Position numbers and translations under genes: made by a program
Origin: Oscillospiraceae bacterium
GTDB lineage: Bacteria; Bacillota; Clostridia; Oscillospirales; Ruminococcaceae
Direction: 5' to 3'
NCBI GenBank assembly: GCA_030539275.1
Contig: JAUNSK010000029.1
Location: 1 to 46,754, forward strand
Length of the DNA stretch: 46,754 nucleotides
Part shown: piece by piece, positions 1 through 46,754 of the stretch
Numbering within the stretch: position 1 is the first letter of the stretch
How the letters are laid out: each line of letters opens with the position of its first letter
Notes under the pieces: model-generated
Databases searched by the model: none
Told to the model about the DNA's origin: nothing
What the model saw: the letters and a program-made list of their open reading frames with translations, nothing else

Positions 1-54
1 ACGTCGAAGATACTCGGTTGGTGACGACCCGGGAAAATAGATAAATGCCGGCAC
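1..54 (+). rRNA. rrf: 5S rRNA, 3' end (partial)
   Basis: The first 54 bases match the 3' part of a clostridial 5S rRNA: GAAGATACTCGG, then a short hairpin, CCCGGGAAAATAGAT, and the closing TGCCGGCAC strand of helix I. The 5' half lies outside the window, so helix I pairing cannot be checked. A strong terminator follows within 10 nt, as at the end of an rrn operon. The call rests on recognised 5S sequence and context. Confidence 0.8.
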
Positions 55-61
55 AGCTAAT

Positions 62-98
62 AAAAAAAGAGATCAGCTTATCACTGATCTCTTTTTTT
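62..98 (+). terminator. Rho-independent terminator of the rRNA operon
   Basis: A 9-bp stem AGAGATCAG/CTGATCTCT with a 7-nt loop is flanked by seven A residues and followed by seven T residues. It sits directly after the 5S 3' end. The A-tract means it could also work on the minus strand. Confidence 0.85.
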
Positions 99-180
99 GT
101 ATATTATTTTAAAATGCTGTATTAAGAAAAACTGATCGCAGGGCTGTGCTGCCGGTGTGCATACTGCTAATAAAAGATTA

Positions 181-218
181 ATCCCGTATGGCAGCTTGTA
201 AAAGCATTCATACGGGAT
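181..218 (-). terminator. Probable terminator of glgA
   Basis: Perfect 10-bp inverted repeat ATCCCGTATG/CATACGGGAT with an 18-nt loop, 26 nt beyond the glgA stop codon. On the minus strand it is followed by ATTAATCTTTTATT, a weak U-tract. Function as a terminator is inferred from position and structure. Confidence 0.6.
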
Positions 219-243
219 CAAAAAATTTATGGAGGGTAGTAGT

Positions 244-1695
244 TTACCAGCCTAGGATCTTATCATAGAGCTTTTCATATTCACGTGCAGAATTGTTCCA
301 TGAGAAGTCACATTCCATTCCGCGAAGCATAAGGTCATACCAGCCTTTTTTCATATCATAGTATACATGCTTTGCGTAATTAATTATACCAAGCATTTCA
401 TCTGCATTATAGTTTGCAAATGAAAAACCGTTTCCTGTATTGTAATATTCATTATATGGTGCTATTGTATCCTTAAGACCGCCGGTTTCTCTGACGATAG
501 GAACTGTACCGTATTTAAGTGCGATCAGCTGTGTCAGTCCGCATGGCTCAAACTTTGATGGAATAAGAATTGCATCAGCAGCAGCATAAATCTTATGTGC
601 GCGCTGTTCATTGAAGTAAATGCTTGCAGATACCTTGTCTGTGTGAGCACTCTGATAGTATCTGAAAGTATTTTCATATCTTTCTTCACCGGTACCAAGT
701 ACAACAAGCTGGGTATTGTCATCAATAATCTTGTCGATAACCCAGTTGACCAGATCGAGACCTTTCTGATCAGTAAGTCTTGATACTATAGCAAGCATAA
801 ATTTATTTTTATCAACCGGAAGACCAAGTTCTCTCTGGAGCTCCTGTTTGTTGATCGACTTGCCCTGCATAGCGTTTGTAGAATCATACTTGAAGAAAAT
901 CTGTTCATCAAGTGCCGGATTATAGAAGTTATAGTCTATGCCGTTAATTATTCCGCACAATGACTGATTGCGTGCTCTGAGAAGACCATCAAGTCCTTCT
1001 CCATAGAACGGTTCCTGTATTTCAGCCGCGTATGTATTGCTTACGGTTGTGATATAATCAGCATATACAAGTCCGCCTTTGAGCATATTAGCATCTTTTT
1101 TGAACTCCAGCTTGTCAGGTGTAAACATATATCCCGGAAGATCAGTATTGTATTCAAAAGTTTTAATGTCCCAGATACCCTGAAATCTCAGGTTGTGTAT
1201 GGTCATAACAGTTTTTGTTCCGAAATAGAACGGATTGTCAGCATAAAGCGATTTAAGAAATACAGGAATAAGAGCTGCCTGCCAGTCATGACAATGAATA
1301 ATATCAGGCTTGAAATTAATTACTGGCATAATTGCAAGGACTGCTTTGCAGAAAAAAGTAAAGCGTTCAATGTCAAACTTGGCATCACTGTAGGGTTTGT
1401 CTCCTCCGAAATAGTACTCGTTGTCAACGAAATAATATTTTATTCCGTCCATTTCATATTTCATAATTCCGACATGGAAATTCCCTTTACGCTTGCCGTA
1501 ATCCATGTAAAAGTGATGTACGTACTCAAACTTATTTCTGTATTCCTGAGGAATAAAAGTATAATAGGGTAAAATAACAGCAGCTTCGTAATTTTCTTTA
1601 TTAAAATTTTTAGGAAGTGTACCGGCTACATCTGCAAGTCCGCCGGTTTTGATAAACGGAATACATTCTGAAGTAGCAAATAGTATCTTTTTCAT
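244..1695 (-). CDS. glgA: Glycogen synthase (ADP-glucose type, GT5)
   Basis: Transfers glucose from ADP-glucose to the non-reducing end of growing alpha-1,4-glucan in the cytoplasm. The 483-aa length is normal for bacterial GlgA. Visible family signatures are the N-terminal MKKILFATSECIPFIKTGGL, with the KTGG ADP-binding loop at residues 17-20, a central GIINGIDYNFYNP, and the C-terminal GT-B segment IPSKFEPCGLTQLIALKYG with its catalytic Glu, followed by RETGGLKDT. The ATG start has an AAAGGAAA ribosome site. It stands alone on the minus strand with its own promoter and terminator; no glgB, glgC or glgP lies beside it in this window. Confidence 0.96.
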   Translation of the reverse strand: MKKILFATSECIPFIKTGGLADVAGTLPKNFNKENYEAAVILPYYTFIPQEYRNKFEYVHHFYMDYGKRKGNFHVGIMKYEMDGIKYYFVDNEYYFGGDKPYSDAKFDIERFTFFCKAVLAIMPVINFKPDIIHCHDWQAALIPVFLKSLYADNPFYFGTKTVMTIHNLRFQGIWDIKTFEYNTDLPGYMFTPDKLEFKKDANMLKGGLVYADYITTVSNTYAAEIQEPFYGEGLDGLLRARNQSLCGIINGIDYNFYNPALDEQIFFKYDSTNAMQGKSINKQELQRELGLPVDKNKFMLAIVSRLTDQKGLDLVNWVIDKIIDDNTQLVVLGTGEERYENTFRYYQSAHTDKVSASIYFNEQRAHKIYAAADAILIPSKFEPCGLTQLIALKYGTVPIVRETGGLKDTIAPYNEYYNTGNGFSFANYNADEMLGIINYAKHVYYDMKKGWYDLMLRGMECDFSWNNSAREYEKLYDKILGW

Positions 1696-1791
1696 ATCTA
1701 TTTCCTTTCTTTATTTATAAAAATATGCAACAAGAAATTTTTAATAGTACATATATAAAAACTGAAACAAAAAATAAAAATACGCATATAT

Positions 1792-1820
1792 ATTGTAGCA
1801 TATCATAAAAAAAATAACAA
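1792..1820 (-). promoter_or_regulatory. Predicted sigma-A promoter of glgA
   Basis: On the minus strand TTGTTA and TACAAT are separated by exactly 17 nt, about 97 nt upstream of the glgA start codon. The long AT-rich leader between them shows no recognised regulatory structure. Confidence 0.6.
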
Positions 1821-1913
1821 GTTATATTGTGAAAAAGCTGCTATTTTATTTTAAATTATATTTTAGAAATATGTAATAATAATTTGGAAGACCGTACAGA
1901 TTAGGTGTTTTTG

Positions 1914-1942
1914 TTGATTTAAAAAATAGATTATGTTATAAT
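1914..1942 (+). promoter_or_regulatory. Predicted sigma-A promoter of the membrane GDPD gene
   Basis: TTGATT and a perfect TATAAT are separated by 17 nt, ending 30 nt upstream of the TTG start codon at 1973. Confidence 0.75.
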
Positions 1943-1972
1943 AACTATACATATTTTGTATGGAGGAGTAAA

Positions 1973-3778
1973 TTGAAAAAGACAGTAAGAACTTTTATCT
2001 CTCTGATAAAAGAAAACTTGATTACTTTATTGAGTTTCGAATTTATATTCAGGTTTACAATTGCAGTAGCAATAATTCCTGAATCCGTCAATATACTGAA
2101 TTACATCCTTGATAAAGCAGGAGTAATGTACATAACAGGGAGCAATGTTATCAGTGTGCTGAAAAATCCTCTTGTTATAGTTGTCGGAGTTATACTTCTG
2201 CTGTTGATTCTGTGCGTTTCCATTTATGAGATCAACTGTGTTGCAGTGTGTTATGAATACTGCATACGCAAGAAACATATACGGCTATATGAAATGTTTA
2301 CAGCAGGCTATTCAAGAATGCATAAAATGCTTGAAAACAATGCTTTTTTTGCTGCGCGCTGGATGCTGCTTGCCCTTCCTGCATTTAATATTCACTTTTT
2401 AGCTATAGCAGTGAACAGGGTATATGTTCTCGGAAAAATAACCAAAGTCATATTTCGATTCCGACCGGGAAGAATGATCATTTTACTGATCGTAATTCTC
2501 AGCATGGCAGTTATAGCATTTACAGTTTTCAGATTTGGAAACCGCATATTTGGCTTTAATACAAAAAAAACAACTTCCCTGAAAGAAACATTCAGATTAT
2601 TTTTCAGCTCTGTAACAGGATGCATATTACTCAATATAATCATAACCGCTATTCTTGCAGCTGTTTATGCAGTCGTAGTACTTATCGGTACTCTTTGTCT
2701 GAGAATATTTACATCTCCGGATCTTGCACTTGTAAGACTGATGAAATTTGAAAGTACATTGTACTGGTTTATAGCATTTCTGGCAGGTGCGCTGGGCATG
2801 ACATTTAATGTAGCAATGATATTTACATTTAACTATGACAATGCCGATACCGGAAGATACAGTGTGGTACCATCAGGTGCTGCATCCAGAAGTTCTAAAC
2901 GAAAGATTTTTGGTGTGTTAATGAGCGTTCTCGTTTGTGCAGTTATGGTAGTTGATATCGCAGCTATTGTAAACTATATGAGAAACGGATCGCATTTTGT
3001 GGAGGATATTTTGAAAAGTACAACAGTAACAGCACATAGAGGCGGTGCTAATTTTGCTCCTGAAAATACTATGGATGCGGTAAATTATTCAATTTCGGCA
3101 GGCGCGGATTATATTGAGATAGATGTTCAGCTTACTGCTGACAACGAGGTCATAGTACTTCATGACGATAATCTGAAAAGGACGACAGGATTTAACGGCT
3201 ATCCTTATAAAATGAACTACAGTGAAATAGTTAAACTTGATGCCGGAAGTTATTTCAGTTCTGACTTTTCAGAAGCCTACATTCCTACGTTTGAAGAGGT
3301 ACTTGCAGCCTGCAAAGGTAAAATTAACATTAATATTGAACTTAAGAAAACTGGTTCTTTCGGGAATCAGCTTCCTGATCAGGTTATGCAGCTGATATCT
3401 GATTATCAGATGGAGCAGCAGTGTGTAATTACTTCAACGACATATTCATATCTTAGGTATATAAAGAAAATAATGCCGCAGCTGAGAACAGGCTTCATTG
3501 CAAATATGCTTGTTTGTGACCCCAATATGATGGAGTATGCTGATTTCTTCAGTTTGAAATATTCTGCTGTGAACCAGAATTTCGTTAATCAGGCTCATAA
3601 GGCCGGAAAAGAAATACATGTCTGGACTGTAAACACAAGACTTCTTATGAACAGAATGAAAGCTATAGATGTGGACAGTATAATCACAGATAATCCAATA
3701 CTCTGTCAGAAAATACTTGCACAGAAAACACAGGGCAAAAAGTTTATCGATATGCTTCAGACTTTGCTTAGCAAATAA
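1973..3778 (+). CDS. Membrane-bound glycerophosphodiester phosphodiesterase
   Basis: A 601-aa protein with an N-terminal half of hydrophobic segments (about residues 1-340, the GPDPase_memb type domain) fused to a C-terminal GDPD domain. The catalytic domain begins VTAHRGGANFAPENT and continues with EIDVQLTADNEVIVLHDD, giving the His-Arg and Glu-x-Asp residues that bind metal and substrate in this TIM-barrel family. It should hydrolyse glycerophosphodiesters, probably at the outer membrane face, and may act on lipid or teichoic-acid headgroups; the substrate is inferred. The start is TTG, chosen because TGGAGGAG lies at correct spacing just upstream. It is monocistronic, with glmS following under its own promoter. 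Confidence 0.93.
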   Translation: MKKTVRTFISLIKENLITLLSFEFIFRFTIAVAIIPESVNILNYILDKAGVMYITGSNVISVLKNPLVIVVGVILLLLILCVSIYEINCVAVCYEYCIRKKHIRLYEMFTAGYSRMHKMLENNAFFAARWMLLALPAFNIHFLAIAVNRVYVLGKITKVIFRFRPGRMIILLIVILSMAVIAFTVFRFGNRIFGFNTKKTTSLKETFRLFFSSVTGCILLNIIITAILAAVYAVVVLIGTLCLRIFTSPDLALVRLMKFESTLYWFIAFLAGALGMTFNVAMIFTFNYDNADTGRYSVVPSGAASRSSKRKIFGVLMSVLVCAVMVVDIAAIVNYMRNGSHFVEDILKSTTVTAHRGGANFAPENTMDAVNYSISAGADYIEIDVQLTADNEVIVLHDDNLKRTTGFNGYPYKMNYSEIVKLDAGSYFSSDFSEAYIPTFEEVLAACKGKININIELKKTGSFGNQLPDQVMQLISDYQMEQQCVITSTTYSYLRYIKKIMPQLRTGFIANMLVCDPNMMEYADFFSLKYSAVNQNFVNQAHKAGKEIHVWTVNTRLLMNRMKAIDVDSIITDNPILCQKILAQKTQGKKFIDMLQTLLSK

Positions 3779-3808
3779 TTACTCATTACGAAAAAACGTA
3801 AAAAATTG

Positions 3809-3837
3809 TTTACTAAATTCGCCCAGTATGATATAAT
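3809..3837 (+). promoter_or_regulatory. Predicted promoter of glmS
   Basis: TTTACT and TATAAT are spaced by 17 nt; an alternative TTGTTT lies 20 nt from the -10. The roughly 75-nt leader to the glmS start lacks the core of a glmS ribozyme, so control must differ from that of Bacillus glmS. Confidence 0.55.
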
Positions 3838-3914
3838 GTTATAGTTAATAACAAATACGTATATAAATATAATTTTGAAAATAAAAAAATAAATATGAAA
3901 TAGGAGGTTGTACT

Positions 3915-5735
3915 ATGTGTGGAATAGTAGGGTATGTAGGCAAAAGAAGCTGCACTGATGTACTTATGAATGCTTTATCTAAGCTGGAGTACAGAGGCTA
4001 TGATTCAGCTGGAATAGCAGTTTTTGAGAATGGAAAGATCAGGGTTGAGAAGTCAAAGGGAAGACTTGCAGACCTTGCTGATAAAATGGAGAAGACAGGA
4101 AGACCGGAAGGGCATGCGGGTATAGGTCATACAAGATGGGCCACGCACGGTGAACCATCCGACAAGAACTCACATCCTCACAGCGGCGCTGATGTTACAC
4201 TTGTTCACAATGGTATAATCGAAAACTATAAGAAACTCAGAGAGTTTCTTATTAATCAGGGCAATACATTTACAAGTGAAACGGACACTGAAGTAGTTGC
4301 CAAACTGATAAGTTACTATTACAAAGGAGATCCGGTTGAGGCAATTATTGCAGCAACCAAAGAACTTCAGGGTTCTTATGCTCTTGGCATAGTATTCAAG
4401 GATTATGTGGATACTGTTTTTGCAGTAAGATGTGAAAGTCCTCTTATAGTAGGAATAGGCAAGGATGAGAGCTATATCGCTTCTGATGTTCCTGCCATTC
4501 TTAACTATACGAAAGATTATTACCTGCTTGAACCAGGTGAGATTGCTGTACTCAATCCATATGGTGCAAAGATATATGATCATCACTATCAGTGCATTGA
4601 AAAAGAACTCAAAACAGCAGACTGGGATATGGATGCTGCTGAAAAACAGGGATATGAGCATTTTATGCTTAAGGAAATTCATGAACAGCCTACAGCTATC
4701 AAGACTACAATAATGCCACGTATTTCGGACGGGCTGCCGAACCTTGAAGAATGCGGCATTACATACGATAAGCTGCTCAGATATAATAAAGTATTTGTTG
4801 TTGCCTGCGGTACCGCAATGCATGCAGGCGTAGTAGGCAAATATGTTATAGAAAAGCTTGCTCGTGTGCCGGTTACAGTAGATATTGCATCTGAATTCAG
4901 ATACAGGGATCCGCTGGTTGGAGAAGGCGATCTTGTAATAATTATCTCACAGTCAGGCGAGACTGCAGATAGTCTTGCTGCACTCAGACTGTCAAAAGAC
5001 AGAGGTGCTGATACACTTGCTATTGTAAATGCAAAGGGATCATCAATTGCACGTGAAGCAGATATGCTGATATATACTCATGCAGGTCCTGAAATTGCAG
5101 TTGCATCCACAAAGGCTTATATGGTCCAGATCGCAGTAATGTACCTGCTTGCATTTGAGATTGCACTTGCAAAAAAAGTTATAGATGAGGACGAAGGAAA
5201 AAGACTTATTAAAGAACTGGAAGCTGTTCCGGATGTAATACAAAAGATTCTTGAAGAAAAACCTGATACGCAGTTTGCAGCATCAAAGCTTATTAATACA
5301 GACAGCCTTCTTTATATAGGACGCGGACTGGATTATGCACTTAGTATGGAGGGTTCATTAAAGCTTAAGGAGATCAGTTATATTCATTCTGAGTCTTACG
5401 CTGCAGGCGAACTCAAGCATGGTACGATCTCACTTATTTCAGACAGTATGCCTGTAATAGCTGTTGTAACTCAGCCGGATCTTGCACTCAAAACGGTGAG
5501 CAATATAAAAGAGGTAAAGGCAAGAGGTGCATATGTTATACTTGTATGTTCCGATAATATACAGGTTGATGAGGAAGCATATGATTACAAGCTTACCGTA
5601 CCTGCAGTTGATTCACTTCTTATGCCTATGACTGCTGTTGTACCGCTTCAGCTTATAGCATACTATACATCAGTCTTAAGAGGCAATGATGTTGATAAAC
5701 CGAGAAATCTTGCAAAATCAGTTACAGTTGAATAA
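3915..5735 (+). CDS. glmS: Glutamine-fructose-6-phosphate aminotransferase (isomerizing)
   Basis: Makes glucosamine-6-phosphate from fructose-6-phosphate and glutamine, the entry step to UDP-GlcNAc and peptidoglycan. The 606-aa protein has the expected two-domain order. The N-terminal class II glutaminase starts MCGIVGYVGKR, whose Cys2 becomes the N-terminal nucleophile, and carries GHTRWATHGEPS. Two SIS domains follow (VACGTAMHAG, SQSGETADSL, SEFRYRDP), and the end is KPRNLAKSVTVE, the conserved C-terminal tail. The ATG is preceded by TAGGAGG. The gene is monocistronic with its own promoter and a strong terminator. Confidence 0.98.
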   Translation: MCGIVGYVGKRSCTDVLMNALSKLEYRGYDSAGIAVFENGKIRVEKSKGRLADLADKMEKTGRPEGHAGIGHTRWATHGEPSDKNSHPHSGADVTLVHNGIIENYKKLREFLINQGNTFTSETDTEVVAKLISYYYKGDPVEAIIAATKELQGSYALGIVFKDYVDTVFAVRCESPLIVGIGKDESYIASDVPAILNYTKDYYLLEPGEIAVLNPYGAKIYDHHYQCIEKELKTADWDMDAAEKQGYEHFMLKEIHEQPTAIKTTIMPRISDGLPNLEECGITYDKLLRYNKVFVVACGTAMHAGVVGKYVIEKLARVPVTVDIASEFRYRDPLVGEGDLVIIISQSGETADSLAALRLSKDRGADTLAIVNAKGSSIAREADMLIYTHAGPEIAVASTKAYMVQIAVMYLLAFEIALAKKVIDEDEGKRLIKELEAVPDVIQKILEEKPDTQFAASKLINTDSLLYIGRGLDYALSMEGSLKLKEISYIHSESYAAGELKHGTISLISDSMPVIAVVTQPDLALKTVSNIKEVKARGAYVILVCSDNIQVDEEAYDYKLTVPAVDSLLMPMTAVVPLQLIAYYTSVLRGNDVDKPRNLAKSVTVE

Positions 5736-5742
5736 AACTTTA

Positions 5743-5775
5743 TGGCGTACGAAAAAATCGTACGCCATTATTTTA
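5743..5775 (+). terminator. Terminator of glmS
   Basis: Perfect 10-bp stem TGGCGTACGA/TCGTACGCCA with an A5 loop, followed by TTATTTTAT, 8 nt after the glmS stop. Confidence 0.88.
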
Positions 5776-5900
5776 TCCTGATTAAAGAAAGTAAATATTT
5801 TTATCAGGAAATTATTGAAATATTGGTTATGATGTGATATAGTTAACGTGTACTAATCATTCTAGTACTCTAGAAAAGAAAAGTTAGAAGGAACAGTAAA

Positions 5901-6593
5901 TTGAAAAAAAGAAATGTGTTTTTAATTATTGCTGTCACCGCTGTAGCTGCTGCGTTTCTCATTATAGGCATAAGTGCATATAATATAAAACCAATAGATG
6001 ATGACGTACTTGCCGGGATAGATACACAGAAAGCAAAATGCCTGATGATAACTGCCCATCCTGATGATGAATCACTATGGGGGGGAGCACATCTTGCTGC
6101 TGATGATTATCTCGTAGTATGTCTTACTCATGCGTCAGATAAAGTAAGGTCTTCAGAATTTAAAAATGCTATGCAAACAAGCGATGATCAGTATATAATA
6201 CTTGATTATCCCGATAAAGTATATGGAAGGAGGGATAACTGGAAAAGAGTCAGAGACAAGATGACAGCAGATATTGATAAGATCATCAATTTAAAGCAAT
6301 GGGATCTGGTAGTAACACATAACCCCGAAGGAGAGTACGGTCATCAGCATCATAAAATGACAAGTAATATGGTTACTGAGGTTTATAATAAAACCAGCAG
6401 ACAATATCCGCTGTATTATTTTGGCACATATTACCGCGCGTCACAAAAAGACAAGATAGACAAATTGATTCCTGAACGACAGGAACAGACAGAGATAAAA
6501 GAAAAAATGCTTGAACATTATACATCACAATCACGTGTTGTTGAAAAGTTCGGTCATATGCTGAATTATGAACAATGGAATAAAGAGAACTGA
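5901..6593 (+). CDS. PIG-L family deacetylase, membrane anchored
   Basis: A 230-aa LmbE/PIG-L family protein, a zinc-dependent deacetylase family acting on N-acetylglucosaminyl groups. It has a single N-terminal hydrophobic segment (about residues 5-26), so the catalytic domain is probably extracytoplasmic. The zinc motif is clear: TAHPDDESLWGGAH (His, Asp-Asp) and later HNPEGEYGHQHH. The start is TTG with AGAAGGAAC upstream. The large YfhO-type membrane gene starts 21 nt after the stop, so the two are probably co-transcribed and act on the same cell-surface glycan or glycolipid. The actual substrate cannot be told from the sequence. Confidence 0.87.
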   Translation: MKKRNVFLIIAVTAVAAAFLIIGISAYNIKPIDDDVLAGIDTQKAKCLMITAHPDDESLWGGAHLAADDYLVVCLTHASDKVRSSEFKNAMQTSDDQYIILDYPDKVYGRRDNWKRVRDKMTADIDKIINLKQWDLVVTHNPEGEYGHQHHKMTSNMVTEVYNKTSRQYPLYYFGTYYRASQKDKIDKLIPERQEQTEIKEKMLEHYTSQSRVVEKFGHMLNYEQWNKEN

Positions 6594-6614
6594 ATATGAG
6601 AGAAGAGGACAATA

Positions 6615-9170
6615 ATGTGTAGAAAAATAAATATCAGAGATATCGTCAACATACTGATGCTCCTGTTGTGCATGGGTATAATCATAACGGTATTTACTAA
6701 AACAAAATGTGTTTACGGATCTACTGTAGACTGGGAATCGCAACATTACGATATACCTGAATACTTCAGACAACTATTTTATCAGACAAAACAGATAATT
6801 CCAAGCTTTGCTCCTGCTATAGGAGCCGGTCAGAATATATATTATTTTTCATACTATGGCCTGTTCAGTCCTGTCATACTTATATCATATTTACTGCCGT
6901 TTGTCAGTATGATGGATTATATTATTGTATCGAGCATTATTTTAGTAGGCATAAGTGTCGTGCTTGTCTATATCTGGTTAAGACAGCGTTATAACGAGGG
7001 CATATCGCTGGTATCTGCTCTGTGTTTTTTATGTGCCGGACCGCTTCTGTTCCATAGCCACAGGCATATTATGTTTATTAACTACATGCCTTTTCTTATT
7101 CTGGCACTTATCTGCATAGACAATCTGTCAAGGAAAAGAAATATCATCTTACTGCCTGTTATGGTTTTTCTGATTATAATGACCAGTTATTATTTCAGCT
7201 TTTCGTCACTGATTTTTCTGACAGTCTATGCTGCTGCCGTTTATATGGAGAAAACCGGATGCAGGTTCTTTTCACGTGCATTTATGAAGCAGGCCGGCAT
7301 GTATATATTTCTCGTGGCAACAGGAATAATGATGGCAGGAATACTGCTGCTGCCGACGGCATATGCACTTTTTCAGGGCAGGGGTGCAGAAATTTCAAGT
7401 GATATATCACAAATGGTCTTACCCGGTTTTAATCTGCAGCATGTCATTTATTCTCCATATTCAGTGGGCGTTCCTTTTATAGGTATCACAGCTTTTATGA
7501 GCGGACTTGTCGCAGATAATATCCGTACCCGTATTCTATCTGTCAGTATTGTTCTTCCGATGATATTTTCGGTTTTTATTTACCTTCTTAATGGTACATT
7601 GTATGTAGACGGAAAAGTTCTGATACCTTTTCTGCCTATTGCAGCAATGCTTATTGCAGAACTGATAAGACAGATTATTATGGGAAGATTTAAAATTCAG
7701 ATATTTGCAGCTGCCCTGGTATGGGTTAGTTTAAATCTTATAGCTATAAACAAGTATATGTATATTCTGTTTTGTCTGGCAGATTTTATTATTACAGGAA
7801 TAAGTATTGTATGGGTAAGCAAAAAAGGCTTCCGTATTTACAGGATGTGTCCTGTAATGATCACTGCCGCTGTTCTTTGTATATTTACAAACAGTCAGGA
7901 TACATTAGTTACAAAGGAAACAGCACAATGCAGTCTCTGCAGCAGTGCAAAAAAACTATCAGATGAAGTGAACAGTGAAGACTCAGTTATTTTCAGAACT
8001 TCAAACATGATCCATCCGCTGCAGAATGTCAATACTGTATATAACAGATCATGCCTTCAGACATCAGTATACTCATCAGCATCCAACAAAAATTATCATC
8101 ATTTTTTCTTTGAAGATATAGGAAATGAAACAAGGTACAGAAACTCTTCAATAATGTCGCAGTCTTCAAATATTCTTTTCGATGTGTATATGGGCAATAA
8201 GTATCTTATATCAACAGCCAGTGCCCCGGCAGGCTATAAAAAGATAAAACAGGAGGGTGACGCAGTACTGTATGAAAATGACAATGTGTTTCCTCTAGCG
8301 TATTCCTCAGCAAAGGTAATGAGTCTGAGAGAATATGAGGGACTCGGTTATGCACAGAAAGCTGAAGCTGTCCTTAAGTATGCAATTGTTGATGACGACA
8401 GCCTTCCGGACAGCGGATTTGTAAGCCAGATGAAGAGAGTAGATCATGATTATCAGATCCCGTCACAATTATATGATAAAGAACATGATGACAGCGGGAT
8501 CTATATGATAGAGAACAAAAAGAAAAAGACTTATAATATGCCTCTGAAAAATCCGATAAAGGATAAAATCCTATTTATCAGATTTCACGTTGATAATTCA
8601 CACAATCCTTTAAATAATGATGTCTATATCAAGATCAACCAGGTCAAAAACAAATTAACAGTCAAGGACTGGAAGTACTATAACGATAACGAATGGTTTG
8701 AATTTGTTATATCATCAGGTGAAGAATTAACAAATCTGGATATTACAGTGTCAGAGGGAACTTTTACGATATCAGACCTTGAGGCTTATACTCTTGACTA
8801 CAGTGAGGTATCAGATATCAGGCAGTCACTTGACGTAATGAGTTTAGATGAAGCACACAGCAAGGGCGATATAATAACAGGCACAGTAGATATGAAAGAG
8901 GATGGAGTGCTCCAGTTGTCTGTTCCATATGACAATGGTTTTCAGTTCTATGTTGATTCACAAAAATGCAGTTATGAAAAAGTAGATACAGCATTTATCG
9001 GGACATATTTAACAAAAGGAAAACATGAAGTAACAATAAGATTCAGGGCACCGCTGCTGACAGCAGGCAAGATGTGTTCATGTACAGGAATCGGAATGCT
9101 TGCAGCTTCCGTAGTTTTCTTTGTAAAAAGAAAACATATTGTTCATAAGTCAAATAAAAGAGCGGCGTAG
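6615..9170 (+). CDS. YfhO-family large membrane protein (putative GT-C glycosyltransferase)
   Basis: An 851-aa protein with about a dozen hydrophobic segments through residue 430, an extracytoplasmic region of some 390 residues, and a final hydrophobic segment followed by a basic tail (KRKHIVHKSNKRAA). After the first membrane segment it carries PEYFRQLFY and GAGQNIYYFSYYGLFSP, the conserved extracytoplasmic loop of YfhO proteins. Members are thought to glycosylate lipoteichoic acid or lipid-linked sugars in Firmicutes. Here that is an inference supported by the preceding PIG-L deacetylase. The start ATG follows AGAAGAGGAC and is 21 nt downstream of the deacetylase stop. Confidence 0.82.
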   Translation: MCRKINIRDIVNILMLLLCMGIIITVFTKTKCVYGSTVDWESQHYDIPEYFRQLFYQTKQIIPSFAPAIGAGQNIYYFSYYGLFSPVILISYLLPFVSMMDYIIVSSIILVGISVVLVYIWLRQRYNEGISLVSALCFLCAGPLLFHSHRHIMFINYMPFLILALICIDNLSRKRNIILLPVMVFLIIMTSYYFSFSSLIFLTVYAAAVYMEKTGCRFFSRAFMKQAGMYIFLVATGIMMAGILLLPTAYALFQGRGAEISSDISQMVLPGFNLQHVIYSPYSVGVPFIGITAFMSGLVADNIRTRILSVSIVLPMIFSVFIYLLNGTLYVDGKVLIPFLPIAAMLIAELIRQIIMGRFKIQIFAAALVWVSLNLIAINKYMYILFCLADFIITGISIVWVSKKGFRIYRMCPVMITAAVLCIFTNSQDTLVTKETAQCSLCSSAKKLSDEVNSEDSVIFRTSNMIHPLQNVNTVYNRSCLQTSVYSSASNKNYHHFFFEDIGNETRYRNSSIMSQSSNILFDVYMGNKYLISTASAPAGYKKIKQEGDAVLYENDNVFPLAYSSAKVMSLREYEGLGYAQKAEAVLKYAIVDDDSLPDSGFVSQMKRVDHDYQIPSQLYDKEHDDSGIYMIENKKKKTYNMPLKNPIKDKILFIRFHVDNSHNPLNNDVYIKINQVKNKLTVKDWKYYNDNEWFEFVISSGEELTNLDITVSEGTFTISDLEAYTLDYSEVSDIRQSLDVMSLDEAHSKGDIITGTVDMKEDGVLQLSVPYDNGFQFYVDSQKCSYEKVDTAFIGTYLTKGKHEVTIRFRAPLLTAGKMCSCTGIGMLAASVVFFVKRKHIVHKSNKRAA

Positions 9171-9198
9171 GACGATAAGTATCAAGTCAGCAGACCGC

Positions 9199-9244
9199 AA
9201 AAAAAATTATCCATGCATCAAAAAGATGAATGGATAATTTTTTA
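9199..9244. terminator. Bidirectional terminator between YfhO and the HAD phosphatase
   Basis: Stem ATTATCCATGCATC/GATGAATGGATAAT (one mismatch) with an A5 loop, A-tract on the left and T-tract on the right. It separates two convergent genes, ending the YfhO transcript on the plus strand and the queA operon on the minus strand. Confidence 0.85.
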
Positions 9245-9250
9245 TGTATT

Positions 9251-9910
9251 TTATTCGATAGTTCTGATTATTTTAGGTATATCACAAGGAGATTTTGCTA
9301 TGTAGTCTGCACCTGCATCTTCAAGTTCTGACTGATCCCTGAATCCCCAGAGACACCCTATTGACAATATGCCTGCATTAGCAGCAGTAGCAATGTCAAC
9401 ATCAGAATCACCTGCAATGATAGTGTCCTCTCTGTCAGTGCCAAGCTCGGATAAAATATCAAGAACAATGTCAGGGTATGGCTTAACATGGCGCGTTTCT
9501 ACTTTTCCGCATATACAGTCAAAGATTTCATTGCCAAAAAGCCCAGTTACTATGTTGCGCGTAAATGCATCAGGTTTATTTGACGCAACAGCCAGTTTTA
9601 TTCCGGATTTTTTCAGTTCAATAAGAGCATCTGTAATATAGTCATACGGTGCAGTCTTATCAAGACAATGTTCAGTATAGTACTGAGAAAAAAGTCCGTG
9701 AAGTTTATTAATGATGTCAGAATCTGCGGTGTACGGCCTGAGAGCCCGTTCGCATAGCTTTAAAGTTCCGCTGCCTACAAATTGTTTATATTTTTGTGTC
9801 GGATAAGTTTCATAACCCATTGCAGTGAGTCCGTAATTTACGGAATCAGCAAGGTCACCAAGTGAGTTTACTAAAGTTCCGTCCAGATCAAAAATTACTG
9901 TTTTAATCAT
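9251..9910 (-). CDS. HAD-superfamily hydrolase, phosphoglycolate phosphatase-like
   Basis: A 219-aa HAD subfamily IA protein. Motif I is FDLDGTLVNS at residues 7-16 (nucleophile and acid Asp), motif II is AVASNK, and motif IV is IIAGDSDVDIATAANAG. Such proteins (Gph, PpaX) dephosphorylate small phosphorylated metabolites such as 2-phosphoglycolate; the specific substrate is not determined here. The ATG follows GAGGAATTT. It is the last gene of the minus-strand run queA-tgt-mntP, 54 nt after mntP, ending at a bidirectional terminator. Confidence 0.85.
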   Translation of the reverse strand: MIKTVIFDLDGTLVNSLGDLADSVNYGLTAMGYETYPTQKYKQFVGSGTLKLCERALRPYTADSDIINKLHGLFSQYYTEHCLDKTAPYDYITDALIELKKSGIKLAVASNKPDAFTRNIVTGLFGNEIFDCICGKVETRHVKPYPDIVLDILSELGTDREDTIIAGDSDVDIATAANAGILSIGCLWGFRDQSELEDAGADYIAKSPCDIPKIIRTIE

Positions 9911-9964
9911 TTTAAAATTCCTCTTATATCAGGTTTTCATTTTATTTTAATATTAATAAAAAAG

Positions 9965-10528
9965 TTATTGGAGAAATTGCTGGTCAATAAATATTTTCAG
10001 ACCAATCAGAACAAGAATAATTCCGCCTGCGATCTGTGCTCTTTTTTTAAATACGAAAGCAAATTTCTTTCCAAATAAAACGCTGAGGATACAAAGAAAA
10101 AAAGTTGTAATGCCGATAACGGCACTATAGGTAAGTATGTTTCCGGATACGGCACTGATGCTGACACCGGCAGCAAGCGCATCAATGCTGGTTGCTACTG
10201 CCTGGACAAGGAGTGTCGTAAATGATATCCGGACACAGACAATTTTGCTGTCCTGATCCTTTATTGAATCAATAATAGTTTTAACTCCTATAAAACCAAG
10301 AAGAATCAGTACAACAATATGATCATACTTTGAAATATAGGATGTAAATGTGCTCCCGAGAATATATCCCAGTATTGTCATGGTACACTGAAAAAAGCCA
10401 AAGAAAAATGCAGTTACAAGTGTAAGCCAGACAGTTATTTTTTTAGCACATAATCCGTTTGTCACGCTGACGGCACAAGCATCGGCTGATAAGCCGGAAG
10501 CCAGTATAATCAGTTCTGTCCACCCCAA
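9965..10528 (-). CDS. mntP: MntP-family manganese efflux pump
   Basis: A 187-aa membrane protein with six hydrophobic segments and the duplicated acidic motifs of the MntP/YebN family: GLSADACAVSVTNGL near the N terminus and TSIDALAAGVSIS in the second half. The aspartates are the proposed Mn2+-binding residues. The family exports manganese; no Mn riboswitch is seen in this operon. The start is TTG with GGGGGAT seven bases upstream; an overlapping ATG nearby is out of frame. The gene begins 21 nt after tgt ends, so it is translated from the same message. Confidence 0.87.
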   Translation of the reverse strand: MGWTELIILASGLSADACAVSVTNGLCAKKITVWLTLVTAFFFGFFQCTMTILGYILGSTFTSYISKYDHIVVLILLGFIGVKTIIDSIKDQDSKIVCVRISFTTLLVQAVATSIDALAAGVSISAVSGNILTYSAVIGITTFFLCILSVLFGKKFAFVFKKRAQIAGGIILVLIGLKIFIDQQFLQ

Positions 10529-10549
10529 AAAATATCCCCCATTTCAGGT

Positions 10550-11689
10550 TCATTTTGTGACTAGCTGTGAAAGAATTCCCGAGTATTTTTTTCTGAATTC
10601 CTCGAACTGATTATTTTCTATTGCAGTTCTGATTTTTTCTGCCAGAGTATTATAGAAGTAAAGATTATGCATAACGGCCAGACGTCCGGCGAGCATTTCC
10701 TGTGCTTTGAACAGATGTCTTACGTAAGCACGGGAGAAATTGCGGCATGTCGGACAGTCACAGTTTTCATCTATTGGTGCAGGATCTGTTTCGTAGCACT
10801 TATTTGTAAGATGCATAATGCCTTTCCATGTAAATACAGTTGCATGTCTTGCATTTCTGCTTGGCATTACACAGTCGAACATGTCAACGCCTCTTGCCAC
10901 TGCTTCGATAATGTTGGAAGGTGTGCCTACTCCCATAAGATAGCGTGGTTTGTTTTTTGGCATATAAGGCTCAACCACATCTATAATTCTGTACATTTCT
11001 TCTGTGCTTTCACCTACGGCAAGCCCGCCTATCGCATAACCGTCAAGGTCAAGTTCAACGATATCCTTCATATGAGAAGCACGAAGGTCAGCGTAGGTGC
11101 TTCCCTGATTGATACCAAAGAGAAGCTGATTTTTATTAATGGTGTCAGGAAGACTGTTGAGTCTTGCCATTTCATTTTTGCATCTGACAAGCCAGCGGGT
11201 AGTACGTTCACATGATGCTTTTGCATAATCATATTCAGCCGGATTCTCTACACATTCGTCAAATGCCATAGCAATTGTTGAGGCAAGATTGGACTGGATC
11301 TGCATGCTTTCTTCAGGACCCATAAATATTTTGCGGCCGTCAATATGAGAATTGAAGTATACGCCTTCCTCTTTAATTTTACGCAGCTTGGCGAGTGAAA
11401 ATACCTGAAATCCTCCGCTGTCTGTAAGGACAGGCTTCGACCAGTTCATAAACTTATGAATTCCGCCCATAGTTCTGATAACATTATCACCGGGTCTTAA
11501 GTGCAGGTGATAGGTGTTGCACAGTTCAACCTGACATTTCAGATCGTTGTCAAGATCAGGAGAAGAGATTCCTCCCTTGATCGCTGCGGCCGTGCCGACG
11601 TTCATAAAACATGGTGTCTGAAATGTTCCGTGGACAGTCTCAACCTGTCCTCTTCTTGCTTTGTTTTCCTGAGATATTAGTGTATACAT
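10550..11689 (-). CDS. tgt: Queuine/preQ1 tRNA-ribosyltransferase (TGT)
   Basis: Exchanges guanine 34 of GUN anticodons for preQ1 in bacteria, before QueA adds the cyclopentene precursor. The 379-aa protein has FQTPCFMNVGTAAAIKGG, the catalytic DSGGFQVFSL (nucleophile region), GVGTPSNIIEAVARGVDMFDCVMPSRNARH, and the C-terminal zinc site CDCPTC followed by YVRHLFKAQEML. I start at the ATG at 11689: the open frame begins one codon earlier at TTG, but AAAGGAAAG suits the ATG. It lies 12 nt after queA, its pathway partner. Confidence 0.96.
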   Translation of the reverse strand: MYTLISQENKARRGQVETVHGTFQTPCFMNVGTAAAIKGGISSPDLDNDLKCQVELCNTYHLHLRPGDNVIRTMGGIHKFMNWSKPVLTDSGGFQVFSLAKLRKIKEEGVYFNSHIDGRKIFMGPEESMQIQSNLASTIAMAFDECVENPAEYDYAKASCERTTRWLVRCKNEMARLNSLPDTINKNQLLFGINQGSTYADLRASHMKDIVELDLDGYAIGGLAVGESTEEMYRIIDVVEPYMPKNKPRYLMGVGTPSNIIEAVARGVDMFDCVMPSRNARHATVFTWKGIMHLTNKCYETDPAPIDENCDCPTCRNFSRAYVRHLFKAQEMLAGRLAVMHNLYFYNTLAEKIRTAIENNQFEEFRKKYSGILSQLVTK

Positions 11690-11701
11690 CAAATCTTTCC
11701 T

Positions 11702-12727
11702 TTATATAATCAGCATGGCATCACCAAAGCTGAAAAATCTGTATTTTTCTTCTACTGCCTTTTTATATGCAGCCATGGTCTTGTCATATCCGTAAAATGC
11801 CGAGACAAGCATTATCAGTGTACTTTCCGGAAGATGAAAATTAGTGATGAGTCCGTCAAGCACCTTGAACTTGTATCCAGGGTAAATAAATATGTCAGTG
11901 TATCCTTCGGCTTCTTTCATCTCACCGAAAGATGTGGCTACGCTTTCAAGTGTTCTGCAGGAGGTAGTGCCGACAGAAATAACTCGTCCGCCGTTCTTTT
12001 TTGTTTCATTTATCAGTGCGGCAGTTTCAGCCGGAATATGATAATGTTCACTGTGCATTTTATGCTCCAGGACATTGTCTACCTTTACAGGTCTGAAAGT
12101 ACCGAGACCTACATGAAGTGTAACATAGGCAATATTAACACCCATGGCTTTTATGTCAGAAAGCATCTGCTTTGTAAAATGAAGTCCGGCAGTAGGTGCA
12201 GCTGCACTGCCAAGTTCCCTCGAATAAACAGTCTGATATCTTTCCTTGTCTTCAAGTTTTTCAGTAATATACGGAGGCAGCGGCATCTGGCCGACGTCTT
12301 CAAGAGCAGTAAAAAAGTTGCCCTCGCAGCTGAATTTTACTATTCTGTTTCCGTCATCCATCACCTGCGTTATTTCACCGACAAGTCTTCCGTCTCCGAA
12401 AACAAATCTGACACCCGGTTTTGCTTTTTTGCCGGGACGGCATATTATCTCCCAGAGCTTGTCACCCTTTTGTTCAAGAAGAAGAAATTCGATAAAAGAG
12501 CCTGTACCTTCCTTCTGACCATACAGACGTGCAGGAAGCACGCGAGAGTCATTTAATACAAGCAAATCACCTTTTTTAAGGTAATCGCATAAATTATAGA
12601 AGTGCCTGTGTTCAATTTTATCTGAATCCTTCGACAGAACCATCATTCTTGAAAAATTTCTTGGTTCGATCGGGGTCTGCGCTATCAGTTCCTGCGGCAG
12701 ATCATAAAAAAAATCAGATGTGTTCAT
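11702..12727 (-). CDS. queA: S-adenosylmethionine:tRNA ribosyltransferase-isomerase
   Basis: Transfers the ribosyl moiety of SAM to preQ1-modified tRNA to give epoxyqueuosine. The 341-aa protein begins [19 protein letters not shown], the usual QueA N terminus, and carries [29 protein letters not shown] and [15 protein letters not shown]. The open frame continues upstream to 12754 at a TTG. I reject that extension because TTTGGAG is spaced correctly for the ATG at 12727, and the extension would run through the conserved leader element described separately. It is the first gene of queA-tgt-mntP-HAD and has its own promoter. Confidence 0.95.
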
Positions 12728-12742
12728 GAATATCTCCAAATT

Positions 12743-12795
12743 CTCCGCAGACAAAAAGGCATAAAAAAAGTCATATCTCTGCGGTGAAATGACTT
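12743..12795 (-). promoter_or_regulatory. Predicted pseudoknot leader element, copy A (queA)
   Basis: Read on the minus strand, AAGTCAT (12795-12789) pairs with ATGACTT (12774-12768), a perfect 7-bp hairpin. Its loop contains CCGCAGA (12784-12778). After a 16-nt linker comes TCTGCGGAG (12751-12743), whose first seven bases are the exact complement of that loop. An H-type pseudoknot is predicted, ending about 15 nt before the queA ATG. The element begins only about 8 nt after the predicted transcription start. Three similar arrangements occur elsewhere in the window. Confidence 0.6.
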
Positions 12796-12809
12796 AAGTA
12801 ATATTATTA

Positions 12810-12838
12810 ATAGTATCATAATATGAGCAGAAATGCAA
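12810..12838 (-). promoter_or_regulatory. Predicted promoter of the queA operon
   Basis: On the minus strand TTGCAT and TACTAT are separated by 17 nt. A start about 7 nt downstream would place the leader pseudoknot at the extreme 5' end of the message. An overlapping TATGAT is at poor spacing. Confidence 0.5.
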
Positions 12839-12884
12839 TAGTAATTTTGGGGTAAAATAAAATAATGAAACTAATAAAAACGTA

Positions 12885-12913
12885 TTGACAACTATATCAT
12901 AAAATGATATTAT
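12885..12913 (+). promoter_or_regulatory. Predicted sigma-A promoter of asd-dapA-dapB
   Basis: A perfect TTGACA and TATTAT with 17-nt spacing, placed just upstream of the lysine riboswitch aptamer, so transcription starts at about 12920. Confidence 0.85.
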
Positions 12914-12920
12914 AAGTAAA

Positions 12921-13085
12921 GGATAGAGGTGCGGTCGAGATCAGTAACATGTGTGAGGAAAACCATTCCGTCATCAGCATATGCGAAAGGTGAGACTGCC
13001 GAAGAATGTGTTATGGTAAGACACTTTCTGGTTGCATATCTAACAGGGATGCAACTGTCATCATTGATATGATGGAGAGCTATCG
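12921..13085 (+). ncRNA. Lysine riboswitch (L box)
   Basis: The 165-nt leader carries the conserved blocks of the lysine riboswitch in order: GATAGAGGTGCGG at the 5' side, AGTAA, GTGAGG, GAAAGGTGAGACTGCCGAAG (12974-12993), CTGGTTGCAT, GGGATGCAACTGTCATC, and GATGGAGAGCTATC at the 3' side. P1 forms between GATAG (12922-12926) and CTATC (13080-13084). A terminator 53 nt further on and the downstream genes asd, dapA and dapB fit lysine-dependent premature termination. Known family; the mode (OFF at high lysine) is inferred from the terminator. Confidence 0.93.
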
Positions 13086-13137
13086 GCATGATAAATGAAA
13101 ATTGATTATGTCAGAGGATCTGTTATATTGTATGATG

Positions 13138-13161
13138 AACCGGTATATTACCGGTTTTTTT
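13138..13161 (+). terminator. Riboswitch-controlled terminator before asd
   Basis: Perfect 8-bp stem AACCGGTA/TACCGGTT with a 3-nt loop followed by a T-tract, lying between the lysine aptamer and the asd ribosome site. It is the expression platform of the riboswitch. Confidence 0.87.
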
Positions 13162-13206
13162 ATATCCGCACAAAGAATCCGGCGGAAAATTAATGGAGGT
13201 TTATTT

Positions 13207-14286
13207 ATGAAACAGTTCAATGTAGGTATTATCGGAGCAACAGGTATGGTAGGACAGAGATTCATCACACTTCTTGCTGATCATCCATGGTTCAATATTG
13301 CAGTCCTTGCAGCATCACCACGCTCAAAGGGCAAAACATATGAAGAAGCAGCAGGCTCAAGATGGAAAATGAAAACACCTATACCTGAGAAAATAAAATC
13401 TATGACACTTTTTGATGCAGCAGCAGACATTGATGAAATCGCAAAAGCAGTTGATTTTGTATTCTGTGCTGTTGACATGAAAAAAGATGAAATAAAAGCA
13501 CTTGAAGAGAAATATGCAAAGGCTGAATGCCCGGTAGTTTCAAATAACTCAGCTAACAGATTTACTCCTGATGTTCCTATGGTCGTTCCGGAGATAAATC
13601 CTGAACATCTTGATGTAATTGAGTCACAGAGAAAGAGACTCGGTACTAAGAGAGGATTTATTGCAGTTAAGTCAAACTGTTCTATCCAGAGCTATGTACC
13701 GGCACTTGAACCACTGAGAAAATTCGGACTTAAGAATGTTCTGGCATGCACATACCAGGCTATTTCAGGAGCAGGCAAAAACTTTGAGACATGGCCTGAA
13801 ATGATAGATAATGTTATTCCTTATATCGGCGGTGAAGAAGAAAAGAGCGAACAGGAACCGCTTAAGGTCTGGGGAACTGTTGAAAACGGTGAGATAGTAA
13901 AGGCTCAGACACCTGCTATTACTACTCAGTGCCTTCGTGTTCCGGTTTCAGATGGTCATACAGCAGCAGTATTTGTTACATTTGACAAGAAGCCGTCAAA
14001 GGAAGAGATCTTAAAGTGCTGGGCTGAGTTCTCAGGAGTACCTCAGGAACTTGAACTTCCCCATGCACCAAAGCAGTTCCTTCATTATTTTGAAGAAAAT
14101 GACCGTCCTCAGGCTAAGCTTGACAGAGACCTTGAAGGCGGAATGGCTGTATCTATCGGAAGACTCAGAGAAGATACACAGTATGATTATAAGTTTGTTT
14201 GTCTTTCACATAATACACTCAGAGGAGCAGCAGGCGGCGGAGTACTTCTTGCAGAGCTTCTTGCAGCAAAGGGATATTTTGATTAA
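13207..14286 (+). CDS. asd: Aspartate-semialdehyde dehydrogenase
   Basis: Reduces aspartyl phosphate to aspartate semialdehyde with NADPH, the branch point to lysine/diaminopimelate, threonine and methionine. The 359-aa protein opens MKQFNVGIIGATGMVGQRF (nucleotide-binding GATGMVGQ at 10-17) and has the active-site cysteine in KSNCSIQSY (Cys158). The SNCS form, rather than PNCST, places it in the archaeal/fungal-like subgroup found in many clostridia. The frame is open back to 13102, but TGGAGG is spaced for the ATG at 13207, and the upstream part lies in the terminator and riboswitch leader. First gene of the riboswitch-controlled operon. Confidence 0.96.
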   Translation: MKQFNVGIIGATGMVGQRFITLLADHPWFNIAVLAASPRSKGKTYEEAAGSRWKMKTPIPEKIKSMTLFDAAADIDEIAKAVDFVFCAVDMKKDEIKALEEKYAKAECPVVSNNSANRFTPDVPMVVPEINPEHLDVIESQRKRLGTKRGFIAVKSNCSIQSYVPALEPLRKFGLKNVLACTYQAISGAGKNFETWPEMIDNVIPYIGGEEEKSEQEPLKVWGTVENGEIVKAQTPAITTQCLRVPVSDGHTAAVFVTFDKKPSKEEILKCWAEFSGVPQELELPHAPKQFLHYFEENDRPQAKLDRDLEGGMAVSIGRLREDTQYDYKFVCLSHNTLRGAAGGGVLLAELLAAKGYFD

Positions 14287-14317
14287 TAATTGAAAGCATA
14301 TTGAGAGGAGTGCTCTT

Positions 14318-15208
14318 ATGAAAAATACTATATTTACCGGAGCCGGTGTAGCCATTGTTACACCGATGAATGAAGACGGGTCAATAAATTATGAACAGTT
14401 CGGAAAAAATATAGACTTCCAGATCGAAAACGGTACAGATGCTATAATCGTTTGCGGCACAACTGGTGAGTCTTCAACAATGAGCGATGAAGAACATATA
14501 GAATGTATCAGATTTGCAGTTGCAAGAACAGCAAAAAGAATACCTGTTATCGCAGGAACAGGAAGCAATGATACAAAATATGCTGTTGAGCTGTCACAGG
14601 AAGCTGAGAAGGCAGGAGTTGATGGTCTGCTCGTAGTTACTCCTTATTACAACAAGACAACTCAGAGAGGCCTTATTGCACACTTCAACATGATCGCTGA
14701 CAGTGTGAATATCCCGATAATTCTGTATAACATACCAAGCAGAACAGGTGTTAATATTTCTATTGATACTTATAAGGAACTTGCAAAGAACAAAAATATC
14801 GTAGGTGTCAAGGAAGCAAGCGGAAATTTAAGCTATGTTGCTAAGCTCATTGCTGAATGCTCAGATGTACTTGATGTCTACAGCGGAAATGATGATCAGA
14901 TCGTACCGCTTATGGCACTCGGCGGAAAGGGAGTTATTTCTGTTCTTTCAAATATTATGCCCAACGAAACTCATATGATAGCCCAGTATTGTCTTGACAA
15001 CGACGTTGCTAAGGCTGCGCAGCTTCAGATAAAGTTACTTGACCTTATGAATTCACTGTTTATAGAGGTTAATCCTATACCTATAAAGAAGGCAATGAAC
15101 CTTATGGGTATGAACTGCGGTGAATGCCGTATGCCTCTGTATCCTATGTCAGATGAGAATATCGATAAGCTTTCAGCTGCTATGAAAAAGCAAGGACTTA
15201 TAAAGTAA
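14318..15208 (+). CDS. dapA: 4-hydroxy-tetrahydrodipicolinate synthase
   Basis: Condenses pyruvate with aspartate semialdehyde, the first committed step to diaminopimelate and lysine. The 296-aa TIM-barrel protein has GTTGESSTMSDEEH, VVTPYYNKTTQRGLIAHF with the conserved active-site Tyr, YNIPSRTGVNI, and GVKEASGN with the Schiff-base lysine. GAGAGGAG precedes the ATG. It starts 31 nt after asd and is followed 31 nt later by dapB, so all three respond to the lysine riboswitch. Confidence 0.97.
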   Translation: MKNTIFTGAGVAIVTPMNEDGSINYEQFGKNIDFQIENGTDAIIVCGTTGESSTMSDEEHIECIRFAVARTAKRIPVIAGTGSNDTKYAVELSQEAEKAGVDGLLVVTPYYNKTTQRGLIAHFNMIADSVNIPIILYNIPSRTGVNISIDTYKELAKNKNIVGVKEASGNLSYVAKLIAECSDVLDVYSGNDDQIVPLMALGGKGVISVLSNIMPNETHMIAQYCLDNDVAKAAQLQIKLLDLMNSLFIEVNPIPIKKAMNLMGMNCGECRMPLYPMSDENIDKLSAAMKKQGLIK

Positions 15209-15239
15209 AATTCTGAAGTTCAGAAAGGACTAATATAAT

Positions 15240-15998
15240 ATGACTGATATTGTTATCTGCGGAGCAAACGGAAAGATGGGCAGAACTATCTACAGCATTA
15301 TATCTGACAGGGATGACTGCAGGGTTGTCGGCGGTATAGATATAAATACTCAGGCTTATGCTGATTTTCCGATAGTTTCATCTGTGTCACAGCTTCCCAA
15401 AAAGCCCGATGCTATAATAGACTACTCACACCCGAGCTCACTTGACGGTCTTCTTGAATATGGTCTGATGACAGGAACACCTGTTGTTCTTGCAACGACC
15501 GGATACAGTGAAGAACAGATTGAGAAAATAAAGAAAGCATCAGAGCAGTTTCCTGTTTTCTTCTCATGGAATATGTCTCTGGGAATTAACCTTCTTGTTG
15601 AACTTTCTAAAAAAGCTGCCAGTGTTCTTGGAAATCAGTTTGATATAGAGATAATTGAAAAACATCATAATCAGAAAATTGATGCACCAAGCGGAACAGC
15701 TCTTATGCTTGCAAATGCTATCAATTCAGTTTTTGATAATTCAAAACAATATATATATGACAGACACTCACAGCGCAAAAAGCGCGAACCTAAGGAGATA
15801 GGAATCCATGCAGTACGCGGGGGCACTATAGTCGGAGAACATGAGGTCATGTTCGCAGGCAAGGATGAGGTTATTACCTTGTCACACAGTGCAGCATCAA
15901 AGAGCGTATTTGCAGTAGGTTCAATAAATGCTGCCGTCTTTATCAAAGGCAAGCCGGCAGGACTTTATGATATGTCTAGTATGCTCAAAGAAAGTTAA
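15240..15998 (+). CDS. dapB: 4-hydroxy-tetrahydrodipicolinate reductase
   Basis: Reduces the DapA product with NAD(P)H to tetrahydrodipicolinate. The 252-aa protein has the N-terminal Rossmann motif CGANGKMGRTI, then ATTGYSEEQ and the catalytic block EIIEKHHNQKIDAPSGTAL (His and Lys at the active site), and HAVRGGTIVGEHEVMFAG. AGAAAGGACT precedes the ATG. It is the last gene of the riboswitch operon, closed by a strong terminator. Confidence 0.97.
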   Translation: MTDIVICGANGKMGRTIYSIISDRDDCRVVGGIDINTQAYADFPIVSSVSQLPKKPDAIIDYSHPSSLDGLLEYGLMTGTPVVLATTGYSEEQIEKIKKASEQFPVFFSWNMSLGINLLVELSKKAASVLGNQFDIEIIEKHHNQKIDAPSGTALMLANAINSVFDNSKQYIYDRHSQRKKREPKEIGIHAVRGGTIVGEHEVMFAGKDEVITLSHSAASKSVFAVGSINAAVFIKGKPAGLYDMSSMLKES

Positions 15999-16008
15999 TA
16001 GAATTATT

Positions 16009-16047
16009 AAGCCGGCTGAATATGTTTTCAGCCGGCTATATTTTTAA
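16009..16047 (+). terminator. Terminator of asd-dapA-dapB
   Basis: Stem AGCCGGCTGAA/TTCAGCCGGCT with a 5-nt loop followed by ATATTTTTAATTT, about 11 nt after the dapB stop. Confidence 0.9.
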
Positions 16048-16070
16048 TTTATGGCAAAGAAGCTTTATCC

Positions 16071-16100
16071 TTGACAATTTTCTAGAATAAATGGTATACT
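16071..16100 (+). promoter_or_regulatory. Predicted sigma-A promoter of the pseudouridine synthase gene
   Basis: Perfect TTGACA and TATACT with 18-nt spacing. The transcript would carry about 115 nt of leader containing pseudoknot copy B. Confidence 0.78.
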
Positions 16101-16147
16101 AACTAAGTGTATATATACATGGCTTATTATTGAAAGCCTCAACAGAT

Positions 16148-16204
16148 AAAATGGTTATTTATGCCGCAGATAAACAACCATTTCAATGATTATTTTTTCT
16201 GCGG
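16148..16204 (+). promoter_or_regulatory. Predicted pseudoknot leader element, copy B (pseudouridine synthase)
   Basis: AAATGGTT (16149-16156) pairs with AACCATTT (16176-16183), and the stem can extend inward by four more pairs. The loop is centred on CCGCAGA (16164-16170). After a 14-nt linker comes TCTGCGGAG (16198-16206), complementary to the loop over seven bases. The start codon is at 16222. Same layout as copies A, C and D. Confidence 0.62.
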
Positions 16205-16221
16205 AGAAACAGGTCGGAATT

Positions 16222-16950
16222 ATGGAACCAATCAGAATACAAAAAATAATCGCAGACAGCGGATACTGCTCAAGAAGAAAAGCTGAGGAACTTATCAGCA
16301 GGGGCAAGGTAAAGGTGAATGGTCATCCTGTAAAGCTCGGTGACAAAGCTACGCCGAAGGATGATATAACAGTTCTTGGCGAGCGCCTTAATGTACCAAG
16401 AAAGAAAAACAAACTTTATCTTATGATGAATAAGCCAAGAGGTTATGTAACAACTGTATCTGACGAACTTGACAGAAAGTGTGTTATGGATCTTCTTGAG
16501 GGAGTAAATGAAAGGGTTTATCCTATCGGCCGTCTTGATAAAAATTCAGAGGGTCTTCTGCTCTTTACAAACGACGGAAAATTTGCTAATCAGATCATGC
16601 ATCCGAGCAAACACATCAGCAAAACCTACAGAGTAACTGTTCGTCCTGATATTACTGATGATCAGCTTGTAAAAATGTCTTCCGGAATCGAGATCGACGG
16701 TTATAAAACTCAGCCTGCCGTTATCAATGTAGAATCAAAGGAGCCTGGACGAGTAGTGCTGATAATGACTATCAAAGAGGGAAGAAACAGACAGATAAGA
16801 AAAATGTGTGAGGCAGTCGGTCTTGAGGTCGCACGTCTCAGAAGAAACAGTATAGGACCGATAAAGCTTGGAATGCTGAAGCCAGGTTCATACAGGGAAC
16901 TTAAACCTGATGAGCTCAGAGCAATAAGAAATGCAATAGGTGAGGACTGA
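16222..16950 (+). CDS. RsuA/RluB-family rRNA pseudouridine synthase
   Basis: A 242-aa protein with an N-terminal S4 RNA-binding domain (IRIQKIIADSGYCSRRKAEELISRGKVKVNG) and a catalytic domain with the active-site Asp in PIGRLDKNSEGLLLFTNDG, then EGRNRQIRKM and VARLRRNSIG. It isomerises a uridine in rRNA, most likely in 23S rRNA as RluB does; the exact site is not shown. The frame is open from 16186. I start at 16222 because the upstream codons run through the TCTGCGGAG leader segment and AGGTCGG is spaced for this ATG. The ribosome site is weak. Confidence 0.92.
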   Translation: MEPIRIQKIIADSGYCSRRKAEELISRGKVKVNGHPVKLGDKATPKDDITVLGERLNVPRKKNKLYLMMNKPRGYVTTVSDELDRKCVMDLLEGVNERVYPIGRLDKNSEGLLLFTNDGKFANQIMHPSKHISKTYRVTVRPDITDDQLVKMSSGIEIDGYKTQPAVINVESKEPGRVVLIMTIKEGRNRQIRKMCEAVGLEVARLRRNSIGPIKLGMLKPGSYRELKPDELRAIRNAIGED

Positions 16951-16956
16951 TAAAAG

Positions 16957-17328
16957 ATGCTTCAGATACATGAAAATAAAGATTTGTCGGAATACAGCAG
17001 TGCAGTCACCGGCATAGATGATCCCAGAGTAGTCGAATCAATAGGTTCAGACGGTGAAAAAACCGGTTATGCAGTATACTCATATACGGATAATATGGTT
17101 TATATATATAGATGTGAATATGGTACGGATATATATTTATGTGACGGAATTCTGCGTGCAGTCATGTTCAAGGCATATCTCAGAGGAATTAAAAAAGCCC
17201 AGTGCGAAGCATGCAGCCAAGGTCAGAATCTTTTTGAAAAACTGAAATATCCATGCAATTCGCAGATGCAGATAGAATCAATCGATTCCTTCTTTAATGA
17301 ATGCAAAAAATGCAAAGAAATGAACTAA
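16957..17328 (+). CDS. Uncharacterised small protein following the pseudouridine synthase
   Basis: A 123-aa protein starting 6 nt after the pseudouridine synthase stop and thus probably translationally coupled. It has no signal peptide or membrane segment. Six cysteines are present, four in a C-terminal CxxC-rich stretch (CEACSQ, CNSQ, CKKCKEMN). A segment DGILRAVMFKAYLRGIKKA resembles the helix seen in small clostridial proteins distantly related to GNAT acetyltransferases, but no acetyl-CoA motif is complete. I do not assign a function; a zinc-binding or redox role is possible from the cysteines. Confidence 0.75.
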   Translation: MLQIHENKDLSEYSSAVTGIDDPRVVESIGSDGEKTGYAVYSYTDNMVYIYRCEYGTDIYLCDGILRAVMFKAYLRGIKKAQCEACSQGQNLFEKLKYPCNSQMQIESIDSFFNECKKCKEMN

Positions 17329-17332
17329 GCTA

Positions 17333-17361
17333 TTGCATTAAATCAAAAAATGTGGTATGAT
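17333..17361 (+). promoter_or_regulatory. Predicted promoter of the carboxyltransferase operon
   Basis: TTGCAT and TATGAT separated by 17 nt, overlapping the end of the preceding gene. The roughly 135-nt leader up to 17503 shows no recognised riboswitch. Confidence 0.55.
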
Positions 17362-17502
17362 GATATTATGTTTGAGTAACTAAAGTGTTAAAGGTTAGTC
17401 GATATTGATAGCAGTTATATTACTATATCAAGAGATGAAAATAGCTTTTAGATTAGTTGTTTTCAAATTATAAAACCTGAATATGTTAGGAAGGAAATTA
17501 GT

Positions 17503-18867
17503 ATGCAGATTGATAAAAATTTGGACAGTGCGGCTTACAAAAGACTTTCATATTTGTTTGATGAAGGTGTCTACACTGAGATTAATTCTTTATCCAAGGA
17601 AAAGGATAGTCTGAGCGGGGTAGTAACAGCATACGGATATGTAAATGGTTCACTTGTTTATGCTTATTCCCAGGACAGCACAATAAACAACGGAGCAGTA
17701 GGCCTGATGCAGGCACAGAAAATATCAAAGCTTTATTCACTTGCAGCAAAGACAGGAAGACCGATAGTTGGTATACATGATTCCAACGGAGCTTTTATAG
17801 ACGGAAGCGTTGATTCTATGACAGCTTACGGAGAGATGATTAATGCATCTTCAGTTATTTCAGGAGTAGTTCCCCAGATATCAGTTATCGCAGGAACATG
17901 TGCAGGCAGTGCCGCAATTCTTGCGTGCTCATCTGATTTTGTTGTAATGACAAAGGACAGTGAACTTTTTGTTACTCCTGTATTTGATCTTGAAAAAACA
18001 GGATCAACATCAGCTCAGGCAGCTGCTAAGGCAGGTACAGCAGGTATAGTATGCAGCGATGATAAGGCAGCTATTGAAGCCTGTGTTGAACTTCTCAGAC
18101 TTGTACCGGAAAACAATCTGTCAGGCGTTCCTGTTTATGAATATACAGATAACGATTTTGTATCATCTGACAGTCTTGATGCAATCGTTAATTCTATAGC
18201 AGATGCAGATTCTGTAACAGAATTATATAAAGATTTCGGCGGTGCAGCTTATACATCACTCTGTACGATAAGCGGATCTACAGTTGGAATAGCTGCTACA
18301 AATAAAACAAAGGCTAAGCTTACAGCTGATGACTGCACAAAGATCGCACGTTTCGTAAGAACATGTGATGCTTTTGCAATACCTGTTGTAACAATAGTGG
18401 ATACTGAAGGCTTTGATGCTTCTACTGAAAGCTTTGCTGCAGGAAGCATCAGAAATATGACAATGCTGACAGGCGCATATGCAGAAGCAACAACTGCAAA
18501 GATAACGGTTATTACAGGCAAGGCGTACGGCCCTGCATATGTTGCTCTTGCAAGTACAAGTGCAAATGCAGATTTTACATTTGCATGGGAAAATGCAGTT
18601 ATTTCACCTCTTGCTCCGCTTACAGCAGTAGAATTTATGTGGCATGACAAGCTTCATGGTGCAGAAGATGTTGCTGCAAAGAGAAACGAGCTTGCAGCTG
18701 AATATACTGCAAAGTATGCAACTGCTGAAGCATGCGCATATAAGAACGGTGTAGATGAGATACTTAATCCTGCAGATACAAAGGCAAAGCTTGCTCAGGC
18801 ACTCGATGCACTTTCTGGCAAGAGAGTATCAGGACTTCCTAAAAAACATAATAATATTCCGTTTTAA
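17503..18867 (+). CDS. Carboxyltransferase-domain protein, divergent 12S/MmdA-like subunit
   Basis: A 454-aa member of the crotonase-fold carboxyltransferases (methylmalonyl-CoA decarboxylase alpha, transcarboxylase 12S, propionyl-CoA carboxylase beta). Family landmarks are recognisable but altered: GVVTAYGYVNGSLVYAYSQD, then SNGA (residues 94-97) where relatives have SGGA, GTCAGSA in place of GPCAGGA, IVDTEGF for VDVPGF, and GKAYGPAY for RKAYGGAY. It is shorter than the usual 510 or so, with the GGA...H segment after residue 160 missing. A biotin carrier and a 5S-like subunit follow, so it probably moves CO2 between carboxybiotin and an acyl-CoA. With the oxyanion-hole glycines changed, the acceptor or even the activity is uncertain. 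AGGAAGGAAA precedes the ATG. Confidence 0.83.
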   Translation: MQIDKNLDSAAYKRLSYLFDEGVYTEINSLSKEKDSLSGVVTAYGYVNGSLVYAYSQDSTINNGAVGLMQAQKISKLYSLAAKTGRPIVGIHDSNGAFIDGSVDSMTAYGEMINASSVISGVVPQISVIAGTCAGSAAILACSSDFVVMTKDSELFVTPVFDLEKTGSTSAQAAAKAGTAGIVCSDDKAAIEACVELLRLVPENNLSGVPVYEYTDNDFVSSDSLDAIVNSIADADSVTELYKDFGGAAYTSLCTISGSTVGIAATNKTKAKLTADDCTKIARFVRTCDAFAIPVVTIVDTEGFDASTESFAAGSIRNMTMLTGAYAEATTAKITVITGKAYGPAYVALASTSANADFTFAWENAVISPLAPLTAVEFMWHDKLHGAEDVAAKRNELAAEYTAKYATAEACAYKNGVDEILNPADTKAKLAQALDALSGKRVSGLPKKHNNIPF

Positions 18868-18886
18868 CGCTTAACAGATATTTATA

Positions 18887-18945
18887 CCTGCTCATTTTCC
18901 CGCAGAAAAGTGTTCAGGATAATATTTTATGATTTATTTCTGCGG
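18887..18945 (+). promoter_or_regulatory. Predicted pseudoknot leader element, copy C (biotin carrier)
   Basis: A hairpin is formed by CCTG (18887-18890)/CAGG (18915-18918) and, inside it, CATTTT/AAAAGTG pairing. It presents CCGCAGA (18900-18906) in its loop. After a 20-nt linker comes TCTGCGGAGG (18939-18948), then TGGAG and the ATG at 18962. It fills the 94-nt gap between two genes of one operon, with no clear promoter, so control would be at translation or by processing. Confidence 0.58.
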
Positions 18946-18961
18946 AGGAATGGAGTTAATT

Positions 18962-19327
18962 ATGAAAAGATTTAATGTTTCAGTAAATGGAAAAGCATAT
19001 GATGTAGCAGTTGAAGAAATCACAGACGGCTCTGCACCGGCAGCTATGCCAGCAGCAGCACCAGCATCTGCTCCTGCAGCAAAACCGGCAGCACCAAAGG
19101 CTGCAGCTGGTGCAGGAACAAAGGTTACAGCTCCAATGCCTGGTACTATTCTTGAGGTTAAGGTAAATGTCGGAGATTCAATCAAGAAGGGTCAGCCGAT
19201 AATGGTACTTGAGGCTATGAAAATGGAAAATGATATTGTTGCATCATGTGACGGTAAGATCACAAGCATTCTCGTTAAAAAAGGCGACAGTGTAAATGCT
19301 TCTGATGCACTTGCAACAATTCAGTAA
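18962..19327 (+). CDS. Biotin carrier protein (transcarboxylase 1.3S / decarboxylase gamma type)
   Basis: A 121-aa protein made of an N-terminal strand region (MKRFNVSVNGKAYDVAVEEI), a flexible Ala/Pro-rich linker (about residues 25-50) and a C-terminal biotinyl domain. The biotin attachment lysine is in VLEAMKMEND. It shuttles carboxyl groups between the 5S-like subunit and the carboxyltransferase. The frame is open from 18929, but that stretch is the TCTGCGGAGG leader segment; TGGAG is spaced for the ATG at 18962. It lies between its two predicted partners. Confidence 0.93.
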   Translation: MKRFNVSVNGKAYDVAVEEITDGSAPAAMPAAAPASAPAAKPAAPKAAAGAGTKVTAPMPGTILEVKVNVGDSIKKGQPIMVLEAMKMENDIVASCDGKITSILVKKGDSVNASDALATIQ

Positions 19328-19347
19328 TTCGAAAGGCGGATACGGAT

Positions 19348-20748
19348 ATGTCAAAAAAAGTAGGTATTACAGAAACTGTCCTGCGTGATGCTCATCAGTC
19401 ACTTATAGCAACACGTATGACAATTGATGATATGCTTCCTATACTGGATAAGCTTGATAAAGTTGGTTATCATTCAATTGAGTGCTGGGGAGGAGCAACA
19501 TTTGACTCATGTCTGCGTTTTCTTAATGAAGATCCATGGGAAAGACTCCGTACACTCAAAAAACACATGCCTAATACAAAGCTTCAGATGCTGTTTCGCG
19601 GACAGAATATGCTTGGCTATCGTCATTATGCAGATGATGTTCTTGAATATTTCGTTCAGAAATCTGTTGCTAACGGAATAGATATCATCAGAATCTTTGA
19701 TGCTCTTAATGATATCAGAAACCTTAATACAGCAATCAGTGCTGCTAAAAAAGAGGGCGCTCATACACAGGTTGCTATCTCATATACACTCGGTGAAGTA
19801 TTTACAACAGATTACTATGTAAATTACGCAAAGGCAATCGAAAATGCCGGTGCAGATTCAATCTGTATCAAGGACATGGCTGCTTTGCTTACTCCTTATG
19901 AGACAGAAAAACTCGTTAAGGCACTTAAGGGCGCAGTTAATATTCCGATACAGCTTCATACACACTATACATCAGGACTTGCTTCAATGTGTCTGCTCAA
20001 GGGTATCGAAGCTGGTGTTGACGTAGTTGATACAGCAATGTCACCTCTTGCTCTGGGTACATCACACGCGCCTACAGAGTCTATAGTTGCTGCACTTCAG
20101 GGTACAGAATACGATACAGGTCTTGATCTTGTTCTCCTCACAGAGATCAGAGATTATTTTATGACACTTCGTAAGAAGTATATTGACAGCGGACTTCTTG
20201 ATCCTAAGATGCTTGCAGTTGATGCAAATGCACTTATCTATCAGGTTCCGGGCGGAATGCTTTCAAATCTTCTTTCACAGCTCAAGCAGGCCGGTAAGGA
20301 AGATAAGCTGACTGAAGTTCTCAAGGAAGTTCCGAGAGTAAGAAAAGATGCAGGTTTCCCGCCTCTTGTAACTCCATCCTCACAGATCGTTGGAACACAG
20401 GCTGTATTCAACGTAATTACAGGTGAAAGATACAAGACAGTTACAAAGGAATTCAAGGGTATTGTACGCGGTGAATACGGTAAGACACCTGTTCCGATAG
20501 ATCCTGAATTCAGAAAGAAAATAATCGGCGATGCTGAACCGATCGACTGCCGTCCTGCTGATCTTCTTAAGCCAGAGCTTGATACTATCAAAAAAGAATG
20601 TGCAGAATGGATCGAGCAGGAAGAGGACGTTCTCAGCTATGCTCAGTTCGGTCAGGTCGCAGTTAAGTTCTTCGAAAAAAGACGCAATAAAAAATATGGT
20701 ATAGACGGAAAGCATTCCGATGCACAAAAGCAGATTCATCCAGTATAA
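19348..20748 (+). CDS. Transcarboxylase 5S / oxaloacetate decarboxylase alpha-type subunit
   Basis: A 466-aa protein with the carboxylase TIM barrel of pyruvate carboxylase: ETVLRDAHQSLIATRM (metal-binding Asp), ECWGGATFD, LFRGQNMLGYRHY, SICIKDMAALLTPYE with the lysine that becomes carboxylated, and LHTHYTSGLASM with metal-binding His residues, followed by a PYC_OADA conserved domain. It lacks its own biotin domain, which is supplied by the preceding gene. It transfers CO2 between oxaloacetate/pyruvate and biotin. No membrane beta subunit (Na+ pump) is nearby, so a soluble transcarboxylase fits better than a Na+-translocating decarboxylase. GAAAGGCGG precedes the ATG, 21 nt after the carrier gene. 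Confidence 0.9.
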   Translation: MSKKVGITETVLRDAHQSLIATRMTIDDMLPILDKLDKVGYHSIECWGGATFDSCLRFLNEDPWERLRTLKKHMPNTKLQMLFRGQNMLGYRHYADDVLEYFVQKSVANGIDIIRIFDALNDIRNLNTAISAAKKEGAHTQVAISYTLGEVFTTDYYVNYAKAIENAGADSICIKDMAALLTPYETEKLVKALKGAVNIPIQLHTHYTSGLASMCLLKGIEAGVDVVDTAMSPLALGTSHAPTESIVAALQGTEYDTGLDLVLLTEIRDYFMTLRKKYIDSGLLDPKMLAVDANALIYQVPGGMLSNLLSQLKQAGKEDKLTEVLKEVPRVRKDAGFPPLVTPSSQIVGTQAVFNVITGERYKTVTKEFKGIVRGEYGKTPVPIDPEFRKKIIGDAEPIDCRPADLLKPELDTIKKECAEWIEQEEDVLSYAQFGQVAVKFFEKRRNKKYGIDGKHSDAQKQIHPV

Positions 20749-20840
20749 TTGCTGATAACTGCAATTTTCATTAAAGCAGCTGTGCATATCTGAAACTTTT
20801 CAACATTATACTTTAGTATCACTAATGGAGGTTTTTAAGA

Positions 20841-21770
20841 GTGCCGATTAAAATTTCTCATGAGCTGCCTGCTTACAGGACGCTGTTAAATGAAAATATA
20901 TTTGTAATGCCGGATGATATAGCTGAGCATCAGGATATAAGAGCTCTGAAGATAGCTGTGTTGAATCTGATGCCTAAAAAGGTTGAGACTGAAACACAGT
21001 TTCTCAGACTGCTCAGCAATACACCACTTCAGGTCGATGTAGACTTTTTATATGTACAGTCCCATATTTCAAAAAACACATCTCTGAGTCATCTGAATAC
21101 GTTCTACAGAACTTTTTCTGAAATTAAGAACAATAAATATGATGGCTTGATTATAACCGGCGCTCCGGTAGAACATCTTGAATTTGAAGATGTTGATTAC
21201 TGGGGGGAAGTCTGTGATATTATGGAATGGTCAAAGAGCAATGTTTACTCTACCATGCATATATGCTGGGGAGCTATGGCCGGACTTTATTATCATTATG
21301 GCGTACCGAAGTACCCTCTGAAAGATAAGGTTTTCGGGGTATTTGAGCACAAGGTTCTGAGACCTCATTCACAGCTTCTTAAAGGCTTTGATGATGTTTT
21401 TCTAGTGCCGCATTCAAGAAACATGGAGGTACGCCGCGAGGATATTGAAAAAATACCCGAACTGCGTATTTCAAGCGAGTCAGATATGGCCGGAGTTTAC
21501 ATAATTTCTAATCGTAACAAAAGACAGTATTTTATAATGGGTCACAGTGAATATGACAGTGACACATTAGCGGGAGAGTATTTCAGGGACAAGGAAAAAG
21601 GCATTGACATCAAACTTCCGTTCAACTATTTTCCCGGAGATAATCCAGATAATAAACCAAAGTGTACCTGGCACGGTCATGCAAATCTGATGTTTTCTAA
21701 TTGGCTAAATTATTGTATATATCAACGTACACCGTTTGATATAGAACAGATACCAAAATGTGATTTTTAA
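20841..21770 (+). CDS. metA: Homoserine O-acetyltransferase (MetA type)
   Basis: Activates homoserine for methionine synthesis. The 309-aa protein begins [20 protein letters not shown] and carries the nucleophile Cys142 in [16 protein letters not shown], with the later His and Glu in MGHSEYD. Residue 111 is glutamate ([10 protein letters not shown]). In this family Glu111 has been linked to acetyl-CoA and glycine to succinyl-CoA use, so acetylation is predicted despite the common homoserine succinyltransferase name. The start is GTG, chosen because TGGAGG is correctly placed. The upstream 92 nt contain no clear terminator or riboswitch. A DUF4190 gene follows. Confidence 0.94.
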
Positions 21771-21783
21771 AGGAGACATGATT

Positions 21784-22233
21784 ATGGAACAAGGTTACCC
21801 AGGTTATCAGGAAAATAAGGGCGGAAAAGGAATGGCTATTGCCTCCCTTATACTCGGAATTTTATCACTGCTTTGCTGCTGTATAGGATTCCCGTTTGCA
21901 ATCATCGGACTGATTCTCGCAATTCTGGTACTCGTCAAAAGGAAAAATGGTAAGGGTCTTGCAATAGGTGGTCTTATTACTTCAATTATCTGCCTTGCTA
22001 TTTCATGCATGACATTTATCTCAATGCTTCCTGTTCTTCCGTATATTTCAGATTTCAAGGATTTCTATGAAAATCATAATGAGATATACGATGAATACAA
22101 AGAAGACGGAACATTGCCTGACTGGCTGCAGGATGTGCAGGAACAATCTAACTGGTCTGACGAGGAAATGGAAAAATGGATGGATCAGATGGAAACAAGT
22201 TTCGATCAGATCGATTCAGCACAAAACAAATAA
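21784..22233 (+). CDS. DUF4190-type small membrane protein
   Basis: A 149-aa protein with two hydrophobic segments: GMAIASLILGILSLLCCCIG, continuing to about residue 45, and a second from about 57 to 83. The pattern, with the intervening VKRKNGKGLAIGGL, is characteristic of DUF4190 proteins of unknown function. The C-terminal 65 residues are acidic and probably soluble. I start at 21784 because AAAGGAG (21769-21775) is 8 nt upstream; an ATG at 21778 is too close to it. It begins 13 nt after metA and so is probably co-transcribed with it. Confidence 0.78.
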   Translation: MEQGYPGYQENKGGKGMAIASLILGILSLLCCCIGFPFAIIGLILAILVLVKRKNGKGLAIGGLITSIICLAISCMTFISMLPVLPYISDFKDFYENHNEIYDEYKEDGTLPDWLQDVQEQSNWSDEEMEKWMDQMETSFDQIDSAQNK

Positions 22234-22626
22234 TTATCGGGGCATCAGAAATCCGATAAAGTTCCTGGCAATATAAAACAAAACAAATATCCCCGACAAA
22301 ACGTACCAAAACGTTTTGCTTCGGGGAATTATTTTTATATTTTTGCCGTATGCCTGCAAAAGTTTTTCAACATATAACAATAGCAGAATCAACAAAATCG
22401 TGATGACAGAAGGATTATCAATCAAGGATGTCAGAAATCTTCCGTCAAGAAGTGCTTTTACTGCTCTGGTACCTCCGCACCCGGGACAATATAAGCCAGT
22501 AACAAGAAAAACAGGACAGATATATAAAACGCTGCTCATCACGCTGCAGAACAGTTTCATGCAAAGATATATACCGAAGGCAGCTATGACAGGAAAAATA
22601 GTGATTAAAAGTCTTTTTATTTTCAT
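22234..22626 (-). CDS. DUF2752 family membrane protein
   Basis: A 130-aa protein with three hydrophobic segments and the DUF2752 signature CPVFLVTGLYCPGCGGTRA followed by a small loop. Function is unknown. The stop codon abuts the stop of the convergent DUF4190 gene with no spacer. It follows the polysaccharide deacetylase gene on the minus strand by 13 nt and is probably in the same transcript. Its 3' part contains the terminator serving the opposite strand. Confidence 0.8.
   Translation of the reverse strand: MKIKRLLITIFPVIAAFGIYLCMKLFCSVMSSVLYICPVFLVTGLYCPGCGGTRAVKALLDGRFLTSLIDNPSVITILLILLLLYVEKLLQAYGKNIKIIPRSKTFWYVLSGIFVLFYIARNFIGFLMPR
22291..22340 (+). terminator. Terminator for metA-DUF4190 located inside the convergent DUF2752 gene
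   Basis: CCCCGACAAAACGT (22291-22304) pairs with ACGTTTTGCTTCGGGG (22311-22326) as two helices around a small bulge. ATTATTTTTATATTTTT follows on the plus strand. It lies about 57 nt past the DUF4190 stop, wholly within the opposite gene's coding sequence. Confidence 0.7.
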
Positions 22627-22639
22627 TTTATCCTCTTGA

Positions 22640-23533
22640 TTATTTTTTTTCAGATAAAGCTTTTTTCATATAAGCTTCTGTGGAATAGTGCCCTGATCTG
22701 TTGTATCTGTTGAGACTGAACAGACAATCAGGGTTCTTTGTTATATAATTTGGTTTTTCATAGCAGTTAAGGGCACATTGAAAACCGAGAGACCTGAGAA
22801 CAGGTATGCTTTCCCGGCATAAGTGTCCGAACGGATATGCAAATGTTACAGGAGTAATACTGCAGTTTTCTGTGAGCAGACTCTGAACCTTTCCAAGATC
22901 AGATGACAGCATGGTATTGTAGTCATCCTCAGTTTCACCAGGGAGCTTTGCACACCCCTTTCTGACAGCAGAAGAATGAAGATTGTATGTATGATTCCCG
23001 ATTTCTATAAGTCCTGATTTATTCAGTTCGGTTATATTTTCCCATGTAAGATAAGAGTAACAGGGTACACCCGGATCTTTTGGGGCCTGATTTTCACAGA
23101 ATGATCCGACAATAGAAACTACTGCTTTCATATTGTATTGTTCAAGCAGCGGAAGAGCGTAGTACAGATTATTGTAAAATCCGTCGTCGAATGTTATCAT
23201 AACCATTTTGTCAGGAAGCGGTTTGTCATCATGAATATAGTTTACCAGATCCTGCGGCAAAACACTATTATACCCATTTGTTTTCAGGTACTTAAGATCA
23301 TCCTCAAAAACTGCTGGAGTAATTATGTAATCCGGGCTTTTGGCCGTATCATCACAGATACTGTGGTACATAAGAACCGGAAGAAACTTCTCATCCGGTT
23401 TGGACGGACTGTCTTTTATAACATCCGCATCAGAAAAGCCGGAACCGGATGATATATAGGCAACACAGGCAAAAAGAATAATAAGTGAAAGAAGTATTTT
23501 AATACCAAGATTAAATTTAAAACACTTATACAT
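22640..23533 (-). CDS. Polysaccharide deacetylase (NodB domain), membrane anchored
   Basis: A 297-aa protein with an N-terminal signal-anchor (about residues 8-28) and a NodB homology domain. It shows PVLMYHSICDD, the metal-binding MITFDDGFYNN, and IEIGNHTYNLH with the two His ligands, then FAYPFG. It should deacetylate GlcNAc or MurNAc in peptidoglycan or another surface polymer. The ATG follows AAAGGCGGCGG. It is divergent from spoIIP, so a role in spore cortex is possible but not shown. Confidence 0.9.
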   Translation of the reverse strand: MYKCFKFNLGIKILLSLIILFACVAYISSGSGFSDADVIKDSPSKPDEKFLPVLMYHSICDDTAKSPDYIITPAVFEDDLKYLKTNGYNSVLPQDLVNYIHDDKPLPDKMVMITFDDGFYNNLYYALPLLEQYNMKAVVSIVGSFCENQAPKDPGVPCYSYLTWENITELNKSGLIEIGNHTYNLHSSAVRKGCAKLPGETEDDYNTMLSSDLGKVQSLLTENCSITPVTFAYPFGHLCRESIPVLRSLGFQCALNCYEKPNYITKNPDCLFSLNRYNRSGHYSTEAYMKKALSEKK

Positions 23534-23652
23534 ATTAACCGCCGCCTTTCATCTAAAATACAATATGTATCGGGAATGAATTATATGCTAAAGTAATAAT
23601 GATTCCGGACACTGAATATTAATGTATATAAAAGAAAGTCTGAGGTGAGAAT

Positions 23653-24753
23653 ATGAGGCACAGAAATAGAAGATCTAAGATTAAATCAATAGGTCTGACA
23701 GTACTGGCTATTTTACTGTCACCTGTAGTAGCATCAGGATTTGTAAAAGGACTAAGCAGTATAGAAGCTGCAGCAAGCGTTTTGTCTGATATAAAGGTCG
23801 GAGATTCAGAGAAACTTAATGTAATGAATATTACGTCATATCCATTTGAAGTTTTGTCAAAGGGGTTTGGCTGGAAGGAAGAAAACGGTATATCGGGTGC
23901 AGTACAGCTTAACTCAGACAAGGGACCTGTGCCATATCCGGCGATAACAGAAGTAAAGTCCGGCAGCGTGATCAGGGATACGTTCGGAGAATATTCCGGA
24001 AAGCAATATTTTAGCCTGGATAACTGCGGACAAGTACGAAATTGTACAGACGAGCAAAACAGTGTTCTTCTGGCGCAGAGCCGGTTAAATCCAGAAATTA
24101 AAATTGAGCTTGGAGACGAGCCGCAGGTATTGATAATGCATACTCATACAACGGAAAGCTTTGAGCCGTTCGAGAGGGATTATTATGACAATAGTTTTTC
24201 ATACAGAACAACAGATGAAAATATGAATGTTGTTGCTGTGGGAGAGGAGATAAAGACACAGATAGAGAAATACGGTATTTCAGTACTGCACAATACTCAG
24301 ATCCATGACTATCCTTCGTATACAGGGTCATATGACAGAAGTGCGGTGACAGTAAAAAAAGTACTGGCTGAAAATCCATCAATAAAAATAGTTCTTGATA
24401 TACACCGTGATGCAATTTCAAGAGACGGAGATCTGATTGCGCCTGTGATAGAAAAAGATTCAAAAAAAGCAGCACAGGTCATGATCATATCCGGCTGCGA
24501 TGACGGCACAATGAATATGCCGAATTATCTTCAGAATTTTCGTCTGGCCTGCAGATTCCAGGAGCAGTTTGAGAGTGATACTCCCGGAATAACCAGACCA
24601 ATATTATTTGATTACAGAAACTACAATCAGGAGCTTACAACAGGAAGTCTGCTGATTGAGGTAGGAAGTCACGGCAACAGCATAGAACAGGTAAGATACT
24701 CAGGAAACCTTATCGGAAACTCCATAGGTAAAGTTCTGCAGAGCCTTACATAG
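23653..24753 (+). CDS. spoIIP: Stage II sporulation protein P
   Basis: A 366-aa protein with an N-terminal membrane segment (about residues 11-32) and the SpoIIP amidase/endopeptidase domain. Key blocks are VLIMHTHTTESFEP with the zinc His, VVAVGEEIKTQIE, IVLDIHRDAIS and SLLIEVGSHGNSIEQ with the catalytic Glu. SpoIIP degrades septal peptidoglycan together with SpoIID and SpoIIM during engulfment in the mother cell. GAGGTGA precedes the ATG. Its 3' end overlaps the end of the convergent downstream gene by 8 bp. Its presence shows sporulation capacity or ancestry. Confidence 0.94.
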   Translation: MRHRNRRSKIKSIGLTVLAILLSPVVASGFVKGLSSIEAAASVLSDIKVGDSEKLNVMNITSYPFEVLSKGFGWKEENGISGAVQLNSDKGPVPYPAITEVKSGSVIRDTFGEYSGKQYFSLDNCGQVRNCTDEQNSVLLAQSRLNPEIKIELGDEPQVLIMHTHTTESFEPFERDYYDNSFSYRTTDENMNVVAVGEEIKTQIEKYGISVLHNTQIHDYPSYTGSYDRSAVTVKKVLAENPSIKIVLDIHRDAISRDGDLIAPVIEKDSKKAAQVMIISGCDDGTMNMPNYLQNFRLACRFQEQFESDTPGITRPILFDYRNYNQELTTGSLLIEVGSHGNSIEQVRYSGNLIGNSIGKVLQSLT

Positions 24754-25318
24754 ACATTTTAGCCGGTAATTCAGCGTGACTTCGGGTAAACTGAGCATAA
24801 TATTTGTTTAGCTCGCCTCTGTAAATAAGTCTTGCCTCCGGAAGATGACGCAGATCTTCCGGAGAATACATACAAACCGGTTTTGTCAGCGGAATGCCTG
24901 CTTCACTTATCATAAAAGCGACAAACTGAGAACATACAAATTTGTTTTTTCTTTCAATATGTATTCTGAACGGAATAGACCAGAAACCAAGAATATTATA
25001 AGAGTAATCGTCACGGTATTGTTTGAAGTGTTCGAGTATTGTGCAGAATTTATCCTTCTGAAGCTGAGACAGAGGAATTTCATATATTTCACATGGAATA
25101 TATGAAAAGAGTCCCAGAGTTCCTTCACCTACAATTTCTCTGTTAAAACCAGCCGGAAGAGGAAATGGTGTGTACGTTCTGCAGAAACTGTACATTTCCG
25201 AAAGAGACAGGTCAGTTGAAATTGAACTGTGATTGTATGGTTTTCGGGTAAAGAATTTTATTATTTTTGCAACAGTTGTGCCTGTCTGAGAAAGAGTTAT
25301 ATAAATAGATTCAGACAT
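24746..25318 (-). CDS. Putative permuted NlpC/P60 (papain-like) protein
   Basis: A 190-aa protein without signal peptide or membrane segment. The residue pattern suits the circularly permuted papain-fold group (YiiX/YaeF-like): an early histidine in KPYNHSSIS and a later cysteine in KFVCSQFVAFMISEAGIPL, with the Cys after the His in sequence. These proteins hydrolyse peptide or amide bonds or lipid esters; the substrate is unknown. It converges on spoIIP, and the two coding ends overlap by 8 bp. Its upstream region is shared with the tRNA-Arg promoter. Assignment is by motif recognition only. Confidence 0.68.
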   Translation of the reverse strand: MSESIYITLSQTGTTVAKIIKFFTRKPYNHSSISTDLSLSEMYSFCRTYTPFPLPAGFNREIVGEGTLGLFSYIPCEIYEIPLSQLQKDKFCTILEHFKQYRDDYSYNILGFWSIPFRIHIERKNKFVCSQFVAFMISEAGIPLTKPVCMYSPEDLRHLPEARLIYRGELNKYYAQFTRSHAELPAKMSM

Positions 25319-25342
25319 ATTATTCTCCTAAAATTTATTTTG

Positions 25343-25371
25343 AAAAGCACTTGAAAACTCAGTGCTTTTTT
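25343..25371 (+). terminator. Terminator-like hairpin overlapping the tRNA promoter
   Basis: Perfect 9-bp stem AAAAGCACT/AGTGCTTTT with a 9-nt loop and a T-run. Its loop contains the tRNA promoter -35 box and its T-run abuts the TGC before the -10. It could stop plus-strand read-through from spoIIP. Confidence 0.5.
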
Positions 25372-25379
25372 GCTATAAT
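25351..25379 (+). promoter_or_regulatory. Predicted promoter of tRNA-Arg
   Basis: TTGAAA and perfect TATAAT with 17-nt spacing and an upstream TGC extended -10, ending 19 nt before the tRNA. Confidence 0.8.
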
Positions 25380-25397
25380 AGCGTAGTAAAGATATAT

Positions 25398-25470
25398 CCG
25401 CTCGTAGCTCAGGGGATAGAGCAATACGCTCCGACCGTATGTGCCGCAGGTTCGATTCCTGTCGGGCGGA
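25398..25470 (+). tRNA. tRNA-Arg, anticodon CCG
   Basis: A 73-nt cloverleaf: acceptor CCGCTCG/CGGGCGG with one G-U pair and discriminator A, D-arm GCTC/GAGC, anticodon stem ATACG/CGTAT with loop CTCCGAC (anticodon CCG, reading CGG), and T-arm GCAGG/CCTGT around TTCGATT. CCA is not encoded. A dedicated promoter lies upstream and a terminator downstream. Confidence 0.95.
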
Positions 25471-25483
25471 TTCACATTATAAT

Positions 25484-25541
25484 GCCTTGCATGCAAAAGG
25501 TTCATTTGAAATTCAATTGTCCTTTTAGATGCAAGGCTTTT
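25484..25541 (+). terminator. Terminator of tRNA-Arg
   Basis: Long stem GCCTTGCAT (25484-25492)/ATGCAAGGC (25529-25537), extended inside by AAAAGG/CCTTTT, then TTTT. It begins 13 nt past the tRNA end. Confidence 0.75.
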
Positions 25542-25637
25542 CTATATATATTATTATACAATAGCTTATGAGTACTTGTCAATTACTGTTTTGCGTAAAA
25601 ATATGTGTTGTTTTATGCAAATCATCCTAATTCACTA

Positions 25638-25666
25638 TTGCAAGAATTGTATTTTCATGATATACT
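25638..25666 (+). promoter_or_regulatory. Predicted promoter of the LRR-kinase-vWA-PP2C operon
   Basis: TTGCAA and TATACT with 17-nt spacing, 64 nt upstream of the start codon at 25730. A TATAAT follows shortly after at 25668 and could be an alternative. Confidence 0.6.
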
Positions 25667-25729
25667 TATAATAAGTGAAATAATAAAATTACTAATTTAA
25701 TTAAATAAATGTCAACAGGAGGTAAATTT

Positions 25730-26794
25730 ATGCGCTGCAAATATTGCAATACTGAGCTTAATAATAATGAAAGTGTATGTTCGAATTGCGGCAAATCGGT
25801 AGTGCAAATAGGTAGTAACGTCGAAAATATTGATGAAGTAAAAGTTGCATTAAAAGATATCTATGATACACATGGAGCAGAACTGCTGCATGATAAGAAA
25901 CGTTTTACAGGACTTCTCAATGATTATATGCCTGATTTTGAAAAGGAACGCCGCTTAATAAGAAATGTGATCAGCAATGGTGTGGTTACAGAGATGCTTA
26001 AAGAACCTGACCAGAAACTTGCGATAATCAAAGCACGTGAATATATGCTCAACGATATGTTTTTATCAAGTTATGCAGCTGAATTTGTACTAGAGTGCTT
26101 TACATATATGCTTGGCTGGAATTTTACACCTGAAAAAACCGAAGCAGAGACACCGGAAGCTAGTCAGCCTGCCGGCACGCAGCAGCGTGCTCATGCACCA
26201 AAGCCGCAAAAAGAAAAGGAAAAAGAGCCGGTTAAAGAGACAAAGCAGTACAAGCCTAAGCCGTTCAAGGCTTTTGATGCAATAAAGTACAAGCTTGCAG
26301 GCAATATAAAAATAGCCGAAGGCTATACAGCAATAAACAGTTTTGCTTTTGACGGTTATGGCTTTATGAAAACTCTGAGACTCCCTGAAAGTCTTATTGC
26401 TATAGGTGAGTATGCATTCTCAGATTGTAAGAGGCTCAGAAGTATTGAGATGCCTTCAAGTATCAGATCAATTCAGAAAGCTGCTTTCAGCTCGTGTCTG
26501 GCACTAGAATCAATAGATATTCCGATGGGTGTAGACGCAATACATGAAGGAACATTTTCGTTTTGTCAGAGCCTGGCAAAAGTAACAATCCCGGAAAGCG
26601 TAAGCAGTATAGGTGATGAGGCATTTGAGGGCTGTGATAGCCTTGAAACACTGTATGTTCCGGCAAGTGTTAAGTTTATTGGAGCAAATGTTTTTGCTTT
26701 CTGTAAAAATATCACAGTACTGTGTGAGGAAAATTCTTATGTTCATAGATTCTGTGTTCAGAATGGTATCAGATTTGAGTTAACTTTTAAATAG
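25730..26794 (+). CDS. Zinc-ribbon and BspA-type leucine-rich-repeat protein
   Basis: A 354-aa soluble protein in three parts. It has an N-terminal zinc ribbon (CKYC...CSNC, Cys3/6/17/20), a helical region (about 30-135) followed by a charged Pro/Lys-rich linker (about 140-190), and LRR_5/BspA-like repeats to the end. The repeats have the form I...AFSDCKRLRSIEMPSSIRSI, about 23 residues each. No signal peptide is present, so unlike surface BspA proteins it is probably cytoplasmic. It heads the operon of kinase, vWA and PP2C genes, and may be the recognition or scaffold part. I start at the ATG after CAGGAGG rather than at 25709, which lies upstream of that ribosome site. Confidence 0.82.
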   Translation: MRCKYCNTELNNNESVCSNCGKSVVQIGSNVENIDEVKVALKDIYDTHGAELLHDKKRFTGLLNDYMPDFEKERRLIRNVISNGVVTEMLKEPDQKLAIIKAREYMLNDMFLSSYAAEFVLECFTYMLGWNFTPEKTEAETPEASQPAGTQQRAHAPKPQKEKEKEPVKETKQYKPKPFKAFDAIKYKLAGNIKIAEGYTAINSFAFDGYGFMKTLRLPESLIAIGEYAFSDCKRLRSIEMPSSIRSIQKAAFSSCLALESIDIPMGVDAIHEGTFSFCQSLAKVTIPESVSSIGDEAFEGCDSLETLYVPASVKFIGANVFAFCKNITVLCEENSYVHRFCVQNGIRFELTFK

Positions 26795-26820
26795 ACTTTA
26801 AAGCAAAGGATGGGTGAATT

Positions 26821-28164
26821 ATGGTTGAGTTTAAATCAGGACAGACTATTCCGATGGAATATGGCGGAGAGCTTAAAGTTATAAGTACTCTTGGCAGAGG
26901 CGGACAAGGTATTGTTTATCTTGTTGAATATAACAATCTCAAGTATGCATTAAAATGGTATGATATTGAGAAAATGCGTGATCCACAGGCATTTCGAAAA
27001 AATCTTGAGGTGAACATTAAAGACGGTGCCCCCAGCGATAAGTTTATCTGGCCAAAGTATTTGACAAAGATGGATATTGACAACAGCTTCGGATATTTGA
27101 TGACTCTGAGACCTGAAGGTTATGAATCATTTGTAGATATTCTTAATATGTACAAGCTTGAAGTAGACCAGGTTACCGGAAAAGCCAGAAGAGTTACGGT
27201 TCAGTTTAAAAATCTGTTTGCACTTGTAACAGCATCTATCAACATTGTCAATGCATTCAGACAGCTTCACAGAGCCGGCAAAAGCTATCAGGATCTGAAT
27301 GACGGCGGATTTTTTATCAATGTTGAAACAGGAGATGTTCTTGTTTGTGACTGCGATAACATTGCACCTGACGGATACAATTTTGGTATCGGCGGAAAAC
27401 CTGGATATATGGCTCCTGAGATCGTAAGAGGTGTAAGCAGACCGGATGTACAGACAGACAAATACTCACTTGCCGTAGTACTGTTCAAGCTTTTGTTCAG
27501 AGGTGACCCGCTTGAAGGAGAAAAGGTTGTTAAAACTGTTTGTCTTACAGAAACAGCAGAGCTTAAGCATTACGGCAGAGATGCAGTTTTTGTTTTTGAT
27601 CCTAACAATGATACAAACAGACCGGTTAAGGGTATACATGATAACGTAATTAAGTTCTGGGGTATATATCCTAACTACATAAGACAAGCTTTTACTTATA
27701 CGTTCACTACAGGTATCACACAGCCTAACAAGAGAATCATTGAAAATGAGTGGCAGAAGATGTTTATCAGACTGCGCTCTGAAATTCTTCCTTGTCATTG
27801 CGGAAGGACAACTTTCAGCAGTGCTTATGAACCAGGAGAGAATAATACTCTGGTATGTAAAAAATGCGGAAGACGTTATTCAACAATGGCATTCAGCAAC
27901 AAAGATTACAGAACGCCTGTTTTCCTTGGAAGAAAAATATATACATGTGATATTGTTCCCGGATCTGATAATTTCATTGAAGAAGCAGGAGAAATTGTTG
28001 AGAACAAGATCCAGAAGGGAATGCTCGGCATTAAAAACCTGTCCAAACAGACATGGAAGGTTACAATGCCTGATGGTTCATCACATGAAATCGGTCAGGG
28101 AAAAGGCTTCCCGCTCTGGTCAGGAATTGTTGCTGACTGCGGCGGCGTAAACATAGAATTGTAA
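26821..28164 (+). CDS. Atypical protein kinase with C-terminal zinc ribbon (TerY-P type)
   Basis: A 447-aa soluble kinase-fold protein. The glycine loop is GRGGQG (25-30) and the ATP lysine is K45 in ALKWYD. The catalytic loop is SYQDLNDGG with Asp158, where HRD is YQD and the usual Asn five residues later is Gly163. The metal Asp is in VCDCDN (Asp177), with YMAPE following. A zinc ribbon (CHCG...CKKCG) lies near residues 325-350, then a beta-rich tail. Kinases with this C-terminal ribbon are paired with vWA and PP2C proteins in the TerY-P stress modules, exactly the two genes that follow. The missing Asn makes full activity uncertain. Confidence 0.84.
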   Translation: MVEFKSGQTIPMEYGGELKVISTLGRGGQGIVYLVEYNNLKYALKWYDIEKMRDPQAFRKNLEVNIKDGAPSDKFIWPKYLTKMDIDNSFGYLMTLRPEGYESFVDILNMYKLEVDQVTGKARRVTVQFKNLFALVTASINIVNAFRQLHRAGKSYQDLNDGGFFINVETGDVLVCDCDNIAPDGYNFGIGGKPGYMAPEIVRGVSRPDVQTDKYSLAVVLFKLLFRGDPLEGEKVVKTVCLTETAELKHYGRDAVFVFDPNNDTNRPVKGIHDNVIKFWGIYPNYIRQAFTYTFTTGITQPNKRIIENEWQKMFIRLRSEILPCHCGRTTFSSAYEPGENNTLVCKKCGRRYSTMAFSNKDYRTPVFLGRKIYTCDIVPGSDNFIEEAGEIVENKIQKGMLGIKNLSKQTWKVTMPDGSSHEIGQGKGFPLWSGIVADCGGVNIEL

Positions 28165-28179
28165 GGAGGAATTTTAGCC

Positions 28180-28974
28180 ATGGAAAGTTTCAGCACAAAG
28201 GCCAAAGAATTATTAGAACTCGAGGATGATGATCCGCTTGGTGCTACTGGTGTTTCGCGCAAAAGCCTCGTAATATTCTTTTTAATAGATACTTCAGGAA
28301 GTATGAAGGGTACAAAGATGGGTGAGCTCAATACTGCAATGGAGGAACTCATGCCTGAAATCAGAAGCATAGGTGAAGCTGACACGGATATTAAAATTGC
28401 AGTTCTGACATTTTCAACCGGCTGTGCATGGATGTATCCAGAACCTATCTCTGTTGAGGAGTTTGAATGGGCAAGATTGGAGGCAAAGGGTATAACTGAT
28501 CTTGGCATGACCTTTGAGGAACTGAACAGAAAGCTCTCCAGAAATGAATTTTTAAATTCTCCGTCTCTTTCATTTGCTCCGGTTATTTTTCTTATGACAG
28601 ATGGTTATCCTACAGATGATTATAAATCAGGTCTTAAAAAGCTGCAGGTAAACAGCTGGTATAGATATGGCCTCAAGGTTGCTCTTGGTATAGGAAAAGA
28701 AGCAAATGATGATATGCTTGCTGAGTTTACAGCATCATCTGATACAGTTGTTCATGCTTATTCCGGTGGACAGCTGGCACAGCTTATCAAGAAAATTGCA
28801 GTTACATCATCACAGATAGGCAGTAAGAGTATGACTCTGGCTGATGACGTTCTAAGAGATCTTAACGATGTTGATGTTGTTGATAAAAAGCAGGAGCAGT
28901 TGGCTGAGCAGATTAAAAATATCGTGGATTCGGAGGAATATCCGAAGGATGTTCCGTTCGATACTGGATGGTAA
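28180..28974 (+). CDS. TerY-like vWA domain protein
   Basis: A 264-aa cytoplasmic von Willebrand A domain protein. The MIDAS metal site is complete: DTSGS (residues 37-41), the Thr in ITDLGMTFEEL, and the Asp in LMTDGYPTDD. No signal or membrane segment is seen. TerY proteins are small vWA proteins that work with a kinase and a PP2C phosphatase as a phosphorylation-controlled switch. Here it sits between just such genes, 15 nt after the kinase with AAGGAGG before its ATG. Confidence 0.88.
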   Translation: MESFSTKAKELLELEDDDPLGATGVSRKSLVIFFLIDTSGSMKGTKMGELNTAMEELMPEIRSIGEADTDIKIAVLTFSTGCAWMYPEPISVEEFEWARLEAKGITDLGMTFEELNRKLSRNEFLNSPSLSFAPVIFLMTDGYPTDDYKSGLKKLQVNSWYRYGLKVALGIGKEANDDMLAEFTASSDTVVHAYSGGQLAQLIKKIAVTSSQIGSKSMTLADDVLRDLNDVDVVDKKQEQLAEQIKNIVDSEEYPKDVPFDTGW

Positions 28975-29013
28975 TCTCGAATTATTCAAAATTATTAAAA
29001 AGGAGTACATCCA

Positions 29014-30171
29014 ATGTTTATCGGATTAAATGAAACGGTCAGGGGCGCCAGTCACGTTGACAACGATACAGTTTGTCAGGATTACTCATCATATAAAGTT
29101 CACGATCATTTTGCAGTAGCAGCAGTTGCAGACGGACATGGAAGTAAAAAACACTTTCGCAGTGATGTTGGTGCAAAAGCGGCAGTAGAGATTTCAATTA
29201 AAGCCGTTGAAGAGTTTTGTGCTCAGATAGATGAGTTTGAGGAGAAACTTCGTGAAGACCCCGGACACATATTAACAAAAATACAAAAGTATATTATTAC
29301 TCATTGGTATGATGCTGTCAATAAGCATTACAATGAACACGAAGTCAGACAGGAAGAGCGTACTCAGCTTACAGATGAAGAACTGGAAGCTATAAAAACT
29401 GAGTCAATATACGGAACAACAATTATTGTAGGTGTAATTACAGATAATATGTGCTTCGGTTTGCAGCTGGGTGACGGAAGTCTGGTAGTGATTAAACAAT
29501 GCGGTGAATCATACATGCCTATTATGGAGGATGAGAGCTGTCCTGCAAATCTGACAGCATCACTTTGTAATTCAAACGCAATAAGAATGTTCAATTATTT
29601 TTATGACTATGATCTTCCTCTTTCGATTCTGGTATCAACAGACGGTTTGTTCACGTCATTCTCAAGCAAGGATGAATTTGAAGAATATAATTGCCTGGTT
29701 ACAAGTCAGCTTGATGAAATTGATGTTCTGAAGGACCGTATTAATAAAAACTTTCTCAGAAGAACAAATTCAGGCAGTCGTGATGATATTTCCATTGCGA
29801 TAATATTTGAAAAGGATATGTTTGATGAGAACAACAGAAATGTTAAGATGCAGGTTGACATCAATAAAAACAAAGCAGCTATTAGAGATGCGGAACAAAA
29901 AGCCAAGATGCTCAAACGCAGAGCAAAAATGGAACAGATCCGCCGTGAAAATGAATTAATAAAGAAAAAAGAAGCGGAAGAAAAAGAAGCTGAATTGAGA
30001 AGAATGCAGATGGAGTCTCTTGAGTCTGCTGAAGAAGATCAGCCCGATGATGAACCGACACCTGATGATTCAGTGATAAATGATATTAACGACAATGATG
30101 TACAGGATGATCCTGTTGATGCAGAAAATGATGCAGCAAAGGATGAAGAAGACACTGCTGATGAGTCCTGA
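29014..30171 (+). CDS. PP2C-family protein phosphatase with coiled-coil acidic tail
   Basis: A 385-aa protein with a PP2C domain over about residues 1-270: VADGHGSKK (metal Asp-Gly), GLQLGDGSLVV, STDGLF and SRDDISIAI. A lysine/glutamate-rich coiled coil (about 285-335) and a strongly acidic disordered tail follow (DDEPTPDDS and similar). It should remove phosphate from targets of the upstream kinase, perhaps including the vWA protein. The tail is longer than in usual PP2C proteins and may bind partners. AAAGGAG precedes the ATG; last gene of the operon before a strong terminator. Confidence 0.9.
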   Translation: MFIGLNETVRGASHVDNDTVCQDYSSYKVHDHFAVAAVADGHGSKKHFRSDVGAKAAVEISIKAVEEFCAQIDEFEEKLREDPGHILTKIQKYIITHWYDAVNKHYNEHEVRQEERTQLTDEELEAIKTESIYGTTIIVGVITDNMCFGLQLGDGSLVVIKQCGESYMPIMEDESCPANLTASLCNSNAIRMFNYFYDYDLPLSILVSTDGLFTSFSSKDEFEEYNCLVTSQLDEIDVLKDRINKNFLRRTNSGSRDDISIAIIFEKDMFDENNRNVKMQVDINKNKAAIRDAEQKAKMLKRRAKMEQIRRENELIKKKEAEEKEAELRRMQMESLESAEEDQPDDEPTPDDSVINDINDNDVQDDPVDAENDAAKDEEDTADES

Positions 30172-30269
30172 CAATAAAGAGATACACAGGATAATTTAAA
30201 TTAATATCGTAAAGCTTCTCTTAGAATAAACAATTATTCAAAAAACAATTAAGTGAATTTGATATATAC

Positions 30270-30306
30270 CCCCTTTACTGAACATTACCGGTAAAGGGGA
30301 GTTTTT
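30270..30306 (+). terminator. Terminator of the LRR-kinase-vWA-PP2C operon
   Basis: Perfect 9-bp stem CCCCTTTAC/GTAAAGGGG with a 12-nt loop, followed by AGTTTTT, about 100 nt after the PP2C stop. Confidence 0.8.
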
Positions 30307-30432
30307 ATGCAGGTATATAAGCAAAATCATGGTGTTACCCACCGCACTTCCAATCAGATTATCTCTCAGCCTGCGTCAGGTCGCTCGTCAGCGTTGCATT
30401 CTTTGGATAAAAAAACACACCCCTTTCGTTAG
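30307..30432 (+). CDS. Possible 41-residue small ORF between two terminators
   Basis: An ATG follows AAAGGGGAG by 5 nt and opens a 41-codon frame ending in TAG at 30432. The predicted peptide begins MQVYKQNHGVTHRTSNQ and is polar and basic, with no membrane segment. The ribosome site is the 3' strand of the preceding terminator stem and no separate promoter is clear, so it may be chance. The stretch 30340-30400 is richer in G+C than its surroundings. I do not recognise the peptide. Confidence 0.25.
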   Translation: MQVYKQNHGVTHRTSNQIISQPASGRSSALHSLDKKTHPFR

Positions 30433-30481
30433 CACGATAATGGCAGTATTTGTAATGCCATATTGTCTAACTTCAGGGGTG
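30409..30481 (-). terminator. Terminator of the GGDEF/deaminase-like operon
   Basis: Three-step hairpin: CACCCC (30418-30423)/GGGGTG (30476-30481), GTTAG/CTAAC and ATGGCA/TGCCAT. On the minus strand it ends in GTGTTTTTTTATCC. It lies 34 nt beyond the stop of the deaminase-like gene and faces the terminator of the convergent operon. Confidence 0.75.
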
Positions 30482-30514
30482 CATTTTATTTAATATTCTG
30501 AACGATTTTCTGTG

Positions 30515-32416
30515 TTACTCTAAATTACCTTTTCTTTTTGCTTTTTTCAAAAATTTCTGATCTATTTTTGCTGCTTTCTTTTTATCCTTTGCTGACTGTA
30601 AAAGGTCTTCCTTTAAAGCATCATCACTTGTGCTGACTGGCTCCGTTGCAGGAGATGAACTGCTGAGAATATTATTTAGTCTGTTCTTAAATATTGCATT
30701 ATTGTCATTAGGTGTCATTGTAGTACTGTATACAGACTGTGATGTGCTGTTGGTTTCTGGTCTCGTGTGTATGCTTGTAACAGGTGCCTGCATACGCTGT
30801 ATGTACTGGCTGTTTGTCTGCTGGTTTGCAGGCTGAGGCTGTACATTTGGTGTTGTGTAAATACTGTTGTTATTGTTCTGGTTCTGATTCTGGTTCGGCA
30901 TCTGCTGCATAAAACCGCTGTTCTCATTCATAAATACACTGTTGACAGGCTGTGCAGCATAGTAAGGATTTGTATTATTGTTATAAGGATTATTGTTCAT
31001 CTGCTGGTTCTGATACATGTTAGCCTGCTGCTGAGCATACATACCGCCTGGCATTTGCTGCTGAGGCTGATTATACATATTATTGTTCTGCTGATACATC
31101 TGGTTTGGCTGCTGCTGATACATATTCGGCTGCTGGTTATTGTACATTGGCTGGTTATATGGATTAGCATACATATTCTGCTGAGGCTGGTTATACATTT
31201 GCTGAGTATACATCTGGTTCGGCTGAGGCTGCTGCTGATAGCCATTAGGCATGTTTGGATTAACAGTCTGATTTACAGGTGGTGTATTCGGGTATGCGTT
31301 CTGGTACTGAGCAAACTGCTGATTCTGATTCTGGTCAGGAACCGGAGCAGTCTGGTTGTTCTGAAGCGAACTAACGTTGAATGGCCTTGTGTTCGGCATA
31401 ACCATTTCTTCTTTATCAAGGAACTCATTTTCAGAGTCTATATTGTCATACATGAGCTTAAGATTATTGAAAGCATCGGAATCTGTAAAGCTTGTGTGTA
31501 CTTCGGCATTCTGTTCACCCGGAGCAGTATTTTCATCAAATTCTACTATTTTAAGCTGTATCTCATCTCCGGCAGGCTTTGGAGCATTATCAGGCTGTGA
31601 ACCATTTTCAGGTGTTTTGGCGTTATCGTCTTCCTTAGCCTGTACTGCTGCTGCATCTTCCGGCTTCTGAACAGGGGAAACAGTATTGTCTGCTGAAGAA
31701 TTTTCGGCTTTTGCTGCTTCTTCATTCTTTGGCTGTTTATCAGCACCTTCTGTTGTGTCGGCTTGTTTGATATCAGCTGCTGGTTTATTTTCTGATGGAG
31801 CAGCAGATTCAGGGGCTGCTGTGGATGTATGATCATCTGCCTTAATCTCTACAGCTGGAATGGTATCAGTGCCCTTAACAGCTTTATCCGTCTTTTTATC
31901 ATCCGGCCTGAGAGCCGCTGGTTTGTTAGTTTTTTCGTCTTTGTTTTCAGCATTTTTTTCGTCCTTATTTTCGGCATTTTCAGGGGTTTCTTCAAAGCCT
32001 GAAAAACCACCGTTCTCATTAATAATTGATTCACTTGTAAGAGAAGTAATGATGACCTGAGAATTTTTGCCCGTTACAACCTGACAGTTAGTATTGTGCG
32101 GATTAAGGCTGATAATAAGCTGTCTGCATTTGTCACATGGAACAGTGACAGCATTGTTTTCAGCGTTTACAGTAACTATACTGTGAATTCTGTTTTCACC
32201 GGACAAAAGCAGATTGGTTATTGCTTCATATTCAGAACATGTGTCTTCAATTTTATATGAATCATTGATCTTTTTCCAGTTGCAGCCTTTATAGAAAGTG
32301 CCGCTGCCAGAAATAATTAGTGTTAAAGATTTTATAGCTACAGATGAATCTTTGCAGATTTTCAAAGCACTTTTTAATTCTGTTAGTGCCTGTTCGTAAA
32401 ATTTAAAAATCTCCAT
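30515..32416 (-). CDS. Cytidine-deaminase-like domain fused to a long Q/N/P-rich tail
   Basis: A 633-aa protein. Residues 1-130 show the zinc site of the cytidine deaminase fold: FYKGCN, then CSE (Cys60, Glu62) and PCDKCRQ (Cys94, Cys97), with spacing close to free-standing cytidine deaminases (Cys-x-Glu, about 33 residues, PCxxCRQ). Residues 140-330 are acidic and Ala/Glu/Lys-rich with repeated AENKDEK. Residues 370-580 are a low-complexity Gln/Asn/Met/Tyr/Pro region (repeats such as QQPNQMYQQ), and the end is strongly basic. No signal peptide is seen. It is the last gene after two GGDEF genes. Whether the deaminase site is active and on what substrate is unknown; the N-x-E nucleoside motif is altered. 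ATG start. Confidence 0.8.
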   Translation of the reverse strand: MEIFKFYEQALTELKSALKICKDSSVAIKSLTLIISGSGTFYKGCNWKKINDSYKIEDTCSEYEAITNLLLSGENRIHSIVTVNAENNAVTVPCDKCRQLIISLNPHNTNCQVVTGKNSQVIITSLTSESIINENGGFSGFEETPENAENKDEKNAENKDEKTNKPAALRPDDKKTDKAVKGTDTIPAVEIKADDHTSTAAPESAAPSENKPAADIKQADTTEGADKQPKNEEAAKAENSSADNTVSPVQKPEDAAAVQAKEDDNAKTPENGSQPDNAPKPAGDEIQLKIVEFDENTAPGEQNAEVHTSFTDSDAFNNLKLMYDNIDSENEFLDKEEMVMPNTRPFNVSSLQNNQTAPVPDQNQNQQFAQYQNAYPNTPPVNQTVNPNMPNGYQQQPQPNQMYTQQMYNQPQQNMYANPYNQPMYNNQQPNMYQQQPNQMYQQNNNMYNQPQQQMPGGMYAQQQANMYQNQQMNNNPYNNNTNPYYAAQPVNSVFMNENSGFMQQMPNQNQNQNNNNSIYTTPNVQPQPANQQTNSQYIQRMQAPVTSIHTRPETNSTSQSVYSTTMTPNDNNAIFKNRLNNILSSSSPATEPVSTSDDALKEDLLQSAKDKKKAAKIDQKFLKKAKRKGNLE

Positions 32417-32453
32417 TATAATAAAACTTCCTTTCGATGATGATATTTAGAGG

Positions 32454-33374
32454 TTATATATTGCTGTAATAGCACGCTCTGTTCTTCCCATGTGATTTAG
32501 AGTAGTACAAAGCGCTGTTAACACATTTTAGTAATTCTGTTGAATTAGCTGCATTAGCAGGATATGAAGCTGAGCCGAAGCTCATTGAAGTATAGATATC
32601 AAACTGACCATATCGAACAGGCTGAGCAATGATTTCCCTGATAGCTTCGATATAATTATTTATGTTATCTTCAGATTCCTGGCTCTCAATGATTATTCCG
32701 AATTCATCAGCGGATAATCGCGCCAGAAACATAGAGTTTGTGCAGAATCTCTGAAGTTTTTTTGAATATGAACATAACACAGCGTCGCCGGCATTGATTC
32801 CATACTTGTCGTTTATATCTGTAAAATCATCAATATTAGCTGAAATCACAGTAAATGGTCTTGTAGGGTGGAATTTAATATTGTTGTCTATCTTATCGAT
32901 AAAGAGCTGTCTGCTTGGAAGTCCTGTCAGAATGTCATAATAAGCAAGATAACTTAACTTCTTATCTTTTTCATTGAGCTGCCTGTTGGTTTCAGTTAAT
33001 TCCTTATTGTTAATTAATATCCTCTTATAAAAAAAATGTATGATCGAAATCATAATAATAGCGGAGATCGTGCAAATCAATCCGGTTATAGCATTATTTC
33101 GGTCAAACACAAGGATGTTAATGATAAGAATGATAACTGATATGCTGTTTACAGTAAGTGCTGTATGGTATCCTGCTCCAGGTATAGAAATCACAGTAAA
33201 TGCTGAAAGAAGCGACTGAAGCTGCATAGTGATTCCTAAAATTACAGAACTTGCACCGATAACCGGTGCAAGTTTCTGCTGACAAACAAGCAATACAGCG
33301 TATATAATTACATAGGTACTTAATCCTGCGATTTCGAAAGTACGGTTTTTATTTAACCCTGTTTTTCCTGACAT
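32454..33374 (-). CDS. Membrane GGDEF protein with degenerate SADEF motif
   Basis: A 306-aa protein with about five hydrophobic segments in residues 14-118, a short coiled linker (118-140) and a GGDEF-fold domain. DILTGLPSRQLF and IDDFTDINDKYG are kept, but the signature at 221-225 reads SADEF instead of GGDEF. Both glycines of the substrate loop are changed, so cyclase activity is doubtful and a GTP- or c-di-GMP-sensing role is possible. There is no RxxD inhibitory site and no EAL domain. It is a paralogue of the gene just upstream, 33 nt away, and starts ATG. Confidence 0.9.
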   Translation of the reverse strand: MSGKTGLNKNRTFEIAGLSTYVIIYAVLLVCQQKLAPVIGASSVILGITMQLQSLLSAFTVISIPGAGYHTALTVNSISVIILIINILVFDRNNAITGLICTISAIIMISIIHFFYKRILINNKELTETNRQLNEKDKKLSYLAYYDILTGLPSRQLFIDKIDNNIKFHPTRPFTVISANIDDFTDINDKYGINAGDAVLCSYSKKLQRFCTNSMFLARLSADEFGIIIESQESEDNINNYIEAIREIIAQPVRYGQFDIYTSMSFGSASYPANAANSTELLKCVNSALYYSKSHGKNRACYYSNI

Positions 33375-33407
33375 ATGTAACCTCCGAAAGAATAGGCTTA
33401 CTGTTTA

Positions 33408-34355
33408 TTACTGCTGGCTGTAGAAGCAAGGTCTGTTTTTGCCGTTAGACTTAGCAAAGTAGATTGCGCTGTCAACACATTTCAGGATATCTGAAGAATT
33501 TACAGCATTTGTTGGATAAGAAGCAATACCAAAGCTGATATTTGTATGAAGGAATGACTGATCAACCTGAATAGGTTCTGATACAACATTCTGAATCTTC
33601 TGGATGTAGTTGAGGATATTGGCTTCTGTCATATTTCCAGGAATGATGATACCAAATTCATCTCCGCCGAGTCTTGCAAGGAAGAGTGTACTTCCGCAGA
33701 ATGATTTGAGCTTATCTGCATATGAACACAACAGGATATCACCAGAATTGTTTCCATATGTATCATTGATCTGTTTGAAATCATCGAGATCGGCAAGAAT
33801 TACTGTAAATGGTGAATTTGCTTTGTTAAGAATTGTTTCATCAAGTTTTTCAATAAAGAGCTGTCTGTTAGGAAGTCCTGTAAGAATATCATAGTAAGCA
33901 AGATATGAAAGCTTTTCATCTTTTTCTTTGATGATCTTATTTGTTTCAACTATCTGAGCATAACTTTTTGATATTTCTTCATTTTTGTTAAGGATCTTTT
34001 TGTAGTACAGATGTATTACAATAACAGCGATAATTGTGGAAACAGGTACAATACAACCTGGCAGAGCGCTGATTTGTACACCACGTCCTGTTGTAATGCC
34101 AAATACATTATTTAAAGCCGTTACTGCACCTAAAATATTAACAACTGTAGCAGCTGTAAAACCTTTCTTAGGTATTGCAACGACTACAAATACTGAAAGC
34201 AATACCTGAAGCTGTGCCAGTACACCCATCCACTGACTTAGCTGACGTGATCTGGTTATCTGAAGAACCATAATCATTAGGAAAACAAGAATATAAATCG
34301 ATAACCCTGCAATCTGTAAAACGTTGTTCTTAGAATTTTCTTCTGTCTTTTTCAT
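33408..34355 (-). CDS. Membrane-bound diguanylate cyclase (GGDEF)
   Basis: A 315-aa protein with about five hydrophobic segments (residues 15-117), a coiled-coil linker (120-148) and an intact GGDEF domain: DILTGLPNR, DLDDFKQINDTYG and GGDEF at 230-234. It should make cyclic di-GMP from GTP. The allosteric RxxD site that normally lies five residues upstream of GGDEF is absent (GSTL there). First gene of a three-gene minus-strand operon with a near-consensus promoter; GGAGG precedes the ATG. Its sister gene downstream has a degenerate motif. Confidence 0.94.
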   Translation of the reverse strand: MKKTEENSKNNVLQIAGLSIYILVFLMIMVLQITRSRQLSQWMGVLAQLQVLLSVFVVVAIPKKGFTAATVVNILGAVTALNNVFGITTGRGVQISALPGCIVPVSTIIAVIVIHLYYKKILNKNEEISKSYAQIVETNKIIKEKDEKLSYLAYYDILTGLPNRQLFIEKLDETILNKANSPFTVILADLDDFKQINDTYGNNSGDILLCSYADKLKSFCGSTLFLARLGGDEFGIIIPGNMTEANILNYIQKIQNVVSEPIQVDQSFLHTNISFGIASYPTNAVNSSDILKCVDSAIYFAKSNGKNRPCFYSQQ

Positions 34356-34429
34356 TTCTCATTCCTCCAATATAAAAAATAATGTAATATTAGACGATAA
34401 AAAAACGTTTTATTGACTAATATATTGTA

Positions 34430-34458
34430 ATTATAGTATAAAAACCGTTGTTTGTCAA
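34430..34458 (-). promoter_or_regulatory. Predicted strong promoter of the GGDEF operon
   Basis: On the minus strand, perfect TTGACA and perfect TATAAT with 17-nt spacing, about 75 nt upstream of the first GGDEF gene. In the rest of the 343-nt gap between 34355 and 34699 I see only the hairpin at 34587-34673. Confidence 0.85.
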
Positions 34459-34586
34459 TAATTATTACATATACATGTCAGTAAAGCAAAGTAAAAATAT
34501 ATGATAAAAATTTGTATTAATAGCCATATAGAAATTGCGGTCTATAGGTATGAGTAAACGGGAAATTAAATAAAAATAGGTGATTT

Positions 34587-34673
34587 GTATAGAATGTAAC
34601 CGTTTTCTTGATCAAAGTATATAATCACATCCCTGATATGTGATCATATACTTGATTCAGTTAAATTCTATAC
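34587..34673 (-). terminator. Long hairpin, probable terminator of the U32-like gene
   Basis: An 87-nt imperfect inverted repeat: outer GTATAGAAT/ATTCTATAC, inner AAGTATAT/ATATACTT and ATCACAT/ATGTGAT around a 7-nt loop. On the minus strand it lies 25 nt past the U32-like stop and is followed at a short distance by CTATTTTTATTTAA. It is unusually long for a terminator and could also be a small non-autonomous repeat. Confidence 0.5.
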
Positions 34674-34698
34674 GATATTATACGTCATGAAACAAATA

Positions 34699-35961
34699 TT
34701 ACTTGTAGATCGAACAGTCCTCAAGACTATTAAGAAGTTCTGAAGCATTACTTAACCATCTGTCAATTTCATCTTTGTCAAAATGTATAGCTTTATCATA
34801 CCAGCTTGAGCAGTATCCGCAGGATGCAGAGGAGCTCTGGCCATGCGGCAGTATGTTATCAGAGCAGAGACAGTCTGAACAATGATTGTTTTTATAGAAA
34901 TGCTCTACAAAACCGTTCAGTTTCGTATTGTCTATGAATATCTCAGGAAAACGCATAACATCCCCGTACTGTATGAGAACTTCCGGTTTGATCATATCCT
35001 CATTTTTTACTCTTGGCCGGCCTGCAGCAGGTGAGATGGCAGTCTTTTTCCCAATAGACATGTTCTTGGTTTCAGGCCAGTTAATTATATCCAGCAGATT
35101 ACCGTTATATGACTGACTGAGATATGCTTTTATAACACGCTCTATAAATCCTGTTGAGCGTGTTCTGTCAACGAGCTTAAGTGAAAAGTGTTTAAAGCCT
35201 GTACTCTCAACAAGTTCTTCATAAATATGTACATCCTCAGGTCTTATCCATTCACTGGTCAGCATTGATCTGGGGTTTGTAACTTTTCGAAACGCACAGT
35301 TGATCAGATAGTAGTCCATCAGAATGCCGTTATTACCTGAATGTGATGCTACACATCCATGTGCCAGTTTGAAAGGACAGTCTTTAAAACAGAAATTATT
35401 AGCGATAAGTCTCATTGAAATACTGCTCTCTTTATACACTTCAAGTACATGTCTCAGAAGAGCGAAGTTTCTGTTAAATGAGTGGTCCAGAGTTATTTCA
35501 TCAACACCCCAGTCTGCCCAGTATTGTATATGCTGTATGTTTGAAGGATATGCATACAGACCAAGTGTGATTCTGACATCATTGAATGATTTTTTAACAT
35601 ACTTTATCAGTTCAGGTGAGTTAAGAGTAAACTCGCGTATTCCTATATCATATGTTTCATGAATAAAGTTTCTGATCTTTTTGCCCATAACAGGGTCGTT
35701 TTCATTCTGATCCATGCAGAGAGGATTAATAAGGTAGTTGAATGACAGACCGTTTTCCCTGCAGACCTTTACATAGTCTTCAAGCTGTTCCATTGTAAAA
35801 TCAGGAATAATAGACGATGCTCGTCCGCCGGGAAGGCCGTCATTCCTGATTTTTCCGTAAAGAGTTTTGATCATATGATCTTTGTCATACTCCTTTATAA
35901 TGTCGAACAGCCTGTAGTCAAAATTTGTACCGACATCATAAGTAAAAATTTTGCTTTTCAA
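34699..35961 (-). CDS. Peptidase U32-like TIM-barrel protein with cysteine clusters
   Basis: A 420-aa soluble protein resembling U32-family proteins: repeated barrel strands such as EFTLNSPELIKYV and VDEITLDHSFNR, then a cysteine group NFCFKDCPFKLAHGCVASH, followed by INCAFR and SEWIRPEDVHIYEEL. A second group, CSDCLCSD and SCGYCSSW, lies near the C terminus. The cysteines suggest an iron-sulphur or zinc site. U32 proteins act as collagenase-like peptidases or in RNA/ubiquinone hydroxylation; here the reaction is unknown. The start is TTG with AGGAGGAG just upstream. It is monocistronic with its own promoter. Confidence 0.68.
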   Translation of the reverse strand: MKSKIFTYDVGTNFDYRLFDIIKEYDKDHMIKTLYGKIRNDGLPGGRASSIIPDFTMEQLEDYVKVCRENGLSFNYLINPLCMDQNENDPVMGKKIRNFIHETYDIGIREFTLNSPELIKYVKKSFNDVRITLGLYAYPSNIQHIQYWADWGVDEITLDHSFNRNFALLRHVLEVYKESSISMRLIANNFCFKDCPFKLAHGCVASHSGNNGILMDYYLINCAFRKVTNPRSMLTSEWIRPEDVHIYEELVESTGFKHFSLKLVDRTRSTGFIERVIKAYLSQSYNGNLLDIINWPETKNMSIGKKTAISPAAGRPRVKNEDMIKPEVLIQYGDVMRFPEIFIDNTKLNGFVEHFYKNNHCSDCLCSDNILPHGQSSSASCGYCSSWYDKAIHFDKDEIDRWLSNASELLNSLEDCSIYK

Positions 35962-36013
35962 TTATATCTCCTCCTATAAATGTAAATAGTATTTTCCTTT
36001 TTTCTCCTTTTTA

Positions 36014-36042
36014 ATTATAGCATTTGTAATGGCAAATTGCAA
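36014..36042 (-). promoter_or_regulatory. Predicted promoter of the U32-like gene
   Basis: On the minus strand TTGCAA and perfect TATAAT with 17-nt spacing, about 53 nt upstream of the TTG start. Confidence 0.7.
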
Positions 36043-36153
36043 CTTATTTTATGTAAAAATGTACATTATTCCGATAATTAAAATAAATAAATTGGAATAA
36101 AAAAGAAATAAAATGTCACAGTATGTCTGAACAAAGATAATCTCAAAAAAATA

Positions 36154-36183
36154 TTGACAAGAATGCTTGTTTCATGATATATT
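36154..36183 (+). promoter_or_regulatory. Predicted promoter of the ACT-hom operon
   Basis: Perfect TTGACA and TATATT with 18-nt spacing, ending 57 nt before the ACT-domain gene. No T-box or SAM riboswitch is visible in the leader. Confidence 0.72.
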
Positions 36184-36239
36184 AGTATTAGTCAGGAATA
36201 CAATTGTATTTGAGTGATGGACTATCGAGGTAAAGTTTT

Positions 36240-36683
36240 ATGAACAGTTTTTCAGGTTTCCTTGTTATTGATTCACGTGTTCTGCCTGAGATTTACAACA
36301 AAGTGCTCGAGGTAAAGAAACTTATTGCCGGAAAACAGGTAAAGAGTCTTGCAGAGGCCTGTAAAATATCAGGTATTTCACGCAGTGCGTATTACAAGTA
36401 TAAGGATTATATTTTTTCTTATGAAGAAAAATATACGCAGAGAATATTAACGTTTTATGCTGTGCTGCAGGACAGGGCAGGTGTTCTGGCAAATGTGCTC
36501 AGCTTTTTTTATTCTATAGACGCAAATATCCTGACGTTGAATCAGTGCATTCCTGTAGACAGTGTCGCAACTGTCACGGTTTCTCTGAAGCTGAATTCAG
36601 AGAAATATAATGCAGACAATATAAAGTCAGGTCTTGCACATATTGATGGTGTCGTAGATGTCAGGGTTCTAAACAGAGAATAA
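36240..36683 (+). CDS. ACT domain protein, PheB/UPF0735 family
   Basis: A 147-aa cytoplasmic protein. An N-terminal helix-turn-helix-like stretch (KSLAEACKISGISRSAYYKYKD, about residues 39-60) precedes an ACT domain (LQDRAGVLANVLSFFYSIDANILTLNQ and following). This is the layout of UPF0735 proteins, often annotated PheB and found next to homoserine dehydrogenase in Firmicutes. A regulatory role in aspartate-family amino acids through ligand binding by ACT is inferred. GAGGTAAAG precedes the ATG. hom follows after a 96-nt gap that holds leader element D. Confidence 0.88.
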   Translation: MNSFSGFLVIDSRVLPEIYNKVLEVKKLIAGKQVKSLAEACKISGISRSAYYKYKDYIFSYEEKYTQRILTFYAVLQDRAGVLANVLSFFYSIDANILTLNQCIPVDSVATVTVSLKLNSEKYNADNIKSGLAHIDGVVDVRVLNRE

Positions 36684-36714
36684 TGTTGCCTGTATATTGT
36701 TTTTTCATTATTTC

Positions 36715-36764
36715 CACATCCGCAGATGCGGGAATAGAATGTGTTTTTTTGTTTTGTTCTGCGG
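36715..36764 (+). promoter_or_regulatory. Predicted pseudoknot leader element, copy D (hom)
   Basis: CACAT (36715-36719) pairs with ATGTG (36739-36743), enclosing CCGCAGA (36720-36726). After a 14-nt U-rich linker comes TCTGCGGAG (36758-36766), then TGGAG and the hom ATG at 36780. A competing local hairpin CCGCA/TGCGG is possible. The outer stem is the weakest of the four copies, but order and spacing match. Confidence 0.52.
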
Positions 36765-36779
36765 AGAAATGGAGTTTTT

Positions 36780-37994
36780 ATGTCTAGTATAGCAGTATTA
36801 GGATATGGTGTTGTTGGTTCAGGGGTAGTAGAATTATTTTATAAAAACAAAGAAAGTATAATTGCCAAGGCAGGAACTGATGTTGATATAAAATATATAC
36901 TTGATATAAGAGATTTTCCTGACAGCCCGTATAAGGACAAATTTGTTAAGGATATAGATGTGATACTCAATGATAAGGATGTTACAGTAGTTGCTGAATG
37001 TATGGGCGGAGTGTCATTTGCATATAAGTTTGTAAAGGCTTGTCTTGAAAAGGGCAAAAGTGTATCTACTTCCAACAAGGAACTTGTGGCAGCTAAGGGA
37101 GCAGAACTTCTGTCTCTGGCGAAAGCAAACAGCTGCAACTTTTTCTTCGAGGCAAGTGTAGGCGGTGCAATACCGATTATCAGACCGCTTCACAAATGTC
37201 TTGCTGCAAATGATATAACTGGTGTAGCAGGAATACTCAACGGTACAACAAACTTCATACTCGGAAAAATGATCAATGAAAATATGGGCTTCAGTGCAGC
37301 TCTTAAAATGGCTCAGGAACTCGGATATGCTGAAAAGGATCCGACAGCTGACGTTGAAGGACATGATGCCTGCAGAAAAATCTGTATTCTTTCATCTCTT
37401 ATCTGCGGCAGACATGTTTACCCTGAAAATGTTTATACTAAGGGTATTTCAGATATATCACTTGAGGATGTAAGATATGCAGAAAAGTTCGGATGTGCTG
37501 TTAAGCTTATTGCTTCAATGAAAAAACTCGCTGACGGCAGGATCCTTCCAATGGTTATGCCGATGCTTGTACCGCATGACCTTCTCTTAGCCAGAGTAGA
37601 TGATGTATTCAATGCTGTGCTCGTATGCGGTGACGGAATTGATAAGGCTATGTTTTACGGAAGAGGTGCCGGAATGCTTCCGACAGCAAGTGCGGTTCTC
37701 GGAGATGTGATCGAAGAAATCAAATGCGGAAAGTGCACAGATATTTCTCAGACATGGGAGGACTCAGCTGATCCGTCATTTGTAGCCGGACATGAGGAAA
37801 GCATAAACAAGATTTATTTCCGTATTTCAAAAACTGATGATATCGGAATTAAAGCTATAGAAGTAATTGATGATTCAGATGATATGGTTTTTGTTACAGG
37901 ACCTATGACACTTCTGGATGCTGAAAATCTGGGCAGAAAGCTCAGTGAATCCGGGGTAAATGTCAAGGCAATGATTCCTGTTCTTGATATATAA
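36780..37994 (+). CDS. hom: Homoserine dehydrogenase
   Basis: Reduces aspartate semialdehyde to homoserine for threonine and methionine synthesis. The 404-aa protein opens SSIAVLGYGVVGSGVVELF (NAD(P)-binding GYGVVGSG) and has STSNKELVAAKG, the family signature block GILNGTTNFILGKM, and EKDPTADVEGHDACRK with substrate-binding acidic residues. A short ACT-like C-terminal domain follows. The frame is open from 36741, but that extension runs through the TCTGCGGAG leader; AATGGAG is spaced for the ATG at 36780. Its product can feed MetA, whose gene lies elsewhere in the window. Confidence 0.96.
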   Translation: MSSIAVLGYGVVGSGVVELFYKNKESIIAKAGTDVDIKYILDIRDFPDSPYKDKFVKDIDVILNDKDVTVVAECMGGVSFAYKFVKACLEKGKSVSTSNKELVAAKGAELLSLAKANSCNFFFEASVGGAIPIIRPLHKCLAANDITGVAGILNGTTNFILGKMINENMGFSAALKMAQELGYAEKDPTADVEGHDACRKICILSSLICGRHVYPENVYTKGISDISLEDVRYAEKFGCAVKLIASMKKLADGRILPMVMPMLVPHDLLLARVDDVFNAVLVCGDGIDKAMFYGRGAGMLPTASAVLGDVIEEIKCGKCTDISQTWEDSADPSFVAGHEESINKIYFRISKTDDIGIKAIEVIDDSDDMVFVTGPMTLLDAENLGRKLSESGVNVKAMIPVLDI

Positions 37995-38013
37995 CTGCTG
38001 AAAAAAGTACAAG

Positions 38014-38089
38014 AAATGCCTATGCAGCGCATTTGACAGGTGCAATGAGCACATAAATGTTAAAATGCGCTGACATAGGCATTTTTTTA
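38014..38089 (+). terminator. Terminator of the ACT-hom operon
   Basis: Long stem AAATGCCTATG-AGCGCATTT paired with AAATGCGCT-CATAGGCATTT, with a loop of about 30 nt, then a T-run, 20 nt after the hom stop. Confidence 0.85.
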
Positions 38090-38109
38090 TTAAATAACGA
38101 ATAATATAA

Positions 38110-38138
38110 TTGATTTTTGAATTAATACTTGTTATAAT
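38110..38138 (+). promoter_or_regulatory. Predicted promoter of the M42 peptidase operon
   Basis: TTGATT and perfect TATAAT with 17-nt spacing, 52 nt before the first M42 gene. Confidence 0.72.
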
Positions 38139-38190
38139 AAATATTGTATGCTCGTATTTATAAATACAAAACGGATCGAGGAGTAGTAAG

Positions 38191-39204
38191 ATGAACTTAA
38201 ACAAGTCTTTGTCTGCATTAAGCAATGTATGCGGTGTTTCGGGGGATGAACGGGCAGCAGTATGCACAGCACTTGAAATGCTGCATAATTATACAGACAG
38301 CTGCAGGATAGTAAATGGCAATGTCATTGCAGATTTTGGTGTGAGAGGCCAGGGGAAACCGCATGTTCTTATAGATGCACATCTTGATGAAATAGGACTG
38401 ACAGTTTCATATATAGATGAAGACGGATTTATTATTCCCTCAAATATAGGCGGGATAGATGTCAGACTGCTTCCTGCACAGAAGGTTATTATTCACTCAC
38501 GAGGCGGGGATATTTATGCAGTAGTTTCTACAGTCCCTCCGCATCTGTCGTCGTCTGATCCTGTACTTTCAGATATCGGCGATGTACGTATAGATACAGG
38601 TTATTCAAGAGAAGAGCTTGAAAAACTGGTTTCTCCGGGGGACACAATTTCATTTTCGTCTGAATATAAAAATCTTCTGTCCTCTAATGTAACAGGAAAG
38701 TCGCTTGATAACAGAAGCAGTGTTGCTGCTGTTCTGAAGATGCTTGATATTTTAAGTGATAAATATTATGAATGCAGCTTTTCTGTTTTATTCTCATGCA
38801 AAGAAGAAACCGGTGAGCAGGGAGCAAAGACCGGCTGTTATAATATCAACCCTGATATAGCAATTGCTGTTGATGTAAGCTTTGCACTTACAAATGATGA
38901 TTCACCTGAAAAATGCGGCAGACTCGGGGAAGGTCCTATGATCGGTGCAGCGCCGACTTTATCAAGGGAAGTAACTCAGAGACTTATTGATACTGCAATA
39001 AAAAACAATATTCCGTATCAGATCGAAGTAATGGGCGGATTATCGGGTACAAATGCTGATCAGTTCAGTATTTCAAGAAATGGAGTAAAAACCTGTACAT
39101 GCAGTATTCCGCTAAGATATATGCATACTCCGACAGAAGTTGCTTCACTTGAGGATATAGAAAATACCGCAGCTCTTCTGGCTGCATTCATATCGGAGGT
39201 TTAA
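38191..39204 (+). CDS. M42 family metallo-aminopeptidase (first of a pair)
   Basis: A 337-aa protein of the M42 family (tetrahedral aminopeptidases, also called endoglucanase M). Metal and catalytic motifs are in order: DAHLDEIGL (His, Asp), SLDNRSS (bridging Asp), CKEETGEQGA (catalytic Glu-Glu), AVDVSFA (Asp), and a late metal His in LRYMHTPTEVA. It trims peptides in the cytoplasm as a dodecamer. It differs from its neighbour enough to suggest a different specificity or mixed assembly. GGATCGAGGAG precedes the ATG; the second gene follows after 3 nt. Confidence 0.93.
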   Translation: MNLNKSLSALSNVCGVSGDERAAVCTALEMLHNYTDSCRIVNGNVIADFGVRGQGKPHVLIDAHLDEIGLTVSYIDEDGFIIPSNIGGIDVRLLPAQKVIIHSRGGDIYAVVSTVPPHLSSSDPVLSDIGDVRIDTGYSREELEKLVSPGDTISFSSEYKNLLSSNVTGKSLDNRSSVAAVLKMLDILSDKYYECSFSVLFSCKEETGEQGAKTGCYNINPDIAIAVDVSFALTNDDSPEKCGRLGEGPMIGAAPTLSREVTQRLIDTAIKNNIPYQIEVMGGLSGTNADQFSISRNGVKTCTCSIPLRYMHTPTEVASLEDIENTAALLAAFISEV

Positions 39205-39207
39205 TGT

Positions 39208-40224
39208 ATGCAGTACTTAAAGGAATTATCGGATTTATATGGTGTCTCAGGTTTTGAGGACAATGTACGTGATTATATATGCACTATTATAAAGGGAAAG
39301 TGCGAATATCATATTGATAATCTTGGTGATATTATCGCTTTCAAGCAGGGAAGAAAACGTCCTGCTCATAAAATAATGGTTGCTGCCCATATGGACGAAG
39401 TAGGAATGATAGCAACTTATATATGTGACAACGGAACGATAAAGTTTGATACAGTGGGCGGCATTAATGCTGACGTGATAGCCGGACGACAGGTTGTTTT
39501 CTGCAGCAGTGGCATTACAGGTGCCGTAGGCATGAAGGCTGTTCATCATCTGTCACGTGAGAGCAGAAAAAAGCCTGTCAGTAAAGACAATCTGTATATT
39601 GATATCGGTGCATCCTCAAGACAGGAAGCTGAGAAGTATGTACGATGCGGGGATTATATTTCATTTTGCAGCGATTATTTTAATATGGGTAATGATATTA
39701 TCTGCGGCAAAGCTCTTGATGACAGGGCCGGATGTGCAGTTATGCTTTCAATGATAGAAAGTGATCTTGAATATGACACGTATTTTGCTTTTAATGTTCA
39801 GGAAGAGGTCGGACTCAGGGGAGCAGCAGCGTCAGCTTACAGTATCGATCCTGATTTTGCAGTAGTACTTGAGGCTACAACTGCTTCAGACATTTCGGGA
39901 GTGACTGGTCATAAAAGGGTGTGTGTACTCGGACAGGGACCTGCGGTGTCATTTATGGACAGACGAACGATATATGACAGAGAAATGTATAATATTGCAT
40001 TTGAAACAGCAAAAGCTAATTCTATAAACTGTCAGACTAAAACAATGGTAGCTGGGGGAAACGACAGCGGTGTTATCCATACTTCACGCAGTGGTGTCAG
40101 GACGCTTGCAGTAAGTGTACCGTGCAGATATCTTCATTCACCTCATTGTATAATAAAACGTTCAGATCTGCTTGATATGAAAAAACTGACTATGTTATTA
40201 ATTCAGAGGGTTGCTGTTTTATGA
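39208..40224 (+). CDS. M42 family metallo-aminopeptidase (second of a pair)
   Basis: A 338-aa M42 protein with AAHMDEVGM, ALDDRAGCAV, NVQEEVGLRGA, VLEATTASD and RYLHSPHCI carrying the metal and catalytic residues. It starts 3 nt after the first M42 gene and overlaps the next gene by 4 bases (ATGA), so the three are translationally coupled. Position 220 has Glu (VLEAT) where the sister has Asp (AVDVS), a change at a metal ligand region that may relate to different activity. Cytoplasmic, no signal. Confidence 0.93.
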   Translation: MQYLKELSDLYGVSGFEDNVRDYICTIIKGKCEYHIDNLGDIIAFKQGRKRPAHKIMVAAHMDEVGMIATYICDNGTIKFDTVGGINADVIAGRQVVFCSSGITGAVGMKAVHHLSRESRKKPVSKDNLYIDIGASSRQEAEKYVRCGDYISFCSDYFNMGNDIICGKALDDRAGCAVMLSMIESDLEYDTYFAFNVQEEVGLRGAAASAYSIDPDFAVVLEATTASDISGVTGHKRVCVLGQGPAVSFMDRRTIYDREMYNIAFETAKANSINCQTKTMVAGGNDSGVIHTSRSGVRTLAVSVPCRYLHSPHCIIKRSDLLDMKKLTMLLIQRVAVL

Positions 40225-40973
40225 TAAAATTAATTACTCAGACTGATCTTGAAACTGTTGCACTGCTGCATCGTGATTATTACGGCAGAAAAATCTTATC
40301 ATATTTTCGAGCATATGGCTGCGAATATGATTTCTGCAGATTTTACAGTGTAACAGATGACGGACAGGAAGGCTACATTGTACACTTTAATTCAATCGTT
40401 ATCATCACAGGAGAAAATGAGCTTCCATATGAGGAGCTAAGTCATTTTATTTCTATGAACGCTCCGTTCAGGGTTGAGGCACCGGGGCAGATCCTCAACA
40501 ATCTGCCGCCGCTTAGCGGGTATAAGGTGCTCAAGAGAACAGAATTTGCATTTACAGATCATAAACCGGATGAATTTGATCTTTCCAGACTGGATGAATC
40601 TCCGGCACTTGATGATGTATATGAGATACTTCATGAAGGATTTCCAACACTGACACAGTATCAGCTATGGATAACGGAACATTCACATAAAATCAGAAGA
40701 GGATTATCACGCATATATATGTATAATGAATGTACTACTGCTACAGTAATATATGACGTTGACGATAATGTTCTGATAGGTCAGGTGGCAACAAAAACTC
40801 AGGCAAGAGGAAAAGGTTATGCGAGAGAGCTTTTGTACTGGATCGGACATTATCTGAGCCAGCATGGCAAAACAGTCAGATTATTTGCACTTGATTACAG
40901 GGAAAGCTTTTACAGGGAAATTGGTTTTACACCAATAAGCACAGAAAACGTTCTACAGGAAGACTGCAGCTAA
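40221..40973 (+). CDS. GNAT family N-acetyltransferase
   Basis: A 250-aa protein with a GNAT domain in its C-terminal third: QVATKTQARGKGYARELLYWI gives the acetyl-CoA pyrophosphate-binding segment (Q/RxxGxG/A, here ARGKGYA), and LFALDYRESFYREIGF is the usual last strand and helix. The N-terminal 140 residues have no familiar motif and may bind the acceptor. The start ATG overlaps the M42 stop as ATGA, so it is coupled to peptidase translation. Acceptor substrate unknown. Confidence 0.87.
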   Translation: MIKLITQTDLETVALLHRDYYGRKILSYFRAYGCEYDFCRFYSVTDDGQEGYIVHFNSIVIITGENELPYEELSHFISMNAPFRVEAPGQILNNLPPLSGYKVLKRTEFAFTDHKPDEFDLSRLDESPALDDVYEILHEGFPTLTQYQLWITEHSHKIRRGLSRIYMYNECTTATVIYDVDDNVLIGQVATKTQARGKGYARELLYWIGHYLSQHGKTVRLFALDYRESFYREIGFTPISTENVLQEDCS

Positions 40974-41018
40974 ATAATCTGATATTTTGTTATAAAACTA
41001 ATACATGGAGGCTTTAAT

Positions 41019-42293
41019 ATGTTAAATAATAATTTTTTTGATATTGATCCAAAGCTTATGGAAGTTGCCCGTGAGGCTGAAAATGCATGTTCTCTGAGCC
41101 TTGCCGGATGTGAAACGATCGCGGAATACAACGGTGCAAAAGTACTGAGTGCTTTTATTAAAAACAAGGTAAGTGAATCCTGTTTTTGCGGAAGTACCGG
41201 ATATGGATACGGTGATATCGGAAGAGATGTTCTTGATAAAGTATATGCTGATGTGTTCGGAGCTGAGGATGCACTGGTAAGGCATAATTTTGTATCAGGT
41301 ACACATGCACTGTCAGTTGCTCTGTTCGGGGTACTGAGACCTGGTGATAAGATAGTATCTGTTACAGGCAAACCGTATGATACACTTGAAGAGGTAATAG
41401 GCATACGTTCCTCAAAAGGCAACGGTTCACTGGTCGATTTCGGAGTAAAGTATGACCAGGTAGATCTGCTTGAGGGCGGAGAACCGGATATGGACAGTAT
41501 ACTTAAAGCTGTTCAGGGAGCAAAAGTTGCATATATACAGCGTTCACGCGGATATTCACTCAGACGTGCTCTTACAGCAGCTGATATTGAAAAAATCGCA
41601 TGTGGCATAAAGGTGGTAAGTCCGGACACTATTGTAATGGTAGATAACTGCTATGGTGAATTTGTAGAAAAGCTTGAACCTACACAGGTCGGAGCTGACC
41701 TTATTGCCGGTTCACTTATAAAAAATGCCGGAGGTGCAGTTGCGTCAACCGGCGGGTATATAGCAGGACGCAGGGACCTGGTTGAACTTTGCTCATACAG
41801 ACTGACATGCGTAGGAATGGGCAAAGAAGTCGGCTGCAGCCTTAATCAGAACAGAGAAATGTTTCTGGGTCTGTTTATGGCACCTGATATTGTTTCAAAC
41901 GCTGTAAAAACAGCTACATTTGCAAGCGAGCTTTTTACAAGACTGGGATTTCAGTGCTATCCGAAAAAGAATGAACAAAGAGGAGATATAGTAACTGTTC
42001 TCAGACTCGGAAGTGAAGAACTTCTTACTGCATTCTGCCAGGGAATTCAGAAAGGTGCACCGGTTGATTCGTTTGTTGTACCTGAAGCATGGGATATGCC
42101 TGGATATGACAGCAAGGTTATAATGGCTGCAGGTACATTTACACTTGGTTCATCTATTGAGTTGTCTGCTGATGCGCCCATAAGAGAACCATATGCTGCA
42201 TGGATGCAGGGAGGCATTACTTATACAAGCGGAAAAATAGGTATTCTTCTTGCTGCACAGGAGATGCTTAGCAGAAATCTTATTACATTATAA
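41019..42293 (+). CDS. Methionine gamma-lyase family (aluminium-resistance-like) PLP enzyme
   Basis: A 424-aa protein of the Met_gamma_lyase family (PF06838), related to Cys/Met PLP enzymes. It carries GYGYGDIGRDVLDKVYADVFGAE, RHNFVSGTHALSVALFGVLRPGD, VDNCYGEFVE (PLP-ring Asp), and GSLIKNAGGAVASTGGYIAG with the Schiff-base lysine. The family is annotated as carbon-sulphur lyase or, historically, aluminium resistance; the substrate is not established. GGAGG precedes the ATG, 45 nt after the GNAT gene. It may share that transcript. Confidence 0.92.
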   Translation: MLNNNFFDIDPKLMEVAREAENACSLSLAGCETIAEYNGAKVLSAFIKNKVSESCFCGSTGYGYGDIGRDVLDKVYADVFGAEDALVRHNFVSGTHALSVALFGVLRPGDKIVSVTGKPYDTLEEVIGIRSSKGNGSLVDFGVKYDQVDLLEGGEPDMDSILKAVQGAKVAYIQRSRGYSLRRALTAADIEKIACGIKVVSPDTIVMVDNCYGEFVEKLEPTQVGADLIAGSLIKNAGGAVASTGGYIAGRRDLVELCSYRLTCVGMGKEVGCSLNQNREMFLGLFMAPDIVSNAVKTATFASELFTRLGFQCYPKKNEQRGDIVTVLRLGSEELLTAFCQGIQKGAPVDSFVVPEAWDMPGYDSKVIMAAGTFTLGSSIELSADAPIREPYAAWMQGGITYTSGKIGILLAAQEMLSRNLITL

Positions 42294-42327
42294 ATGCTTT
42301 GTACATGCTTTTGACAGGAGCGTAATT

Positions 42328-43026
42328 ATGAAGAAAAAAAAGGACATAAGAAAAAACACTGAGACTGCAGAAAAACCAAAAAAACATATTACTCTTAAAA
42401 AGAGAATATTAGTATTAGTAATACTTCTGATTCTTTGTACAGTCTGCATCCTGATAGTATTTTCAATGAGAGACAGACAGGGGATAATGATAACGCACAA
42501 ACTCGAAAAGAAGATAGGATGCTCGACTGATGAAGCTGTGAAGTATGCTCATATAGATAAAAATGCCCAGTCAGAGCAGGATATTATGCCGTATCTGTCT
42601 GATTACGCTTATATGTATGAAGATGATAAAAACGTAAAGATCTCAGGGATAAACATACCTAAGTGGGCTGTATATTTCAGTGAAGATGTATTCGGGAATC
42701 TGACAGATGTTGCATATTATGATTATTCTGTATTAAAAAAGAGTGTTTATGGAATAAAGAAAAAGAAAAGATTTGATACAGGTCTGATCACAACAGGAAT
42801 GAAGGAAACAGCGGCGGAAAAAATATTGAAAATGGATGCATACTGCGTTATCATCAGCGGAGATAAAAAGATAAAGAAGTTCAAATATTATTATGAAGAC
42901 AAGGCTTCAGACAATGTAGAGGCCTTGTGTCTGACGGTAATATATAACTCTGACAATACTGTAAGTGCCCCACTTATTGAAGAAAAAAACAATCTGATTC
43001 TGGATATTCTTAAAACATCTGAATAA
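42328..43026 (+). CDS. Uncharacterised single-pass membrane protein
   Basis: A 232-aa protein with a very basic N terminus (MKKKKDIRKN), one hydrophobic segment at about residues 24-44 (LVLVILLILCTVCILIVF) and a predicted external domain of about 185 residues. No catalytic motif is recognised. The frame is open from 42250, overlapping the previous gene; I start at 42328 because ACAGGAG is placed for this ATG and the lysine-rich start fits a membrane anchor. It follows the PLP enzyme by 34 nt. Confidence 0.78.
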   Translation: MKKKKDIRKNTETAEKPKKHITLKKRILVLVILLILCTVCILIVFSMRDRQGIMITHKLEKKIGCSTDEAVKYAHIDKNAQSEQDIMPYLSDYAYMYEDDKNVKISGINIPKWAVYFSEDVFGNLTDVAYYDYSVLKKSVYGIKKKKRFDTGLITTGMKETAAEKILKMDAYCVIISGDKKIKKFKYYYEDKASDNVEALCLTVIYNSDNTVSAPLIEEKNNLILDILKTSE

Positions 43027-43139
43027 CTGTAAAAGTTACATAAATAAAATGATTGTTTATGTGAATATTGATAATTGATAAAAAATATTACAAAACAAAT
43101 ACAAATCAAAAAATATGGTCGAAATAATAAACTAAAAAG

Positions 43140-43168
43140 TTGACAATTATGTTTTTTATTGATATGAT
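43140..43168 (+). promoter_or_regulatory. Predicted sigma-A promoter of the PASTA pseudokinase
   Basis: Perfect TTGACA and TATGAT with 17-nt spacing, 80 nt upstream of the start codon. Confidence 0.82.
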
Positions 43169-43248
43169 ATTCAAGATGAATTTTTAATTAGTTGTTTTTT
43201 GTCCTTTATAAGCTGGACAGATACATTATTTCTAAAGGAGGGTTAAAT

Positions 43249-45141
43249 ATGGGAGATATGAAGCTGTGCTACGGATGCTTTGAACCAATAGGCGACGAGC
43301 AGATATGTAAGCATTGTGGTTATAAGCAAAAGTCCCCGTATTCAACAACATATATAGCTCCGGGAACAATGCTCAATGACAGATATCTTGTGGGAAAGAT
43401 GTTGTCTCATAACGGAGAAGGCGCCACATATCTGGCATTTGATACAGTCATTTCATGTAAGATATTAATAAGAGAATATGTACCGGATTCACTTTGCACA
43501 AGAGTCAAAGGATCACCGGTAATAAACGTTAATCATGACAGCGTTGCACAGTATAAATCCCTGATGGCTGAGTTTACAGAGCTCAACAAGCAGCTTGCAA
43601 AGCTCAGAAGCGTTAATCATATTAATCCTGTGCTTGATTTGTTTTCCGAGAATAACACTACATATGCAGTTTTTGAGTACATTGATGGTGTAAACTTTAT
43701 TCAGTATCTTAAAGATAACGCAGGAGAACTTACGTGGAAACAGGTATCAAGAATGTTTCCTCCGCTGTTTACATCTCTGAGTATACTTCATAATGCAGGA
43801 ATAGTTCACAGAGGTATCAGCCCTCAGACAATATATGTAACAAACAAAGGCGAACTTAAACTTACCGATTTCTGCATTGCTGCTGTCAGAACAACAAAGA
43901 CAGAGCTTGCAGCAGAAATATTCAAGGGATATGCGGCACCGGAACAGTATTCTCCGAGCAGCTGGCAGGGAACATGGACCGATGTGTATGGTCTTTGTGC
44001 AGTTCTTTACAGAATACTTACAGGCAGTATGCCGACAGATGCTTCAATGAGAACAAGCGACGGAGAACTTACTTCTCCTGTTGAACTTAATCCTGATATT
44101 CCTGAAAATGTTTCAAATGCTATTATGGATGGTATGAAAATGTCAGGAGAAGAGAGAATTCAGACAGTTACAGAACTTGTAACAAGAATTTTTGAGCCTT
44201 CCGAAGAGGAAAAATCAAAAACTGCAATTCATCCTGCTATCAAAATACCTAAGCCCGAATATGAAGAATATGAGTATAATCAGCCTGATGATGAAGATAT
44301 TGATGATACTGATAATAATTATGCCGACAACATAAAGACGGTCGCTATTACAAAGGGTGCGGGAACTCTGGAGAGATACAAATTTCCGATAATGGTTGCA
44401 TTCCTTATAATAGCAATAGTAATTTTCATTATTATTTTTATAAAAGGTATTTTCTCAGGCATCAGTGATAAAAACGGACTGAACCTTAATATTCCTGATC
44501 TGACTACAGCAGCGGTTACTACTACTGAGGAGATAACTGAAACAGAAACTCAAACTCAGTTATCAGAAACTACTTCACAGACAACAACTACTGCAGATGA
44601 TTCAAAAGGAACTTCAACAACAACTGATGAAACTACTTCACTTCTGTCATCCGGTAATATTCAGATGACTGACATTACAGGCAAAAAATATTCAGATGTA
44701 CAGTTGTCAATACTGGCTCAGGATATCAGTTTCCAGCCTGAATATGAATACAGCGACAAGTATGAGCGCGGGGTTATATTCTGGCAGGAGAAAAGAGCAG
44801 GAGAATGGGTACAGAGCGGCTCTGTTGTAAAGATCAAGGTCAGCAACGGTGATGGTTCTATTCAGGTTCCTGATTATAAGAGAAGTCAGTACAGCTGTTA
44901 TCCGATAGATGATTATCTTGCTATACTCGCTGATCTTGGTATCAAGTACGATGCTAAGCCTGAGGTTAATACAGGATATTACAGCGGATATGTAATCGGC
45001 GTTGATCCTCCGGTAGGAACAGTAATAGATACTAATTCAGGTGATGTTCTTATCGTACGCTATACTGATAACTCAGGCAATGGCCAGGAGATAAGCTCAA
45101 GCGGCTCATCAAACGCTGAGACAGCCATACCGGCAAATTAA
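43249..45141 (+). CDS. Zinc-ribbon, membrane-spanning PASTA-domain pseudokinase
   Basis: A 630-aa protein: N-terminal zinc ribbon (Cys7, Cys10, Cys20, Cys23), kinase fold (about 40-325), acidic linker, one membrane segment (about 383-408), a Thr-rich spacer (roughly 420-480), and two PASTA-like repeats outside. The catalytic residues are altered: the ATP lysine is Arg75 (LIREYVPD), HRD is HRG with Gly189, the Asn of the loop is Thr194, and DFG is DFC (207-209). APEQYSP is kept. It is therefore probably a pseudokinase that senses muropeptides or lipid II and acts by binding rather than catalysis. I start at the ATG after AAAGGAGG, not at 43192. Confidence 0.9.
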   Translation: MGDMKLCYGCFEPIGDEQICKHCGYKQKSPYSTTYIAPGTMLNDRYLVGKMLSHNGEGATYLAFDTVISCKILIREYVPDSLCTRVKGSPVINVNHDSVAQYKSLMAEFTELNKQLAKLRSVNHINPVLDLFSENNTTYAVFEYIDGVNFIQYLKDNAGELTWKQVSRMFPPLFTSLSILHNAGIVHRGISPQTIYVTNKGELKLTDFCIAAVRTTKTELAAEIFKGYAAPEQYSPSSWQGTWTDVYGLCAVLYRILTGSMPTDASMRTSDGELTSPVELNPDIPENVSNAIMDGMKMSGEERIQTVTELVTRIFEPSEEEKSKTAIHPAIKIPKPEYEEYEYNQPDDEDIDDTDNNYADNIKTVAITKGAGTLERYKFPIMVAFLIIAIVIFIIIFIKGIFSGISDKNGLNLNIPDLTTAAVTTTEEITETETQTQLSETTSQTTTTADDSKGTSTTTDETTSLLSSGNIQMTDITGKKYSDVQLSILAQDISFQPEYEYSDKYERGVIFWQEKRAGEWVQSGSVVKIKVSNGDGSIQVPDYKRSQYSCYPIDDYLAILADLGIKYDAKPEVNTGYYSGYVIGVDPPVGTVIDTNSGDVLIVRYTDNSGNGQEISSSGSSNAETAIPAN

Positions 45142-45177
45142 TTATGTAAGCAACACTCTTAAATATATTACTGCTTT

Positions 45178-45219
45178 CACTCTGCTGAATTTAATATTCA
45201 GCAGAGTGATTTATTTTTA
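45178..45219 (+). terminator. Terminator of the PASTA pseudokinase gene
   Basis: Stem CACTCTGCTGAAT/ATTCAGCAGAGTG with a short loop, followed by ATTTATTTTT, 36 nt after the stop. Confidence 0.88.
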
Positions 45220-45225
45220 AGCAAA

Positions 45226-45260
45226 TAAAAAAGCAGCACCATCAATATAATGGTGCTGCT
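45226..45260 (-). terminator. Second terminator downstream of the 6S-like RNA
   Basis: Perfect 11-bp stem AGCAGCACCAT/ATGGTGCTGCT followed on the minus strand by a run of Ts. It backs up the first stop point at 45272 of the 6S-like RNA and insulates the convergent pseudokinase gene. Confidence 0.82.
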
Positions 45261-45271
45261 GTGATAACAAT

Positions 45272-45471
45272 AAAAAACCGCCTTGCCGGAATTGTATGGT
45301 ATATAAAACCCGCCGTTAAGCAGGTGGGTATCCGCCTGAAGGTCTCTCGCTCCCTTCTTCTGCATAAGCAGGAGGTCTGCAATCCACTCAACAGAGCTAA
45401 ATTCCCTTATATAAAGTGTTGGATTATAAAGACCATACACTCGCACAAGGCAGAAAGAAATCTTATCTTCG
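45272..45471 (-). ncRNA. ssrS: Probable 6S RNA
   Basis: A transcript of about 200 nt is predicted from a near-consensus promoter to a T-run. It folds as a long rod. The ends pair as CTGCCTTG/CAAGGCGG and then TGTATGGT/ACCATACA. The middle is loosely paired, and the apex has a short CTGC-TTAT-GCAG hairpin between CCTC and GAAGGG. Size, dedicated promoter, closed rod with a central open region and lack of a credible ORF fit 6S RNA, which binds sigma-A RNA polymerase. The name is a recognition by shape rather than a scored match. Confidence 0.58.
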
Positions 45472-45477
45472 ATTTAG

Positions 45478-45506
45478 ATTATATCATATACTGATACAAA
45501 AGTCAA
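45478..45506 (-). promoter_or_regulatory. Predicted promoter of the 6S-like RNA
   Basis: On the minus strand TTGACT and perfect TATAAT with 17-nt spacing, setting the 5' end of the RNA near 45471. Confidence 0.8.
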
Positions 45507-45533
45507 ATGGAAAATAAGCGAAATTATTATCAT

Positions 45534-45860
45534 TTATTCCGTTTCGCTGTCCTCGAAATCTTCATCGTCTTCAAACATTTCTTCTATACGTTTCATAAAC
45601 ATCTGACCGATCTGTTCAAATTCTGCATCATCATCTATTGAAACAAGCAATTCCTCGTCTCCGTCCATCTGTGCTTTCAGAATAACGAGATCGTCGCTGG
45701 ATTCTAGTGAATCTTCAGGGTTTTCAATGTATGGGACAAGGGCAAAGTATCTCTGACCTTCTTCAGTTTCCATAGCATCGATAAGTTCAAAAGTTTGTTC
45801 AACTCCGTCCTCATCTACCAAAGTATAAAGGTCCGGTGTAAACTCAGATAATTCTGACAT
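45534..45860 (-). CDS. DUF1292 family protein
   Basis: A 108-aa strongly acidic cytoplasmic protein with the DUF1292 pattern YTLVDEDGVEQTFELIDAMETEEG followed by YFALVPY, and an acidic tail (EDDEDFEDSETE). The family (YrzB-like) is widespread in Firmicutes and its function is unknown. ACGGAGAC precedes the ATG. It has its own promoter; the 6S-like RNA gene lies just downstream in the same direction. Confidence 0.88.
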   Translation of the reverse strand: MSELSEFTPDLYTLVDEDGVEQTFELIDAMETEEGQRYFALVPYIENPEDSLESSDDLVILKAQMDGDEELLVSIDDDAEFEQIGQMFMKRIEEMFEDDEDFEDSETE

Positions 45861-45926
45861 GCTTAGTCTCCGTTCTGCCGGTTAAGGCTGTAGTCTTTTT
45901 GTATACTGTTTTACGCTTACAAATTA

Positions 45927-45955
45927 ATTCTACTACAATTCTTTTATAAAGTCAA
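45927..45955 (-). promoter_or_regulatory. Predicted promoter of the DUF1292 gene
   Basis: On the minus strand TTGACT and TAGAAT with 17-nt spacing, 67 nt upstream of the ATG. Confidence 0.65.
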
Positions 45956-46012
45956 GCACATTATATTAACAACATGTTAAACATATTATTTTAAATTTTG
46001 ATAAAAAAAGTG

Positions 46013-46041
46013 TTGACAATGACGAAAACGTGTGGTATTAT
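46013..46041 (+). promoter_or_regulatory. Strong predicted promoter of the ORF-poor terminal region
   Basis: Perfect TTGACA and TATTAT with 17-nt spacing and a TGTGG before the -10. Transcription would begin near 46048 and run rightwards with no terminator before the window end. Confidence 0.8.
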
Positions 46042-46236
46042 AGACTCATGGAAAGGAAGAGAAAAGATCAGGCGATAAGATCAGATCTCAGATGTTCCGG
46101 ATCAGATAAAAGCTTACTCAGGATGAACAATCAACAATTAAAAGTAATATGAAACCATTTGTGGTTTGGTTGGATTGCTGCTATTGTTCGTGAGGACAGC
46201 TGATGTTGATAACGATCACGTAAGGAGGCGGGTCCC

Positions 46237-46299
46237 GTGGACTCGATGGAATCTATAATGACTGGAATAGTCCTTAATGGCTCGCTTAATACAGAATAA
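46237..46299 (+). CDS. Possible 20-residue leader peptide
   Basis: GTG start 8 nt after AAGGAGG (46222-46228), the best ribosome site in the region. The 20-codon frame begins MDSMESIMTGIV and ends in TAA at 46299. The end of the frame overlaps the hairpin TGGCTC/GAGCCA, as leader peptides often do. The start context GGGTCCCGTGGACTC resembles the later two-codon repeats. Confidence 0.4.
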   Translation: MDSMESIMTGIVLNGSLNTE

Positions 46300-46357
46300 T
46301 AATTCTTAATAGAGCCATCGTTTCAGCATTAAGACTTTGATCAAGGAGTTTTCCAGT

Positions 46358-46384
46358 ATGATGATTTGTCTGTTAATGCTATGA
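46358..46384 (+). CDS. Possible 8-residue ORF
   Basis: AAGGAG lies 9 nt before an ATG and the frame reads MMICLLML then TGA. The stop is within the hairpin ATGCT/AGCAT. Supported only by ribosome-site spacing and by similar neighbours. Confidence 0.28.
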   Translation: MMICLLML

Positions 46385-46554
46385 GAGCATCGATAGATTC
46401 ATGTGGCAGCTCAGGCAGTATAATTCAATAGTTGATCATCAGCTTTAGATTTTATACGTTTCAGCCGGCTTATGATACAATATTGAATCTGTTAATTGGG
46501 TAACTATATGCTTTTAGTTCAAACATGGATAGCAGACAGCATAAGGAAGGCAAT

Positions 46555-46587
46555 ATGCTGATGAGGAGATCAGCAGAGTTTATATGA
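46555..46587 (+). CDS. Possible 10-residue ORF before the repeat array
   Basis: AAGGAAGG lies 4 nt before an ATG. The frame reads MLMRRSAEFI and stops at TGA directly before the ribosome-like AAAAAGGTGG of the first two-codon unit, so re-initiation is conceivable. Confidence 0.28.
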   Translation: MLMRRSAEFI

Positions 46588-46754
46588 AAAAGGTGGTACC
46601 GATGGACTAGCAGTTTTAAATATAAAATACATTTGAAAAGGTGGTTCCGATGGAGTAATCAATATTAATACTATTACCAAAATAAAACTGAAGGGTGAGT
46701 CCGATGGAATAAACGGTTTTACATATCGACCAAAAATAAAACTGAAGGGTGAGT
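46588..46754 (+). repeat. Tandem SD-ATG-GA(C/G/A)-stop units, truncated by the window end
   Basis: Four successive units. AAAAGGTGGTACCG then ATG GAC TAG (ATG at 46602); AAAAGGTGGTTCCG then ATG GAG TAA (46650); GAAGGGTGAGTCCG then ATG GAA TAA (46704); and ACTGAAGGGTGAGT, cut at 46754. Steps between start codons are 48 and then 54 nt, and the identical ACTGAAGGGTGAGT of the last two units is also 54 nt apart. The segments between units differ. Each unit looks like a ribosome site feeding a two-codon reading frame. Confidence 0.8.

Follow-up and report, generated by a model that had tools for sequence, protein, structure and literature searches.

What could a bacterium gain from a row of ribosome-binding sites, each of which opens a reading frame that is closed again after a single sense codon? 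This question is raised by the right end of the window, i.e., the whole stretch of 46,754 nt that was analyzed, which is an entire contig (C20) and into whose end such an array runs. As the original prediction had it, three complete units and a fourth one cut by the edge are found there (Table 1), with ATG-to-ATG spacings of 48 and 54 nt; at its default score, TRF does not include the window array in its repeat list. The three complete units have the layout of two-codon minigenes, i.e., a Shine-Dalgarno (SD) sequence, a start codon, one sense codon and a stop codon.

Architecture of the Array Gene

The end of the window recurs in the same genome at C48:5-83 (79 nt, 99%, by DNA search of its own genome), and C48 adds four units, the last of them about 350 nt beyond the ATG-TAA unit; C20 and C48 are two separate, unjoined contigs, and the unit total is interrupted by the break. 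Six same-genus genomes that hold the promoter and the array on one contig contain 6 to 9 minimal open reading frames (ORFs), mostly 53-62 nt apart, and in one genome (G006) the promoter, array, terminator and an rpoD-like sequence follow one another on a contiguous stretch, in the same order as in C20 and C48. Contig C48 carries the array on past the edge. The coding sequence expected after it is not there: a terminator comes next, followed in C48 by opposite-strand ORFs that read, from their translations, as Rrf2-like and rpoD.

Upstream of the units lie a sigma70-type promoter (TGN precedes the -10 box in 55 of the 68 loci defined below), a 5′ hairpin and a short ORF, ORF1, whose ribosome site is of the same kind as those of the array units. 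The loop of the hairpin is identical in all seven same-genus sequences while its stem varies on both sides, being GAUC/GAUC in the window and GUUC/GAAC or AUUC/GAAU in other same-genus loci. Defined by rule as the first SD-CC-N-[A/G]TG site whose ORF runs for 8-40 further codons, ORF1 is found in 64 of the 68 loci. The gene order in relatives is strong promoter, short ORF1, units, short last ORF, a motif without ATG and terminator, with a divergent DUF1292 gene, which in the window lies to the left of the array RNA. Left of DUF1292 stands a 6S RNA; a scan of 20 loci detected it in 8, and 9 of the 20 stop short of that side. No plus-strand ORF longer than 34 codons occurs in the window part of the RNA, in C48:1-565 or in the G006 copy. 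The array RNA is probably an independent gene with strong transcription, about 1.2-1.4 kb long in same-genus genomes, and is apparently mRNA-like while lacking a normal protein gene.

Table 1. Features of the array gene and its neighbors in the window (C20, bare positions) and on contig C48.
Feature	Position	Strand	Basis
6S RNA	45271..45459	-	61.4 bits
DUF1292 gene, divergent	45582..45812		
Sigma70-type promoter TTGACA-17 nt-TATTAT, TG ahead of the -10 box	46013..46041	+	sequence
5′ hairpin GATC-AGGCGATAA-GATC	46066..46082	+	alignment of seven same-genus loci; stem read by eye
Extended SD of ORF1, GTAAGGAGGCGGGTCCC	46220..46236	+	sequence
ORF1, GTG start, VDSMESIMTGIVLNGSLNTE, 20 aa	46237..46299	+	sequence
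Unit 1: AAGGTGGTACCG + ATG-GAC-TAG (ATGGACTAG = 46602-46610)	46590..46610	+	sequence
Unit 2: AAGGTGGTTCCG + ATG-GAG-TAA (ATGGAGTAA = 46650-46658)	46638..46658	+	sequence
Unit 3: AAGGGTGAGTCCG + ATG-GAA-TAA (ATGGAATAA = 46704-46712)	46691..46712	+	sequence
Unit 4, truncated by the contig end	46745..46754	+	sequence
Two ATGGAATAA units	C48:33-41, 87-95	+	sequence
ATG-TAA unit	C48:137-142	+	sequence
Last ORF, 16 aa	C48:324-374	+	sequence
ATG-less motif AGGAGTGATTCCGCC	C48:373-387	+	sequence
ATG-TAC-TAA unit	C48:490-498	+	sequence
Terminator hairpin, T-rich tail	C48:527-560	+	read by eye

Two further observations concern other genes. In two genomes of genus g136 (L129 and L130), the gene after the RNA resembles, by eye, RqcH/NFACT, a ribosome quality-control factor; in the loci inspected from other genera, the gene after the RNA differs. 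Elsewhere in the window, an ordinary lysine riboswitch (12916-13090, plus strand, 107.7 bits) stands ahead of an ORF at 13102 that reads as aspartate-semialdehyde dehydrogenase, with dapA/dapB-like ORFs next.

Distribution and Sampling of Loci

A motif search of related genomes had been proposed, and the units do recur, both in the same genus and in other genomes of the family. The array DNA was matched in 7 of 10 same-genus genomes, its own excluded, in addition to one 25-nt match in another genus. Across the family, a pattern of two neighboring GGTGNNNCCRATG, in which no stop codon was demanded, matched 20 of 396 genomes and 9 of 126 genera, three of the 20 matches (G063, G396 and G027) resembling matches to coding sequences. 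Ten of 72 repeat stretches were inspected; five show the array (L031, L034, L047, L071 and L089) and five are other repeats.

The DUF1292 gene served as an anchor, being present in 115 of 128 family genomes. Sixty DUF1292-anchored loci carry the array RNA according to a promoter rule and inspection (15 of 30 loci and 45 of 80 upstream stretches); the apparent non-carriers include loci that end at a contig edge. Together with eight loci from a unit search in which stop codons were likewise no requirement (L022, L127, L129, L130, L132, L134, L136 and L137), these 60 syntenic loci form the set of 68, chosen by promoter position, to which several genera contribute more than one locus. The set derives from 76 promoter matches, eight of which were removed by hand ahead of counting, either as duplicates of a locus or genome (L162b, L174a, L190 and L159a) or, by eye, as non-RNA (L157a, L178b, L229 and L254). 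One genome, G014, holds two copies of DUF1292 approximately 3 kb apart, each with the same array-RNA promoter and the same ORF1 start (L189 and L190).

Beyond the family, one clear carrier, L285 (family f24), emerged from 29 loci of the order. This is a short version, with GGTGAGTCCGA sites with and without ATG within less than 400 nt, and could be a minimal model. An isolated CC-ATG with a short frame in L295, from another family of the order, was taken as chance.

Selection on the Start-Stop Frames

The original prediction held that the minimal ORF itself is under selection, and the reading frame provides the means to examine it. ATGs were classed by the presence of an SD-like string upstream and of CC at -3,-2, and a frame was called short when a stop fell within two further codons; the SD expression was fixed after the units had been seen, and frames +1 and +2 serve as the internal control. 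Among the SD+CC ATGs of the 68 loci, ORF1 included, 115 of 211 are short in frame 0, the two remaining frames giving 15% and 14%, and the corresponding frame 0 counts for the control classes are 27/281 (SD without CC), 161/1052 (neither) and 18/51 (CC without SD). When ORF1 is removed (the first site with a frame of 8-40 codons, in 64 loci), short frames number 115, 16 and 11 of 154 in frames 0, +1 and +2, respectively, and frame 0 is ahead in 44 loci and behind in 4. The 60 syntenic loci alone give 81, 13 and 9 of 113, and the result thus holds without the eight others.

The excess is not confined to one position. A stop is found as codon 3 in 79 of 146 cases in frame 0 vs. 2 of 154 and 2 of 153 in the other frames, and as codon 4, with none earlier, in 28 of 67 vs. 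22 of 303 (p about 4e-15), the p-values being guides only because related sequences are not independent. In total, 118 minimal ORFs were collected, of which 81 are two-codon and 29 three-codon; they end with TAA (71), TAG (26) or TGA (21), include three GTG starts, and some may sit past the terminator. Under the criteria used, 18 of the 68 loci have no minimal ORF. The second codon of the two-codon frames takes 24 forms and encodes 16 amino acids. The acidic second residue, predicted to be constant, is indeed found in the three units of the window; in the wider set it occurs in only 11 of 81 two-codon units, and an acidic dipeptide as the selected feature can be discarded in favor of a local property, since codon 2 takes so many forms.

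Because the excess of stops is confined to frame 0, where it shows at codon 3 and once more at codon 4, and because codon 2 varies, the comparison of sequences gives good support to the view that the mini-ORFs, i.e., an ATG and an in-frame stop after zero to two sense codons, are kept by selection. A fixed RNA motif would not yield a stop that is in frame at variable distance, which therefore points to translation, and by the frame test on the 68 loci the units are more than chance matches.

Predicted Extended Pairing with the 16S rRNA

The units are of the type (A)AGG(AG)GTGAGTCC-R-ATG-X-stop. After alignment, their consensus is AA(A/G)GGTGAGTCC(A/G)ATG, also given as AAAGG(AG)GTGAGTCC-R, and it is complementary, with a one-base bulge, to GGCUGGAUCACCUCCUUUCU, the 3′ end of the 16S rRNA, past the usual anti-SD. 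This tail was taken from four relatives; no 16S was found in the genome's own MAG assembly and none was obtained from G150. The mean predicted duplex energy with the 16S tail is -12.5 for the 118 units vs. -10.6 for the ribosome-binding sites of 24 genes of the window, and the part of the tail outside the anti-SD core adds a gain of 4.5 kcal/mol for the units vs. 1.2 for the genes, of which 1 in 24 has CC at -3/-2. When the last six bases of the units alone are shuffled, the gain is still 3.2 against 4.5. Since shuffled units keep much of the extra pairing, the predicted extended pairing is modestly supported, and it is weakened by the one-base bulge and by the A found at -4 in 25 of the 118 units. 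The sites are predicted to be only slightly more unpaired than average. A local hairpin of the GGN..NCC kind is unsupported, the combinations T/T, A/T and T/A numbering 47, 23 and 16 among 108 scored.

The same motif also occurs with NCC in place of the ATG. This ATG-less form is present in 27 of the 68 loci, and the motif is therefore more than an initiation signal, a finding in favor of docking independent of initiation, or else of a site bound by a protein. Some RNAs carry the ATG-less motif more than once (L127, L132, L184, L188, L192, L204, L240 and L247), the repeated copies often following a short basic peptide that ends in -NI or -KI (peptides read by eye).

Possible Functions of the Array RNA

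From the gene, its synteny and the selection on its start-stop frames, we infer that the array RNA may be a ribosome-docking array or decoy, a reading to which we give a probability of roughly 0.45. Among the roles put forward in the original prediction, ribosome trapping or an SD decoy would accordingly be the best fit. The RNA would present a series of extended SD sites able to pair with the 16S 3′ tail and with the base of helix 45, and each site would bind a 30S subunit or a ribosome. The bound ribosome would initiate and then terminate in place after no more than one or two peptide bonds. The RNA would thereby be loaded with ribosomes without protein output and the pool of free ribosomes would be tuned, while ORF1 and the last ORF may serve to report ribosome occupancy or to gate it.

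Four other explanations have to be weighed. Parked ribosomes could act in cis by shielding the RNA from nucleases or Rho, the short peptides of ORF1 and the last ORF being the product. Single mini-ORFs with a strong SD protect transcripts and raise the expression of a neighbor, as described in one report (PMC8708949), ORF1 is present by rule in 64 of the 68 loci, and in many matches inspected by eye a short ORF closes just ahead of the ATG-less motif. However, ORF1 peptides are alike in their first residues and in little else, last-ORF peptides differ inside a genus (both by eye), and so many sites would be a high cost for two short peptides, which makes a role in cis rather unlikely.

The units could also brake translation as minigenes do, by releasing peptidyl-tRNA and occupying tRNAs and peptidyl-tRNA hydrolase. 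With 24 different codons for 16 amino acids in second position, no single tRNA is targeted, and 29 of the frames are three-codon; we regard such braking as unlikely, although the most toxic minigenes described in the same report are two-codon frames with a strong SD and UAA (PMC8708949) and the array resembles them in that 81 of its 118 minimal ORFs are two-codon and 71 stop with TAA.

Alternatively, GTGAGTCCR could bind a translation-related protein, the ATG and stop being a by-product. The presence of the ATG-less motif in 27 of the 68 loci would fit such a sponge, as would the binding of ribosomal protein bS21 by OLE RNA at an SD/anti-SD mimic (PMC12054373), but in-frame stops at variable distance would be left unexplained and the GGN..NCC hairpin is unsupported; overall, it appears improbable. 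The more specific suggestion of repeated GGA sites for an RNA-binding protein, in the manner of a CsrA-type sponge, fares poorly because CsrA (PF02599) gave 0 matches in the 96% complete genome of the window, the control having matched in 3 of 14 genomes. Finally, it is very improbable that the array RNA is a leader, as also put forward in the original prediction, or an attenuator that controls a downstream gene: the next gene is on the same strand in some other genera (by eye), but the following genes differ between inspected loci, and in the window's genome such a role is unlikely because a terminator ends the RNA after the array and the ORFs beyond it run on the opposite strand.

The docking or decoy reading may be carried further, although more doubtfully. 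The array RNA, encoded beside 6S RNA, could be its translational counterpart and store or titrate ribosomes via many extended contacts with the 16S 3′ end that reach as far as the base of helix 45; the start-stop frames would let a ribosome load, fire once, and then be released or re-bind. Such an RNA might, equally tentatively, be a global translation regulator of an undescribed kind.

Relation to Known Systems

6S RNA is a decoy for RNA polymerase. The decoy principle would be alike in the array RNA, whereas target, sequence and structure differ, and 6S RNA is a neighbor rather than a homolog. Like sponge RNAs of the CsrB/RsmZ type, the array RNA has repeated GGA-containing sites; unlike them, it carries start and stop codons in these sites, and the search of the genome gave no CsrA. 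A comparison with type III toxin-antitoxin systems (ToxI-like), made by ORFs alone, found no plus-strand ORF longer than 34 codons before the terminator, the next ORFs being on the opposite strand. AAGGTGGTACCG resembles the T-box core; a T-box was rejected because Rfam gave no match and most units do not preserve UGGN.

Two-codon minigenes offer a closer comparison. Lambda bar, a toxic minigene, is one such case. In the axe-txe mg2 and LEE1 minigenes, an SD is likewise followed by ATG-X-stop, and their effect needs ribosome binding and translation (PMC8708949). The minigenes described so far each occur singly, in the leader of a coding mRNA, whereas the array RNA holds up to nine, has no main cistron, and carries a fixed GTGAGTCC-type sequence that is conserved between genera. 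OLE RNA is similarly a large RNA of Bacillota tied to SD/anti-SD pairing (PMC12054373); it is highly structured and carries an anti-SD mimic, in contrast to the array RNA, whose many sites are on the SD side and come with start and stop codons. The covariance models of Rfam 15, including OLE, GOLLD, ROOL and raiA, gave no match at the curated cut-off on the RNA in the window or in 20 loci. An array of start-stop ORFs is not described in the open-access literature as searched by title and the start of the abstract, which is limited evidence of novelty, subscription papers being mostly outside this search.

Significance

Without the decoy idea too, a conserved RNA gene that has no Rfam family and carries in-frame ORFs of one or two residues in dozens of genera needs explaining. 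If the decoy reading is true, bacteria would possess a class of genes selected for translation without a product, in the form of minimal-ORF arrays on a dedicated RNA, and RNA-based titration of ribosomes would join the known controls of translation capacity. The arrays would also provide natural start-stop substrates for work on initiation, drop-off and recycling.
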